DNA of 64,000 bases from the NCBI GenBank assembly GCA_946188155.1, contig CAMHUC010000002.1:1-64000 (forward strand), given 5' to 3'. The position numbers and the translations under genes were made by a program. Under the pieces are notes generated by a model. The model did no database searches. It was not told the DNA's origin and saw only the letters and a list, made by a program, of their open reading frames with translations. Of this stretch, positions 1 to 64,000 are shown piece by piece. How positions within the stretch are numbered: the stretch's first letter is position 1; each line of letters opens with the position of its first letter. Source of the DNA: an uncultured bacterium (GTDB lineage: Bacteria > Bacteroidota > Bacteroidia > Bacteroidales > Bacteroidaceae).

Positions 1-2
1 CT

Positions 3-1220
3 CTCGGCTTTCTCTATTTCCCTATCCGCGACTATGACCAGCGATTGCTCGAACAGGCACGTAGGGAGTATGAAGCCTATGCCCAGCAGCAGGCGGTCAA
101 GAAAGACGGGGATGCGGCGGAACAGGCTGAAAAACCTCGCCTGATGCAGACGGTTATCTCTGATTTCACTCAGGAGGCCATGCTGAGCATCCACTATGAC
201 AACCCACGTGGCATCGTCCTACTGGTGGATGAGATAGTATCACTCTTCAACTCCGTAAAGCGGTATAGTACGAAGAGCAATCTGATAGAGGATCTGCTCT
301 CTGCCTATAGCGGCCAGCAGTTGAAGGCTGTCCGTAAGTCCGAGGTGTTCCCCATCTGCATCCCCCATCCTTGTATCAACCTCATCGGTGGCATCCAGAC
401 CAACCTACTCGATGAGATTTTCCGCAAGGAGTATGTGGCCAACGGACTCACAGACCGCTTCCTGTTTGTTTTCCCCAAGAACAAGAAGATTCCCAAGTGG
501 CAGATTGGTATCGGACAGGAGAAACAACCTGATACGATGGGCAAGTGGTCCTACTATATCAATAAGGTGCTGAATATTCCCTGTCCGCTGAGAGAGGACG
601 GAATAACACCCCAGCCTGTGGTGTTGGATTTCTCCGATGATGCCAGAACCTACTTCTACAACTGGAACAACAGCATCATTGATGAAGTAAATGGTATCGA
701 GGATGACAATGAGGTGGAGAGCCGGAAAGTAAAGCTCAACGGTAATGCTGCACGTCTGGCCTTGATCCTTCAGGTGATGCGATGGGCTGCAGGCGAATGT
801 CAGATGGACTGTATCGACATCACTTCCGTCAAAGGCGCAATCCAGTTGATAGAATACTTTGAGGACTCCTATAAGCGAGTAAATGCTCTCTCAGGGATGG
901 ACGAGCCAAATAGGAACCAGGATCGTTGGCTGGCTATGGTCGGTGACACCTTCACTTCATCCGAGGCAGAGCAGGCTGGACAAAGGACTGGCGTTTCACG
1001 TCGTACGGTGTTCTCTTCCCTTAAAAGACTATGCGAAACCACACCTCCTGTATTACAGAAGGTAAAACAAGGCGTTTACGAGAAGGTAGTGAAGCGTTGC
1101 ACAACTGCACTCTGCACTTCTGCACTCTCCGATAGTTCAGAAGATGGCGGTGAAGGGAAAGTGCAAAGTGCAGAAGTGCAAAGTGCAGACAGTGCACAGG
1201 AAGGAGGCGAGGATGAGTGA
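3..1220 (+). CDS. DUF3987-like mobile-element protein, 5' end outside window
   Basis: Frame open from base 3 (LGFLYFPIRDYDQRLLEQARREYEAY...). ATPase-like IVLLVDEIVSLFNS and GGIQTNLLDEIF segments resemble DUF3987 proteins of Bacteroidales mobile elements. Confidence 0.6.
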   Translation, partial: LGFLYFPIRDYDQRLLEQARREYEAYAQQQAVKKDGDAAEQAEKPRLMQTVISDFTQEAMLSIHYDNPRGIVLLVDEIVSLFNSVKRYSTKSNLIEDLLSAYSGQQLKAVRKSEVFPICIPHPCINLIGGIQTNLLDEIFRKEYVANGLTDRFLFVFPKNKKIPKWQIGIGQEKQPDTMGKWSYYINKVLNIPCPLREDGITPQPVVLDFSDDARTYFYNWNNSIIDEVNGIEDDNEVESRKVKLNGNAARLALILQVMRWAAGECQMDCIDITSVKGAIQLIEYFEDSYKRVNALSGMDEPNRNQDRWLAMVGDTFTSSEAEQAGQRTGVSRRTVFSSLKRLCETTPPVLQKVKQGVYEKVVKRCTTALCTSALSDSSEDGGEGKVQSAEVQSADSAQEGGEDE

Positions 1221-2277
1221 TTACAGATTCCATCTGGAGAAATATCGTCCTAACAGCAAGCTTACTTGTCCCCAGTGCAAGAAGCTACGTTGTCTCGTTC
1301 ACTATGTCGATGATCAGGGTATCATCAAGTTCCCAAACTATGTCGGCAGATGTGACCATGAGAACAGTTGCGGGTACCACTATACTCCCAAAGACTATTT
1401 TCATGATAATCCTGATATGAAGCCCAAGGATTGGGACGACGACACTCCTATATATAATAAGGTGGGAACAACGAAAGGGAAGGAAGAGCCCAAGTCCATT
1501 GAACCTTCTTTCATCCCTATGGTATTTGTCAGCAAAAGCCTGTCAGCATACAAGACAAAGAACCCTCTCTACCAATACCTCTGTGGTGTTATCGGCGAAG
1601 ATGAGGTTAAGCGTATCTTCCGCTTGTATCTTGTCGGAACGGGGAACAAATGGGGAGGTTGTACTGTCTTCTGGCAGATTGATACCAATGGTAATGTGAG
1701 GGCAGGCAAACTGATGGGCTATGACAGCAAGACTGGCCATCGGATAAAGGAACCCCAAAGTCAGGTCACTTGGGCGCACTCTGAATTGAAGATAGCGGAT
1801 TTCCATCTGGTACAATGCCTGTTTGGCGAGCACCTTCTTCATGAAAGGCCAACTGCACCCGTCGCTTTGGTGGAGAGTGAGAAGACTGCTCTTATCATGA
1901 CTCACTTCATGCCCGACCTTTTATGGTTGGCTACTGGAGGCAAGAACGGATGCTTCAATGAAAAGGCCGTTCAAGTCCTTCGTAACAGGGATGTGTTTCT
2001 TCTTCCCGATCTTGGTGCCAAGGAGCAATGGCAGCAGAAGGCTCTCATACTCCAGACGCTCTGCAAACGAGTTGTCGTATCTGACTGCATAGAGAAGATT
2101 GCAAACGGCGAACAACGTGAACAAGGCCTTGATGTGGCAGACTTCTTCCTGATGAAGCCAACGGCTCATGAAATCCTGGCAGACATGATAAGACGAAATC
2201 CTGCCGTTGGACTATTGGTGGAGAAACTTGATTTGGAGGTCTGTAATGATGAGGAACCTCAGGATGGTGTGCCGTAA
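1213..2277 (+). CDS. DUF6371/Toprim-like protein with N-terminal Cys-rich zinc-binding segment
   Basis: ATG at 1213 overlaps the previous stop; LTCPQCKKLRCLVHY...GRCDHENSCGYHYTPKDYF and VALVESEKTALIM plus LLPDLGAKEQW (Toprim-like). Confidence 0.6.
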   Translation: MSDYRFHLEKYRPNSKLTCPQCKKLRCLVHYVDDQGIIKFPNYVGRCDHENSCGYHYTPKDYFHDNPDMKPKDWDDDTPIYNKVGTTKGKEEPKSIEPSFIPMVFVSKSLSAYKTKNPLYQYLCGVIGEDEVKRIFRLYLVGTGNKWGGCTVFWQIDTNGNVRAGKLMGYDSKTGHRIKEPQSQVTWAHSELKIADFHLVQCLFGEHLLHERPTAPVALVESEKTALIMTHFMPDLLWLATGGKNGCFNEKAVQVLRNRDVFLLPDLGAKEQWQQKALILQTLCKRVVVSDCIEKIANGEQREQGLDVADFFLMKPTAHEILADMIRRNPAVGLLVEKLDLEVCNDEEPQDGVP

Positions 2278-2579
2278 CGTGCGTGCAGGGAGATAAAGGG
2301 CTTGCCCTTGATATAGCCCACTATAACTACGAGCTTCGCTTTCGTAGTTGTGGGCTCTTCCGAGGGACTCAGGGCTTTGCCCTAAGAACCTACAAGGCTC
2401 TGCCCTTGACCCGTTCAGGACGCTGCCCCGAAACCCCGGCAAGGGCTGTCAGCCCTCTGCAACCTGAGCAGGAAGTGACTCTCTCCCTGCACCCTCCAAT
2501 CAGGGTTACACCCCGATACCCCTTTGGGGAAGATATAGCAATGATATAATAACGTAATGATATAAAACAGTAATGCAAC

Positions 2580-4283
2580 ATGAGTACAATCTCAAAATCA
2601 TCCGACCACGTAAAGCCCTGCAACATCGAGCAGAGTGAACGCCACAACAGACGGGACGCTGATTATATCGCCTCGCTGAACCCACGCACTTTGTATGTGC
2701 GTACCGAACTGAGTCATAACAATGAATCGTATGTGGTACCCGACTTGAAGGGTGTCACCCTCCAGCAGCACTATGATGCCATCAAAGCGATGGTAAAGCA
2801 GAAGACTGGCCGAGCCATGCAGGAGAAGAAGGTAACTGTCATTGGCAAGAATGGTAAACCGAAAGAGCGTAACGGCAGCAGCCCCATCCGTGAGAGTGTG
2901 GTCAATATCAAGCCTGATACCACAATGTCTGACCTCCTGAAGTACACTGAGAAAGTGCGCCAAAGATGGGGAGTCAGAGCCATCCAGATACACATCCACA
3001 AGGATGAAGGACATTATACCAACCCAGATGATCCTTCAACCTGGCAACCTAATCTTCACGCGCACATCATTTGGGATTGGATGAACCACGAAACGGGAAA
3101 GTCCTTTAAACTCGGCAAGAAAGACATGGAAGAACTACAGGATCTGGCAGCAGAGACACTGGAGATGGAGCGTGGCAAACGAAAGTCTGAGACAGGAGCC
3201 GAGCATCTGGAGCGTAACGACTTTATCCTGCAGAAGCAGGAAATGGAGAAACAAGAGAACCAGACTGCGATAGAGAAGCAGAAGAAGGAAATCGATAAGA
3301 TGGCTCATGCCACGCTGTTCGACAAACTTTTCAACTCCAATCTGAGTCCTAATGTCAGAAAGGCGTTTGAAGAGAAGGACACTGCCCACAAGGAGGAAAT
3401 TCGTAAGGCTATCACTGCCGTAGATTCCAATGGGCGCAACCTGGAGTGGAGTAATGGCAAGAAGAAGGGGCAACTACTCACTTGGCCCGAATACATGAGA
3501 GTTCTTGAAAAGAAGCATAGTGACGAAATAGCCCAAATAGAGGCAGACAAGGAATCAGCCATAGCAAAGATAAAGTTGGATACTGATGCTGAGATCCGTA
3601 CAATGAAAGACCAGCTGACTGTCAAGGACGAGAGAATCAAGTCGCTGAATGGTAAGAATTCCAAGCAGGATGAGTCCAACAGACTTCTGAAAGAACGGCT
3701 AAACGCTATAAAGGAAATTCTGTTGGCAGGATTCAGCATGAATTTCAGGAAGGTGATACAGATTATCATTGACCAGTGGAAGGCAGAAGCCAGACACTTC
3801 ACCAAGGAACTGAAAGACTTCCTGTGGAAAGCCATGAGTGGAGAAAAGACCTCAGAAGGGCGCAAGTCTTACGTCAATGATGCCTTCTGGTATGCTAAGA
3901 TAGTAGCCAAGACAGATACAGATTGGAAGCCAGATGAAAAGAAACTGAAGCCTCTTGAAGAGGATGCCAATCGTATTGCAGACGGAACATGGGACGCATA
4001 CCATGAGAGGCATGACCAGATTTTCGATGTAGCCGTCAATGCTCTGGTCGCAATGGGCAACTGTTCATATCAACGGCGATTGAGCAAGGAACAGGCTGCT
4101 GCCATTGAAGCGTACCTGAGTATAGAAGGAGAAGACAGAGACCTGCTTGCCATAGAACTCTGGGATGCTGCCAGTCCCAAGATTGATCACTATTGGCGTG
4201 ATATTACTTTCGATGCTCTCGAAGAACTGCGAACAAAAGAGTTTTATAATCACACAAACAGCAACGGTCTAAAACTATGGTAG
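2580..4283 (+). CDS. MobV-type (Pre/Mob) relaxase
   Basis: IQIHIHKDEGHYTNPDDPSTWQPNLHAHIIWDWMNHETGKSFKL matches the HxDE...HxH relaxase motif, followed by a long coiled coil. Confidence 0.75.
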   Translation: MSTISKSSDHVKPCNIEQSERHNRRDADYIASLNPRTLYVRTELSHNNESYVVPDLKGVTLQQHYDAIKAMVKQKTGRAMQEKKVTVIGKNGKPKERNGSSPIRESVVNIKPDTTMSDLLKYTEKVRQRWGVRAIQIHIHKDEGHYTNPDDPSTWQPNLHAHIIWDWMNHETGKSFKLGKKDMEELQDLAAETLEMERGKRKSETGAEHLERNDFILQKQEMEKQENQTAIEKQKKEIDKMAHATLFDKLFNSNLSPNVRKAFEEKDTAHKEEIRKAITAVDSNGRNLEWSNGKKKGQLLTWPEYMRVLEKKHSDEIAQIEADKESAIAKIKLDTDAEIRTMKDQLTVKDERIKSLNGKNSKQDESNRLLKERLNAIKEILLAGFSMNFRKVIQIIIDQWKAEARHFTKELKDFLWKAMSGEKTSEGRKSYVNDAFWYAKIVAKTDTDWKPDEKKLKPLEEDANRIADGTWDAYHERHDQIFDVAVNALVAMGNCSYQRRLSKEQAAAIEAYLSIEGEDRDLLAIELWDAASPKIDHYWRDITFDALEELRTKEFYNHTNSNGLKLW

Positions 4284-4295
4284 AGCAAAGACTCC

Positions 4296-4320
4296 TGCGC
4301 CAATCACTGAGACTGGCGCA
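4296..4320. terminator. Hairpin between convergent genes
   Basis: TGCGCCA-N11-TGGCGCA just after the relaxase stop; no strong T run. Confidence 0.3.
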
Positions 4321-4346
4321 AGAGTTGACAGAATCCTTCTGTATGG

Positions 4347-4808
4347 TTACCCTTCGCGATATTCTTCCCTCTCGGCAAGAGCCGTCTCCTCTTCGTCAAT
4401 CTCTTGGATGGCCTTGTCGGCTTCATCAGAGAGACCTAAATAGAGGTTTTCGTGATGTACCATTTCCATGCTCAGTTTTTCATACTCCACGCAGATGGCA
4501 TCTGTCAATATATCTAACTCATTCTCTGTGATGCGCTTCTCATCGAAGTGCATACGTCCAACCAGTTTCATGGCTTGCATTTCCAGTTCCATACGCTGTT
4601 GGCGGGTACGCAGGATAAGGGCATGTCGCTCCTTCAGGTGCTGTTGCCGCTGCTGTTGGGCTTCACGCTTGCGTTCTTCTCGTTCCTGCCACTGCTGGTC
4701 GCGACGCTTCAGTTCCTTCCTGTCTCGCCAGAAGAACCAGAGGATAAGGATGGCGGCGGCTGAGAACCACATCACTGCGAATACGGTCATATATGGGCTA
4801 TTCGGCAT
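4347..4808 (-). CDS. Hypothetical protein, one N-terminal TM helix plus charged coiled coil
   Basis: MTVFAVMWFSAAAILILWFFWRDRKELKRRDQQWQEREERKREAQQQ. Confidence 0.55.
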   Translation of the reverse strand: MPNSPYMTVFAVMWFSAAAILILWFFWRDRKELKRRDQQWQEREERKREAQQQRQQHLKERHALILRTRQQRMELEMQAMKLVGRMHFDEKRITENELDILTDAICVEYEKLSMEMVHHENLYLGLSDEADKAIQEIDEEETALAEREEYREG

Positions 4809-4820
4809 AGGTCACCATAC

Positions 4821-4979
4821 TTATGTTAGATGATTCATGCCGTCCTTCCTCAATTCAGGCATATAGCCGTAGTCATCATCATAGCCTGGAACGCCGTTGG
4901 GACTGCCGCAAAGTATCATTGTGCGGTGCTTCAACTCTACCACCTTCATTGATGGCTTCTCATATCGTTTCTTCTTCAT
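4821..4979 (-). CDS. 52-aa small protein with one Cys, absent from the supplied ORF track
   Basis: Hand translation: MKKKRYEKPSMKVVELKHRTMILCGSPNGVPGYDDDYGYMPELRKDGMNHLT*. It sits 13 bp downstream of the 1309-aa gene, same strand. Confidence 0.65.
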   Translation of the reverse strand: MKKKRYEKPSMKVVELKHRTMILCGSPNGVPGYDDDYGYMPELRKDGMNHLT

Positions 4980-4992
4980 TGCTGTGTCCTCC

Positions 4993-7900
4993 TTACTTAA
5001 TTACTACCTTCTTACCATTATTGATATACAATCCCTTCTTCGTGGGTTTGCCGGAGAGTTTGCGACCATTCATGTCGTACCAACCGTCTGTCGTAAACTC
5101 GCCAGTACGGGTATCGAGAGTGCCAATACCTGTCGTCTCACCATTTGCTCCAAGCAGTCGCACGGTGATTGTCTGAGGCATCTCGTCTGTCGGCGATGCA
5201 TGGCGGCTCATGGCACGCGCTCCGTTAAATTCCTCACCGTTCTTATACTTAAGGAAGCATCGAAGCGGAGGCACTGCTGCACCCTCTTTGGCATACACGA
5301 ACTCACCTGCTTTCACCTCAATGCCATCCACAGTCTTGTCCTTCGAGGCAAAACCGTATGCATTGCCTGTGAACGGAGTCGTGCCGTAGGTCAGTCGGGT
5401 GTAGGTGCCGACAAACTGCCAGTCGGTGTTGGTGCTTCCCTCGTTGCTGGTCTCGGTCTTTAGTGTCACCATACCGCCGTTAAGGTCGAATGTTACTTTG
5501 CCGTCTGTCAAGTCGCTCGTTACAGGCTCCACTAGATATGGCGTATTGGCCTGAAGTGGCGAGGGGGGTGTCTGCATCGTGGCAATCCATTGTTCTTCAA
5601 CCTTTTCCACTCCCACGAATTGATAGATTTTTGCACCTGTCAGCGTCATACCGTCTGTCATAGTAAACGGCAACATCAGTGTGGCATATTTGCCATTGGA
5701 GAAGTTGCGCTCCAGTGTCACAGACTTAACCGTGATGGCATCTGGTATGTTCACCGCGTCGTTTGCTGAGCCTGTGAATGTAGCGTAGAATCCGTTTTGA
5801 TCCTGCGTAACCTTCAGTGCACTATCGTCAGATACCGTCTTTGCCGTAATAGTCAGCGTTCCGTTCGTGGTCTCGGTCACAACATAATTACCACTTTCAT
5901 CTTTTGTGGTATTGAGTGTTACCCCAGTAAAGGTCACATCGTAGGTGCCCGTATTCGTACCGCTGCCGCTGGCGGTGACTCCATTGAAGGTCAAACCCTC
6001 CACGCTACTCGTGAAGCCTGTCAAGGTCTGCGCCTCGCCGCTGTATTCCTTCGTGCCGCTGTTAGCGGTCAGAGTAACGCTTGCGGGATTGATGGTGAAC
6101 GTCTTATTCACACTGCCAATCGATGCGTAATTGCCCTTGAATGTAACGGTCACCGTCGCCGTGCCGACATTGGTATTGTTCGTGTAGGAATACTCATAGT
6201 CCGTGCCTTTGGTGAGGCTGAGCGAGCCAGCCAGCACGAGCGGTTCGGGGGTAATCTCGCTGCCAGTGTAGGTCTGGTCGGGAACATTGTCTATAACACC
6301 AACTGTTTTCAGGATAGAAACACTCCACTTATCGTTGCCGACATCGGTCATGGTGATGTCATAGAAGCCCGATTCGCTATTATAATCCACTCTAAAATTC
6401 GTGCCATTTCCATACTCAGGGAATGTCCCTGTGCCGCCGGAATAAGGAATCGTTGCATCGTAGGTATTGTTGTCCAAAAGAAATTTTCTATAGCTGTATC
6501 CATAATCATATTTCAAAATCTTATACGATTGCCCCTGCTGAAGGTTTACCGTAGTCACACCGTCGTAGATGGTGGCCTCCGTAACAAAACTATCTGGTCC
6601 AGAATATCCCCACGCAAACTCCGTCGTGCCATGAACGCCTTGCTCAAACACTGCACTTACCGTCACGTTGCTCTTGGGCATGAAGAAGCTGTTGCCCGTG
6701 GACTCAACGTCGTTGTTCTGAGCGTCCTTTACGACAAGCCTGCTCAGACGGTAGCCGAAGTCGGGCGTGGCGGTGATGGTTACCTTATCGCCATACTTCG
6801 CCGTTGCTGCCGTACATGCTATTGTACCGTGTTCATTGTTGCCGACAATGGTGATGGTGTAGTCGGTGTCGTCCTTCAGTGTGATGGTGCGGCGGTCGCC
6901 GTCCTCGATAATGGTGAAGTAGGTGCTGGCGCTGGCCGTCACATCAGTCTCGGTCTCATTCTCAACATGCATATAGGTCACGCTCTCGGTGATTGCCGAT
7001 GCGTCAACCTTGTCGATGGTATCATAGATTTTGATGGCGCCAATTGTAGCCGTACATCCATAATTGATGGTGCCTTTGCCGAGCCGTGCGTTGACCGTAC
7101 CACCTTTGATTACGATGTCACCAATGGTAGCGGTCTTTACGTTCCCGACCGTTCCCGTGCCGATGCCGTTGCCGCCGCTTGCGGTGACGGTGCCGCCCTC
7201 AATGACGACGCTGCCGCCCGTGGCGTTAGCGTCCCACGTTCTGCCAAGACCGATGCCTGCAGACGCACTTCCGCCTGTGGCATTCAGCGAGCCGCTGCCC
7301 TTGATGGTGAGCGTAGTGCCGGAGCTGCCAATCTGAATGCCTGCTGTTCTATAGATAAGAGTACCATCAAGTGAAGTAACTCCAACAGCATTCTCCCCAA
7401 CAAGCGTAATCTCCGCTGTTCCATCACAGACGATGCCGCCCGTGATAGTCGCATTGTTGAGCGTAATCTCTGCATTGTTTGCAATCGTCACGGTATGGCT
7501 CGTTGCGCCAATAAGTATATTTCCGTCAGCAGCCGTGAAATCACTGTTGGCGGTTGCCAAATAGAGCGTGTTGCTGCTCTCCGTGGTGGCTGTGATGTTG
7601 ATGTCGGCTTCTGCGACGGTCACGGTGTAAATACCGTCGGCATCGGGTTCAAGCGTATTCATGCCGTCGGAAACATTGGTGGCTGCATATCCGAAACTTG
7701 CCGCAAATTTAATGACAGTTCCCGAAATGTACTTGCCATTGCCGTCGGCTGCGTTCGTTGCGCTGACGATTTCCATATTTGCGGGCAGGGTAACAGAATA
7801 AGTAGTTGAGGTAGATGCCGTTACGGTCACATCTGCCGCAGGCACGGTGAAAGTGTAAATTCCGTTTCCTGCATCTGTTAGCGGCACACTGCCATTATTC

Positions 7901-8922
7901 ACTTTGAGAGTGTTTGCGTCTATCAGATGACTGACGGTAAGAGTCACTGTAGCACCGGCAAGCGCCTTATCCACGCTGCTCGTAACAAGACTGCTGATAC
8001 CATCGTCAATCGTGATGGTGCGATAAATCTTGGTGTCTTCTTCCGTTATCTCCGTGGAGCAAGCTTCGTCACTAAAATACTTATGGCACATGGAGCATTG
8101 CCAATACTCGATGTTCACGTCTGTGGCATCGTGGTGTTCGCCCGTGTGGGCAATGATCGGTGCTATAACATCAGACTCGGCAAGTTCAGTTGCGCCCGTC
8201 TCGTCGGTGAAATATTTGCCGTCATTGCGTAAATAACAGTCTCGCTTGATGCCCGTTTCGGTACAGGTCGCAGCCCTTACCGTCAGGTGGGTGTAGTAGA
8301 CATCAGGAGATGAGCCGTAGAACTCCAACTCGCTTAGTATGCTCTGATATGTCGAACCAACATCGTATATTTCAAAGCGGAAGTACTGATACTGATTGTC
8401 GCCGTTGTTGTTGCAGGCAATTTCAAAGCGTGAGCCGTTGCCAAGCGAGGAATTGGAAGAATGAATCATCGTCCATTCATCGCTCTCGTTCTGTTTTGCT
8501 TTTAACGCCCACGATGTAGGTTTCCAATTCTCATTGATCGAATTGTCGTATGTCAGAACATAGCCTTTGGGAATGATAGGCGCATCGGCGTGAAACTCCA
8601 CATAGGCTGGGTCTTCCGTGCCGCCTGCGAAATCATTTGCACTTTCTCCAAGTTTTTTCATTACCCACCACTTTGTCGATGTATTTCCATCGACAAAGTT
8701 TCCATAAGATTTTGTTCCAGCCGTAGCCGTAAAGCCCGTGAACAGCGTGTAGTCAGTGCCGCCCACGGTGATGGTTGATGTCGTTGTCGCCCACGCCGTC
8801 ATGGTCGTGAGCATTGCAAGGACGAGCGTCATGGCCATCCGCCTTGCTGCACCGTATAGCCCAGTGGCTGCTAATGCCGTAAAGAATCGCATAATTGTTA
8901 GTTTTATATTTATCTTATTCAT
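4993..8922 (-). CDS. Large secreted/surface protein (1309 aa): discoidin-like N-terminal region, repeat and MBG-type domains, C-terminal sorting-like tail
   Basis: Signal peptide, FVDGNTSTKWW...YVEFHADAPI discoidin-like segment, DVPDQTYTGSEITPEPLV MBG-type repeats, ending GWYDMNGRKLSGKPTKKGLYINNGKKVVIK. Confidence 0.75.
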   Translation of the reverse strand: MNKINIKLTIMRFFTALAATGLYGAARRMAMTLVLAMLTTMTAWATTTSTITVGGTDYTLFTGFTATAGTKSYGNFVDGNTSTKWWVMKKLGESANDFAGGTEDPAYVEFHADAPIIPKGYVLTYDNSINENWKPTSWALKAKQNESDEWTMIHSSNSSLGNGSRFEIACNNNGDNQYQYFRFEIYDVGSTYQSILSELEFYGSSPDVYYTHLTVRAATCTETGIKRDCYLRNDGKYFTDETGATELAESDVIAPIIAHTGEHHDATDVNIEYWQCSMCHKYFSDEACSTEITEEDTKIYRTITIDDGISSLVTSSVDKALAGATVTLTVSHLIDANTLKVNNGSVPLTDAGNGIYTFTVPAADVTVTASTSTTYSVTLPANMEIVSATNAADGNGKYISGTVIKFAASFGYAATNVSDGMNTLEPDADGIYTVTVAEADINITATTESSNTLYLATANSDFTAADGNILIGATSHTVTIANNAEITLNNATITGGIVCDGTAEITLVGENAVGVTSLDGTLIYRTAGIQIGSSGTTLTIKGSGSLNATGGSASAGIGLGRTWDANATGGSVVIEGGTVTASGGNGIGTGTVGNVKTATIGDIVIKGGTVNARLGKGTINYGCTATIGAIKIYDTIDKVDASAITESVTYMHVENETETDVTASASTYFTIIEDGDRRTITLKDDTDYTITIVGNNEHGTIACTAATAKYGDKVTITATPDFGYRLSRLVVKDAQNNDVESTGNSFFMPKSNVTVSAVFEQGVHGTTEFAWGYSGPDSFVTEATIYDGVTTVNLQQGQSYKILKYDYGYSYRKFLLDNNTYDATIPYSGGTGTFPEYGNGTNFRVDYNSESGFYDITMTDVGNDKWSVSILKTVGVIDNVPDQTYTGSEITPEPLVLAGSLSLTKGTDYEYSYTNNTNVGTATVTVTFKGNYASIGSVNKTFTINPASVTLTANSGTKEYSGEAQTLTGFTSSVEGLTFNGVTASGSGTNTGTYDVTFTGVTLNTTKDESGNYVVTETTNGTLTITAKTVSDDSALKVTQDQNGFYATFTGSANDAVNIPDAITVKSVTLERNFSNGKYATLMLPFTMTDGMTLTGAKIYQFVGVEKVEEQWIATMQTPPSPLQANTPYLVEPVTSDLTDGKVTFDLNGGMVTLKTETSNEGSTNTDWQFVGTYTRLTYGTTPFTGNAYGFASKDKTVDGIEVKAGEFVYAKEGAAVPPLRCFLKYKNGEEFNGARAMSRHASPTDEMPQTITVRLLGANGETTGIGTLDTRTGEFTTDGWYDMNGRKLSGKPTKKGLYINNGKKVVIK

Positions 8923-10591
8923 TATCTTTTAGCAAACTACTTTCGAATCCTATTTGAAAACATGCCATTGGCTTAACTGTTGTAATTTTGCCGATACCAG
9001 TAAAACCCCATTTCAATTTTCCGTTTAGCAAATCGTCTGTATTAATAAAATTGTCAACGTCAATCTTATCAACACTGCTATCAATAATCTTGTCAATGAT
9101 AAGAACGATTACGCCTGCGATAATTCCAATAATACCTCCAGCAAACAAGAATGTAACCACAATCCATGATAAAACTCCGACATTACAATCTGCATCAACT
9201 ACAGGATCGCCAATAGCACTAAGTTTTATTATCTGTACATCCTTTCCGTTTTCGTCTTTGGCATCTTCAATGTCAAACTTAAACTTCCCACTGAAAGATC
9301 CTCTGATTTCAAAGAAGTGAGCTAATGTGGCATTAATGTCTGCAGACATTTCAATTTCTTCGTCAGAATTTACAATTACCTGTAAATTTGACAAATCCAC
9401 ATCAGGACAATTATCTACAGGGATTCTTATTGTTACTCCGTCATTTGTCTTCAAACCAACAACCGTACTGTTGTTAATAATCATACTGAACGAATCTTTT
9501 GTTAATCCCGCAGAATATAGACTATTAAAACCTTTAGTTAAACAGTCAATTAAGATATGTCCAAAGAATATATCATTTGAAATGTTAAGTCCAATATCTG
9601 CTCCATCTGGAATGGAGTCTATTGATGTCATGATTTGACGATTATCTTTACAACCAATTGTTTGTATTAATGCGGAAAGACAAGATTTGTTCACATCCTG
9701 CGCATTTCCACTAGCAAAGTAAGATTCTGTCGGTACAAGATAATTGTAGTTCTTTATAAGTTCTTTAATGTTGTCTTTATCCGTAACATCTACAGTAAAT
9801 AGATTAAGTCTATAGTCAATAGAGAGTACTGATTTCAGATAAGCTTCAAGGAAAGTAAAATCATAATTACAATTCATTGGTTTATTGATTGTAATTTTAT
9901 CTATATATTCAGAGCCCAAATTTAGGTAATATTCCATTTTTCCTTCTTGCTTGTTTGGATCTGATGAATTTGTGTTTATAAACACTTCCTCCAGCTTTAC
10001 ACGCATATTGAATGAAAGCCCCTTTAAGTCCATGCTGACATTAGCTTCATCATCATTCATTATTCCTTGTTTAATTGGAAAATCAAGAGTTACAAAATTT
10101 CCCCCTCCAATATCATCTGAAACGACTTGAAATAGACCCAATTTTAGGTCAACGACTTGTATGCCACGTATATCATCATCGGGAACAGAAATCGAAAATC
10201 CGCTGAGCCCTAAAGTTAATTTCAAGAATTTATTTAGCGTTGCTATCTTTGAGGATGCGACACAATCCCAACCATAGGTATAATCAGCTGTCGGAGCTTC
10301 AGTTACTTTTCGTGAGATAGCTGATTTTAACGTGTTTAGTTTATAGTTGGCATATGGTGAGACATCTGTAAAGGAAAAAGTAGATTCGTTACTTAACTGT
10401 TGTAGTTTTGATATGAGTTTCTCGTCACCTGTTATTTCTTGAGCAACACCAATAGGATCGGTAATAAACCGCTTCTTATTGTCATCGTTTTCCTCAACCC
10501 AATTAATCAACTTTTCCTCAAACATACTAAGTGAGGAATAATGATTTGCCGTTTCTTTGACAAAATTGATCGTTCTAAAATTTACACTCAT
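8915..10591 (-). CDS. P47/OrfX-like TULIP-domain protein (tentative)
   Basis: YTYGWDCVASSKIATLNKFLK resembles the GWD-V-...-N--L opening of clostridial P-47; GLFQVVSDDIGGGNFVTLDFPI and a hydrophobic Gly-rich hairpin near the C-terminus. Overlaps the next gene by 8 bp. Confidence 0.55.
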   Translation of the reverse strand: MSVNFRTINFVKETANHYSSLSMFEEKLINWVEENDDNKKRFITDPIGVAQEITGDEKLISKLQQLSNESTFSFTDVSPYANYKLNTLKSAISRKVTEAPTADYTYGWDCVASSKIATLNKFLKLTLGLSGFSISVPDDDIRGIQVVDLKLGLFQVVSDDIGGGNFVTLDFPIKQGIMNDDEANVSMDLKGLSFNMRVKLEEVFINTNSSDPNKQEGKMEYYLNLGSEYIDKITINKPMNCNYDFTFLEAYLKSVLSIDYRLNLFTVDVTDKDNIKELIKNYNYLVPTESYFASGNAQDVNKSCLSALIQTIGCKDNRQIMTSIDSIPDGADIGLNISNDIFFGHILIDCLTKGFNSLYSAGLTKDSFSMIINNSTVVGLKTNDGVTIRIPVDNCPDVDLSNLQVIVNSDEEIEMSADINATLAHFFEIRGSFSGKFKFDIEDAKDENGKDVQIIKLSAIGDPVVDADCNVGVLSWIVVTFLFAGGIIGIIAGVIVLIIDKIIDSSVDKIDVDNFINTDDLLNGKLKWGFTGIGKITTVKPMACFQIGFESSLLKDNE

Positions 10592-10628
10592 AAAAATCTT
10601 CTGGAATTAAGTTTGTAATGGTTTTGAT

Positions 10629-10772
10629 TTATAAATTATTTGCATGGGATTCTTTTCCTGCTTTGATGTTGCGCCAACAGGCGCGGAAGAAGAGAAAGAT
10701 GCCAACGGCAACAAACACCAGGAGAAGAATCTCCAGGATGTTCGCTGTTGATATTTCCATCGTATGTGTCAT
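10629..10772 (-). CDS. 47-aa single-TM small protein
   Basis: Hand translation: MTHTMEISTANILEILLLVFVAVGIFLFFRACWRNIKAGKESHANNL*. Preceded by a minus-strand TACCTTTG -7 element (10801-10808). Confidence 0.6.
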   Translation of the reverse strand: MTHTMEISTANILEILLLVFVAVGIFLFFRACWRNIKAGKESHANNL

Positions 10773-10800
10773 GTCTATATCTTTAATGGTTTTATGGCGG

Positions 10801-10808
10801 CAAAGGTA
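10801..10808 (-). promoter_or_regulatory. Bacteroidales -7 element (TACCTTTG) for the 47-aa/P47 locus
   Basis: Reverse complement of caaaggta; matches TAnnTTTG. No good -33 TTTG at the expected distance. Confidence 0.45.
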
Positions 10809-10829
10809 CGGAGATTATGCGGAATCGGG

Positions 10830-10912
10830 CATATCAAATTGTACAAACGCATATCAAAACGGGTGAAAGTTCATATCATCTGATTGATAGAAACATATCA
10901 AATTGTACAAAA
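10830..10912. repeat. Iterated CATATCA / CATATCAAATTGTACAAA sites
   Basis: CATATCA begins at 10830, 10850, 10872 and 10894; CATATCAAATTGTACAAA occurs twice (10830 and 10894). Confidence 0.8.
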
Positions 10913-10982
10913 CGTGAAAGAAAGATTGAAAGAACTATTGCAAATGTATCATTCCAGCCCCGAAACTTTATTTTTTTTTGTA

Positions 10983-12086
10983 TCATTTGGGCATTTTCTG
11001 GCCATAACCCTCATGTTCCAGTTTCTGCTTGGCACGATAGTAAGCCAAATATGACGAAAAGCCCGATGCGAGGGCGGCAGACTCCTTGGTTTCGTCTGGG
11101 TGCTGAGACAGATATTGCTCGTAGTGAGCCAGACGAAGACTGTTCACATAGTTGGCGAAAGAGCCGAAACGGCGCTGGAAGGTAAGCGAGACATTGGTGC
11201 GGCCAAGATGCGTGTGAGCCACGACATCATCAATCTTCAGGTGGCAGTCAAGATAGGCACGCTGGCCTTTGACGTATGCCTCTATCTTGATAGCGGTCTG
11301 TTCCATCTGCTCATCCTTGTTATCATCTGCCTGTTCGTCGCGGCTTTCGGTGATGTCGGTTTCCGATGACGAGAGTATGGCTTTGCGTCGCCAGACAGGC
11401 ATGACGTTGAGCAGCAACAGGATGTTGGATGCTGCCAGGAGCACATTTTCAATGGCCATCAGCAGCGGCGAGTCCCAGATGTAGGCGGGCCAGAGCAGCG
11501 GTGTGAAGAGCACAGGGGCGAGCCAGACACGACGGGCATATTCGGTGGGGAAGTCATCGGGGTTGGAATAGTTCTGGTCGCGGGCCTCGTCCATCCAGTG
11601 TTTCACCTGCCACATGGCAAGCCCGGAATAGACCATCATGGTGATGCTCTCAATGAGTACCACGTAGTTCCAGATGCGCAGTCCTTGGGCATTGAGGATT
11701 CCAGAGGGTAGCCAGGCATCGAGGGCTGGTACGAGCATAGTGGCGACAACTATCAGTGCAGCCGCCCAACTGACGGTTTTCCACTGGTTCCATTGCTTCA
11801 CCGTGCCGAAGAAACAGAGCAGCAATACGCCGCAGTAGAAATAGTAACAGGCTGGGAAGTATGATTTCTCCAGCATCCATGCCGACGGACTGTCCGGGTT
11901 GATGATATATGGTAGCAGGATAGTGGCGCAAAGGTAAATAAGGCACTGTAGTTTGCGGTCGGGCCAGATATATTGGTGGCGTTCCTTGGGGGTGCGACAG
12001 GTGTGGAACCATCGTACCGCTGAAAAGGTCCAGCAAGTGGTCAGATACATCAGTGCTGCCAATCCGTAGAAATAGTATTCGCTCAT
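10983..12086 (-). CDS. Membrane-anchored AraC-family transcriptional regulator
   Basis: About seven hydrophobic segments N-terminally; C-terminal HTH region LKIDDVVAHTHLGRTNVSLTFQRRFGSFANYVNSLRLAHYEQYL...SGFSSYLAYYRAKQK. Confidence 0.75.
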   Translation of the reverse strand: MSEYYFYGLAALMYLTTCWTFSAVRWFHTCRTPKERHQYIWPDRKLQCLIYLCATILLPYIINPDSPSAWMLEKSYFPACYYFYCGVLLLCFFGTVKQWNQWKTVSWAAALIVVATMLVPALDAWLPSGILNAQGLRIWNYVVLIESITMMVYSGLAMWQVKHWMDEARDQNYSNPDDFPTEYARRVWLAPVLFTPLLWPAYIWDSPLLMAIENVLLAASNILLLLNVMPVWRRKAILSSSETDITESRDEQADDNKDEQMEQTAIKIEAYVKGQRAYLDCHLKIDDVVAHTHLGRTNVSLTFQRRFGSFANYVNSLRLAHYEQYLSQHPDETKESAALASGFSSYLAYYRAKQKLEHEGYGQKMPK

Positions 12087-12168
12087 CGTCGTCTCTTTTT
12101 ATTATCTCACTGCTTGCAGGGCGAGTACTATCAATATGGGCATAAAGAAAGCGCAGGCCCCGTCCATA

Positions 12169-12294
12169 CTCTCACTCAGGCCCGCTACAGCCCCTATATA
12201 TCTATGGATTGGAAACTGCGCTATGGTGCGCAGCCCCAATGATATATAGGTTTGCTCTTGAAATCTCGTTTCGAGGTAGCGGTTCGAGTGAGAG
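12169..12294 (-). promoter_or_regulatory. Candidate structured RNA leader (nested multi-stem)
   Basis: CTCTCACTC(12169-77)/GAGTGAGAG(12286-94); CCGCTAC(12182-88)/GTAGCGG(12276-82); CCTATATATC(12193-202)/GATATATAGG(12241-50); ATTGG(12208-12)/CCAAT(12236-40); CTGCGC(12216-21)/GCGCAG(12228-33); CTCG(12265-68)/CGAG(12272-75). All nested. Confidence 0.6.
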
Positions 12295-12339
12295 ATTGTG
12301 AGCAACAAAAAGATCTGCATCCCTTTCGAAATGCGTCTG

Positions 12340-12347
12340 CAAAGTTA
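12340..12347 (-). promoter_or_regulatory. -7 element TAACTTTG upstream of the structured leader
   Basis: Reverse complement of caaagtta. Confidence 0.45.
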
Positions 12348-12452
12348 CGAACTTTCTGCTAATTAAAACTCGTTTATTACTTTTTTTTGATGTTTTACCT
12401 TATTAATTATTGAAATTATTACATTTAAGCTTAAATTTCTTCATTTTGACAA

Positions 12453-12558
12453 TGCGAACACCGAAACAACAATTTGCGAACACCGAATCTGAAATATCAA
12501 TAAATAGAGTGTTTACGGCAATCCTTTAAAAAGCATCCGTGTTCGCATCGTGTTCGCA
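12453..12558. repeat. Four TGCGAACAC motifs, two direct and two inverted
   Basis: TGCGAACAC at 12453 and 12475; GTGTTCGCA at 12539 and 12550. Confidence 0.8.
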
Positions 12559-12564
12559 AAAAGA

Positions 12565-12604
12565 AAAATCAGCAACTCCAAAATCTTTGTAAGTTGCTGA
12601 TTTT
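12565..12604 (-). terminator. Rho-independent terminator of the tRNA
   Basis: 13-bp perfect inverted repeat AAAATCAGCAACT / AGTTGCTGATTTT just 3' of the tRNA, followed on the minus strand by a T-rich run. Confidence 0.7.
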
Positions 12605-12609
12605 CAGCG

Positions 12610-12683
12610 TGGACCAGGTAGGGCTTGAACCTACGACCTCCAGATTATGAGTCTGTTGCTCTAACCAACTGAGCTACAAGTCC
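12610..12683 (-). tRNA. tRNA with CAU anticodon (Met, or Ile2 if lysidine-modified)
   Basis: GGACTTGTAGCTCAGTTGGTTAGAGCAACAGACTCATAATCTGGAGGTCGTAGGTTCAAGCCCTACCTGGTCCA; D stem GCTC/GAGC and T stem GTAGG/CCTAC intact. Confidence 0.9.
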
Positions 12684-12751
12684 GGTGAAATCGGTCATTC
12701 TACCGAAATCGGGTGCAAAGATACACTAAAATTGGGAAATATCCAAATATT

Positions 12752-12784
12752 TTTGCCAAAATAGCAAAATTATTTGTAACTTTG
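12752..12784 (+). promoter_or_regulatory. Promoter of ribF
   Basis: TTTG (12752-55), 21-bp spacer, TAACTTTG (12777-84). Confidence 0.6.
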
Positions 12785-12792
12785 CCGCCCAA

Positions 12793-13737
12793 ATGAATAT
12801 AATCGCATTATCCAACGATACCAGGCTGGCCATGCCGAGCGCTGCTACTATCGGTTGCTTTGACGGTGTCCATCGTGGCCACCAACGGGTGGTCAGGCTG
12901 CTTACCGAGCAGGCTCGACTGCGTGGTATGGTGCCTACGGTCATCACCTTCGACCGTCAGCCGAGGCAGTTGTTCGATCCCGCATTCCGACCTCAGTTGT
13001 TGTCGACGCCCCAGGAGAAGGAGGCTTGCCTAAAGATGCTGGGCGTGGAGCAGTTGGTCGTTCTGCCTTTCACTAAAGCGATGGCAGCCCTCCCGGCGGA
13101 GACATTCATGCGGGAAGTGCTGGTGCGACAATTGAATGCACGCTTGCTCCTGACGGGCTATGACAATCGTTTCGGGCATGATCGCAGCGAAGGTTTTGAC
13201 GACTATGTGCGCTATGGGCAACAGATGGGGTTGGAGGTGCTACGGGGTGACGTGGAGTTGATAGACGGCGAGACGGCCGTCAGTTCAACCGTTATCCGGC
13301 GGATGCTCACAGAGGAAGGTCGGGTGGATCTGATGCCCGAAGTACTGACGCGTCTGTATACACTGACAGGCCATGTGGTTCGGGGCGAGCATATCGGCCA
13401 TGAACTGGGTTTCCCGACAGCCAATCTTAAGCCGGATTGCGCTGACAAATTGACTCCTGCGGGCGGAGCCTATGCCGTATGGGCCTCTCTTGACGGTGAT
13501 GACCATCGGATGCCGGCGATGATGAATATCGGCGTGCGTCCGACGTTCGAGGGCCATCGGACGACGCTGGAGGTCCACATCCTGGAGGAGGTAGGCGATA
13601 TCTATGGGCGGCAACTTACCGTTGCGTTTGTCAAGCGTCTACGTGACGAGCGCCGCTTTGACAGCCGTGAGGCACTGATGATGCAACTCCGGCATGATCG
13701 CGAAGAAGCCAAGCGCCTACTGAATACTCAATTGTAA
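12793..13737 (+). CDS. ribF: Bifunctional riboflavin kinase / FAD synthetase
   Basis: ATIGCFDGVHRGHQRVV, VITFDRQPRQLF and GFPTANL motifs. Confidence 0.93.
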   Translation: MNIIALSNDTRLAMPSAATIGCFDGVHRGHQRVVRLLTEQARLRGMVPTVITFDRQPRQLFDPAFRPQLLSTPQEKEACLKMLGVEQLVVLPFTKAMAALPAETFMREVLVRQLNARLLLTGYDNRFGHDRSEGFDDYVRYGQQMGLEVLRGDVELIDGETAVSSTVIRRMLTEEGRVDLMPEVLTRLYTLTGHVVRGEHIGHELGFPTANLKPDCADKLTPAGGAYAVWASLDGDDHRMPAMMNIGVRPTFEGHRTTLEVHILEEVGDIYGRQLTVAFVKRLRDERRFDSREALMMQLRHDREEAKRLLNTQL

Positions 13738-13760
13738 ATCCGTAAATCGTAAATATCAAG

Positions 13761-14519
13761 ATGAAGAAAGCATTGGTCTATACGTTGGCATTCCTGGCCA
13801 TCCAACTGATGTCAGGGGCTGTCATGCAGGGTGTCTGGACATTGCTCAAAGGTCCCGGAGCCCAATTAGATGCTGTGGGCACGATTCTGCTGATGGCACT
13901 CTTCAGCATCGTGACGCTAGTATTATTCCTTTATAAGAAGTGGGCTGTGGCGTCGCGCCACTGGATTCGCACCCGTCCGTGGCTGGTGCTCATCTGGTGC
14001 GTGCTGGCTGCTCTGGGAGCCATCATACCCTCTATATGGCTTCAGGAGCAGATGCCAGAACTGCCGAATATCGTTGAGGAGGAGTTTGACATGATTCTGC
14101 GTAACCGCTATGGCTATCTTGTCGTGGGGCTGCTGGCTCCGCTGGCCGAAGAGGTGGTGTTCCGTGGCGCTGTGCTGCGATCCTTGCTTCAATGGAATCG
14201 CCGTCCGTGGCTGGCCATCGTCCTGTCGGCCCTGCTTTTCAGTGCCGTCCACATGAACCCGGCCCAACTGCCCCATACCTTTCTCGTAGGCCTGCTTCTC
14301 GGCTGGCTATATTACCGCACCGACAGTATTGTGCCCGGAGTGGTCTATCACTGGGTAAATAATACGGTGGCCTATGTGATGTACAATCTGTACCCAAGTT
14401 CTGACATGACGTTAGCTGACGTCTTTGGCGGTCAGCAGCGTGTACTGATGGCTGTCGGGTTCTCGTTGTGCATCCTGTTGCCAGCCCTGTTCCAGCTGAA
14501 TCTGAGGATGAAGAAATGA
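13761..14519 (+). CDS. CPBP family intramembrane metalloprotease
   Basis: APLAEEVVFRGAVLRSLL, FSAVHMNP, HWVNNTVAYV. Confidence 0.88.
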   Translation: MKKALVYTLAFLAIQLMSGAVMQGVWTLLKGPGAQLDAVGTILLMALFSIVTLVLFLYKKWAVASRHWIRTRPWLVLIWCVLAALGAIIPSIWLQEQMPELPNIVEEEFDMILRNRYGYLVVGLLAPLAEEVVFRGAVLRSLLQWNRRPWLAIVLSALLFSAVHMNPAQLPHTFLVGLLLGWLYYRTDSIVPGVVYHWVNNTVAYVMYNLYPSSDMTLADVFGGQQRVLMAVGFSLCILLPALFQLNLRMKK

Positions 14520-14650
14520 AGCGGGCTGCCCGGAATCCCGGTGCAGCCCATACTTCTACGTTAGCATTTTAAAAATTTGAGAGAACAGAAACTTCACAGT
14601 TTCGTGGTGTTTTAATAAATGTGTTAATATTATAGAGAAAGCATAGAAAA

Positions 14651-15142
14651 TTATTCGTAGTACTTGACCTCCTCCGCTTTTGGCGTTATCACCGTGTCGG
14701 CATCGGCCTGGATGGGTGTGAGCATGTTGACAGAGTCGGTGGACTGTTGGTGGAACTTGGCGTATTCATCCTTAGGATTGTCCCAGCCGTAGTTCCATGG
14801 TGCCTGGGCAGCGTTGCCGAGCGTGAGCAGTATGGCGACGATGGCTGCAGCCTTGAAGAGAGGCTTGAGTCGATTCGTCAGAGTTACTACCTTTGCCTTT
14901 TGTGGCTCTGTGCCCTCTGTCATTTCGAGTATACGGTTGTCAAAGTCATCGCCAAGTGGAGCATCTTTCTCCATGGTGAAGAGCGGCAGGAATTGCCTGA
15001 TGTCCTCTGGCACGTCGTCGGCGACGGCTGGTTCAGAGGATGCCAGCTGGCTGTAGAAGTTGTGGAGGATGGCTTCCTCCTGCAAGGTGGACTCCCCCTG
15101 CCAGTAGCGCTCCAATAGTTGTTCGATGTACTTATAGTCCAT
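14651..15142 (-). CDS. Hypothetical membrane protein, probable anti-sigma-like partner of the ECF sigma factor
   Basis: Overlaps the ECF sigma gene; cytosolic N-terminus plus one TM helix. Confidence 0.55.
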   Translation of the reverse strand: MDYKYIEQLLERYWQGESTLQEEAILHNFYSQLASSEPAVADDVPEDIRQFLPLFTMEKDAPLGDDFDNRILEMTEGTEPQKAKVVTLTNRLKPLFKAAAIVAILLTLGNAAQAPWNYGWDNPKDEYAKFHQQSTDSVNMLTPIQADADTVITPKAEEVKYYE

Positions 15143-15647
15143 AATTCTCTGTTTCGTTGAATTTTTGTCTGACCGTCTGCCTGGCTCGGAAGATGTTCAC
15201 TTTCACCTGTTCTTCGCTGATGGCAAGGATGGCGGCGATTTCCCTGTAGCTTTTTCCCTCGACATCGCGTAGCTGCATGCAACTGCGCTGTTTTTCGGGT
15301 AGGCTGTCAATGAGGCGGCGCAACAGTTGGATGCGATCCCGCTGAAAGGCCTGTTCCTCAGGATTGGATGAGTAGCTGCTGTCGGGCGCGTCGTGCTCTT
15401 CCTGCAGGCTTTGGTTCTGGTTCTCTGCCCGTTTCACTTTGTCGAGTGAGATGTTTCGGCAGGTGGTCAGGCAGAAGGCTTCGATAGACTCTATCTCGTC
15501 CCAGCGGTCTCGCCTGTTCCAGACTTTAATCATTGTGTCCTGAACAATATCTTCAGCCTCCGCAGGGTTGAGAGTGATGCGGAGGGCCAGTCTGTAGAGT
15601 TCGTTCTTCAGTGGCAGGATATCATTCCGGAAACTGATTTTTTTCAT
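15132..15647 (-). CDS. ECF RNA polymerase sigma factor
   Basis: AEDIVQDTMIKVWNRRDRW, LPEKQRSCMQLRDVEGKSYREIAAILAISEEQVKVNIFRARQ. Confidence 0.9.
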   Translation of the reverse strand: MKKISFRNDILPLKNELYRLALRITLNPAEAEDIVQDTMIKVWNRRDRWDEIESIEAFCLTTCRNISLDKVKRAENQNQSLQEEHDAPDSSYSSNPEEQAFQRDRIQLLRRLIDSLPEKQRSCMQLRDVEGKSYREIAAILAISEEQVKVNIFRARQTVRQKFNETENYGL

Positions 15648-15711
15648 CCTCTCTATTAGAAAGACGATTGTGAAATGGAAAAGTTACAGGAATAGGCAAA
15701 AAAAGTTTTGC

Positions 15712-16488
15712 CTATTCCTGAATGACGGTTCCGTGCTGTCCGTCGATGGCTGTTGCGAGGGTGATAATGACACGTGCTACACCGGCATCGATAGCCGAGA
15801 GTGCATTTTCAATCTTGGGCAGCATGCCGCCGCTGATGGTGCCATCCGACTTGTACTTTTCAAAGTCCTCACGGTTGATGGTTGGAATGACCGAGTTGTC
15901 GTCATCAGGATTTCTCAGTACTCCTTTCTTCTCAAAGGAGAAGATGAGTGTGACGTCATAATAGGGTGCCAGTGCCTTGGCCGTCTCTGAGGCGATGGTG
16001 TCGGCATTGGTGTTGAGGATGCAGCCCTGGCCGTCGTGTGTCAGCGGTGCCATCACGGGGGTGATGCCAGCCTCGATGAGGCGGGCGAGCATCTTGCCGT
16101 CGGCACGGTCTACGTCACCTACGAAGCCGAAGTCTACACCATCTTTTATCGGGCGCTTATGGCTGCGGATGATATCGATGTCGGCGCCGGTGAGTCCGAG
16201 GGCATTCACACCATTGGCCTGAAGCCGTGCCACGAGATTCTTATTCACCAGGCCTCCGTAGACCATCGTCACCACGCCGAGCATGTCGGCATCGGTGATG
16301 CGGCGGCCATTGACCATCTTCGACTCGATGCCAAGGCTGGCAGCGACCTGGGTGGCGCGCCGGCCCCCGCCGTGCACGAGCACTTTTCTGCCATCGATGG
16401 CACTGAAGTTATGGAGCAGTTGCGCGAGTTGGGCCTCGTCTTCGACGACAGCCCCGCCCACCTTTACTATTGTCAGTCTTTCTTTCAT
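15712..16488 (-). CDS. argB: Acetylglutamate kinase
   Basis: VKVGGAVVE, LVHGGGRRATQVAASLGI, GGMLPKIENALSAI. Confidence 0.9.
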   Translation of the reverse strand: MKERLTIVKVGGAVVEDEAQLAQLLHNFSAIDGRKVLVHGGGRRATQVAASLGIESKMVNGRRITDADMLGVVTMVYGGLVNKNLVARLQANGVNALGLTGADIDIIRSHKRPIKDGVDFGFVGDVDRADGKMLARLIEAGITPVMAPLTHDGQGCILNTNADTIASETAKALAPYYDVTLIFSFEKKGVLRNPDDDNSVIPTINREDFEKYKSDGTISGGMLPKIENALSAIDAGVARVIITLATAIDGQHGTVIQE

Positions 16489-16499
16489 TTCGTAAATAA

Positions 16500-18392
16500 T
16501 TACTCTAAATAGGTATATCCATAGAGGCCGGAGCGGTAGTTGGAGAGGAATTCCTTACCCTCTTCCAGGCTGATCTTTCCCTGCTTGACGCTCTTGGCCA
16601 CCCACACCTCCAGCTGTCGTACAAGTTTCTTGGGGTCGTACTGCACGTAGTCGAGCACCTCGGCCACCGTCTCGCCGTCGATAATCTGGTCGATGTGGTA
16701 GCTACCGTCTTTCTCTGAGATGTGTACGGCGTTGGTGTCGCCGAAGAGGTTATGCATGTCGCCGAGGATTTCCTGATAGGCCCCCACGAGGAATACGCCG
16801 AGGTAGTATGGCTCGTTCTTGCGTAGGGCGTGTACGGGCAGCGAGTGCGAGTTGTTGCGGTTGGTGACGAAGGATGCTATCTTGCCGTCGCTGTCGCAGG
16901 TGATGTCCTGCAGGGTGGCGTTGCGCGTGGGTCGTTCGTCGAGCCGCTGGATAGGCATGATGGGGAATAGCTGGTCGATGGCCCACGAGTCGGGCAGGCT
17001 CTGGAAGAGCGAGAAGTTGCAGAAATATTTGTCGGCCAGCAGCTTGTCGATGTTCATCAGTTCCTCGGGGATGTGCTTGAGGCTCTTGGTGAGGATGTTA
17101 ATCTCGTGGCATACGCTCCAGTACATGGCCTCAATCTCTGCCCGTGTCTTGAGGTCTACGATGCCGTGCGAGAACAGGTCGAGCACCTCGTCGCGTATTT
17201 GCTCTGCGTCGTGCCAGTCCTCCAGCACGTTGCGGGGTGACAGGTTGTCCCATATCTCGTAGAGGTCTTTCACCAGCTGGTGGGCGTTCTCGTCGGGTTC
17301 ATACTCCTCTGGCATCTCCGGCAGCGAGGCCGTCTCCAGCACGTCGATGATGAGCACAGAGTGGTGGGCCGCCAGCGAGCGTCCGCTCTCGGTGATGATG
17401 TTGGGGTGGGGCAGGTCGTTCTTGTTGGCTGCCTCTACGAAGGTGTAGATACAGTCGTTGACGTATTCCTGTATGGAGTAGTTGACCGACGACTCGCTCG
17501 ACGGTGAGCGGGTGCCGTCGTAGTCGACGCCCAGTCCGCCGCCGCAGTCCACGAAGTCTACGTTGTAGCCCATCTTGTGCAGCTGGATATAGAACTGCGA
17601 AGCCTCGCGCAGTGCTGTCTGTATGCGTCGTATCTTGGTGATTTGGCTGCCGATGTGGAAGTGGATGAGTCGCAGACAGTCGCGCATGTCCTTCTTGTCG
17701 AGCATATCGAGGGCTTCGAGCAGCTCGGCACTCGTCAGTCCGAACTTCGAGGCGTCGCCTCCGCTCTCCTCCCACTTGCCGCTGCCGCTGCTGGCCAGCT
17801 TGATGCGGATGCCGATATTGGGCCGGATGTTCATCTTCTTGGCCACTCGGGCAATAATCTCCAGTTCGTTGAGCTTCTCCACGACGATGAAGATGCGCTT
17901 GCCCATCTTCTGAGCCAGCAGTGCCAGCTCGATGTAGCCCTGGTCCTTGTAGCCGTTGCACACGATGATGGAGTCGCTCTGGCACTGTACGGCTATCACG
18001 GCATGCAGTTCGGGCTTGGAGCCTGCCTCCACGCCGAGGTTGAACTTCTTGCCGTGCGAGATGATTTCCTCCACCACGGGCTGTATCTGGTTCACCTTGA
18101 TGGGGTACACCACGTAGTTCTCCCCTTTGTAGTCATATTCCTCGGCGGCTTTCTTGAAACAGCTCCACGTCTTTTCGATGCGGTTGTCGAGGATGTCGGG
18201 GAAGCGCAGCAGCACGGGCGGCGTGACGTCGCGCAGGGCCAGTTCGTCCATCACTTCACGCAAGTCTATCTGCGTGTTGTTCTTACATGGAGTAACATAG
18301 ACATCGCCTTTGTCGTTGATGCCGAAGTAGGAGGTGCCCCATCCGTTGATGTTGTAGAGCTCCTTGGAGTCGTCGATGGTCCATTTTTTCAT
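16500..18392 (-). CDS. speA: Biosynthetic arginine decarboxylase
   Basis: YPIKVNQ, GVEAGSKPEL, HFHIGSQI, DCGGGLGVDYDGT, ITESGRSLAAHH. Confidence 0.93.
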   Translation of the reverse strand: MKKWTIDDSKELYNINGWGTSYFGINDKGDVYVTPCKNNTQIDLREVMDELALRDVTPPVLLRFPDILDNRIEKTWSCFKKAAEEYDYKGENYVVYPIKVNQIQPVVEEIISHGKKFNLGVEAGSKPELHAVIAVQCQSDSIIVCNGYKDQGYIELALLAQKMGKRIFIVVEKLNELEIIARVAKKMNIRPNIGIRIKLASSGSGKWEESGGDASKFGLTSAELLEALDMLDKKDMRDCLRLIHFHIGSQITKIRRIQTALREASQFYIQLHKMGYNVDFVDCGGGLGVDYDGTRSPSSESSVNYSIQEYVNDCIYTFVEAANKNDLPHPNIITESGRSLAAHHSVLIIDVLETASLPEMPEEYEPDENAHQLVKDLYEIWDNLSPRNVLEDWHDAEQIRDEVLDLFSHGIVDLKTRAEIEAMYWSVCHEINILTKSLKHIPEELMNIDKLLADKYFCNFSLFQSLPDSWAIDQLFPIMPIQRLDERPTRNATLQDITCDSDGKIASFVTNRNNSHSLPVHALRKNEPYYLGVFLVGAYQEILGDMHNLFGDTNAVHISEKDGSYHIDQIIDGETVAEVLDYVQYDPKKLVRQLEVWVAKSVKQGKISLEEGKEFLSNYRSGLYGYTYLE

Positions 18393-18934
18393 TTGGCTTC
18401 GGTTTTTTGTAAGTTTAGCAGTTCCTTTACATTCTTCACGCAGGTCTGAAGTTTCGACATGTCGTCTATCAGCGTGACGTCGAGGGTGTAGCGGGCCTTG
18501 GTGTAGAAGGGCTCGCGCTTCTGGAGTTGTTCGCGGATGAAGGCAATCAGTTCGCCCTCCGACTTGCCGCGCAGCAGCGGTCGGTCGTTCTTGCTCATCT
18601 TCAGGTGCTTGTAGAGCGTCTCCGGGTCCAGCTTCAGATATACCACCTGCCCCTGTTGGTTCATGTAGTCGATGTTGTCGAAGAAGCAGGGCGTGCCGCC
18701 GCCGCAGCTGATGATGACGTCCTCAAACTCGGCCACCTCGTGTAGCATGTTGTGTTCTATCTGGCGGAAGCCCTCTTCGCCGCGCTCTTCGAAGATTTGT
18801 CCCACGGTCTTGCGCATGCGGCTGGTGATGTACCAGTCGAGGTCGTAGAATGGAACGCCCAGTTCCTTGGCCAGCGCTTTGCCGATTGTTGTCTTGCCGG
18901 CACCCATGTAGCCGATGAGGATAACCCTGATCAT
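18389..18934 (-). CDS. aroK: Shikimate kinase
   Basis: ILIGYMGAGKTTIGKALA, ISCGGGTPCF. Confidence 0.9.
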   Translation of the reverse strand: MIRVILIGYMGAGKTTIGKALAKELGVPFYDLDWYITSRMRKTVGQIFEERGEEGFRQIEHNMLHEVAEFEDVIISCGGGTPCFFDNIDYMNQQGQVVYLKLDPETLYKHLKMSKNDRPLLRGKSEGELIAFIREQLQKREPFYTKARYTLDVTLIDDMSKLQTCVKNVKELLNLQKTEAK

Positions 18935-18971
18935 TTACTATTTACGGATTTACTATTTACGGATATACTAT

Positions 18972-21293
18972 TTACGGCTTACTATTACGATTGGCGGGTG
19001 CGGCATTGATGATGTCCATGCACTCCTCCAGGGTCAGTTCGGCGGCCTTCTCGTGCAGCTTCTTGGGCAGTCGGTAGTTCTTGCCGTCGTAGGCCAGGTA
19101 TGGGCCATAGCGTCCGTTGAGGACTTGCAGGTTCGGATCTTCGTCGAACGACTTGAGGTGCTTCTGGGTCTCCTCCTGTCGCTTGTCCTCTATCAGCTTG
19201 ATGGCTGTCTCGAGGGTGATGGTCAGCGGGTCCTCGTTCTTGGGCAGCGAGATGAATTTCTTGTTGTGCAGCACGTAGGGGCCGAATCGTCCACTGCCGA
19301 TGGTGACCGTAGCCCCCTCATAGTTGCCCAGGGTCCGCGGCAGCTTGAACAGTTCGAGGGCTTCCTCCAGGGTGATGCTCTCCATCGACTTGTCCTTGGG
19401 CATCTGTGCGAACAGGGGCTTGTCCTTGTCGTCGGCGGAGCCTATCTGGACCACAGGCCCGAAGCGTCCGATTTTCACGAACACGGGCTTGCCGCTCTTG
19501 GGGTCGATGCCCACCTGTCGCTCTCCGGCCTTATGCTCCGAGCGGGCGTTCATTGTCTTTTCAACGGTGGGTTCGAAACTCTTGTAGAACGTCTTGAGCA
19601 TCGCCTGCCACTGTTCGTCGCCGTCGGCTATCTTGTCGAAGTCCTGCTCCACCTTGGCGGTGAAGTTGTAGTCCATGATGTCCTTGAAGTGCTCCATGAG
19701 GAAGTCGTTCACCACCAGGCCGATGTCCGTTGGCAGCAGCTTCCCCTTCTCCGAGCCTACCATCTCCTTGCGCTGCTTCTGGCTGATCTGCTTGCCTTTC
19801 AGGATGTCGACGGTGTAGAATCGCTCTTCGCCTTTCTTGTCGCCTTTCTGCACGTACTCGCGCTGCTGTATCGTAGAGATGGTGGGAGCGTAGGTCGACG
19901 GACGGCCGATGCCCAGCTCCTCAAGCTTATGCACGAGGCTGGCCTCGGTGTAGCGCTGCGGGCCCTGGGTGAACTTCTCCGTGGCCAGGATTTCGCGGCG
20001 CGTCAGCTGCTGGCCCTCTGCGAGCGGCGGCAGCGTGTGCGAGTACTCGTCCTGCTGCTCCTCGTCGTCGGCCGACTCACGGTACACCTTGATGAATCCG
20101 TCGAACTTGACCACCTCGCCCTGGGCTACGAACAGCTCCTGGCTGCCGCTGACGGAGATGTTGGCCGTGGTCTTCTCAATCTCCGCGTCGGCCATCTGGC
20201 TGGCGGCGGTGCGCTTCCATATCAGGTCGTAGAGCCGCTTCTCCTGCGGCGTGCCTTCTATCTCTGTCTGGTTCATATAGGTGGGGCGGATGGCCTCGTG
20301 GGCCTCCTGGGCACCCTTCGAGCTGGTGTGATACTGGCGCGTCTTGCTGTACTGCTCGCCGTAGAGCTTGGTGATTTCCTCCTTGCTGGCTCCGAGGCAG
20401 AGTGTCGACAGGTTGACCGAGTCGGTACGCATGTAGGTGATGAGTCCGTTCTCGTAGAGGTGCTGGGCCAGCATCATTGTCTGGCTGACGGTATAGCCCA
20501 GCTTGCGGGCGGCCTCCTGCTGCATGGTGGAGGTGGTGAAGGGGGGAGCGGGCGTGCGCTTGAGCGGTTTCTTGCTGACGCTCTCCACGGTGAAGGTGGC
20601 GTCCTTGCAGTGCTCCAGGAAGGCCGTCACCTCCTCGTGGGTCTTGAAGCGGCTGGCCAGCGTGGCCTTTACCTCGGTGGCCGACCCGTCGGGGTTGGTG
20701 ATGGCGAACACGCCGTTCACGTTATAGAATGTCTCGCTCTTGAAGCTGTCCACCTCGCGCTCCCGCTCCACAATCAGCCTCACGGCAACACTCTGCACGC
20801 GGCCTGCCGAGAGGGCGGGCTTCACCTTGCGCCATAGTACCGGCGAGAGCTTGAAGCCCACCAGGCGGTCGAGCACGCGGCGGGCCTGCTGGGCGTTCAC
20901 CAGGTTCATGTCCAGGTGGCGCGGGTGCTCGATGGCCTCCAGGATGGCTGGCTTGGTGATTTCGTGGAACACGATGCGGTTGGTCTTTTCTTCGTCCAGG
21001 CCCAGCACCTCGCACAGGTGCCAGGAGATAGCCTCTCCCTCACGGTCCTCATCGGATGCGAGCCATACCTTGTCGGCTTTCTCGGCCTTGGCCTGTAGCT
21101 CGGCCACGAGCTTCATCTTCTCGGCGGGGATTTCGTATTCCGGCTCGAGTGTCTTGTCGTCGATGCTCAGCTCTTTCTTCTTCAGGTCGCGGATGTGACC
21201 ATAACTCGACATCACCTTGAAGTCCTTTCCGAGGAACTTCTCGATGGTCTTTGCCTTGGCGGGAGACTCTACTATTACGAGATTCTTTTGCAT
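18972..21293 (-). CDS. topA: DNA topoisomerase I
   Basis: MQKNLVIVESPAKAKTIEKFLG; LASDEDREGEAISWHL; MRTDSVNLS. Confidence 0.95.
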   Translation of the reverse strand: MQKNLVIVESPAKAKTIEKFLGKDFKVMSSYGHIRDLKKKELSIDDKTLEPEYEIPAEKMKLVAELQAKAEKADKVWLASDEDREGEAISWHLCEVLGLDEEKTNRIVFHEITKPAILEAIEHPRHLDMNLVNAQQARRVLDRLVGFKLSPVLWRKVKPALSAGRVQSVAVRLIVEREREVDSFKSETFYNVNGVFAITNPDGSATEVKATLASRFKTHEEVTAFLEHCKDATFTVESVSKKPLKRTPAPPFTTSTMQQEAARKLGYTVSQTMMLAQHLYENGLITYMRTDSVNLSTLCLGASKEEITKLYGEQYSKTRQYHTSSKGAQEAHEAIRPTYMNQTEIEGTPQEKRLYDLIWKRTAASQMADAEIEKTTANISVSGSQELFVAQGEVVKFDGFIKVYRESADDEEQQDEYSHTLPPLAEGQQLTRREILATEKFTQGPQRYTEASLVHKLEELGIGRPSTYAPTISTIQQREYVQKGDKKGEERFYTVDILKGKQISQKQRKEMVGSEKGKLLPTDIGLVVNDFLMEHFKDIMDYNFTAKVEQDFDKIADGDEQWQAMLKTFYKSFEPTVEKTMNARSEHKAGERQVGIDPKSGKPVFVKIGRFGPVVQIGSADDKDKPLFAQMPKDKSMESITLEEALELFKLPRTLGNYEGATVTIGSGRFGPYVLHNKKFISLPKNEDPLTITLETAIKLIEDKRQEETQKHLKSFDEDPNLQVLNGRYGPYLAYDGKNYRLPKKLHEKAAELTLEECMDIINAAPANRNSKP

Positions 21294-21380
21294 ACTTTTG
21301 GTCTTTATGTTCAATTTGGGGTGCAAAAGTAAGCAAAAAACTTTCTCTCACCTTATTTATATATAAGATTTTTCGATTTA

Positions 21381-21902
21381 TTAACTCTTCAGCTGCAAAA
21401 AAGTGTGTACGGCCTGCCGGATGGAGCGCAGTCCGAAGCGCTCCACATACACCTCCCTCAGGGGCACCCATGCGCATTCGGCCACGTCGTCGGCAGCCTT
21501 CAGCGTGTCGTTGTCTGCATGGCAGACGTAGAACATGTCGAGCGTGTGGATGTCCATGCCCGAGTAGCGGTAGACGTTGGGGATGGAGAAGAGGTATTCC
21601 ACCTTTTCTACCTCCAGCCCCGTCTCTTCCTTTATCTCGCGCCGGATGCCCTGCTCGCCCGTCTCGCCGTTGTCCACGAAGCCGCCGGGCAGGTCGAGGG
21701 TGCCCTTGGCGGGGTCCTTGGCCCGGCGCGCCACGAGCAGCTCGCCCCGGCTGTTGAGGATGAAGGCTGCCGTGGCCGCGCTGGGGTTCTGGTAGTAGGT
21801 GAACCCGCAGCTGGCACAGTGGCGGCTTTTGAAGTTGTTGATCTCGAAGTCCGCGCTGCCGCACTTGGGGCAGAATCGGAATAGTTCCAGCGGATGTTGC
21901 AT
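21381..21902 (-). CDS. NUDIX hydrolase with N-terminal zinc ribbon
   Basis: CPKCGS...CASCGF; GFVDNGETGEQGIRREIKEETGLEVE Nudix box. Confidence 0.88.
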   Translation of the reverse strand: MQHPLELFRFCPKCGSADFEINNFKSRHCASCGFTYYQNPSAATAAFILNSRGELLVARRAKDPAKGTLDLPGGFVDNGETGEQGIRREIKEETGLEVEKVEYLFSIPNVYRYSGMDIHTLDMFYVCHADNDTLKAADDVAECAWVPLREVYVERFGLRSIRQAVHTFLQLKS

Positions 21903-21916
21903 CTTTTTTCTTTTTT

Positions 21917-22015
21917 GTTTATAGTTTATGGTTTATAGTTTATAGCTGATTACCCTACAAGCCCTTCTGCCTGCAGATGTAATCATCTATAAACTATAAA
22001 CCATAAACTATAAAC
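21917..22015. repeat. 29-bp perfect inverted repeat built of heptamers
   Basis: gtttatagtttatggtttatagtttatag (21917-45) vs ctataaactataaaccataaactataaac (21987-22015), plus an inner TGATTAC/GTAATCA pair. Confidence 0.85.
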
Positions 22016-22052
22016 TATAAACCATAAACCATAAACTGTAAACCGTAAGCCA

Positions 22053-23504
22053 TCACCAGTTGTCCGTGCGGAAGGGGAACAGGGGCAGGTTGCCGCCATT
22101 CCTGACGTTGCCCAGCTGCCAGTTCTTGAAGCAGTAGCGCACGGCCACCGGCTTCTTCACCTCGGGGCAGGTGATGAGGATGGCCTCGTCCCAGTAGCCG
22201 CCGCCGGGCTGCCAGAAGTGGCGCGCCTGGGCGGGATGGAACACGCGGTCCTGGCCAGCCACCTCGAAGCCCTGCATCTGCTCGAAGGGGGCATCGCACC
22301 AGTAGTTGTCCTGCGTGTGGATCAGCACCGAGTCGCCCTTGATGGTCATGTCCTTATACGACGAACTCTGGTACTGGATGGTCTTCATGCCGTAGTCGCG
22401 GTTCAGGGCTGTAAATGCCAGGCGCTCGCCCACGGGCTGCTTCTGCGAGGGGTGTATCTGAGTGGTCTCGTAGGGCTTCACCAGGTCGTTGGTGCATACC
22501 AGCGAGCTGTTGGGGATGATCTGGGCAGCCTTCCACTGCTGTTCGCGCAGCAGTGCCCCGCTGATGCCGTCGGGGCCGTCGCCATAGACGTAGGGGGCTA
22601 TCTGTACGAAGTAGAAGGGTATCTCGCCCAGTCCGAACTGCTGTCTCCACTGCTCCACGAGCAGCTTCAGCCGCTGCGAGTACTGGTCGCCAGGGTCGCC
22701 CACGTTCGAGCAGCCCTGGTAGAAGAGTATGCCCTTCACCGTGTAGTTCAGGATGGGGTTGAAGGTGCCGTTGCCCCAGAGCATGGCGCGGTGGTAGTCC
22801 CATTCCTTCTTGAAGTTGACGATGCCCATCGAGTCGGTCGGCTCCTGGGTGTATTTCTCCAGGTTCTCCTTCGTCAGCCAGCTCTCCACGCGCGAACCTC
22901 CTTTATTAGCCTCGATGATACCCACGGGGATGTCGAGCGTGCGGCTCACTAACCGGGCGAAGAAGTAGCCCGTGGCCGAGAAGTCGGGTACCGTCTGTGG
23001 CGTACAGACGCGCCACTCGCACTGCGCATCCTCCTGGGGCGTCATGCGCATGATGCTGGGAATCTTCACCGAGCGCACACCCTTCGACTGCAGGGCGTCC
23101 ACCACGTGGTGGTTGTAGCCCTCCACGGGGCACATGCCGAAGCCCTTGACGGGCATCTCCATGTTCGACTGCCCGGCGCACACCCATACCTCGCCGCTCA
23201 CCACGTTGCGTATGGTCAGCGGCTCGCCGTCGTCGAAGGTGATGGTCAGCGGCTCGTACGAGGCTTTCGGCGTCTTGACCTTCACGAGCCACTTGCCGTC
23301 GCGACCGGCCTTCGCCGTCACGGCCTCGCTGCTCCACGAGGTGGTCACCTTCACCGTCGCTCCGGCCTTCGCCCACCCCCAGAGGCGGGCATCGGTCTGC
23401 TGTTGTAGTACCATGTTGTCGCAGATGATGTGCGGCAGCCTTACCTTGGCCTGGGCACCCATGGCGAGCGCGGCGAGGGCCATCGTTACGAGAATCTTCT
23501 TCAT
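22053..23504 (-). CDS. Sialate O-acetylesterase (SGNH type), secreted
   Basis: VWVCAGQSNMEMP, IIEANKGGSRVESWL, LFYQGCSNVGDP, IHPSQKQPVGERLA. Confidence 0.88.
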   Translation of the reverse strand: MKKILVTMALAALAMGAQAKVRLPHIICDNMVLQQQTDARLWGWAKAGATVKVTTSWSSEAVTAKAGRDGKWLVKVKTPKASYEPLTITFDDGEPLTIRNVVSGEVWVCAGQSNMEMPVKGFGMCPVEGYNHHVVDALQSKGVRSVKIPSIMRMTPQEDAQCEWRVCTPQTVPDFSATGYFFARLVSRTLDIPVGIIEANKGGSRVESWLTKENLEKYTQEPTDSMGIVNFKKEWDYHRAMLWGNGTFNPILNYTVKGILFYQGCSNVGDPGDQYSQRLKLLVEQWRQQFGLGEIPFYFVQIAPYVYGDGPDGISGALLREQQWKAAQIIPNSSLVCTNDLVKPYETTQIHPSQKQPVGERLAFTALNRDYGMKTIQYQSSSYKDMTIKGDSVLIHTQDNYWCDAPFEQMQGFEVAGQDRVFHPAQARHFWQPGGGYWDEAILITCPEVKKPVAVRYCFKNWQLGNVRNGGNLPLFPFRTDNW

Positions 23505-23625
23505 TGCTATGCTTTAAGTTTTCAGTTTTTGCTTGCAAAGGTACGAATTTCTTTGTAAGCAGCCAAAACTTTTCGGCGAAAAATGGGGCTGCTGATGCGC
23601 GGTTTGTCAGTTTTTCGGCAAAAAG

Positions 23626-23657
23626 TTTGGTAGGTTAGGGATTATTGCTTATCTTTG
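23626..23657 (+). promoter_or_regulatory. Promoter of alpha/beta hydrolase
   Basis: TTTG (23626-29), 20-bp spacer, TATCTTTG (23650-57). Confidence 0.6.
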
Positions 23658-23673
23658 CCGAAAAAAGAAGAAA

Positions 23674-24510
23674 ATGAAACGCTTAAAGACAGTTATGACC
23701 ATGCTGCTGCTCACGCTCTGCGCAGCAGCCTTTGCACAGAAAGGAACGAAAATGGAACTATGGCCCAAGGGTGCGCCCAACGACAATGGCGACGAGAAGG
23801 ACAAGGCTGAACTCACCGTCTATCTGCCTGATGCCAAGAAGGCCACGGGGCGCGCCGTCGTCTGCTGCCCCGGTGGCGGCTATACCCACCTGGCGATGGA
23901 CCACGAGGGGCACCAGTGGGCCACTTTCTTCAACTCTAAGGGCATCGCCCTCATCGTGGTGAAGTACCGCATGCCCCACGGCAATCCCCAGGTGCCCATC
24001 AGCGATGCCGAGGAGGCCGTCAAGACCGTGCGCCGCAATGCCCAGGCCTGGCACATCGACAAGGACGACGTGGGCATCATGGGATTCTCCGCCGGCGGCC
24101 ATCTGGCATCGACCGTGGCCACCCACTCCAAGGGCGACGCGGCCCCCAACTTCCAGATTCTCTTCTATCCCGTCATCACGATGGACCCGGCCTTCACCCA
24201 CATGGGTTCGCACGACAACTTCCTGGGAACCAACCTCTCGAAGAAACAGCAGAAGAAGATGGAGCTGGAGTACAGCAACGACGTGCAGGTGAACCGCACC
24301 ACGCCCCGCGCCTTCATCGCCCTGAGCGACGACGACCGCGCCGTGCCTGCCGCCAACGGCTTCAACTACTACTCCGAGCTCTACCGCCACGACGTGCCTG
24401 CCTCGCTCCACATCTATCCTACCGGCGGCCACGGCTGGGGATACCGCGAGTCGTTCACCTACCACTACCTGATGATCTTCGAGCTGAAGGCCTGGCTGGA
24501 GAGCTTCTAA
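23674..24510 (+). CDS. Alpha/beta hydrolase (acetyl xylan esterase-like), secreted
   Basis: AVVCCPGGGYTHLAMDHEG, MGFSAGGHLASTVATH, PTGGHGWGY. Confidence 0.85.
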   Translation: MKRLKTVMTMLLLTLCAAAFAQKGTKMELWPKGAPNDNGDEKDKAELTVYLPDAKKATGRAVVCCPGGGYTHLAMDHEGHQWATFFNSKGIALIVVKYRMPHGNPQVPISDAEEAVKTVRRNAQAWHIDKDDVGIMGFSAGGHLASTVATHSKGDAAPNFQILFYPVITMDPAFTHMGSHDNFLGTNLSKKQQKKMELEYSNDVQVNRTTPRAFIALSDDDRAVPAANGFNYYSELYRHDVPASLHIYPTGGHGWGYRESFTYHYLMIFELKAWLESF

Positions 24511-24554
24511 ACCCTGTAAGTAACTCTGGTTTCCCACCCCTCAAACCTTTTAAG

Positions 24555-24738
24555 AACAACGAATTAAGACGAATTTTACGAATTGCACAAATGAAAACAA
24601 GTTCTACGAATCATACGCGCTCGGCTCTGCGAAAGGACGCAAGAATTTGCTACGCGCAGACAGTCGCCGCCTGCGGCGAAAATTTGTGGAATTAGTTATA
24701 ATTCGTACAATTCGTGAGATTCGTCTTAATTCGTTGTT
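24555..24738. repeat. MITE-like element bounded by an imperfect inverted repeat
   Basis: aacaacgaattaagacgaattttacgaattg (24555-85) vs caattcgtgagattcgtcttaattcgttgtt (24708-38), two mismatches; internal CGCCGC-CT-GCGGCG. Confidence 0.7.
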
Positions 24739-24784
24739 GAAAATAACTCGATCCCCCGCACCCCCGAATAAATAAGTAGAAACA

Positions 24785-25561
24785 ATGGCACTAATCATCG
24801 GACTCCTGATCCCCCTCCTGGGAACCATGCTCGGGGCAGCCTTCGTATTCCTGATGAAGGACGAGATGTCGCCCCGGTTGCAGAAATCACTGTTGGGTTT
24901 CGCCTCGGGCGTGATGGTGGCGGCGTCGGTATGGTCGCTGCTCATTCCCGCCATGGAGATGGAGGCGGCACGCGGCCCCTGGTCGGTGCTGCCCGCCGCC
25001 GTGGGCTTCCTGCTGGGCATCGCCTTCCTGCTGCTGCTCGACGAGCTGACGCCCCACCTGCATATCGGCACCGACAAGCCCGAAGGCCCCCGCTCCCACC
25101 TCTCGCGCACGGCCATGCTGGCCCTGGCCGTCACCATCCACAACCTGCCCGAGGGCATGGCCGTGGGTGTGGTGTTCGCCGGGGCCGGGGAGGGCGCTGC
25201 CGGCCTGTCGCTGGCCAGCGCCCTGGCCGTCAGCATCGGCATTGCCATCCAGAACGTGCCCGAGGGGGCCATCATTTCCATGCCCATGCGTGCGGCAGGC
25301 AATACGAAGTGGCGCTCCTTCGTCATCGGCAGCCTCAGTGGCGCCGTCGAGCCGGTAGGTGCCCTGGCAGTGGTGCTGCTGGCCTCGCTGATGACGCCCG
25401 TGCTGCCCTATATGCTGGCCTTCGCCGCCGGGGCCATGTTCTATGTAGTGATTGAAGAATTGATTCCCGAAGCCAGCGAGGGCGAACACTCCAACCTCAG
25501 CACCATCGGCTTTGCCGTAGGCTTTGTGCTGATGATGGTGCTCGACGTGGTGATGGGATAA
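24785..25561 (+). CDS. ZIP family metal transporter
   Basis: AVTIHNLPEGMAVGVVFAG, SIGIAIQNVPEGAIISMPMR, hydrophobic helices. Confidence 0.88.
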   Translation: MALIIGLLIPLLGTMLGAAFVFLMKDEMSPRLQKSLLGFASGVMVAASVWSLLIPAMEMEAARGPWSVLPAAVGFLLGIAFLLLLDELTPHLHIGTDKPEGPRSHLSRTAMLALAVTIHNLPEGMAVGVVFAGAGEGAAGLSLASALAVSIGIAIQNVPEGAIISMPMRAAGNTKWRSFVIGSLSGAVEPVGALAVVLLASLMTPVLPYMLAFAAGAMFYVVIEELIPEASEGEHSNLSTIGFAVGFVLMMVLDVVMG

Positions 25562-25591
25562 CTAAACAGTCAAATAAACTAAAACTAATTT

Positions 25592-27583
25592 ATGATGAAG
25601 ACATTATTAATAGCCATGCTACTGACAGTGACCACAGCCCTCGAGGCTCAGCAAGCCAGATTCCAGGAGATGACCTACACACCCGAGGCCACCACGTTCG
25701 AACTCTTTGCACCCTCCACGGCCAAGGCCGTCAAGGTGCGCATCTATAAGGAGGGCCTCGGCGGCAAGGCCCTCAAGACCGTCAGGATGCAGCCTGCCGG
25801 CAACGACCGCTGGACGGCCACCGTCCGGGGCGACCTGATGGGACGCTTCTACACCTTCGACATCGGGCGCGGCGAGTGCCCGGGTGTATTCGCCAAGGCC
25901 GTAGGCGTGAACGGACGCCGCGCTGCCATCATCGACATGGCCACGACCGCACCCGAGGGATGGGCCGACGACCGGCGACCCGTCTGCAAGTCGCCTGCCG
26001 ACCTGGTCATCTACGAGATGCACCACCGCGACTTCTCCATCGCCCGCCCCGATGCCCGCCATCCCGGCAAGTTCCTGGCACTCACCGAGCCGTGGGCCAT
26101 CGACCACCTCCGGCGGCTGGGCGTCAACGCCGTACACATCCTGCCAAGCTACGACTACGGCTCGGTGGACGAGACGCGCCTCGCTGACAACAAGTACAAC
26201 TGGGGCTACGACCCGGTGAACTACAACGTGCCCGAGGGCGGCTACAGCACCGACCCCTACCAGCCCGCCGCGCGCATCCGCGAGTTCAAGCAGATGGTGC
26301 AGGCCCTACACAAAGCCGGCATCCGCGTCATCCTCGACGTGGTATACAACCATACCTACGACATCGACCACTCCAACTTCCAGCTGACCTATCCGGACTA
26401 TTATTATAGAATCGAAGGGAGCGGTGTATACTCCAACGGCTCCGGCTGCGGCAACGAGACGGCCTCCGAGCAGCCCATGATGAGGCAGTTCATGATGGAG
26501 TCGGTGAAGTACTGGATCGACGAGTACCACATCGACGGCTTCCGCTTCGACCTGATGGGCGTTCACGACATTGAGACCATGAACCAGATACGGCAGATGG
26601 TGGACACCATCGACCCCACCATCTTTATCTATGGCGAGGGGTGGAGCGCCGGCCAGTGTGCCTATCCGCAGGAGAAACTCGGCATGAAGGCCAACATCCC
26701 GCAGATGCCCGGCATCGCTGCCTTCAGCGACGAGATGCGCGACGCACTGCGCGGACCCTTCTCCGACGACTCCAAGCCCGGATGGCTGGGCCTGGCCGAC
26801 GCCTCGGAGAAGGAGTCGCTGAAGTATGGCATTGCCGGCTGCATAGCCCATCCGCAGGTGGACATGGCGAAGGTGAATTACTCCAAGGCCCCGTGGGCCC
26901 TGCAGCCGACGCAGATGATCAGCTACGTCAGCTGCCATGATGACATGTGCCTCGTGGATAGGCTGAAGGCCTCCATCCCCGGATTATCCGGAAAACCCGG
27001 AATATCCGGAAAATCCGGAAATTCCGGTCTATCCGGAAAATCCGCCCAGCCCGCCCCACCCGCCGCCCCCCTCTCCGAGCTCATCCGCCTCGACCTGCTC
27101 GCCCAGACCGCCGTGTTCACCTCGCAGGGCGTGCCCTTCATGCTCAGCGGCGAGGAGCTGCTACGCGACAAAAAGGGCGTCCACAACAGCTTCGAATCCC
27201 CCGACAGCATCAACCACCTCGACTGGAGCAACCTCAGCCGCTATCCACAGGTGTTCAGCTACTATAGCGCCCTGATACAGCTACGTAAGAATCACCCCGC
27301 CTTCCGACTCGGCTCTGCCGACCTGGTGCGGCGCCACCTGGAGTTCCTCGACACCCCGGGGCAGGTGCTGGCCTACCGCCTGAAGAACTACGCCGGCCGC
27401 GACGACTGGCGCGACATCATCGTAGTGCTTAACGCCGGCAAGGAGCAGCAGCAGGTCGCCATCCCGAAGGGCACGTACACCGTCGTCTGCCGCGACGGCA
27501 TGATCAGCGAGCAGGGCATCGCTACAGTCGAGGGGCCTGTCGTCACCGTCGGCCCCCAGTCGGCACTTATCCTGCACAACTGA
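25592..27583 (+). CDS. pulA: Type I pullulanase (GH13)
   Basis: YEMHHRDFSIA, YNWGYDPVNYNVPEGGYSTDPY, DVVYNHTYD, GFRFDLMGVHD. Confidence 0.9.
   Translation: MMKTLLIAMLLTVTTALEAQQARFQEMTYTPEATTFELFAPSTAKAVKVRIYKEGLGGKALKTVRMQPAGNDRWTATVRGDLMGRFYTFDIGRGECPGVFAKAVGVNGRRAAIIDMATTAPEGWADDRRPVCKSPADLVIYEMHHRDFSIARPDARHPGKFLALTEPWAIDHLRRLGVNAVHILPSYDYGSVDETRLADNKYNWGYDPVNYNVPEGGYSTDPYQPAARIREFKQMVQALHKAGIRVILDVVYNHTYDIDHSNFQLTYPDYYYRIEGSGVYSNGSGCGNETASEQPMMRQFMMESVKYWIDEYHIDGFRFDLMGVHDIETMNQIRQMVDTIDPTIFIYGEGWSAGQCAYPQEKLGMKANIPQMPGIAAFSDEMRDALRGPFSDDSKPGWLGLADASEKESLKYGIAGCIAHPQVDMAKVNYSKAPWALQPTQMISYVSCHDDMCLVDRLKASIPGLSGKPGISGKSGNSGLSGKSAQPAPPAAPLSELIRLDLLAQTAVFTSQGVPFMLSGEELLRDKKGVHNSFESPDSINHLDWSNLSRYPQVFSYYSALIQLRKNHPAFRLGSADLVRRHLEFLDTPGQVLAYRLKNYAGRDDWRDIIVVLNAGKEQQQVAIPKGTYTVVCRDGMISEQGIATVEGPVVTVGPQSALILHN
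26979..27044 (+). repeat. TCCGGAAA-type repeat inside pulA
   Basis: ccggattatccggaaaacccggaatatccggaaaatccggaaattccggtctatccggaaaatccg, encoding GLSGKPGISGKSGNSGLSGKSAQ. Confidence 0.8.
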
Positions 27584-27585
27584 TG

Positions 27586-27742
27586 TGAGCGGGGGAGCCT
27601 CCTCTCTACAAATAGGAGCCTTCCTTTTCCAAACAGGAGCCTTCCTTTTCCAAACAGGAGGCTCCTCTTGCTCAAAGGGAGCCTTCCTTTTCACGATAGT
27701 AGGCTCCTGCCGACAGAAAACAGGCTCCTCCCGCTCGGAAGG
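27586..27742. repeat. AGGAGCCT/AGGCTCCT array with two perfect 21-bp tandem units
   Basis: aggagccttccttttccaaac at 27614-34 and 27635-55; flanking GAGCGGGGGAGCCT / AGGCTCCTCCCGCTC. Confidence 0.8.
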
Positions 27743-27804
27743 GGAATCCTGGTCACTGAGAGTAGCCTGAATCGGCTCTATAGTGCATAGTTGTTATATC
27801 GTAA

Positions 27805-27872
27805 AAACATGTGTGCCATCTGTACCATCTGACACACCCGCGTGGCAGATGGTACAGATGGCACACATGTTT
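27805..27872. repeat. 27-bp perfect inverted repeat, 14-nt loop
   Basis: aaacatgtgtgccatctgtaccatctg (27805-31) / cagatggtacagatggcacacatgttt (27846-72). Confidence 0.9.
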
Positions 27873-28090
27873 CCTGTCATATCCAATACTATATATGCGC
27901 GTACGCGCGAGACCACCCTTCGCATCGCCATGCCTATTTGACCCGCCAACTGCCACGGAACCGCCATTTTTGCATAATTTACACAAAAGAAAAACTATTT
28001 GATACAATTTGATAGGGTCGTTTCGGAAAATATCCGTAACTTTGCAGCCCGTAACTAAGCATTACTTTAATTTATTAACTTTATAAGAAT

Positions 28091-29587
28091 ATGAATAATG
28101 TACCTGTAATTAAGATTGGCATCGTGGCCGTGAGCCGCGACTGTTTCCCTGAGTCTCTGGCCGTGAACCGCCGCAAGGCCGTCATCGCAAAGTATGCTGA
28201 AAAGTATGGCACGGAGAATATCTACGAGTGCCCCATCTGCATCGTGGAGAGTGAGATTCACATGTGCCAGGCCCTCGAGGACATCAAGAAGGCCGGCTGC
28301 AACGCCCTCTGCGTCTATCTGGGCAACTTCGGCCCTGAGATTTCCGAGACCATGCTGGCCAAGTATTTCGACGGACCCGCCATGTTCATCGCTGCTGCCG
28401 AGGAGACCCAGCAGGACCTCATCGACGGTCGTGGCGACGCTTACTGCGGCATGCTCAATGCCAGCCACGCCCTCTCGCTGCGCAAGACCCGTGCCTATAT
28501 CCCCGAGGAGCCCGTGGGCGACGCCGGCCAGTGCGCCGACATGATCCACGAGTTCCTGCCCATCGCACGTGCCATCGTGGGCCTGAAGAACCTGAAGATC
28601 ATCAGCTTCGGTCCGCGCCCCAACAACTTCCTGGCCTGCAACGCCCCCATCCGTGCGCTCTATGACCTCGACGTGGAGATCGAGGAGAACTCGGAGCTCG
28701 ACCTGCTGGAGTCCTTCCAGAAGCACCAGGGCGACCCCCGCATCGACGACGTGGTGAAGGACATGGTGGCAGAACTGGGCACCGGCAACAAGATTCCCAG
28801 CGTGCTGCCCAAGCTGGCTCAGTATGAGCTGACACTCTGCGACTGGCTGGAGGCTCACAAGGGCTGCCGACAGTTCGTGACGCTCACCACGAAGTGCTGG
28901 CCCGCCTTCCAGACCATGTTCGGCTTCGTGCCCTGCTACGTGAACAGCCGTCTGACCAGCCGCGGCATCCCCGTGAGCTGCGAGGTGGACATCTACGGCA
29001 CCCTGTCGGAGTACATCGGCACCTGCATCAGCGAGGACGCCGTGACGCTGCTCGACATCAACAACACCGTGCCTCAGGATATGTACGAGGAGAGCATCAA
29101 GGGCAAGAAGTTCGCCTGCGACACCTATACCGAGAAGGAAATCTTCATGGGCTTCCACTGCGGTAACACCGCCAGCTCGAAGGTATGCAACTGCCAGATG
29201 TGCTTCCAGCGCATCATGGCCCGCGCACTGCCCGTAGAGGTGACCAACGGTACGCTGGAGGGCGACATCCAGCCGGGTCTGGCCACTATCTACCGCCTGC
29301 AGTCGACGGCCGACACCAAGTTGCGTGCCTACATCGCCCAGGGCGAGGTGATCCCTGTGGCTACCCGTTCGTTCGGTTCCATCGGCATCTTCGGCATCAA
29401 GAACATGAGCCGCTTCTACCGCCACGTGCTCATCGAGAAGCACTATCCGCACCACTGCGCCGTGATGTTCGGCCACCAGGGCAAGTATCTCTGGGAGGTG
29501 CTCAAGTACATGGGCATCCCCGTGGACGAGATCGACTACAACTTCCCCAAGGGCGACTTCTACCCCACGGAGAACCCCTTCGCTTAA
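28091..29587 (+). CDS. L-fucose/L-arabinose isomerase family protein
   Basis: IGIVAVSRDCFPESL...MFGHQGKYLWEVLKYMGIPVDEIDYNFPKGDFYPTENPF. Confidence 0.8.
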   Translation: MNNVPVIKIGIVAVSRDCFPESLAVNRRKAVIAKYAEKYGTENIYECPICIVESEIHMCQALEDIKKAGCNALCVYLGNFGPEISETMLAKYFDGPAMFIAAAEETQQDLIDGRGDAYCGMLNASHALSLRKTRAYIPEEPVGDAGQCADMIHEFLPIARAIVGLKNLKIISFGPRPNNFLACNAPIRALYDLDVEIEENSELDLLESFQKHQGDPRIDDVVKDMVAELGTGNKIPSVLPKLAQYELTLCDWLEAHKGCRQFVTLTTKCWPAFQTMFGFVPCYVNSRLTSRGIPVSCEVDIYGTLSEYIGTCISEDAVTLLDINNTVPQDMYEESIKGKKFACDTYTEKEIFMGFHCGNTASSKVCNCQMCFQRIMARALPVEVTNGTLEGDIQPGLATIYRLQSTADTKLRAYIAQGEVIPVATRSFGSIGIFGIKNMSRFYRHVLIEKHYPHHCAVMFGHQGKYLWEVLKYMGIPVDEIDYNFPKGDFYPTENPFA

Positions 29588-29600
29588 TTAAGAGTTTAGA

Positions 29601-29632
29601 ATCCCCGCTCGAAGGCCGAGCGGGGATTTTTA
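29601..29632 (+). terminator. Rho-independent terminator
   Basis: ATCCCCGCTC-gaaggcc-GAGCGGGGAT followed by TTTTTAT. Confidence 0.88.
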
Positions 29633-29807
29633 TAACGCAGTGCTGATAGGGGTGGTCTGAATATTTTTTGTGTATACACCTTGATGTGCATCTCTATGCG
29701 CTTGGCGCCACTGTTGATATACAAAGGGCAGGGCTTTGGATGGTTCAGCCTGTCACGTGCCTGCCCGGCGGCATCGCCGGGTGGCTTTCCGCTGGGTGTC
29801 GGGCTGT

Positions 29808-31049
<1,242 letters not shown>

Positions 31050-31198
31050 TTAGCGTTGTTACTACTTTGGTTTCGGGGGCAAAATTACTAATTTTAATCC
31101 ATTGTGCAAACGTTTTTCCTCGCGAAAAGTCTTAATCAGTGTTAATCCGGCTGTTCTGTGGCCGAAAATGCCTATCTTTGCACCAGCCAAACTAAAAA

Positions 31199-33130
31199 AT
31201 GATTATGCGACGAATTTTATTCCTAACCGCCATCCTGATGGCAAACGTAATGACAATGAGTGCAGCAAAGAAGAGTGTGATCGACAGGATCGAGCCTACC
31301 GACTGGTTCGTGGGGATGAAGAATCCACGGGTGCAGCTGATGGTCTACGGAAAGGGCATACGCGACGTGGAGAGCGTGACGACCGACTATCCCGGCGTCG
31401 CCATCGACAGCCTGGTGCGCCTCGACTCGCCCAACTACCTGTTAGTATATATGAATCTCAGCGGTGCCCAGCCGGGCACGATGACGCTGAAGTTTGGCAA
31501 GACGAAGGTGCCTTACCAACTGAAGCAGCGCGAGATGGCGGGCGAGAAGCGCATGGGATTCACCAATGCCGACGTGCTATACATGCTCATGCCCGACCGC
31601 TTCGCGCAGGGCACCGGCCATCAGAAGCAGGTGAAGGGCATGCGAGCCTATACGGAGGACCGCACGAAGCCCTCGCTGCGCCACGGCGGCGACCTGAACG
31701 GCATACGCGAGCACCTGGACTACTTCAAGGAGCTCGGCGTGACGGCACTCTGGCTAACACCCGTATTAGAGAACGACTCGCCCGACACCCCCAACGGCTA
31801 CTCCACCTACCACGGCTACGCCACCACCAACTACTATCGCGTGGACCCGCGCTTCGGCACCAACGACGACTACCGCCGACTCTGCGACGAGGCCCACCAG
31901 AAGGGACTGAAGGTAGTGATGGACATGATCTTCAACCACTCGGGATTCGAGCACCCCTGGACCCACGACATGCCATCACGCGACTGGCTCAACACCCCCG
32001 AATGGCTCACCGAGGACAGCAGCGGCCGAGACCCCATGACGGGATTCACCGCCAACAGCGACGGCTCGGCACCCCAGAAGAGCAAATACCTGCAGACGTC
32101 GTATAAGCTCACCCCGGTCGTGGACCCCTACGCATCGAAGGTAGACCTGCGCGAGACCACCGAGGGCTGGTTCGTGCCCTCCATGCCCGACCTCAACCAG
32201 CGCAACCCCCACCTGATGCGCTACCTCATACAGAACAGCATCTGGTGGATAGAGACAGTGGGCATCGACGGCATTCGCATGGACACCTATCCATACGCCT
32301 TCGCCGACGGCATGGCACAGTGGATGAAGGAACTCAACGACGAATACCCCAACTTCAACACCGTAGGCGAGACGTGGGTCACTGAGCCCGCCTATACAGC
32401 GGCGTGGCAGGACGGATTCGGGACATCAAGAACCTATCTGAAGACCGTCATGGACTTCAGCTTCTTCGACAAGCTCAACCAGGCCAAGAACGAGGAGACC
32501 GACGGCTGGTGGAACGGGCTGAACCGGCTATACAACTCCTTCGTCTACGACTACCTCTATCCGAACCCGGCGAGCGTGATGGCTTTCATCGAGAACCACG
32601 ACACCGACCGATTCCTCGGCAACGGCCGCGACACGCTGGCACTGAAGCAGGCTCTGGCACTGCTGCTCACCGTCAGGCGCATACCGCAGCTCTACTATGG
32701 CACGGAGATACTGATGAACGGCACCAAGGAGGTGACCGACGGCAACGTGCGCAAGGACTTCCCCGGCGGATTCCCCGGCGACGAGCACAACGCCTTTACG
32801 CGCGAGGGGCGCTCGAAGGCCGAGCAGGCCATGTTCGCATGGACCAGCCGACTGCTACACTGGCGGCAGAACAACGACGTGATCATCCGCGGCTCGCAGA
32901 CGCAGTTCATACCCTACAACGGCATCTACGTCATAGCACGCCAGTATCAGGGACGCACGGCGCTCACCGTGCTCAACGGCACCTCGAAGACAGCCACGCT
33001 CGACCCGGAGCGCTACGCCGAGGTCATCGGCGGAAACACCCGGGCCAAGGACATCCTCACCGGTCGCTACTATGACCTGTCGAAGCCCTTCGACCTCAAG
33101 CCGCGACAGTCGCTCGTGCTCGAATATTAA
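31199..33130 (+). CDS. GH13 alpha-amylase family, SusA/neopullulanase-like
   Basis: IDRIEPTDWFVGMKNPRVQLMVYG; LKVVMDMIFNHSGFEHPW; GIRMDTYPYA; IENHDTDRFL. Confidence 0.88.
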   Translation: MIMRRILFLTAILMANVMTMSAAKKSVIDRIEPTDWFVGMKNPRVQLMVYGKGIRDVESVTTDYPGVAIDSLVRLDSPNYLLVYMNLSGAQPGTMTLKFGKTKVPYQLKQREMAGEKRMGFTNADVLYMLMPDRFAQGTGHQKQVKGMRAYTEDRTKPSLRHGGDLNGIREHLDYFKELGVTALWLTPVLENDSPDTPNGYSTYHGYATTNYYRVDPRFGTNDDYRRLCDEAHQKGLKVVMDMIFNHSGFEHPWTHDMPSRDWLNTPEWLTEDSSGRDPMTGFTANSDGSAPQKSKYLQTSYKLTPVVDPYASKVDLRETTEGWFVPSMPDLNQRNPHLMRYLIQNSIWWIETVGIDGIRMDTYPYAFADGMAQWMKELNDEYPNFNTVGETWVTEPAYTAAWQDGFGTSRTYLKTVMDFSFFDKLNQAKNEETDGWWNGLNRLYNSFVYDYLYPNPASVMAFIENHDTDRFLGNGRDTLALKQALALLLTVRRIPQLYYGTEILMNGTKEVTDGNVRKDFPGGFPGDEHNAFTREGRSKAEQAMFAWTSRLLHWRQNNDVIIRGSQTQFIPYNGIYVIARQYQGRTALTVLNGTSKTATLDPERYAEVIGGNTRAKDILTGRYYDLSKPFDLKPRQSLVLEY

Positions 33131-33159
33131 GTAATCGTTAAAAAATAAGTTGGTATTAT

Positions 33160-33249
33160 CTCGGGGGCGCGGGGGCGCGAGGATAGTTTTGTCGGATGAA
33201 ATCAAGGACCGAATCTATTCTCGCGCCCCCGCGCCTACGTACCCCCGAG
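33160..33249. repeat. GC-rich inverted repeat
   Basis: ctcgggggcgcgggggcgcgag (33160-81) vs ctcgcgcccccgcgcc-tacgta-cccccgag (33220-49). Confidence 0.8.
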
Positions 33250-33361
33250 CCCCGGCGTGCCCGTTCCTTAAAAAATCTAAAAAGTTCCCTCCCCAAAGGA
33301 CAATGTTCTGACTTTTTTATTACCTTTGTATTCCGCAAGTCTATTATGAGAGAGGAATCAC

Positions 33362-35062
33362 ATGAAGAAGATACTATTAGCCACCGTGATGACAATCATA
33401 TCCCTGCTGACCGGCAGGGCCAAGGGCAGTCTGCCCGACTCGCTGCTCACCATCGACAAGGCTTACACCTATACCCTCTCCGACACCGACACCTCGCTGG
33501 CCATCCTCAAGACCATGCGCGAGCGACATCTGGAACCCGACTGGCAGATCAGCCTCTGCGAGGGCGACGTGTATATCAACAACCGACAGATGCGACGGGC
33601 CATACCGTGCTACGAAGCCGCACTCGACGACCCGCAGCTCAGCGACAGCCTGCGCATGGCCATCTATAAACGCATGATGGACGTCTACGACCTGCTGCAG
33701 GACCACCAGCGGCTTACCTACTATATCTACCAACTCAGGGAACTGGCCCTGAAGCAAGGCGACAGCCATTTCATCGCACTGGCCGACTTCATGGCCGGCA
33801 AGCATTTCCACCACCATGGCGACAGACAGCAGGGCTACGACCTATGCCGAAAAGCCCTGGAGATGATGAAGGAGTCGGCCAACGACCGCAGGCTCATCGA
33901 GCTGCGGGCCTTCTACGCTGAATTTGTGAAGATGTACACGCACGACGGCCGCTACGACGACGCCATGAGGGCCTCGCTGCTACAGGAGCAGGCGGCCAGG
34001 GAGAAGTCGCCACTGGCGATGCAGAAGCTCGACGAGCGGGCACTGCGGCGCGTCTATGCCCTCAGGGCTTCCATGCTGGCCAAGGCCGGGCGGATGGAGG
34101 AGGCCGATGCCGCCTACGCCCTTTGGCAGCAGACCACTGGCGGCAATGCCATCGACGACCGGGAGATCATCGACTACCTCATCATCAGCGGCCATGGCCA
34201 GGAGGCGCAGACCGTCATCCGCCGCTACCGTGACTTCCTCAGCAGTCAGGGCGACTCCATCTCCTTCGGTATGCTCAGTATGCTCTACAATGATGCTCGT
34301 GTGCTGCTCGACTTGGGGCAGATGGAGCGTGCTGGCGACAATCTCAGTGTGGTTACGCGCATCGCCGACAGCCTGCATGTACGTGCCGCGAGGAGTCAGA
34401 TGAGCGTCACCTACCAGCTGCTGAAGGAGCAGAAGGAGGCGCATCGCCGACAGATGGTGATCAGCTGGCTCGTGGCCCTGCTCATACTGCTGGTAATCAT
34501 GGCCCTTGCCGTAATATATTATAATGGTATCATCCGTAAGCGAAACAAGGCATTCCTGAAGGTGCTCAACCGCCTGGATGCCTACCGCAACGCCAATATC
34601 GGGGCAGAGGGCGACCTTCAGGATCAGCCCGACGGTCAGGAGGGAACGGAGGGCGGCCCGCAGACCCTGTCGCAGGATGACGACGAGCGGCTGTTCGTGG
34701 AGATGGACCGCCAGGTGACGCGCCAGCGCCTCTTCCTGAAGCCCGACCTGAGCCGCGACGACCTGATGCGACTCATCGGTGTCGACAAGAACCGCTTCGG
34801 ACGGATGATCAGCCGCTATTCTGATGCCTCCAACGCCTCAGTATATATCAATACCAAGCGGGCGGAGTATGGCGCACAGCTCATCAAGAGCCATCCCGAA
34901 TACACCATAGCCTCCATAGCCGAGGCCTGCGGCCTGCAGAATACCGTGACATTCAACCGCGCCTTCAAGCGCGTGTTCGGCATCACGCCGTCGGAGTACC
35001 GGGCCGACATCGAAGCCTCGCGCAGCGGCAGTCATGTAGAGATGCCACACGACGGGAAATAA
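33362..35062 (+). CDS. AraC-family regulator with TPR-like sensor and one TM
   Basis: TPR-like N-terminal region, VISWLVALLILLVIMALAVIYY, HTH region LIGVDKNRFGRMISRYSDASNASVYINTKRAEYGAQL. Confidence 0.8.
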   Translation: MKKILLATVMTIISLLTGRAKGSLPDSLLTIDKAYTYTLSDTDTSLAILKTMRERHLEPDWQISLCEGDVYINNRQMRRAIPCYEAALDDPQLSDSLRMAIYKRMMDVYDLLQDHQRLTYYIYQLRELALKQGDSHFIALADFMAGKHFHHHGDRQQGYDLCRKALEMMKESANDRRLIELRAFYAEFVKMYTHDGRYDDAMRASLLQEQAAREKSPLAMQKLDERALRRVYALRASMLAKAGRMEEADAAYALWQQTTGGNAIDDREIIDYLIISGHGQEAQTVIRRYRDFLSSQGDSISFGMLSMLYNDARVLLDLGQMERAGDNLSVVTRIADSLHVRAARSQMSVTYQLLKEQKEAHRRQMVISWLVALLILLVIMALAVIYYNGIIRKRNKAFLKVLNRLDAYRNANIGAEGDLQDQPDGQEGTEGGPQTLSQDDDERLFVEMDRQVTRQRLFLKPDLSRDDLMRLIGVDKNRFGRMISRYSDASNASVYINTKRAEYGAQLIKSHPEYTIASIAEACGLQNTVTFNRAFKRVFGITPSEYRADIEASRSGSHVEMPHDGK

Positions 35063-35066
35063 CATG

Positions 35067-36401
35067 TCATTTAGCGTCGTCACATCGCTCAATACGGCAC
35101 GCGTGCTGTTTGCTCTCGCGGTCGTAGCTGATGCCCAACAAGAGCAGGTTGTCGGCATATTGGGCCACCTTCTCAGGATATTTCCTGCACTTGATTTGCG
35201 AGAGGGCTGTGTCGGCTGTCTGATTGTACTTCAGTTCGATAAGAGCTTCCAGCGACTTGGCCACCTGCGTCCAGTTGTTATCCTCCACGGCATTGACCAT
35301 CTCGCCGGCCACCTCGCGGTTGGGGATGTAGCACTCGCTGCGCCGCCAGTCGTAGCTCAGGTAGCCCAGATGAATGAGTACCGTCAGCACGTCATCCTTC
35401 GAGCGGATGACCGACATGTCGTTCTGAAACTTCGTCGGATTCACCTTGCACCGCCCGCCGGCCAGCATCTCGATAACGTCATCCTTCAGACCCTCGTAGT
35501 TCATCTGGATATAGCGGGCCACGGCGTCGTAGGCACCCGTCGAGGCCCAGAAGCTGGTACAGTAGCCATTGTCTATGGCCTGCATCACAGAGTTGGGGTT
35601 GAACACCGATGCCTCGTTGCCTATCTGATAGCCGTCGTACCACTTCTCCAGCTCATCGAAGTCCATACCGTATTTCGCGGCGAGGGCTCTCACCTCGTCC
35701 TTGGTGAAGCCGAAATAGCCAGCCATGCGCCGGGGCGTCACCATCGAGTACTCCTGGAAGTTGTTCAGGGCCGACTCCGTCTTATACTTCTTGACAGGCA
35801 GGATGCCCGTCATATATGCACCGGCAAAGGTCTGTTGTGTCAGCCCTCCCTTGAACATCCGACGGAGCCAGGACACATAACTGTCCATAGCCTCACTCCC
35901 CGGGGCGAACTCACGGCAGATGGCATCCCACTCGTCGATGATGAATATGAACTGTTGCTGATATTTGACCGCAATGCGGAAGAGCAATGCCATCAGATCG
36001 TCGCCCTCTTCCTGCAAAACGTCAGGATAAGCCCGCCCGATGTCCGCTCTCAGCTCGGCATCCATCTTCTGGACAATGTCATCCGTCTTATACCGTGTCA
36101 CGAAGTCGCTGAGGTCGAGATAGATGACAGGATACCTGTTCAGGTGCTTCTCAAAAGTCGGGTCAGCGGCTATCCGAAGGTCGGAGAACAAGGCCCGCGA
36201 GTCGCACGACTGGTCGTAGTAGGCGCAGAGCATCTTTGCCGCCATCGACTTGCCGAAGCGGCGGCAGCGCGTCACGCAGCTGAAACGACGCTCTGTAAAC
36301 AATGTGTCGTTCACAATAGAGATAAGCCCCGACTTATCGACGTACTCCCCATTCCTAACACTCTGGAATCCGGCATTGCCTGTATTGATGTAGTTCCCCA
36401 T
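35067..36401 (-). CDS. AAA-ATPase-like / PD-(D/E)XK nuclease superfamily protein
   Basis: YVDKSGLISIVN, CRRFGKSMAAKMLCAYY, IIDEWDAICRE, ALIELKYNQTADTALSQIKCRKY. Confidence 0.85.
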   Translation of the reverse strand: MGNYINTGNAGFQSVRNGEYVDKSGLISIVNDTLFTERRFSCVTRCRRFGKSMAAKMLCAYYDQSCDSRALFSDLRIAADPTFEKHLNRYPVIYLDLSDFVTRYKTDDIVQKMDAELRADIGRAYPDVLQEEGDDLMALLFRIAVKYQQQFIFIIDEWDAICREFAPGSEAMDSYVSWLRRMFKGGLTQQTFAGAYMTGILPVKKYKTESALNNFQEYSMVTPRRMAGYFGFTKDEVRALAAKYGMDFDELEKWYDGYQIGNEASVFNPNSVMQAIDNGYCTSFWASTGAYDAVARYIQMNYEGLKDDVIEMLAGGRCKVNPTKFQNDMSVIRSKDDVLTVLIHLGYLSYDWRRSECYIPNREVAGEMVNAVEDNNWTQVAKSLEALIELKYNQTADTALSQIKCRKYPEKVAQYADNLLLLGISYDRESKQHACRIERCDDAK

Positions 36402-36556
36402 ACCGATAATTTTTCTGCAAAGATAATGCTTTTTCCCGAAACGGCAAAACTTTTCCCGCAGATAATGTCACGGGCTGTGGTATGGCATACGCCACTCTGC
36501 TATGTCTTTGGGCTTCGCCATCAACGTGCGATAACAGCGTAAAAAACAGGCTGTTG

Positions 36557-36652
36557 GACAAATTGTTTGATAGAAACGGACAAATTGTTTCATCGCGGGC
36601 ACCTTTATTTACTACGCGCGGACAATTTGAAGTGGGGTTGCGACAAAATGTT
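36557..36652. repeat. Iterated GACAAATTGTT-like sites upstream of fimbrial locus
   Basis: GACAAATTGTT (36557), GACAAATTGTT (36579), GACAATTTGAA (36621), GACAAAATGTT (36642). Confidence 0.8.
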
Positions 36653-36723
36653 ATAAACTTCCGCTGCTGAAGTTTTGTTAATTAAACTGAAATTACGAAC
36701 TTTGCAGGCGGTATACCAATAAT

Positions 36724-37353
36724 ATGATGTCAGTAATTAAGAAATCGACCTTTCTTGGTCTGCTGCTATTGGCGACGTACCATGCCAGTGCCCAGGTGGC
36801 CTTACGCACAAATCTGGCATACGATGCTACGCTGACACCGAATCTCGGAGCGGAGATGCGGCTCGATTCGGCGTGGACCATGGGCATCAACGTGGGCCTG
36901 AACGCATGGGACATCAACAAGGCTGAGAACAAGAAGTGGCGCCACCTGCTCGTCAGCCCCAATGTGCGCCGATACTGGGGGCGCCGGACGGAGCATGCCG
37001 CACCCGACTCCCTATGGGGCATACCGCCCACGGAGAGCCGCTCCCTCCGCTATCTGGAAATGAACGCCATCTACAGCCACTTCAACGTGGGCAACACCCG
37101 CATCCCATTCGGACTATACAATGCCATCAAGGACCGACGCCTGCAGGGCGATCTGGTGGCGCTTGGCGCGAAATACGGATGGTCGTGGATCATGGCACGC
37201 CACTGGCGCATTGAGGCAGAGGCCGGCATCGCCGTCGGCTATGCCTGGTTCAAGGAGTACGACTGCGAGACCTGCGGCACCTACTACGGCCGCGGCGACC
37301 GCATCTTCCTCCTCCCTCAGTTAGGAGTTAACGTGGTGTACATCATCAATTGA
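36724..37353 (+). CDS. DUF3575 outer-membrane protein of fimbrial locus
   Basis: QVALRTNLAYDATLTPNLGAEMRLDSAWTMGINVGLNAWDI. Confidence 0.82.
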   Translation: MMSVIKKSTFLGLLLLATYHASAQVALRTNLAYDATLTPNLGAEMRLDSAWTMGINVGLNAWDINKAENKKWRHLLVSPNVRRYWGRRTEHAAPDSLWGIPPTESRSLRYLEMNAIYSHFNVGNTRIPFGLYNAIKDRRLQGDLVALGAKYGWSWIMARHWRIEAEAGIAVGYAWFKEYDCETCGTYYGRGDRIFLLPQLGVNVVYIIN

Positions 37354-37367
37354 ATCTCTCTGTGTGT

Positions 37368-37517
37368 ATGACAATAGAACAATTGCTACAGCTTAAAGAC
37401 TTGGGCGAAGTGACCAAGGTCCAGTTCAAGGAGCGCATCATCGACAGAAATGATGTGTCCTGCGAGCTTGTCGCCTTAAGCAATGGCTGTGGTGAGTGGG
37501 CGGGAAAAGACCCATAG
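37368..37517 (+). pseudogene. Truncated remnant of an AlbA_2/Schlafen-type DNA-binding protein
   Basis: MTIEQLLQLKDLGEVTKVQFKERIIDRNDVSCELVALSNGCGEWAGKDP*, N-terminus only. Confidence 0.55.
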
Positions 37518-37559
37518 TGGTAATAGATACGGAATAAACGATAGAAATGAGATAAAGAA

Positions 37560-39611
37560 ATGAGTATTAACAATTTTAAACTTTCGAAAGTTATGAAAAA
37601 GAATTTCAGATTTGCCTTGATGAGTGCGATAGCACTCGTGGGCGCAGCTACGTTTACTGCATGCTCGTCGAGCGACGATGTGGCAGATGTGAACCCGACC
37701 TACGACGGTACCTCGGTTCGCACGGACTTTGCCTTCAACATCACGAAGGCCTCTCAATCTCAGACACGTATGACGGCTACTAATGTGCAGGAGCCAACTG
37801 GGTTCCGTGGAATGCAGGATATGTATCTTTTCGCTATGCAAGGAGTACCTGGGGAGGATGGTACTACTCGTCATCAGACTTATGCATTACAAACTCTTGC
37901 TGCTAATCTTTTGGATGATGATGATGCGACTACCACTCCTTCTAGTAAAGTTTATCCTTTGACAATTCCTGTCGGAACAGACAATTTCCTATTTTATGCT
38001 CGTGCCTTACGGAATAGTGAGACAAACTTTCAGGTAGGTAAAGTTGGTTTTAATAATCTTGAAACTACTACTACTACTACTGATATTTCTTTCAACCTTG
38101 CTCCGATTGAGAAGCCATCTAGTGTTACAGCCGCCAGAAGTGTTACTGAAGAAAAGTTTGTGACTTATCTTAACAATATTGCCGGAGCACAATATAATGT
38201 GGAAAACACTTGGGCTGGTACAGTAACGAAGGCAGAAACAGACTCACGCTATTCAGGAATTGCAAAGCTTTATACTGATTTTGCTAAGCCTGTTGACGGC
38301 GAGGTGCGTTCTGGTTCTTCTGAGTCTATCATGCGTACAATTCGTGACCTTTACACCTCAATGAAAGGTATAATCGAATTGTCAAATGGCACCGATGAAG
38401 TAAGTGTGGCGATTAATGGTATCGCTGATGCCGTATGTACTGAGATTGAGTCATCTTCATCGCCGATATTCACATTGACAGCACCAACAGGTGGCTTATA
38501 TAATCAATCGGACCCCTATACGATTGCATGGGCCGGGGGTATAAATGAATGGGAAAAGAATTTCCCGGCTTCTTACGACCTGCCTATGGGTGCTGCCCAG
38601 TTGGTATGGGATTCTACAAATAAGAAAATCAAGTACAACACAAACTTCGATTACTCTCCGCAAACCGCTACATCTTCAACGTTGGGGGTAGATGTTACCA
38701 AAATTGCTTATCCTGCCGAAATACTCTATTATGACAATTCTCCCCTTCGCGCTACAGATGAGTATAAAACAGTTGCACAATACCCTACCACCACAACTCT
38801 TTGGGATGCTGAGCCTGGTAGTAAAACAGGTGCTTTCGACGGCACTTGGTTAGGAACGAGCGTACAGCCATCCACACGTGCCGTGGCCATGAAGAACAAT
38901 GTCAACTATGGCGTGGCATTGCTGGAGTCAACAGTTAAGCTGAATCCTAGTGTGACTACTACTCTTAATGACAATAGGAACGCGATTGTGGCTGGTTCTG
39001 GTAATCAGAGCTTCCCAGTATCTGGTTTGACCGAAGGTAAAGGCTTTCAGCTAACTGGTATCTTGATTGGTGGACAGCCTGGTAGTGTTAACTGGAAATT
39101 GCTTCCATCAAATGCATCATTTGATTATGCAATCTATGATAAAGACCTCGATGGCACTGGAAATTGGGTAATAAATGCAACTACATCAGAACTAACAAAA
39201 CTGTATACTGTTTGTTTCGACAATTTTGTCTCAGGAGGAGGTGCCCAGAAAGAGGTTTGCATAGCTTTGGAGTTTAAGAACAATATGGGTGTTGATTTTT
39301 ATGGTGCCAAGAACATGATTCCTGCTGGAAACACATTCTATTTGGTAGGAAAGCTGCAAGTAACTGCTAGCAGTAGCTCCCCCGGCACATGGAAGAGTGA
39401 CTATCCAACTGGCTACCGTGTATCTGAATCTGCAACTCCACGAGTATTTGGCCAGGATCACAAGACTGTTGTTACCTTTAATTTGAATGAAAATTCACTT
39501 AAGGCAGCTTATAGTACTATTCCTGACCTGCGTTCTACCGAGATGCTGTTCGGTCTGTCAGTTGATTTGCATTGGAAGAGTGGCCTGACATTTGATATAG
39601 ATCTTCAGTAG
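37560..39611 (+). CDS. Fimbrillin family lipoprotein, probable fimbrial subunit
   Basis: Lipobox ALVGAATFTACSSSDD; FAFNITKA...TRMTATNVQ; related to the 42884 protein (GILIGGQ / GIIVGGQ, EFKNN / EFENKSG). Confidence 0.72.
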   Translation: MSINNFKLSKVMKKNFRFALMSAIALVGAATFTACSSSDDVADVNPTYDGTSVRTDFAFNITKASQSQTRMTATNVQEPTGFRGMQDMYLFAMQGVPGEDGTTRHQTYALQTLAANLLDDDDATTTPSSKVYPLTIPVGTDNFLFYARALRNSETNFQVGKVGFNNLETTTTTTDISFNLAPIEKPSSVTAARSVTEEKFVTYLNNIAGAQYNVENTWAGTVTKAETDSRYSGIAKLYTDFAKPVDGEVRSGSSESIMRTIRDLYTSMKGIIELSNGTDEVSVAINGIADAVCTEIESSSSPIFTLTAPTGGLYNQSDPYTIAWAGGINEWEKNFPASYDLPMGAAQLVWDSTNKKIKYNTNFDYSPQTATSSTLGVDVTKIAYPAEILYYDNSPLRATDEYKTVAQYPTTTTLWDAEPGSKTGAFDGTWLGTSVQPSTRAVAMKNNVNYGVALLESTVKLNPSVTTTLNDNRNAIVAGSGNQSFPVSGLTEGKGFQLTGILIGGQPGSVNWKLLPSNASFDYAIYDKDLDGTGNWVINATTSELTKLYTVCFDNFVSGGGAQKEVCIALEFKNNMGVDFYGAKNMIPAGNTFYLVGKLQVTASSSSPGTWKSDYPTGYRVSESATPRVFGQDHKTVVTFNLNENSLKAAYSTIPDLRSTEMLFGLSVDLHWKSGLTFDIDLQ

Positions 39612-39860
39612 TGTTACCTCTCAGTGGTAGCTGGCACGTCAGTGCCGTCCCCCATTGAGATGAGTAAATAGCAATCGTTCTTTGACTTATTGACACCCCC
39701 TAAGCATACAGGATGCAGGAACGGCCCGGCAGCGGGCGAAGAAATCCGTCCGGATGTTTGGCCGTTTCTGCACTTATTCGTATCTTTGAGCATCGCCCGA
39801 AGATACTTTCGCTCGGAAATACTCAAATAAATTTGGTGTTTCGCCCGCTTATTCGTATCT

Positions 39861-41459
39861 TTGCACAAAAATCAGAGTATGATGAAATATCCCATTGGTG
39901 TACAAAGTTTCGAGACCCTCCGTCAGGGAGGGTTTGTGTATGTGGACAAGACCGACCTGGTCTATAAGCTGGCCCAGGGACACATCTACTTCCTTGCCCG
40001 TCCGCGCCGCTTCGGCAAGAGCCTGCTGCTGAGCACGCTGAAGTGCTACTTCGAGGGGCGCAGGGATCTCTTCGAGGGCCTGAAGATGATGGAGCTGGAG
40101 CAGGAGTGGGTGAAGTATCCCGTGTTCAGCTTCGACTTCAACCGGTTAGAGAAACCTGCCGACCTGCGGGAGTACATCCGGCTGTCGATAGAGGAGTGGG
40201 AGAAGGAATACCCGACGGACACCATCCCCGAGAACCTGTCGCTGCGCTTCAGCCGCCTCATCGAGAATGCGCACAAGAAGACAGGGCGGCGCGTGGTGGT
40301 GCTCATCGACGAGTACGACAAGCCGCTGCTCGACCTGATGGAGACGGGCAATCCCGACGACGAGAGCCTGATGGCCGAGAACCGCAGCTTCCTGAAGAGC
40401 TTCTTCTCGGTGTTCAAGGCTGCCGACGACCACCTGCGCTTCGTGATGCTCACGGGCATCACCAAGTTCTCGCAGGTATCGATGTTCAGCGGCTTCAACC
40501 AGCCGGACGACATCTCGCTTGATAAGCGGTATGACACGCTGCTTGGCATCACGGAGCAGGAGTTGTATTCCGTTTTCGCGGAGTCAATCCGTGAGTTGGC
40601 AGATGCCTGGCAGAGTAGTGAGGCGGAAGTGAAGCAGCGGCTGAAGGCCCGCTACGACGGCTACCACTTTAGCGAGCGACTGATAGATGTATATAACCCG
40701 TTCAGCCTCATCAACGCCTTTGCCAAGCTGCAGCTGAAGGACTTCTGGTTCACCTCGGGCACGCCTTCATACCTTGTCCGGCTCTTATCAGGCCGCAAGG
40801 AGGAAATGATGCAGTACACCGGCCGCTACTATAATGAGACGATGTTTGTGGACTACAAGGCCGACAAGGCCAAGCCCCTGCCGATGATATTCCAAGGCGG
40901 CTATCTGACCATCAAGGGCTACAACAAGCAGTTTAACTCCTATCTGCTCGACTATCCGAACAATGAGGTGCGGCAGGGTTTCATAACGCTTCTGGCCAAC
41001 AACTATCTTCAGCCTGCAGAAGATGCGTCATCGTGGGTTCAGGAATTCGTGATGGCACTTCAGGAGGCCGATACCGACCAGATGCGCCGTCTGCTGACCA
41101 GTTTTCTGGCCGAGACACCCTACGCCATGCGGCCGAAGAAGGATCAGAAGGACCGCGAGCTGTACTTCCACTACACGTTCTACCTGATCATGCGGCTCAT
41201 CTCGTGCTACACCGTCTATACGGAGAAGCAGCTCAGCGAGGGCCGGGCCGACTGCATCGTGGAGACCTCGCAGCAGGTCTACATCTTCGAGTTCAAGCTC
41301 GACGGCACGGCCGACGAGGCCCTGCAGCAGATCCATGACCGGGGCTACGCCAAGGCATACGAGGCCGACGGTCGGCCTATATATATAATAGGTGTTAGCT
41401 TCTCGAGCAAGACGGGCACCATCGAGGAGTGGAAAGCTGAAGCGAAGAGTGAAAAGTGA
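39861..41459 (+). CDS. AAA-ATPase-like / PD-(D/E)XK nuclease superfamily protein
   Basis: MMKYPIGVQSFETLRQGGFVYVDKTDLVYKL, ARPRRFGKSLLLSTLKCYF, VLIDEYDKPLL, VYIFEFKLDGTADEALQQI. Confidence 0.9.
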   Translation: MHKNQSMMKYPIGVQSFETLRQGGFVYVDKTDLVYKLAQGHIYFLARPRRFGKSLLLSTLKCYFEGRRDLFEGLKMMELEQEWVKYPVFSFDFNRLEKPADLREYIRLSIEEWEKEYPTDTIPENLSLRFSRLIENAHKKTGRRVVVLIDEYDKPLLDLMETGNPDDESLMAENRSFLKSFFSVFKAADDHLRFVMLTGITKFSQVSMFSGFNQPDDISLDKRYDTLLGITEQELYSVFAESIRELADAWQSSEAEVKQRLKARYDGYHFSERLIDVYNPFSLINAFAKLQLKDFWFTSGTPSYLVRLLSGRKEEMMQYTGRYYNETMFVDYKADKAKPLPMIFQGGYLTIKGYNKQFNSYLLDYPNNEVRQGFITLLANNYLQPAEDASSWVQEFVMALQEADTDQMRRLLTSFLAETPYAMRPKKDQKDRELYFHYTFYLIMRLISCYTVYTEKQLSEGRADCIVETSQQVYIFEFKLDGTADEALQQIHDRGYAKAYEADGRPIYIIGVSFSSKTGTIEEWKAEAKSEK

Positions 41460-41614
41460 AGAGTGAATAATTTCTTGCCGTGCAAGCGTCGCAAAGCGCC
41501 GGGCGGATACCGCTGTAGAGATAGGCGGAGAAGGGGGGCAGGCTTTATCAGTCGCCCCCTTTATGTGTACTTTAGGGGGGAGAAAGAGTTAACAGGAGGG
41601 AATGTGGATGAGAT

Positions 41615-42724
41615 ATGAATTGTAGGAAGTGGAACATAGGCAGAATGGTGGTGAGTGCAGCCCTGGGGGCTGTGCTCACAGGCTGCGGTATGATCGATGA
41701 GGACTTGTCCGACTGTGGCAAGGAAGCCACGGTGGACTACGAGGTGCAGTTAGTGACGAACATGAGTCTGGAGCTGGAGCTACAGCTCGACGCGCAGACC
41801 GACAAGGAGATCATGGACCTGCTGCGCCAGTACATGTCGCGCATCTTCACGGATCACGCCCACGACGTAGACCTCTCGTTCTATGAGACCCAGGGCGACT
41901 CTGCCCGTCTGCTCCACGACCAGCATATCATGGATGCCAACCAGCGCCGCTATGTGCTCCACTTGCCCATCCACGAATACCAGCACCTGGCAACGGCCAA
42001 TCTGGTGGACAACGCCATGGTGAGCCTGGCGGGCGATGAGCGCTGCCATCGCTCGCAGCTGCTGCAGCAGAAGGGCGACACCATCACTCCCCATACCACC
42101 GGCCTCTTTACGGCCCGACTGCCGATGCAGCTGGTGGAGGGCGTTGACCAGACGTTCTACGTGCGCCTCTACATGGCCAACTGCGCCTCGGCACTGGTGG
42201 TGGACCCGCGCCGCTTCAAGGCCGATGACATCCGCGTGGTGGCCTCGGGCTTCGCCTCGCGGTATCAGATCTGCGATAGTTCCTTCGTGTTCGACACCGC
42301 CGCACCAGTCATTGCTACCGACAGGCTGACGGCCAAGACCGACCCGAGGGTATGCTACTGCACGGTGAACTTCCCGTCGAGGGAGGCTGGACAGACGCGC
42401 TCCGGCCATGCTGCTGTCGGGGATTTGCACTCTGTTGTCGGGGATTTGCAATCCCCGACCCGCACCGTCATCGAGACCCAGGAGCCCTTCGTGGCCCAGC
42501 CCGGCGAGCAGTCGCTGTGGGAGTACCGCGTCTACGTGACGAATGCCGACGGCACGGTGACGGAGAGCATCGTCGGCATACGCGAGCCCCTGCGTGCCGG
42601 CCAGCTGAAGATCATCCAGGTGTGGATAGGCGACGACGGCCGCGTCAACAGCGAGTCGCCCGAGGTGGGTGTCAGCGTGACGCTCGACTGGAAGCCGGGC
42701 AATACGTATGAGCCGGAGATATAA
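41615..42724 (+). CDS. FimB/Mfa2 family fimbrial anchor lipoprotein
   Basis: Lipobox VLTGCGMIDEDLSDC; conserved position in fimbrial locus. Confidence 0.78.
   Translation: MNCRKWNIGRMVVSAALGAVLTGCGMIDEDLSDCGKEATVDYEVQLVTNMSLELELQLDAQTDKEIMDLLRQYMSRIFTDHAHDVDLSFYETQGDSARLLHDQHIMDANQRRYVLHLPIHEYQHLATANLVDNAMVSLAGDERCHRSQLLQQKGDTITPHTTGLFTARLPMQLVEGVDQTFYVRLYMANCASALVVDPRRFKADDIRVVASGFASRYQICDSSFVFDTAAPVIATDRLTAKTDPRVCYCTVNFPSREAGQTRSGHAAVGDLHSVVGDLQSPTRTVIETQEPFVAQPGEQSLWEYRVYVTNADGTVTESIVGIREPLRAGQLKIIQVWIGDDGRVNSESPEVGVSVTLDWKPGNTYEPEI
42416..42459 (+). repeat. REP-like hairpin within FimB-like CDS
   Basis: tgtcggggatttgca twice, 21-bp period; perfect GTCGGGGATT-tgc-AATCCCCGAC (42437-42459). 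Confidence 0.75.
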
Positions 42725-42733
42725 TAAGGGAAA

Positions 42734-42875
42734 AGTGAATAGTGAATAGTGAAAATTTTGCTGCCGCCCTTTTTAAAATGAAGAATGAAGAATATGCTGC
42801 CGCCCTTCAGGGGCACGGCAGACAACTAAATAATAAAATCGTAAATCGTAAATAGTAAATAGTAAAATAGTAAAT
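42734..42875. repeat. Three different tandem heptamer arrays
   Basis: AGTGAAT AGTGAAT AGTGAAA (42734-54); AATGAAG x2 (42777-90); CGTAAAT CGTAAAT AGTAAAT AGTAAAA (42840-67). Confidence 0.9.
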
Positions 42876-42883
42876 TAACATAG

Positions 42884-44533
42884 GTGAGTGAAGTGAAGAG
42901 ACATATTGGATTGTTGCTGTTGTCCGTGCTGGCATTGGCCATCACGGGCTGCAAGGACTATGAGGCTGACAATCTGAGCCGCGAGCCAGTCAGTGTGCAG
43001 TTTGCCTTTTCACTATCCTCCACCCGTGATGGCTCCCATACCCGACAGTCCGATGGTGTTGTGAGCAATACAGCGGTGGAAATTCTGAAAATCGTCCCGA
43101 TGCGTGGCGGGGCTATTGACGACTCCGAAGTGTCCAACTTGGTTGAGGTAGTCGATAAAACGGGCCCGGCGAAATTTTATCGCTATGGTTACTGCAATAT
43201 GCAGCCGGGCGTGGACGGCTGCCTGGTGTATGCCAAGGCAACGGATGAGGGCGGCTTAGAGGCGACACTCCCCGAAGAAGTGACATCTACCGACGACATC
43301 TCCTTTGCGCCGACGACTATCTATAACTATACAACGGCTCCAGCTGATGGCGAAGCCTGGGATATAGCGGAAGCCCTGACGGCCGTTGCAAATACCGGAG
43401 GGTGGTCGACCACAACCAATACCACGCTCAAGAACCTTTATAACAACTTTATCAACCACGGCTACGACCTGCCAGGCTCTGCTGCCAGTGTGATGGCATG
43501 GATTAAAGCACTGAAAGAGGAGGCGGGGAAGATGAGTGGGTTGTCTGGAACTGATGAGACCCTCAGAGGGACTTTAGCCAAGATAGCCATTCCGACGACA
43601 TTGCCGAACTATCCGCAATCCGTTGGACTGCCCGACGGTGCGGCAGCCCTGAGATGGACAACGTGGACTGATGGACAGGGGAAGCATACCGGCTTTATGC
43701 CCCAGCTGCAGACCACCACCATCGACAACATCAACACCGTGTCGCGCTTCGCCTATCCTCCTGCGAAATACTATTTCGTTAATAGCTCCATCAAATCATC
43801 GGATACGCCCGTTGATCTGGCGTCCCTATACAATACTAATAATACATGGGAAGGGGTGCTGCAAAACTTTCCCATTGAGGGAGTCACTGATGCTTCCAGA
43901 GCCATCGCCCTCAAAGATCCGGTGCAATATGCGGTGGCTCAGCTGAACATGACGGTGAAAGCCAGTGCATCGCCGCTGAAGGATGACAATTCTGCTGATG
44001 TCACCCTCGGAACAGAAGTCTTCCCTCTACGGGGTATCATCGTCGGCGGCCAGCGCGCTGCCGACTACAAGTTTGAACCCGTAAGCAATTCTGACGCCAA
44101 CGTGAAGTTCGTTTACGACCATCAGGGCATGGACGGCAGGTATCTCACCACCACAGCTACTGCCGCCACTAGCACACTCGTTCTGCAGAGTTACGACGGT
44201 GAGGACGTGTTGATTATCCTGGAGTTTGAGAACAAGAGCGGTCAGGCGTTCAAGTGCGTTGACGGCATAGTCTATCCCGATACCCGCTTTTACCTGATAG
44301 GGCGGGTTAGTCCCGACGATTTTGTCGTCTCCATAGCGCCAGATGTCCTTCCAGAAGGAGCAAAAGACCGCGTGTTCACCAAAGACTACATCACGACGGT
44401 GAATATGACGGTGACGTCGCTGGCGAAGGCATACAATGTGCTGCCCAACCTGCTGACGAAGAATCTGGAGATAGGCGTGGAGACCACTCCGCAGTGGGTA
44501 GCCGCCACGCCGACCCCCGTGCATTTGAATTAG
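42884..44533 (+). CDS. Fimbrillin-like lipoprotein
   Basis: Lipobox LALAITGCKDYE; similar to 37560..39611 product. Confidence 0.7.
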   Translation: MSEVKRHIGLLLLSVLALAITGCKDYEADNLSREPVSVQFAFSLSSTRDGSHTRQSDGVVSNTAVEILKIVPMRGGAIDDSEVSNLVEVVDKTGPAKFYRYGYCNMQPGVDGCLVYAKATDEGGLEATLPEEVTSTDDISFAPTTIYNYTTAPADGEAWDIAEALTAVANTGGWSTTTNTTLKNLYNNFINHGYDLPGSAASVMAWIKALKEEAGKMSGLSGTDETLRGTLAKIAIPTTLPNYPQSVGLPDGAAALRWTTWTDGQGKHTGFMPQLQTTTIDNINTVSRFAYPPAKYYFVNSSIKSSDTPVDLASLYNTNNTWEGVLQNFPIEGVTDASRAIALKDPVQYAVAQLNMTVKASASPLKDDNSADVTLGTEVFPLRGIIVGGQRAADYKFEPVSNSDANVKFVYDHQGMDGRYLTTTATAATSTLVLQSYDGEDVLIILEFENKSGQAFKCVDGIVYPDTRFYLIGRVSPDDFVVSIAPDVLPEGAKDRVFTKDYITTVNMTVTSLAKAYNVLPNLLTKNLEIGVETTPQWVAATPTPVHLN

Positions 44534-44538
44534 AATAT

Positions 44539-45696
44539 ATGCAGATGAGACATATCTATAGACATATTGGATGGCTGACGGGCTGCATGCTGATGCTGCT
44601 CCTGGCGGTGGGCTGCTCCTCTGGCTCTGAGGATGCGGAGAGTCCGCTGCCTAAGGAGAAGCCCGTGCTCAAGGTGTACGTCTTCGCCCCTGAGAAACCC
44701 ATCGTCACCCGTGCTGACATCGGCAACGTGGATGCCTCAGCCGAAGAGGCTGCCATCAACACGCTCGATGTCTGGGTGTTCGAAACGGGCACAACGACCC
44801 TCGTCGGCCATGTCCATCAGTCTAATATCTCATGGGATGGCCAGAAGGAGGTGGCCATCAACGTCAGCGACGATTTTGCCAGCCGCAAGCCCAATGTGGA
44901 CATCTACGTCGCGGCCAATGCCGACGCTGCCGGTCTGGCGCTCGGAGCCACATCTACTGCCTCGGCTTTGGAATCCGCCATAATAGCGAGCGACTACTTC
45001 GGCCTAACCAGTCCTGTCAGCTCCGTACCCGTAGAGGGGCTGCCGATGTCGGGCCTGCTGAAGGATCAGGCGGTCACGGACACCTCGCCCGTCTATGCCG
45101 TCACGCCGAGGGTCAAGCTCGTTCGCGCCGTGTCGAAGGTGCGCTTCATCTTCACTAAGTCGGTAAGCGTGGCCAATGATGAGAGCCTGAAGGTGAACAG
45201 TATCTCCCTCAACGGCGGCGTGCTGCCCAAGCAGGAGTACCTCTTCAATAGTAGTGACAATGTGGTTGCCGACAACTATGAGACAGCAGCGGCCACGCTC
45301 GTCTCGGAGGTCAGTGGCGACGCTATTAATTCCTGCGACAACCCTTCTATATATATATATAAGGTGGAGCAGACTGGTCAAGAGTATGAGAACAAGATTA
45401 ACGATGGACTCGAGGAACATGTCGTGGAAGACGTGACCACCCCCGCCGCTCTCTCCGAGCTTGGGCGCTTCTACCTGCGTGAGTCCGACAAGAAGCTCGC
45501 CGGCACTATCAGCTTCACCTCGGAGGGCACAGCGAAAAGCACTACCTTTGAGATGGCAGAAGCCGGCGACTTCTCGCGAAACCACACCTGGATAGTATAC
45601 GCCTACTTTCTGGGAGGAGGTGAGCTGAAGGTGAATGTAGTGAACGTGAAGAGCTGGACGGCTCAAGACGGGACGCATGCCATTTATAATTGGTAG
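44539..45696 (+). CDS. Fimbrillin/Mfa-like fimbrial lipoprotein
   Basis: Lipobox LLLAVGCSSGSED; KVYVFAPEKPIVTRA...INTLDVWVFETG. Confidence 0.7.
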   Translation: MQMRHIYRHIGWLTGCMLMLLLAVGCSSGSEDAESPLPKEKPVLKVYVFAPEKPIVTRADIGNVDASAEEAAINTLDVWVFETGTTTLVGHVHQSNISWDGQKEVAINVSDDFASRKPNVDIYVAANADAAGLALGATSTASALESAIIASDYFGLTSPVSSVPVEGLPMSGLLKDQAVTDTSPVYAVTPRVKLVRAVSKVRFIFTKSVSVANDESLKVNSISLNGGVLPKQEYLFNSSDNVVADNYETAAATLVSEVSGDAINSCDNPSIYIYKVEQTGQEYENKINDGLEEHVVEDVTTPAALSELGRFYLRESDKKLAGTISFTSEGTAKSTTFEMAEAGDFSRNHTWIVYAYFLGGGELKVNVVNVKSWTAQDGTHAIYNW

Positions 45697-45728
45697 CGAG
45701 CTGGATAGTGAATAGTGAATAGAGAATA

Positions 45729-46766
45729 GTGAATAGATTAAGAGCGATAGAAAGATGGACGTGCCGCTGCCTGCTGACAGGCTGCCTGCTGAACCTGTTG
45801 GCCTGTTCCGACGAGCAGGATACGCAGAACGGCGCACAGCCCGACGGCAACCTGCGGCTGGCTGCAGTCACCCGTGCCGGCGAGGACTACTACCCCCTTA
45901 CAGAATACGGGAGCCGGATTGGCCTGATCATCGCCACAGCGGATGGCATCGCGAGCAGCAACGGTGTTTTCAGCTATGCCGATGCGGCCTGGTCATCGAC
46001 AGCATCCGTCAGGGAGAATACACAATACTACATCTACGGCTACCTGACAAACACGAACACCTCGGGCATCACCACTACTCCCACTAAGCCTGCCGGGGGC
46101 GACTTTTCCGGGGGTGCCGACTTGGCACTCAGCGGCCTGCCCGTCATCACCGGCGACGATATCTGCATCATCGTGGGCGTGGAGAAGGTCAACAGCATGA
46201 ATGCACCATGGAATGTCACCGAGGGCAGCTACGGCTATCTCTCTACGACTGCCGACGAGAACTACGTCAACCTGCTGCTCGACCACCTGTACACGAAGTT
46301 CACCCTGCAGTTCTGCATAGGCTCGGTGTATGCCGAACTGCGCGAGATACGACTGAAGACCGTCAAACTGTCTACTACTTCGGGCGAAACGGCCAGTGCT
46401 GTGGTCAGCCTCAGAAGCGGCTTCGGCATAGGCACGCCGGTATTTACTCTTTCCAATGGCAGCTTCGACTTCGACATGCTCCCTGAGGAAAAGCTCCTGA
46501 CGACCACCCCTGCCTTAACGGGCACCACGGCATACTGCGTACCCAATATTTTCGAAGGCTCGACGCTCAAGCTCACCAGCACCTACGACGTGTATGACCG
46601 CAAGGGTAACAAGATTGCTGAACGGACGGCGGAGAACAAGATAGCAGTCACAGGTATGGCCCCCGGCAAAAGCTGCCAGCTGACGCTCACCGTGGAGCCT
46701 ACCTATTTATATATATTGTCTGACGACGACCTCGACAACCCCGAGGTGAAATTGACAAGTGAATAG
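45729..46766 (+). CDS. Fimbrillin-like accessory lipoprotein
   Basis: LLTGCLLNLLACSDEQ; Mfa-like repeat features. Confidence 0.6.
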   Translation: MNRLRAIERWTCRCLLTGCLLNLLACSDEQDTQNGAQPDGNLRLAAVTRAGEDYYPLTEYGSRIGLIIATADGIASSNGVFSYADAAWSSTASVRENTQYYIYGYLTNTNTSGITTTPTKPAGGDFSGGADLALSGLPVITGDDICIIVGVEKVNSMNAPWNVTEGSYGYLSTTADENYVNLLLDHLYTKFTLQFCIGSVYAELREIRLKTVKLSTTSGETASAVVSLRSGFGIGTPVFTLSNGSFDFDMLPEEKLLTTTPALTGTTAYCVPNIFEGSTLKLTSTYDVYDRKGNKIAERTAENKIAVTGMAPGKSCQLTLTVEPTYLYILSDDDLDNPEVKLTSE

Positions 46767-49700
46767 AGACATGCTGATGAAGATATATTCTGACCATAAT
46801 ACGATAAACACCAGGCGATGGGTGATAGTACTGTCACTGCTCGTCTGCCATCTCTCATGCGGCTTTGCGCAAATAAAGATTGGCGGCAACGTCTACGGCG
46901 GCGGAAATGAGGGCGACACTGGCGGCAGCACCAGTGTCACCGTGCGTGCCGGCGACTTTAATGGTGCCGTCTTCGGCGGTGCCCGTCAGGCTAATGTAGG
47001 CGGGTCTGCCTTCGTCAACATCGACGGAGAGCATATCAGTGGCGACATCACCATCAACTACGTCTATGGCGGCAACGACATCTCCGGCAACGTGGGGGAA
47101 AAGGTGACTGCTAACGATGACCTGCCCGTTGCCCTGACCACCCCGCCGACGGGCAAGACTCAGGCCCACGTGGTGGAGTATGGTCTCACTACCAACACTG
47201 GCGGCGATGCGGGCAAGAACACCCAGGCATACAATGCCTTCATACTCACCACCCCGGAGCGCTCTGTCACTACCAGCGGCGAGGGTGACGCCACCACCAC
47301 ATCCACGTACCAAATCTTCATCGGACAGATGTTCGGCGGCGGCAACGGTGCATACGACTACACCTCAGAACCCTATAAGGGCATGCAGCTACCCGAAGTG
47401 AAGCGCACCTATCAGGAGCTGCGAGGCGGAACGTTCGGCTATGTCTATGCCGGTGGCAATAATGCCACCGTCACCGACAAGGCTGACATCTGTATCGACA
47501 ATAGCAGCACCATTACCACCGCGACCGATGCCCTTGTGGTGAAAGACTATACCAAGCCGGAGAATATCAGTGGCGGCGTTGGCAGTGCTGTCGACCAGCG
47601 CCTGATGAGCATGGGGCTCAACCTCTCTACGTTCAACAACGACCACCAGTTCCTGCGTGTATTCGGCGGCAACAACAAGGCCGACATGCACATACGGCCC
47701 ACGTGGCACCTGCAGCAGGGCGACATCGAGAATCTCTATAGCGGCGGCAACGAGGGGCGCATGACCGCTACCGAAGGCATACTCTTGGAAATCAATCCCC
47801 AGGGAAAAGACGAGGAGAAGATGAAGCTGAAGGTGGAGAATGTGTTCGGCGGCTGCCGCAGGGCCGATGTGTGCCCCACTACCGACGTGGACGGCAAGAC
47901 CCCGGTAACGAGTGTGGCGAACCTCAGCGGCTATAGATTCCCTCCCAATCTGGCAGCCCGCGTACTGGTGCGCGGCGGCGACATCACCAATGTGTATGGC
48001 GGCAACGACATCTCCGGAAAGGTCTATTTCGGCAATGCCTTGGGCGTATATACCAGTATCAAGGGCGATATCTATGGCGGCGGCAACGGCTCATACGCCT
48101 ATACCGACAACCCAGACCTGAAGGACGACCTCATCTGGGGCGACTTCTATTACGATAAAGGCGATGATTCTGCCAAGGCCCTTAATGCCAACCGCCCCAA
48201 TGCCGAGCAGGTATCCATCCGTGTGGCTGGTGAGGCCGACGCCAAGGGGACGATGAAGAGGCAGGTAATCATCGGCGGTAGCATCTACGTGGGTGGCAAC
48301 AGCGCCACGCTGAAGCCGGATCCCGTCCATGCCAGCCTTCCCAACTATCCGATGGCAGAGCTGAAGATAGGCTCCTACGTCATTGCCGACAAAGTGTTCT
48401 TGGGAAACAACGGCGAGGAGATGATCTCGCGTGACGTGCTGGAGCAGTATGTCGGTACCGTGACGGGAGCCAACGCCACGGCGACGACCAGCGACAAGCA
48501 CGACTTCAGCTCGCTTGACCTGACCGATGAGGCCGTCTTTGCAGAGTATATGAACGGCTGCGCCATGGACATGATGCCACAGGTGGTGTTCGACGACTCC
48601 ACCAGGACTTCCAACCCCGACCCTGCCACCTACATCGACTACTCATCCTATTTCGGCTCCTTCTTTTGCGGCGGCAACGTGGGCAGCATGACAAAGGATG
48701 GTAAGGAAATCATAGACTTCAGCCATCCCGTCATCATCTTCGACAAGCTTGTCGGCGGATGCAACAATGCCTTTGTCTATCCTGTTGCCAAAGTGGGCGG
48801 CGGCTATCTGAATGCAGCCTATAACGGCGGCCTCACGGGCGACCCCGACGACAGCGGTGTCAAGCTACAGCTCGACCTGGAAGGGCTGAAGATACAGCCG
48901 AAGCGCTGGAAGGATGAGACCGACAAGACGCAAGGCTTGGAGTGGAACACCTACGTTGATGATACCGAGAATGTTATTGCTGATAATGCGGGAATAGGCG
49001 TTGCTTCAGACGATGACAAGAACCGCCGCTTCCGTGGCGGCAACGTCTATGGGGGCTGCTATGAGAGCGGCCACGTTAACGGCGACGTTGTCATCAACAT
49101 CAACGGCACCATCATCGACCGCGAGGGCGAGCATGGCGTGTTCGATACCGTCACAGAGGATGCCGAAGGCGAGGGCATCCTCTATGACGACACCCAGTTC
49201 CACATCACCGAGCGCCGCTCCGGCGTCATCCTCGACCAGCAGGGCATGGACGTGCTCGGCTCTGCCCTGAGTGTGTTCGGCGGCGGCTACGGCAAGGACT
49301 CCGAGATATGGGGCAGCACCACCGTCAACCTCAACAAGGGCTATGTGTTCCAGATCTTCGGCGGCGGCGAGATGGGGGCTATCGGCAAGGGCACGCGCAA
49401 CGAGACCACTCACAAGTTAAACGATAGTTCATATTCATATAATGCCGCCTACAGCACCACCATCAACCTGCATGGCGAGGTGGCCGGCGTGTCGAAGGGC
49501 GTCACGCTGACTGACGCCCAGGAGGCGATGCTCGCCGAGGCGGAATTCATCTACGGCGGCGGCTTCGAGGGCCTCATTAGCGGCGACACCCACATCTACC
49601 TTGGCAACGGCCGCGTGTTCAACACCTTCGCCGGCTCGTGCAACGCCGACATCCTCGGACATACCGAGACCTACGTGGGTAAGGGCAAGAATGCCAACGG

Positions 49701-52700
49701 CACCGTCGTTGCCGGCTTCCCTTGGGTGCGTGACCACGTCTATGGCGGCAACGACCTCGGTGGGCGCATACGGGGCTCCGCCAGCTTCAGCGGGAAGCTG
49801 AGCGACTTTGCTCAGGGCAAGAGCTATTCCTCCGCCGTGGCCGCCCCCACCACTGCCTCCGCCTATATGGAGTACACGCAGGGCCGCGTGGACCGCATCT
49901 TCGGCGGATGCTATGGCGACTATGACTACATCACGGCGACGGACAATCCGTTCAACAACGACAAATACTCCTTTGAGACCTACCAAGGCAGCGAAACCCA
50001 CACCTATGGCATCAAGTATTTCAAGCCCTACCTGAACAATGCCTTCGTCAACATCATACCGACGAGCAATGCCAACAACGCCATCTCGATGGTGTTCGGC
50101 GCCGGACAGGGCATCAGCGGCGACCGCGACGGCGACGACATGCAGGACCGCAGCTACGTGCTCATCGACATTCCGCAGACCCAGGAGAAATTCAAGGGGC
50201 TTGAGGTATTCGGTGCCGGAGCCTACGACGGCCTCGGCATGCGCTTCGACCCAGCCAACGACAGCGAGAAGGTGACCACCGCCAACAGCGACAAGGCGAC
50301 GGCCATCGTCGACCTGGTACGTGGACAGATAGCCGCCGCCTATGGTGGCAGCTACAACGAGGGCATCACCCGCCGCACGATGGTCAACGTGCCCGCCGGC
50401 TCCACCATCCGCTTAGGCAGCATCTTCGGAGGGGCCTACGGCAACAACACCTTCAAACCCTGCGACGTCTACGAGTCGCACGTGGAATACCACAGTGCCG
50501 ACGCCTGGCTGATATGCAACCCGTTGAGGCTGGATGACGACGGCAACACGATTGGTGACAGGCGCATGAAGGGAGCCATCTATGGCGGCAACAACAACGA
50601 GCGGCGCACTATCTATGCCAAAATCAACGTCGACGTGAAGGTGAACCAGGATCACTGGAAGAATGGCGCCACCACCGGCAACATCTATGGCGCGGGATGC
50701 GGTGCCAACACCTGGGCCGAATATACCGAGGTAAACCTCAACAGCGGCGCAGAGGTCTACGAGGTCTACGGCGGCGGCGAGGCCGGAAAGGTGTTCAATA
50801 CGCTGAGCGTGGAGAAGTATATGCAGAAGTACAAGGATACCCCGCCAGATGGTGTCGTCGTCGATGGCGACTGGGCTACTGTGTGGCCGGCTGCCTGGAC
50901 GTTCGGGAGATACTATACCCCCAATGCAGCCTTTGATAATTACAGGGCTAACGACTTGACCAGCCTCAACAATACCGACCTGGTGACACGTGCCGCCTTC
51001 GACGACCGCACCACCAAGACATACCCTTACCGCTACAACACCAACGTGCTTATCCGCCGGGGAGCCCTGGTCAACAACTATGCCTACGGCGGCGGCCTCG
51101 GTGCGGATGCCAAGATCTGCGGGTCTACCTACATCGCCCTGCTCGGCGGCACGGTGAAGAAGGACTTGTATGCCGCCGGCACCAGTGGCGCCGTGCAGGA
51201 CTGGCTCGACGACCAGCGCTTCACAGCCAGTGCCAACGCTTACGTGGCGGGGGGAACGGTGCGCAATGTCTACGGCGGCGGATGGGAAGGCAGCGTGGGC
51301 CACCACGAGGGAGCCATTGAGAACGACCCCTCTGGCGACAGCCTCGGCGAGACGCACGTCGTCATCGGCATACGCCGGGACCAGCCCGACAACCAGCTTA
51401 TCGACGACCTGACATACGCTAAAGGTAGCAAAGCCACGGTTGACGACTACGGCCTTTACTACGGCGTGCCGGCCATCCAGCGCAATGCTTACGGAGGCGG
51501 CGAGGGCGGCGCCGTATTCGGCACCACCAGCATCACGCTGAACAACGGATACATAGGCTACGTCTATTCTGACAGCGAACCCGAGGACAAGACGATTCCT
51601 TACGTCAATATCTACGATGGCTACTATCAGGAGAAACTGCACGACGAGACATGGACGGACCACGTCGGTGAGAACCGCTTAGAGGGCAGTGGCAACTTGT
51701 TCGGCGGCGGCTACGTGGACAACAGCAGTGTAGACTTCACCAACGTCACCATGTATGGCGGACTGGTGCGCAACAGCCTCTTCGGCGGCGGCGAGATTGC
51801 GGCTGTGGGAAGAGGAAAAGTGAAAGCGGGAGGCTATCAGAACAGTGAGCGCAACTACATAGGCACCACCAAGCATGGCAAGACCACGGTGACGATGTAC
51901 AAGGGACACGTGCAGCGCGACGTCTTTGGCGGCGGCAAGGGCTACGACAACTTGGGCAAGGTGGGTACGCTCTATACCGACGGCTACGTGTTCGGACAGA
52001 CCGAGGTGCGCATACGCGGCGGCGAGGTGGGCACGGCCACCAACTATGCCGACGGCTACGGCAACGTGTTTGGAGGCGGCGACATCGGCTACGTCTACGG
52101 CCTGGGGACGGCCGACGAGGCGGGCGAGAAGCCATCGCCCGACCACTATTACTATATAGGCTATCGATGCAAGGCGGCATACGGTACGTATAAGGCCGGC
52201 GACGTCATCGCCAAGCAAGACTATGACAAGTTCGGCGACGGCGACAAGAGCAAATGGGAAAAGGTGTGGACGGAGGATGTCAAGGTGGTGGTGGAACCCT
52301 ACGCACAGGTGACAGACGCCGGCGGCGTGACCATCGACGGCACAGCCTACCCCCAATACAGCTATGTGCCCACCGACGTGCTGAACAAGCTGAAGGGCAA
52401 GAACGACGTAAGCGATGGAGCCACGTGGAACAATCTCGACGACAGTGGCGTCATCATCCATAACGCCGTGTTCGCCGGCGGCAACATCGCCGTGGGCAGC
52501 GACAAGGTGTATGCCAATGCCGTCACCGTGTTCGGCAATGTCACCGCATCGCTGCGCGACATCTACCGCCGCGACCTCATCACCATCGGCACCGAGCATA
52601 TCGGCGGACTGTACGGTGGCGGCAACCTGTCGCTCGTCAACGGCTACCGCGAGATGCACATCTCCAACTACGGCACCGACTACTACGGGCTGTCGCAGGA

Positions 52701-55700
52701 GGTGACCTACGACTACTACCAGAACCAACTGACCGACCGCGAGCGTGCCTACTTCCGCCTGCGCTATACATGCCTGACGGCATTTCAGGGCGGCAAGGAT
52801 GCCCAGGGCATCACCTACAAGGGGCATCAAGTGGGCGACCAGATCTATGAGGACGAGTTCAACGACTTGCCTGACGCATACAAGTCGGTGCAAGGCGAAG
52901 GGGTTAGCGACGCCTACTGGAAGCTCGACGGCGTGTGCTCCATCTATGCCGGCCGCCTGCTGAACACGCTGCAGCGTGCCGACCTGGTGGGCGTCTATGG
53001 CTCGCGCCTGGTGCTGCAGGGCGCACGCGACCGCGTGACCGACGTGGTGGACTACACCCGCTACACCATCAACCGCGTGGGAGAGTTGTCGCTCAAGAAG
53101 GTGGACTCACCCGCCGGCGAGACCGACGACACCAACATGAGCCACGGCAACTACTTCGGCATCTACAGCGTGGTGAACTACTTAGGCAACATGACCAGCG
53201 ACGTGCTCTTCGACGATGTACGCACGTCGGATACCAGCGACACCGACGACCATACCACCTATTATGATTGGAAGAAAAGCAACCCCAACAGCCGCAAGCG
53301 AAACACGGCCACCTGCCACAACCAGGTGGCACTGGCATCGGGCGTGTTCCTCGAACTGACCAAGGAGACGAGCACCGCCGAACGCAAGGACTACGGCTAC
53401 ATCACCGGCGTGGTGGAACTGGACCTCATCAATGCCAAGGCCGACGAGATTGGTGGCGGCTACGTCTACGCCAAGAACGAGCACGGCACGCGAAGCACGG
53501 TGGACTATACGATGGTGACACTCTCTGAATTCAACAACGACCTGCGCACCTATAAGATGTACACATATAATGAGGAACCCGACCACCTACAGTTGATACA
53601 GACATCGGGCAACTTCATCCACGACTCACGAAAGATCATCATCGACGACTGCTACCCTCACAACATGTCGTATGACCATACGAAGGCCCCCTACTCCGAG
53701 GCGCACTACTGGTACATCAAGGGTAGCATCTACATCTACGACCAGGTCATCTCGGCCTACACTGGCTCGCCAACGGCCTACACCCGCGAGAAGCAGATAC
53801 CGCTCACCATCACTGCCGGCTCGCACGGACAGCTGAAACTGGTCAACGTGCAGCCCAACCTCTATGCCTACTACGAAAATTTCGACACCAGGACGAAGAT
53901 TGGAGAGGACGGTGTGAAAGTGAACAACAACAGCGTGACCTACAAGCTTAACGACATCATCACCTACTGGGATTGGAGCCAGCTGCCTGAGAAAGAGCGA
54001 GAGCTGTTCGTCGAGGAGACCTACGTCAGCACGTCGGCCTATAAGCTGAGTGCCGGTGACACCGAGGAGCATCCTGCCGGCGAGGTGATGCTGCCAGATG
54101 ACTACAAGACTCTCAAGAACAGTCATCCGACGCTATACGACATAGCGAATGAAAAGATGGTCGATGCAGACGACATCATCCACCCGTCGAACAACATCAG
54201 CCATAAAACGGGCTACGTGGTCAGCTTCGAAATGGACACACCGCCCGACTGGAACACGTGGTATTCGAAGAAGACGGGAGACATCGACAAAATCAGCACA
54301 ACAGCATACAAGAATCTGACAGACACGGAACAAGACGGTTACCGGCCCGGCCCCACCTTCAAGCTGACAGCCGACGGAAGCCAGGTGTTCGGCCAGCGGC
54401 ACTATGATGAGGGCGAGATCATCCCGCAGTCTGTTCACGACGCCTATAGCCCCGGCACTGGCGACCAAGCCACTGTGAGCCGCGCCTACGTCACGGCAGA
54501 ACAGGTGTCGTACACATATAACAGCCAGTCCAAGACCGTCAATGCAGGCACCGCCATCTCCGAGACGGAATACAACGGACTGGACACAGCCACCAAGGCC
54601 AAGTTCAAGGAAGCCAAGATGTGCATCAGCACGCTGAAGCTGAGCGACGAGACATACATCCTATATGGCGAACTGCTCAATGAAGACAAGATTGACGAAC
54701 TGGCCCGAGCCTTCAGTGCCAGCGAGAGTACTGCCGACATCGCTGCCATGAAGGCGGAGATAGAGGCCTGCCTCTCCGATGCATACATCTGCGAGGAGGG
54801 AGGCCTGTACGGCGGCCACAGCTATGACGGCGGCACCAACTATGACGCCCTGGAAGGCTGGGCAGCCCTGACGGCTGAAGACCGCAATTCGAACAAGTTC
54901 ACATTCAACTTCGATGCCTTGGACGTCCTGGCCGACCCCGACTATCGGGGCGACATGAACTATTACAGAGCACCATACAACGAGGTGAAGAACGTGGAGT
55001 ACACTGCCATCTATAACGGCGATGAGCCGCTCACGCCTTCTGTGTCCATTGATGGAGTAGCATCATCCATCACGCAGGGTACAGAGCTGACTCGTCCGCA
55101 GTATGAACAGCTGGCCAACGAGAAGTATCACTACACGCCCATCCGCGTCACGACCACCGCTGAAGATGGCGACGACTACTACATCGCCAAGCAGGCCTTC
55201 TCGCGTGGCAACATGGCATACGCCGAGGGCCAGGTCATCAGCTCGGGCACCTACCGCGCACTGTCGGCTACGGAACGCGCCGACTGGGTGACGGTACTCA
55301 AGTTCACCAACACCAGCTCCGACGACAAGATGTACTTCTACTGCCGCGAAGACTACACGGGAGTTACGTCGGTGACCAACCTTGAAAGCGGAGGCACGGT
55401 GAGTGACGGCACTGTCAACGGCTCCGGCACCACCGTCGGCAAGGGCTGGGTCATCTCGCAGGCCGACTACACCACCCTGAAGAACGAGCAGAAAGACTTC
55501 ATCATCAAGGGTGAGGAACCCACGGAGTCGACCACCCTCTACGTCAGCCGTGAGAGCGACATCAGAGACCTCTCGAAGGAGAAGATCATCAGCGTCATCT
55601 ACCAGTACACCTATAATGAAGGCTCCGACGACGGCGACAACGTGGAGCTGGTCAACGAGATGCACATCATCAACATCCACCTGCAGTTTGAGAGCGGAGC

Positions 55701-58700
55701 ACCCATCATCGACCAGCTGTTGCCGCCAGAACTCGTGCTGCCGGGCACCATCGTGGGCATGAACCAGCCCAACGTCACACCGGGGGCCTATGAACTCATT
55801 GGAGGCGGATGGGAAATCTTCGACAACGAGACCGACGCCAAGCACAACCGCAACGGACAGACCTACCGCAACAACGAGACACCGATGTACTGGTATCAGA
55901 ACAACTACTGGGTGGCCTACTATGCCAAGAGCTATCTCGGAAAGACCTACTCGAACCCCGTGCAGTTCAGCGTGGCCAACTACCACGACCTGGCCAAGGT
56001 GATGGGCGACAAGGAGCATCACTACTACATCGACCACAAGGATGCCTCCAAGGAGCGCAACCCGAAGATATACATCAACGACTACTCGACGCTCGACGAC
56101 GAAGACCCGATGAAAAACGCCAACGGCCTCGACCTGCTCAAGCAGCTCTACGACCTGAGCCTGCTGACCACTGAGGCAGCCACCGGCGAGCTGGAGGGCC
56201 ACGCCCTGCTCAACGAGCGCGTGAAGGGCGGCGAGAATCTGGACTTCATACTCCGCACCAACATCGACCATAGCAGCCCTTGGACACCCATCGGCAGCAC
56301 GCAGTGCTTCGGCGGCACGCTGCATGGCGACGGCTATACCATCAGCGGCCTCGACCACTCGCTCTTCGACAAGCTCTGCGGCGCGGTCTATAACCTCGGC
56401 GTCACCGGTTCGTTCTCCGAGGCCGGCATCGCCAACAGCGGCGAGGGCTACATGGAGAACTGCTGGATAAGCACCACGGGAACACCCGACGGCTCACTAA
56501 GGGCTGTATTCGGCAATCCTACGGCCACAAGCGGCATAAAGGTGGTGAACTGCTACTATCCTGAGGGCAAGAACTACCTGACCACCGACAATGGCCGTGG
56601 ACTGGCCAAGCCCATGTCGGCCAGAGCCTTCTACGACGGCACCGTTGCCTACGACCTCAACGGCTTCTACCTCTGGAAGCGATACAACGACCACAGCACG
56701 CCTGCCGGCACGCCCACGGCGTATAACTACTACGTTGACGACACTGACACTGGCGGCAACGCCATCCTGACGCTCAGAACCGATGGCAAGTACGGCGAAG
56801 ACGTGAGCCTCTGCTCGTCGGGATTCGATGGCTTCCGCTATGTGGAAGACCGCTACGGCGACGGTGACTTCATCTATCAGGAGGGCACTATCCCCGAAGA
56901 GGACAACATCAGACTCTATACGCCCGTCGGCTCTTCCGACCCCATCGCAGCAGGCTACTACCCCATCTGGCCCGACGACTACCTGTTCTTCGGCCAGAGC
57001 CTGAACTACGGACAGGTGACGGGTCGCACCCACCAAGGCCGTCCCTCGCGAATCGCCAAGGGAGGCGACCGCCTTACTACCGACGTAACGGGCAACCGTG
57101 TCTACCGCGCACCGGCATATTTCCGTAATTACAACATGGCGACCGTTCACTTCAACCCCTACGCCGTCTTTGTCGAAAAGAATGTCGACGGCACCGTGGA
57201 GGTACACAAGAATATGACCGCCATCGACTTCACGGGCTATAACGACACCAGCTATCCCTATGATAAGGGCTGGAAGCAGTGGTCAAAGACGTCGCAGATG
57301 CTACAGACCTCCGGAAAGTCGTCCGACGCATACGCATTCTACCCGCCACTGCTCGACGACGGCGGCCTGTCGGAGATGCGCAACATCGGGCTGACGCAGA
57401 ACCTGCTGGCCTATACCGATGCCACGGGAAAGACCGCCGATGCCGTGGCCACAGCACTGCCCGACGAGGCATACGCCGAGCTTGACACTGGGGAAAAGCC
57501 GGCAAAGTATCGTGCGGTGGCATATCAGGATCCTTCGTCGGTGAAGGGGCACCACGTAAGCCTTTCCGGCAGCGACTATGTGGCAACCAACGACCACTTC
57601 TTAGTAGACAAGCAGGACTTCAACGCGCCTATCGCCTATACCTTCGCCGATGGCTATCGGATGTGGTACCAGCGTTATCCTGACACTTACGTTGCCATCT
57701 CATGGACAGATGATGACAGCAACGAATCAACGCCGCCCGTGCGCACCACGACTGGCTGGGAGGGCATCAGCCTGCCGTTCAACGCTGAGGTAGTCACTAC
57801 ACATCAGAAGGGCGAGATAACCCACTTCTACAACAAGAGCTGGGAGAGTAAGAACGACAAACCGGCGAAGATAGGTCACGAGTACTGGTTGCGCGAGTTT
57901 GCCGACGGAGGTACTTCTGAGGGTAGTGTCTATAAGGCAAACATGGTATTCCCAACGACTGTTCCCACGGGTGACGAATTGCCTGAGAAAAAAGAGTTCG
58001 AAAGTACCTTCCTCTGGGACTACTACTACTCGTACAACAGGTATGACGATGCCAATACCGATGACTACCAAGAGGATGACAGAGACCACGTATACTATAA
58101 GGAAGGTCGCATTTATGAGGACTATGCCTACCTGACAGCTGCCAAGCCCTACATCATTGGCTTCCCTGGCGCGACGTACCGTGAATTCGACCTTAGTGGC
58201 AATTTCACTCCAGCCAACACGCTTAACTGGCCTGTCTCGCGTAAGCTCGCCAAGCAGTATGTCACCTTCGCCTCGGCAACTGGGACGGCCATCGGCGTGA
58301 GCGACCTCGCCACTGGCATCTCAGCAGATGGCTACATCTTCAAGCCCAGCTACCTGAACGAGGCGTTCGCGGCAGGCACGGCCAACACCTATACCCTCAA
58401 CGCTGAGGGCAGCAGCTACGACGTGCCCGCAGAGGGCGAGGCCGTCAGCGTGGCTGCCTTCCGGCCTTACTTCGTCAAGGCTGCTGGTGGCAATGCCCGC
58501 ACCCGCAGCATCATCTTCGGCGACGCGGAGCAGTCGCAGTTAGGCGGCGACGGGGAGCACAGCGATGCCGACCAGACTGGAACGCTCATCATCCGTCCCG
58601 ACAAGTCGGCGATTGTGGTCACCTCGGCCCTGAGCTATACCACCGATGTGCGCATCTTCAGCACCGCAGGCGTCACGCTCCGCTCGTTCACCATCCAGCC

Positions 58701-58794
58701 GGGCGAGACGGTGGAGTCGCGCGTGCTCAATAGCGGTGTCTACATTGTGCGCACCCTCGACGGGCAGTACACCAAGAAGCTCAGTGTGAAATGA
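46759..58794 (+). CDS. Giant (4011 aa) secreted repeat protein with C-terminal sorting-like domain
   Basis: Signal peptide VIVLSLLVCHLSCGFAQ; many YGGGN repeats; C-terminus VRIFSTAGVTLRSFTIQPGETVESRVLNSGVYIVRTLDGQYTKKLSVK. Confidence 0.85.
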   Translation: MNRDMLMKIYSDHNTINTRRWVIVLSLLVCHLSCGFAQIKIGGNVYGGGNEGDTGGSTSVTVRAGDFNGAVFGGARQANVGGSAFVNIDGEHISGDITINYVYGGNDISGNVGEKVTANDDLPVALTTPPTGKTQAHVVEYGLTTNTGGDAGKNTQAYNAFILTTPERSVTTSGEGDATTTSTYQIFIGQMFGGGNGAYDYTSEPYKGMQLPEVKRTYQELRGGTFGYVYAGGNNATVTDKADICIDNSSTITTATDALVVKDYTKPENISGGVGSAVDQRLMSMGLNLSTFNNDHQFLRVFGGNNKADMHIRPTWHLQQGDIENLYSGGNEGRMTATEGILLEINPQGKDEEKMKLKVENVFGGCRRADVCPTTDVDGKTPVTSVANLSGYRFPPNLAARVLVRGGDITNVYGGNDISGKVYFGNALGVYTSIKGDIYGGGNGSYAYTDNPDLKDDLIWGDFYYDKGDDSAKALNANRPNAEQVSIRVAGEADAKGTMKRQVIIGGSIYVGGNSATLKPDPVHASLPNYPMAELKIGSYVIADKVFLGNNGEEMISRDVLEQYVGTVTGANATATTSDKHDFSSLDLTDEAVFAEYMNGCAMDMMPQVVFDDSTRTSNPDPATYIDYSSYFGSFFCGGNVGSMTKDGKEIIDFSHPVIIFDKLVGGCNNAFVYPVAKVGGGYLNAAYNGGLTGDPDDSGVKLQLDLEGLKIQPKRWKDETDKTQGLEWNTYVDDTENVIADNAGIGVASDDDKNRRFRGGNVYGGCYESGHVNGDVVININGTIIDREGEHGVFDTVTEDAEGEGILYDDTQFHITERRSGVILDQQGMDVLGSALSVFGGGYGKDSEIWGSTTVNLNKGYVFQIFGGGEMGAIGKGTRNETTHKLNDSSYSYNAAYSTTINLHGEVAGVSKGVTLTDAQEAMLAEAEFIYGGGFEGLISGDTHIYLGNGRVFNTFAGSCNADILGHTETYVGKGKNANGTVVAGFPWVRDHVYGGNDLGGRIRGSASFSGKLSDFAQGKSYSSAVAAPTTASAYMEYTQGRVDRIFGGCYGDYDYITATDNPFNNDKYSFETYQGSETHTYGIKYFKPYLNNAFVNIIPTSNANNAISMVFGAGQGISGDRDGDDMQDRSYVLIDIPQTQEKFKGLEVFGAGAYDGLGMRFDPANDSEKVTTANSDKATAIVDLVRGQIAAAYGGSYNEGITRRTMVNVPAGSTIRLGSIFGGAYGNNTFKPCDVYESHVEYHSADAWLICNPLRLDDDGNTIGDRRMKGAIYGGNNNERRTIYAKINVDVKVNQDHWKNGATTGNIYGAGCGANTWAEYTEVNLNSGAEVYEVYGGGEAGKVFNTLSVEKYMQKYKDTPPDGVVVDGDWATVWPAAWTFGRYYTPNAAFDNYRANDLTSLNNTDLVTRAAFDDRTTKTYPYRYNTNVLIRRGALVNNYAYGGGLGADAKICGSTYIALLGGTVKKDLYAAGTSGAVQDWLDDQRFTASANAYVAGGTVRNVYGGGWEGSVGHHEGAIENDPSGDSLGETHVVIGIRRDQPDNQLIDDLTYAKGSKATVDDYGLYYGVPAIQRNAYGGGEGGAVFGTTSITLNNGYIGYVYSDSEPEDKTIPYVNIYDGYYQEKLHDETWTDHVGENRLEGSGNLFGGGYVDNSSVDFTNVTMYGGLVRNSLFGGGEIAAVGRGKVKAGGYQNSERNYIGTTKHGKTTVTMYKGHVQRDVFGGGKGYDNLGKVGTLYTDGYVFGQTEVRIRGGEVGTATNYADGYGNVFGGGDIGYVYGLGTADEAGEKPSPDHYYYIGYRCKAAYGTYKAGDVIAKQDYDKFGDGDKSKWEKVWTEDVKVVVEPYAQVTDAGGVTIDGTAYPQYSYVPTDVLNKLKGKNDVSDGATWNNLDDSGVIIHNAVFAGGNIAVGSDKVYANAVTVFGNVTASLRDIYRRDLITIGTEHIGGLYGGGNLSLVNGYREMHISNYGTDYYGLSQEVTYDYYQNQLTDRERAYFRLRYTCLTAFQGGKDAQGITYKGHQVGDQIYEDEFNDLPDAYKSVQGEGVSDAYWKLDGVCSIYAGRLLNTLQRADLVGVYGSRLVLQGARDRVTDVVDYTRYTINRVGELSLKKVDSPAGETDDTNMSHGNYFGIYSVVNYLGNMTSDVLFDDVRTSDTSDTDDHTTYYDWKKSNPNSRKRNTATCHNQVALASGVFLELTKETSTAERKDYGYITGVVELDLINAKADEIGGGYVYAKNEHGTRSTVDYTMVTLSEFNNDLRTYKMYTYNEEPDHLQLIQTSGNFIHDSRKIIIDDCYPHNMSYDHTKAPYSEAHYWYIKGSIYIYDQVISAYTGSPTAYTREKQIPLTITAGSHGQLKLVNVQPNLYAYYENFDTRTKIGEDGVKVNNNSVTYKLNDIITYWDWSQLPEKERELFVEETYVSTSAYKLSAGDTEEHPAGEVMLPDDYKTLKNSHPTLYDIANEKMVDADDIIHPSNNISHKTGYVVSFEMDTPPDWNTWYSKKTGDIDKISTTAYKNLTDTEQDGYRPGPTFKLTADGSQVFGQRHYDEGEIIPQSVHDAYSPGTGDQATVSRAYVTAEQVSYTYNSQSKTVNAGTAISETEYNGLDTATKAKFKEAKMCISTLKLSDETYILYGELLNEDKIDELARAFSASESTADIAAMKAEIEACLSDAYICEEGGLYGGHSYDGGTNYDALEGWAALTAEDRNSNKFTFNFDALDVLADPDYRGDMNYYRAPYNEVKNVEYTAIYNGDEPLTPSVSIDGVASSITQGTELTRPQYEQLANEKYHYTPIRVTTTAEDGDDYYIAKQAFSRGNMAYAEGQVISSGTYRALSATERADWVTVLKFTNTSSDDKMYFYCREDYTGVTSVTNLESGGTVSDGTVNGSGTTVGKGWVISQADYTTLKNEQKDFIIKGEEPTESTTLYVSRESDIRDLSKEKIISVIYQYTYNEGSDDGDNVELVNEMHIINIHLQFESGAPIIDQLLPPELVLPGTIVGMNQPNVTPGAYELIGGGWEIFDNETDAKHNRNGQTYRNNETPMYWYQNNYWVAYYAKSYLGKTYSNPVQFSVANYHDLAKVMGDKEHHYYIDHKDASKERNPKIYINDYSTLDDEDPMKNANGLDLLKQLYDLSLLTTEAATGELEGHALLNERVKGGENLDFILRTNIDHSSPWTPIGSTQCFGGTLHGDGYTISGLDHSLFDKLCGAVYNLGVTGSFSEAGIANSGEGYMENCWISTTGTPDGSLRAVFGNPTATSGIKVVNCYYPEGKNYLTTDNGRGLAKPMSARAFYDGTVAYDLNGFYLWKRYNDHSTPAGTPTAYNYYVDDTDTGGNAILTLRTDGKYGEDVSLCSSGFDGFRYVEDRYGDGDFIYQEGTIPEEDNIRLYTPVGSSDPIAAGYYPIWPDDYLFFGQSLNYGQVTGRTHQGRPSRIAKGGDRLTTDVTGNRVYRAPAYFRNYNMATVHFNPYAVFVEKNVDGTVEVHKNMTAIDFTGYNDTSYPYDKGWKQWSKTSQMLQTSGKSSDAYAFYPPLLDDGGLSEMRNIGLTQNLLAYTDATGKTADAVATALPDEAYAELDTGEKPAKYRAVAYQDPSSVKGHHVSLSGSDYVATNDHFLVDKQDFNAPIAYTFADGYRMWYQRYPDTYVAISWTDDDSNESTPPVRTTTGWEGISLPFNAEVVTTHQKGEITHFYNKSWESKNDKPAKIGHEYWLREFADGGTSEGSVYKANMVFPTTVPTGDELPEKKEFESTFLWDYYYSYNRYDDANTDDYQEDDRDHVYYKEGRIYEDYAYLTAAKPYIIGFPGATYREFDLSGNFTPANTLNWPVSRKLAKQYVTFASATGTAIGVSDLATGISADGYIFKPSYLNEAFAAGTANTYTLNAEGSSYDVPAEGEAVSVAAFRPYFVKAAGGNARTRSIIFGDAEQSQLGGDGEHSDADQTGTLIIRPDKSAIVVTSALSYTTDVRIFSTAGVTLRSFTIQPGETVESRVLNSGVYIVRTLDGQYTKKLSVK

Positions 58795-59768
58795 TGCAAC
58801 CACGGATGACACGGATGAAACGGACGGAAGATATGACGAAAGATGCGTCGCGCGACATACAGACCTCACAGCACAGCGGCCAGCAGGGAGAGATCATCCT
58901 CTACCAGCCCGACGAGACCGTGCGCCTCGAAGTCCGCCTGGAGGACGATACCGTATGGCTGACGCAGGCGCAGATGGCGGAGTTGTTCCAGAAAGACCAG
59001 TCGGTGATAGCAAGGCATATTGGTAATGTGTTCCGTGAAGGGGAACTCGAAGAAAAGAGTAATATGCAAATTTTGCATAATACTCTGTCAAAATATAAGC
59101 CGACAAAGGTATATAGCCTTAATGTTATTATTTCTGTAGGCTATCGGGTAAAAAGTAAAAGAGGTACTCAGTTTAGAATTTGGGCTACATCCGTTTTAAG
59201 AGACTTTCTGCTTAGGGGTTATGCTATAAATCGGCAGCTAACAGAATTAGAGCGGCATGTGGATGCCCGTTTTGATGCGCATATACTGACAGAAGAGCAA
59301 CGGTTTAGGAAGATAGAGCAAGTACTTTCTGACCATCAGCAGAAGATTGACTTCTTCGTGCGCACATCGCTGCCGCCCGTTGAGGGTGTCTTCTACGACG
59401 GACAGATATTCGATGCCTACGCCCAGATTGTCAGTCTTATCAAGCAGGCCAGGCGCAGCATCGTACTTATCGACAACTACATTGACGAGACGACACTGAC
59501 CATGCTCAGCAAGCGTGCAGTCGGTGTCTCGGCAACCATCTATACCCGCCCGCTCTCCCAGCAACAGCAACTCGACCTCGAGCGCCACAACCAGCAGTAT
59601 TCGCCCATCGCGGTGAATATCTGCCAGCACAACCACGACCGCTTCCTCATCATCGATGACACGGTTTACCTCTTCGGTGCCAGCCTGAAGGATGCCGGCA
59701 AGAAATTCTTCGCATACATCAAGATGCAGGAGACATCGGCTGCAGAACTGCTTGGCGGAATAAGATAA
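58791..59768 (+). CDS. RhuM/ORF6N-like protein with C-terminal PLD-like domain
   Basis: VWLTQAQMAELFQKDQSVIARHIGNVF; RRSIVLIDNYIDE; HDRFLIIDDTVYLFGASLKDAGKKFFA. Confidence 0.78.
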   Translation: MMQPRMTRMKRTEDMTKDASRDIQTSQHSGQQGEIILYQPDETVRLEVRLEDDTVWLTQAQMAELFQKDQSVIARHIGNVFREGELEEKSNMQILHNTLSKYKPTKVYSLNVIISVGYRVKSKRGTQFRIWATSVLRDFLLRGYAINRQLTELERHVDARFDAHILTEEQRFRKIEQVLSDHQQKIDFFVRTSLPPVEGVFYDGQIFDAYAQIVSLIKQARRSIVLIDNYIDETTLTMLSKRAVGVSATIYTRPLSQQQQLDLERHNQQYSPIAVNICQHNHDRFLIIDDTVYLFGASLKDAGKKFFAYIKMQETSAAELLGGIR

Positions 59769-59787
59769 ATGGCAACGGATTACGCGG

Positions 59788-60696
59788 ATGAAACGGACAG
59801 AAGATATGACGAAAGATATAACGCACGACATACAGACCACGCGGCAGGGCGTTCAGCAGGGAGAGATCATCCTCTACCAGCCTGACGAGACCGTGCGGCT
59901 CGAGGTCAGGCTGGAGGATGACACCGTCTGGCTGACAACTAATCAAATGGCTCTGCTGTTTGACAGAGAAGAGTCAAATATTCGCCGTCATATTCTAAAT
60001 GTGTTTGGTGAAGATGAGCTGGAGCGTTCGAATAACGTGCAAAATTTACACGTTAATGGGGTTAAGAAACCTGTTCCCTATTACTCGCTTGATGTCATCA
60101 TCTCCGTAGGCTACCGGGTTAAGTCCAAACGGGGAACTAAGTTCCGCCAGTGGGCTAACAGGGTACTTAGGGAATACTTGCTGAGAGGCTATGCCGTTAA
60201 TTCACGGATTATGGCACTGGAGCAAAGGGTTGATGAGCAGGCTTCTCAGCTGAAACTAGTGCGGCAGAAGATTGACTTCTTCGTGCAGACCAGCCAGCCG
60301 CCTGTGGTGGGAGTATTCAGTGGCGGTCAGGTGTTCTCCGCCCGCCTGTTTGTCGAAGACCTTGTCAAGACGGCGAAGCGGGAAATCGTGCTCATCGACA
60401 ACTATGTGGATGCCAAGACATTCGACCTGCTGGACGTACGCGGCACAGGTGTCGATGCAACAATATATACCGATAGGATAGATGCCGGCCTTCAGCGTCT
60501 GCAGCAACTCCACAACCAGGAGCATAGCAGTCTGCCAGTGAATATAGCAACATTCACGCATCCCTTCCACGACCGCTTCCTCATCATCGACGATGACCTC
60601 TGGCATTGCGGTGCTTCGTTCAAGGACTTAGGCCGCAGACTGTTTGCCATAGACAGGCTGAACATCGACAAGAGCATCATCCTCGGGCAACTTTAA
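59788..60696 (+). CDS. RhuM/ORF6N-like protein with C-terminal PLD-like domain (paralogue)
   Basis: VWLTTNQMALLFDREESNIRRHILNVF; KREIVLIDNYVDAKTFDLL; HDRFLIIDDDLWHCGASFKDLGRRLFA. Confidence 0.78.
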   Translation: MKRTEDMTKDITHDIQTTRQGVQQGEIILYQPDETVRLEVRLEDDTVWLTTNQMALLFDREESNIRRHILNVFGEDELERSNNVQNLHVNGVKKPVPYYSLDVIISVGYRVKSKRGTKFRQWANRVLREYLLRGYAVNSRIMALEQRVDEQASQLKLVRQKIDFFVQTSQPPVVGVFSGGQVFSARLFVEDLVKTAKREIVLIDNYVDAKTFDLLDVRGTGVDATIYTDRIDAGLQRLQQLHNQEHSSLPVNIATFTHPFHDRFLIIDDDLWHCGASFKDLGRRLFAIDRLNIDKSIILGQL

Positions 60697-60699
60697 CTG

Positions 60700-60960
60700 A
60701 CAACGGATTACACGGATGAAACGGATTGAAGATATGATGAAAGATATGAAAGAAGATATGAACAGTATATACACGATATTCAGAGTGAACAGAACCTCAC
60801 GGGGGGAAACCTCACGGGGGGACAGTCCCCTTGTGAGCACATACGATATTCGGAGTGAACAGAACCTCACAAGTGGTCAGACCCTTTGTGTGCTCAAGGG
60901 GTCAGACCCTTTGTGTGCTTGCTGATGGCAGCAGGGATGGGGGAAGTGTGGGGACAGATT
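60700..60960 (+). repeat. Leader module with hairpins and degenerate signal-peptide remnant
   Basis: acaacggattacacggatgaaacggattgaagatatg; 27-nt hairpins 60811-37, 60866-92, 60891-917; then LLMAAGMGEVWGQISV*. Confidence 0.65.
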
Positions 60961-60972
60961 TCCGTCTGATTG

Positions 60973-61004
60973 TTTGGTCGTTTCAATGATAATTTGTAAT
61001 TTTG
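60973..61004 (+). promoter_or_regulatory. Promoter of Abi-like gene
   Basis: TTTG (60973-76), 20-bp spacer, TAATTTTG (60997-61004). Confidence 0.55.
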
Positions 61005-61030
61005 CGATAGACTTATAATAAAGAAGCGAA

Positions 61031-61729
61031 ATGAAGTATAAGGAATTTGAGAGGATTATATCAGAAGAACGTATGAGTCGCTACGTCGGTGCCTGCGGGG
61101 GCAATACCCGCAAGGCAATGACGCTTTATCGCTACAATGTAGAATTGGCACAGACCGTTTTCCCCATTATTGGATTTTTTGAAGTTGCGCTGCGAAATGC
61201 AATCAATGTAGAACTGACGATAGCACTCGGCAGCGAATGGCTGAAAGACTCGTGTCTGCCAGGGGGTATTTTCAATATCCCTAATGCTCATAAAACCTGC
61301 GATATTATTAGCAACGCTTACCATAGACTACTTCGTGATGGATTGTATTCGCATACTAAGCTGTTGGCAGAAATGGAATTTGGGGTCTGGAAATACATGT
61401 TTTCTCCAGTACAGTATCGTCAAACAGGAAGAATCCTTCTTCGGATATTTCCAAATAGGCCACGTTCTTCAGTTCAAATGCAATACAATTCTTCTTATGT
61501 GTTCAATGAACTCGATAAGATTAATACCCTGCGCAATAGAATAGCCCATCATGAGCCAATTTGTTTTCCTGCTCAAGGGGATATAATATATACAGATTAC
61601 ATCCGAAATGAATATGTTAAGATCTTGTCTTTGCTTGAATGGCTGGGGATCGATAGCAAAAAATATCTTTATGGTTTAGACCATGTTATGGTGATTAGCG
61701 ATAAGATAGATAAGCTAAAACCTGTATAA
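61031..61729 (+). CDS. Abi-like (AbiD/F family) HEPN protein
   Basis: FFEVALRNAINVEL; RNRIAHHEPI (Rx4-6H HEPN motif). Confidence 0.8.
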   Translation: MKYKEFERIISEERMSRYVGACGGNTRKAMTLYRYNVELAQTVFPIIGFFEVALRNAINVELTIALGSEWLKDSCLPGGIFNIPNAHKTCDIISNAYHRLLRDGLYSHTKLLAEMEFGVWKYMFSPVQYRQTGRILLRIFPNRPRSSVQMQYNSSYVFNELDKINTLRNRIAHHEPICFPAQGDIIYTDYIRNEYVKILSLLEWLGIDSKKYLYGLDHVMVISDKIDKLKPV

Positions 61730-61849
61730 AACAATACCCACCAGCTTGACTTGCGTCAGGGGCTGATGGGAATCAACACTGCAAAGATAGACATTTATTC
61801 GATACGAAACAAACATTTCCACATGGAATTAACAAAATATAACTTTATC

Positions 61850-62064
61850 GACAACGGATTACACGGATGAAACGGATTGAAGATATGACGAAAGAGATGA
61901 AAGAAGATATGAACGGTGTAACAACGACATTTCGGTTCCGTCCAAACGGAATCAAATCCCTTCTGCTGATGCTCCTGCTACTGGTGATGGGAGTAGGGGA
62001 GAGTGTGGGAGTATTCCCTCGTGTGCTCGTTTTTTATAGAATAATAGGAAAAATAGGTGTATGA
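61850..62064 (+). repeat. Second leader module ending in a signal-peptide-like remnant
   Basis: acaacggattacacggatgaaacggattgaagatatgacgaaagagatgaaagaagatatgaac, then GIKSLLLMLLLLVMGVGESVG. Confidence 0.6.
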
Positions 62065-63209
62065 ACAGCATGTTGAACTATCCAATCTTGCTCCGACAGG
62101 TAAAGAAACGCGTGGCATTGGCACAGCAGAGAGCAATCTTTGCAGCCAATGAGGAACTGCTGCGAATGTATTGGGACTTGGGGCAGATGCTATATACTGC
62201 ACAAAAGAAAGAAGGATGGGGGAAAGGTACACTCGCTCGTCTTTCCGCAGACTTAAAGAATGAATACCCTGAAGAAAAAGGTTTCTCCGAAAGAAATCTT
62301 CGATGCATGGTTGATTTCTATTTGGAATATAACCAAGACCTTACTGCCATAAAAGATGGACATCATTCCAATTTGCAACCGGCAGTTGCAGAATCGCAAG
62401 AAATTACTAATGAATTGCATAAAAATACAATTGTGCAACCAGCGGTTGCACAATTACCAGAATACAACTTCACGTTGCCTGTTCGTCACATCCATTGGAC
62501 TCATAATGTTATTCTTATGCAGAGAGTAAAAGACATTAAGGCGCGCTACTGGTACATGATGCAGTGTTTGACATCTCATTGGAGTAAGAATTATCTGGCA
62601 GAAGCCATCAAACTAGACTATTACGGCAAACATGGTGCACTTGCCAGCAATTTCGACTCGACATTACCTGCGCCAGATGCAAAAGGAGTAAAGTCGATGC
62701 TGAAGGATCCCTATATATTTGATATGCTCACTTTCACCAACGAATACAATGAACGTGATGTCGAGATTGGTCTGGTGAAACACGTAGAGCAATTTCTTGT
62801 TGAAATGGGGGCTGGCTTCGGTTTCATGGGTCGCCAGTATCATATTACAGTATCAGGTGACGATTATTACATCGACTTGTTAATGTATAACGCCTTTATG
62901 CATCGTTATATGGTTATAGAACTCAAGGATACTGAGTTCAAACCTGAATATATTGGAAAATTAAATTTCTATTGTTCGGCTGTTGACGATGTTCTTTGTC
63001 GTGAAGGTGATAATAAAACAATTGGTTTACTTCTATGTAAGACGAAAGATAAAATAAAGGCAGAATATGCGTTAAGAGATATCAACAAGCCAATAGGCAT
63101 CTCTGATTATGAACTTGGCCAAGCCTTACCCCATGACTTGCGCTCTAATCTGCCGAGCATTGAGGATATTGAAGCGGAATTCGATAACCAGATAGAAGAA
63201 CAGAAATGA
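62061..63209 (+). CDS. DUF1016 / YhcG-type PD-(D/E)XK nuclease family protein
   Basis: YWDLGQMLYTAQKKEGWGKGTLARLSADLKNEYPEEKGFSERNLR; YYIDLLMYNAFMHRYMVIELKDTEFKPEYIGKLNFY. Confidence 0.9.
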   Translation: MNSMLNYPILLRQVKKRVALAQQRAIFAANEELLRMYWDLGQMLYTAQKKEGWGKGTLARLSADLKNEYPEEKGFSERNLRCMVDFYLEYNQDLTAIKDGHHSNLQPAVAESQEITNELHKNTIVQPAVAQLPEYNFTLPVRHIHWTHNVILMQRVKDIKARYWYMMQCLTSHWSKNYLAEAIKLDYYGKHGALASNFDSTLPAPDAKGVKSMLKDPYIFDMLTFTNEYNERDVEIGLVKHVEQFLVEMGAGFGFMGRQYHITVSGDDYYIDLLMYNAFMHRYMVIELKDTEFKPEYIGKLNFYCSAVDDVLCREGDNKTIGLLLCKTKDKIKAEYALRDINKPIGISDYELGQALPHDLRSNLPSIEDIEAEFDNQIEEQK

Positions 63210-63217
63210 AACTTTAA

Positions 63218-64000
63218 ATGAAACAAGATATGAGCAATAAGATAACCTACACCTCACATGAGATAAACTGTCTCCTTGCTATCAAAGGGCCGCAAGAATG
63301 TAGGAGTTCCCTACCGGGGAACTGCGAGTTTGCTGCCGGGAAACTGACAGTTCCCTCCGGGGAAACTATCAGTTTGCTGCCTGTTGGCTCCAAATCCACT
63401 TGCTCGCAACCATCGGTTAGCACCTCACAAAGTGTCAGACACTTTGTGAGAGTTGGGTTGCTTACACTCCTGCTCCTGATGGCAGGTGTGACAGGGGCGT
63501 GGGGACAGACGGACTATTCTGGTATTTATTATATTGCCAGCGATGGTAATGCTGCAGATATAGATGGTAATGCGGAGTCCTATACCTACTCACCATCGGC
63601 TACAAACACTAACTACTATATTGTTCCTACAGAATATCCCCAACAGAGTGACGAAAAAGATGCCTATTTCGATGGAACGGTAAGAACCAAGCCCTTTCTG
63701 ACAACAGACAAGACTAATCAGGTTGCAGAAGCAATCTGGGTAGTGACTAAGGTAACAGACGATGATGGTACATTTTACTATATCCAGCATGCTCAGACGG
63801 AAAAGTACGTAATCTATGAACCTCTTTTCACGGGCGGCGATAGTCGTAGAAAATGTATGCACCTTGTTGGGGCTGCCCCATCTTCTGATGCATACAAGTT
63901 TATTATAGATGAAAGAGACGGTGCTTGTTATATGGTACCAAAGAGTCAGCAGACTGCAACTCACAAGTATTGGAATATCGCTGACAAGAACCGCCCATGC
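63218..64000 (+). CDS. Secreted protein with long repeat-derived pre-signal region, 3' truncated by window
   Basis: Frame open to window end: MKQDMSNKITYTSHEINC...QSVRHFVRVGLLTLLLLMAGVTGAWGQTDYSGIYYIASDG...; not in ORF track. Confidence 0.7.
   Translation, partial: MKQDMSNKITYTSHEINCLLAIKGPQECRSSLPGNCEFAAGKLTVPSGETISLLPVGSKSTCSQPSVSTSQSVRHFVRVGLLTLLLLMAGVTGAWGQTDYSGIYYIASDGNAADIDGNAESYTYSPSATNTNYYIVPTEYPQQSDEKDAYFDGTVRTKPFLTTDKTNQVAEAIWVVTKVTDDDGTFYYIQHAQTEKYVIYEPLFTGGDSRRKCMHLVGAAPSSDAYKFIIDERDGACYMVPKSQQTATHKYWNIADKNRPC

Follow-up and report, generated by a model that had tools for sequence, protein, structure and literature searches.

Conserved structured RNA leaders in Bacteroidales with a predicted termination switch, mostly upstream of genes for exported proteins

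In a Bacteroidaceae contig (CAMHUC010000002.1, of which we analysed positions 1 to 64,000, a stretch of 64,000 nucleotides referred to below as the window), a minus-strand segment between a promoter box and the gene of a membrane AraC-type protein has a striking propensity to fold, which raises the question of whether it is a regulatory RNA, and if so of which genes and by what means. A preliminary description had placed six nested stems at 12169-12294, and all of them were recovered on folding 12086-12335 of the minus strand (-100.3 kcal/mol, against -65.9 +/- 4.6 for 200 dinucleotide shuffles, none of which reached that energy; z = -7.4). The -7 box (TAACTTTG, 12347-12340) and the start of the regulator at 12086 were also found at the spacing it had given. 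The extent it proposed was too small, since the conserved element runs from 12305 to 12138. Beyond those stems we find a crossing helix, a GGC/GCC hairpin, a 3' tail that contains a U-tract (12143-12156) and, next to the promoter, a 5' hairpin (Table 1); the 40 nt 5' of the element fold at -8.5 kcal/mol compared with -4.5 for shuffled sequence. The author of that description had recognized no riboswitch core, and cmscan agrees: none of the 4227 Rfam models reached its gathering score over the window's copy of the element, and five homologous loci gave no credible match at E <= 1. Taken with the evidence presented below, the segment is almost certainly one copy of a Bacteroidales family of conserved structured cis-acting RNA leaders.

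Table 1. Positions of the leader features and of the downstream gene in the window
Feature	Position	Strand	Partner or basis
Promoter -7 box TAACTTTG of the leader	12340-12347	-	sequence; TAnnTTYG position in other copies
5' hairpin GCATTTC-GAAA-GGGATGC, presumed transcript start	12317-12334	-	folding
Whole conserved RNA element	12138-12305	-	covariance-model match, R1 E = 1e-46, R2 E = 9e-33
A1 5' strand UUGCUC	12300-12305	-	12252-12257; crosses helix B
A1 3' strand GAGCAA	12252-12257	-	12300-12305
B0/B1 5' strand	12286-12294	-	12169-12177
B0/B1 3' strand	12169-12177	-	12286-12294
B2 5' strand	12276-12282	-	12182-12188
B2 3' strand, inside P4 hairpin loop	12182-12188	-	12276-12282
Small hairpin CTCG-AAA-CGAG (12272-12275/12265-12268)	12265-12275	-	fold; 84% paired across copies
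P3 5' strand	12241-12250	-	12193-12202
P3 3' strand	12193-12202	-	12241-12250
Short GGGG/UUCC stem		-	fold
P3b 5' arm CUGCGC	12228-12233	-	12216-12221; 94% paired
P3b 3' arm GCGCAG, shared switch strand	12216-12221	-	12228-12233 or tail 12151-12156
T2 5' strand UCCAUA	12203-12208	-	12163-12168 in terminator state
T2 3' strand UAUGGA	12163-12168	-	12203-12208
Hairpin P4, GGC 12190-12192/GCC 12179-12181	12179-12192	-	pairing counted in copies
Tail CUGCGC, T1 3' strand	12151-12156	-	12216-12221
U-tract UUUCUUUA directly 3' of T1, terminator signature	12143-12150	-	U fraction across copies
Regulated gene of this copy: membrane protein, weak AraC-type HTH_18 match	10983-12086	-	PF12833 E = 1.3e-4, below Pfam cut-off

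Compensatory change preserves the nested structure in homologues, so that this structure is under selection and not a chance fold. In the RNAalifold consensus of 26 core sequences, aligned with MAFFT and not fitted to structure, 23 of 43 pairs had changed on both sides. Among 89 distinct copies, 95.2% of the pairs of the main structure are standard and 37 of 39 show compensatory change; this larger alignment was fitted to the structure, and the independent MAFFT alignment agrees with it. Its covariation score is 0.688, compared with 0.218 for shuffled alignments and at most 0.121 for slid ones. Helix by helix in the same 89 copies, B2 is paired in every sequence with compensatory changes at 7 of 7 pairs, B0/B1 is 97.6% paired over 10 consensus pairs (nine with compensatory changes), and P3 is 94% paired with such changes at 10 of 10 pairs. 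A1, P4 and the helices T1 and T2 discussed below lie outside the covariance model, and we scored their pairs in this alignment of 89 copies. A1 is paired in 96% of cells across its five inner pairs, four of which show compensatory changes. P4 is also 96% paired, and 22 sequences carry the C-G to U-A change that turns GGC/GCC into GGU/ACC. Two further candidate helices were set aside: A2 (UCUC with a local GAGA) is 72% paired and, being confined to some members of the family, was left out of the general model, and the P5 stem, formed by the tail with a downstream GUGC, covaries no more than sequence conservation explains.

How widely the element occurs was assessed with blastn and with two covariance models, R1 built from the 26 core sequences and R2 from the 89 diverse copies. 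A blastn search with the leader gave matches in 91 of 399 genomes of the genus, the strong ones mostly at 77-86% identity, and R2 found one to nine copies in each of 102 of 248 genus genomes (about 40%). At the level of the family, R1 matched 96 of 301 genomes spread over 13 of 30 genera. The element occurs only rarely outside its family Bacteroidaceae: R1 matched nine of 247 genomes in the order sample, the genome under study included, and this genome alone in the class sample, and in the phylum sample R2 found it again plus one doubtful match and nothing else. That isolated match (L195, E 6e-5) has no clear tail motif and was left uncounted. Almost all carriers named by a pattern search belong to Prevotella or Prevotellaceae; most are metagenome-assembled genomes, many of these from ruminants, and a single named strain, Prevotella sp. 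tf2-5, is among them.

A mobile DNA palindrome (MITE) or another repeat would also be present as several scattered copies in each genome, and the mark of a MITE would be near-identical copies at unrelated positions, with ends that form inverted repeats. R1 finds two strong copies in the genome under study, the second 74% identical over 178 nt, and R2 adds a third, weaker one at C5:54534. These copies are few and diverged, their changes are compensatory, and strand and position relative to promoter and gene are fixed. We therefore rejected the repeat explanation, which is hardly credible. The weaker copy (G000:C5:54534-54683, L194) and L187:2402-2552 represent a diverged subtype in which GGCUC/GAGCC replaces A1; by eye, the former sits about 170 nt 5' of an agmatine deiminase-like gene.

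The position of the copies indicates in what kind of molecule the element resides. A TAnnTTYG box, a promoter assigned by consensus only, stands at a median of 40 nt 5' of the element in 121 of 138 copies (10% in shuffles). A same-strand open reading frame of at least 80 codons starts no more than 130 nt 3' of the element in 113 of 126 copies, compared with 11 of 126 for the mirror arrangement, and the median gene start is 63 nt past the element (51 nt in the window copy). For comparison, the median 5' UTR of B. thetaiotaomicron is 32 nt (PMC7366714). Given this context, the element is most likely an mRNA leader. Together, the upstream promoter box, the covariation, the adjacent gene and the lack of an Rfam match strongly support the original proposal of a cis-regulatory RNA, one that belongs to no known class.

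An own promoter box and a terminator-like 3' end would also suit an independent small RNA whose 3' end lies at the U-tract, with the downstream gene transcribed from its own promoter. Against this, the same-strand gene keeps its tight spacing in the copies counted above, a second promoter box between element and start codon occurs in 2 of 113 (the same as in shuffles), and the spacing is constant while the downstream genes vary. We regard such a small RNA as very unlikely, and the element as a leader whose prematurely ended transcript could additionally act in trans. GibS of B. thetaiotaomicron is comparable as a conserved RNA of about 150 nt in Bacteroidetes with its own start, but it is an intergenic trans-acting RNA (PMC7366714), whereas the element described here lies directly before the following gene.

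The leader had been described as that of an AraC regulator. The regulator does lie directly downstream in the window, but the tie is incidental: among the loci first examined only five (L001, L009, L010, L031, L034) have the membrane AraC-type gene there, a sixth locus added later (L075) has a downstream gene that starts similarly, and elsewhere the leader precedes large secreted proteins, a radical SAM protein, an HlyD-type protein and others. Since most copies stand before other genes, the regulator is just one of the leader's targets. What many targets share is an exported look: 104 of 133 downstream proteins (78%) were scored as exported, compared with 35 of 100 open reading frames from longer flanks and 18 of 37 from the window, by a simple and crude hydrophobicity rule and against a small background. 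Pfam searches of 127 downstream proteins found BspA-type LRR_5 repeats in 15, LRR_8 in 11 and OMP_b-brl in four, and further targets carry Ig-like or other surface domains or belong to acyltransferases, radical SAM proteins, a DISARM DrmD-like SNF2 helicase, an EcoRI-type methylase and AIPR. A GH5 cellulase follows the second copy of the genome under study. No common metabolic pathway that would point to a ligand was found among the downstream genes. In L151, L164, L166 and L169 the leader lies directly 5' of defence-like genes (AIPR, DISARM DrmD-like SNF2 helicase, EcoRI-type methylase).

How might such a leader act on the gene that follows? The fold initially described is one of two competing structures, and the terminator half had been overlooked. 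In the second structure the 3' arm of P3b (GCGCAGAC) pairs with the distal tail (GUCUGCGC) to form T1, which is 96.1% paired over 8 pairs, five of them with double changes (15 double-change cells compared with 6.8 in shuffles). T2 (CCAUA/UAUGG), a second helix next to T1 that backs the distal pairing, is 93.5% paired, with compensatory changes at 5 of 5 pairs and 16 double-change cells compared with 2.4; this column-based count discriminates, whereas a sequence-only permutation test for the longest helix in any register did not. Each of the two helices comprises six pairs in the window, all Watson-Crick in T1. T1 and P3b use the same strand and thus exclude each other, and both are kept in 83 of 89 copies (at least 5 of 6 pairs of P3b and at least 7 of 8 of T1). 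Five copies show a concerted change of the three strands at one position, from G/C/G to A/U/A. The tail is followed by a U-tract whose U fraction, position by position in 136 copies, is 0.92, 0.89, 0.93, 0.65, 0.75, 0.80, 0.85, 0.45 and 0.87. A G+C-rich stem, a U-tract directly after it and a mutually exclusive alternative stem are thus all present, and the competition of T1 with P3b, next to this tract, is the anatomy of a predicted intrinsic terminator set against the main fold.

From this anatomy we propose a termination switch, which we consider probable in its full form. In one state, B, P3 and P3b would be formed and the tail free, and RNA polymerase would continue into the gene. In the other, adopted when no stabilising signal is present, the tail would invade P3b, T1 and T2 would together form the intrinsic terminator, and the message would stop before the gene. 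A cellular signal, either a small molecule or a protein, would stabilise the first fold, so that the leader would act as an attenuator or riboswitch-like switch, mostly for exported proteins. Computed energies favour the B/P3/P3b fold over the nested T fold by about 13 kcal/mol on average, and termination would therefore need kinetics, a signal or a factor. The terminator stem is also unusual in enclosing the long stretch from P3b to the tail, which in the window copy measures about 60 nt. The proposed switch has been assigned strand by strand, which makes it directly testable.

Control at another level would be expected if the leader, as a switch or thermosensor in cis, acted on translation or mRNA stability rather than on termination. 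A subset of copies can indeed form a helix in which sequence just past the tail pairs with the bases ahead of the start codon (for instance GUUAGUGC/GUAYUAAC), and such helices of at least 9 bp occur in 21% of copies compared with 7.5% when partners are mismatched. They are nonetheless missing from most copies, whereas nearly all copies keep the U-tract that directly follows T1, and we consider this mode of action unlikely. A leader peptide encoded by a short open reading frame (MDGACAFFMPILIVLALQAVR) had also been suggested, and attenuation could likewise involve the 72-codon frame that surrounds it. The short frame of 21 codons does exist in the window (12102-12167), but homologues read either ATGGAC or ATGGGAC and so differ by a 1-nt indel immediately behind the start codon, and conservation is seen at nucleotides, not at codons. 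No short reading frame is conserved among them, and the leader peptide, an extremely improbable reading, was rejected.

Within the termination model, the signal may be an RNA-binding protein or an antitermination factor rather than a metabolite, a version to which we give serious though less than even weight. The many functionally diverse targets are as expected of a global protein regulator, and the conserved unpaired motifs CGAAY, ACCUCGAA and UCCAUAG are possible protein sites. More tentatively, the family could be a new Bacteroidales-specific riboswitch class, in which a ligand or second messenger would govern premature termination of messages for variable surface proteins, lipoproteins, surface-modifying enzymes and some defence genes. 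A frequent, highly structured family absent from Rfam would constitute a new control layer in gut and rumen Bacteroidales, and a single signal would link surface proteins (BspA-type leucine-rich repeats, beta-barrels, lipoproteins), a cellulase, a membrane regulator and a few defence genes.

At some loci the tail, 24 nt that read GGGGYCTGCGCTTTCTTTATGCCC or differ little from it, stands alone with the other parts of the element missing (L097:3090-3136, L078:193-226, L020:882-941, L017:3080-3150 and L093:2148-2219). In L097 and L078 it is joined to CAATC, which resembles the 5' end of the element (TTGCTCAATC), after promoter-like sequence, and these two look like natural internal deletions of the leader. 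The lone tails of L097 and L093 still precede the same kind of surface-protein gene, for which the switch model would predict unregulated expression.

The element resembles transcription-attenuating riboswitches in lying directly 5' of a gene, in its conserved multi-helix fold and in a predicted, mutually exclusive U-tract terminator that borrows a strand of that fold. It differs from known riboswitches in that it has no known aptamer or Rfam class and in that its targets are mostly exported proteins and not one pathway. Structured RNAs of the same phylum include Bacteroidales-1 (RF01693), Bacteroides-1 (RF01694), Bacteroid-trp (RF01692) and other motifs (PMC2864571); those with Rfam entries gave no cmscan match here at gathering or E-value thresholds. 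We found no published description of this leader family in literature searches, and neither Prevotella nor Bacteroides appears in the text of PMC11109978 or of PMC8632094. PMC8040213 reports candidate structured RNAs of human microbiomes, likewise predicted in Bacteroidetes, among them HMP2_1881 (108 bp) near radical SAM genes, which some of our copies also precede; HMP2_1881 differs in size, and an overlap is possible. We present the element as a new family of cis-regulatory, attenuator-like leaders, of which a bare prior prediction is possible among the 3161 candidates of PMC8040213.

A few further observations concern the genes around the leader. In L011, L025-L028, L032, L033 and L036 the surface-protein genes are near-identical in their promoter region and signal peptide (LTLAAMLTMAQTAWA) and divergent in the remainder, and many contigs stop close to them, which looks like a recombining multigene family. 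The window itself contains, at 4993-8922 and in the same orientation as the leader's gene, a 1309-codon open reading frame for a secreted repeat protein that resembles many leader targets in style; no leader match for it was found within the window. Finally, the segment 12449-12604, which closely follows the minus-strand tRNA-Met gene at 12609-12683, contains repeats of the TGCGAACAC box together with a perfect inverted repeat of 13 bp and resembles the remnant of an integration site.
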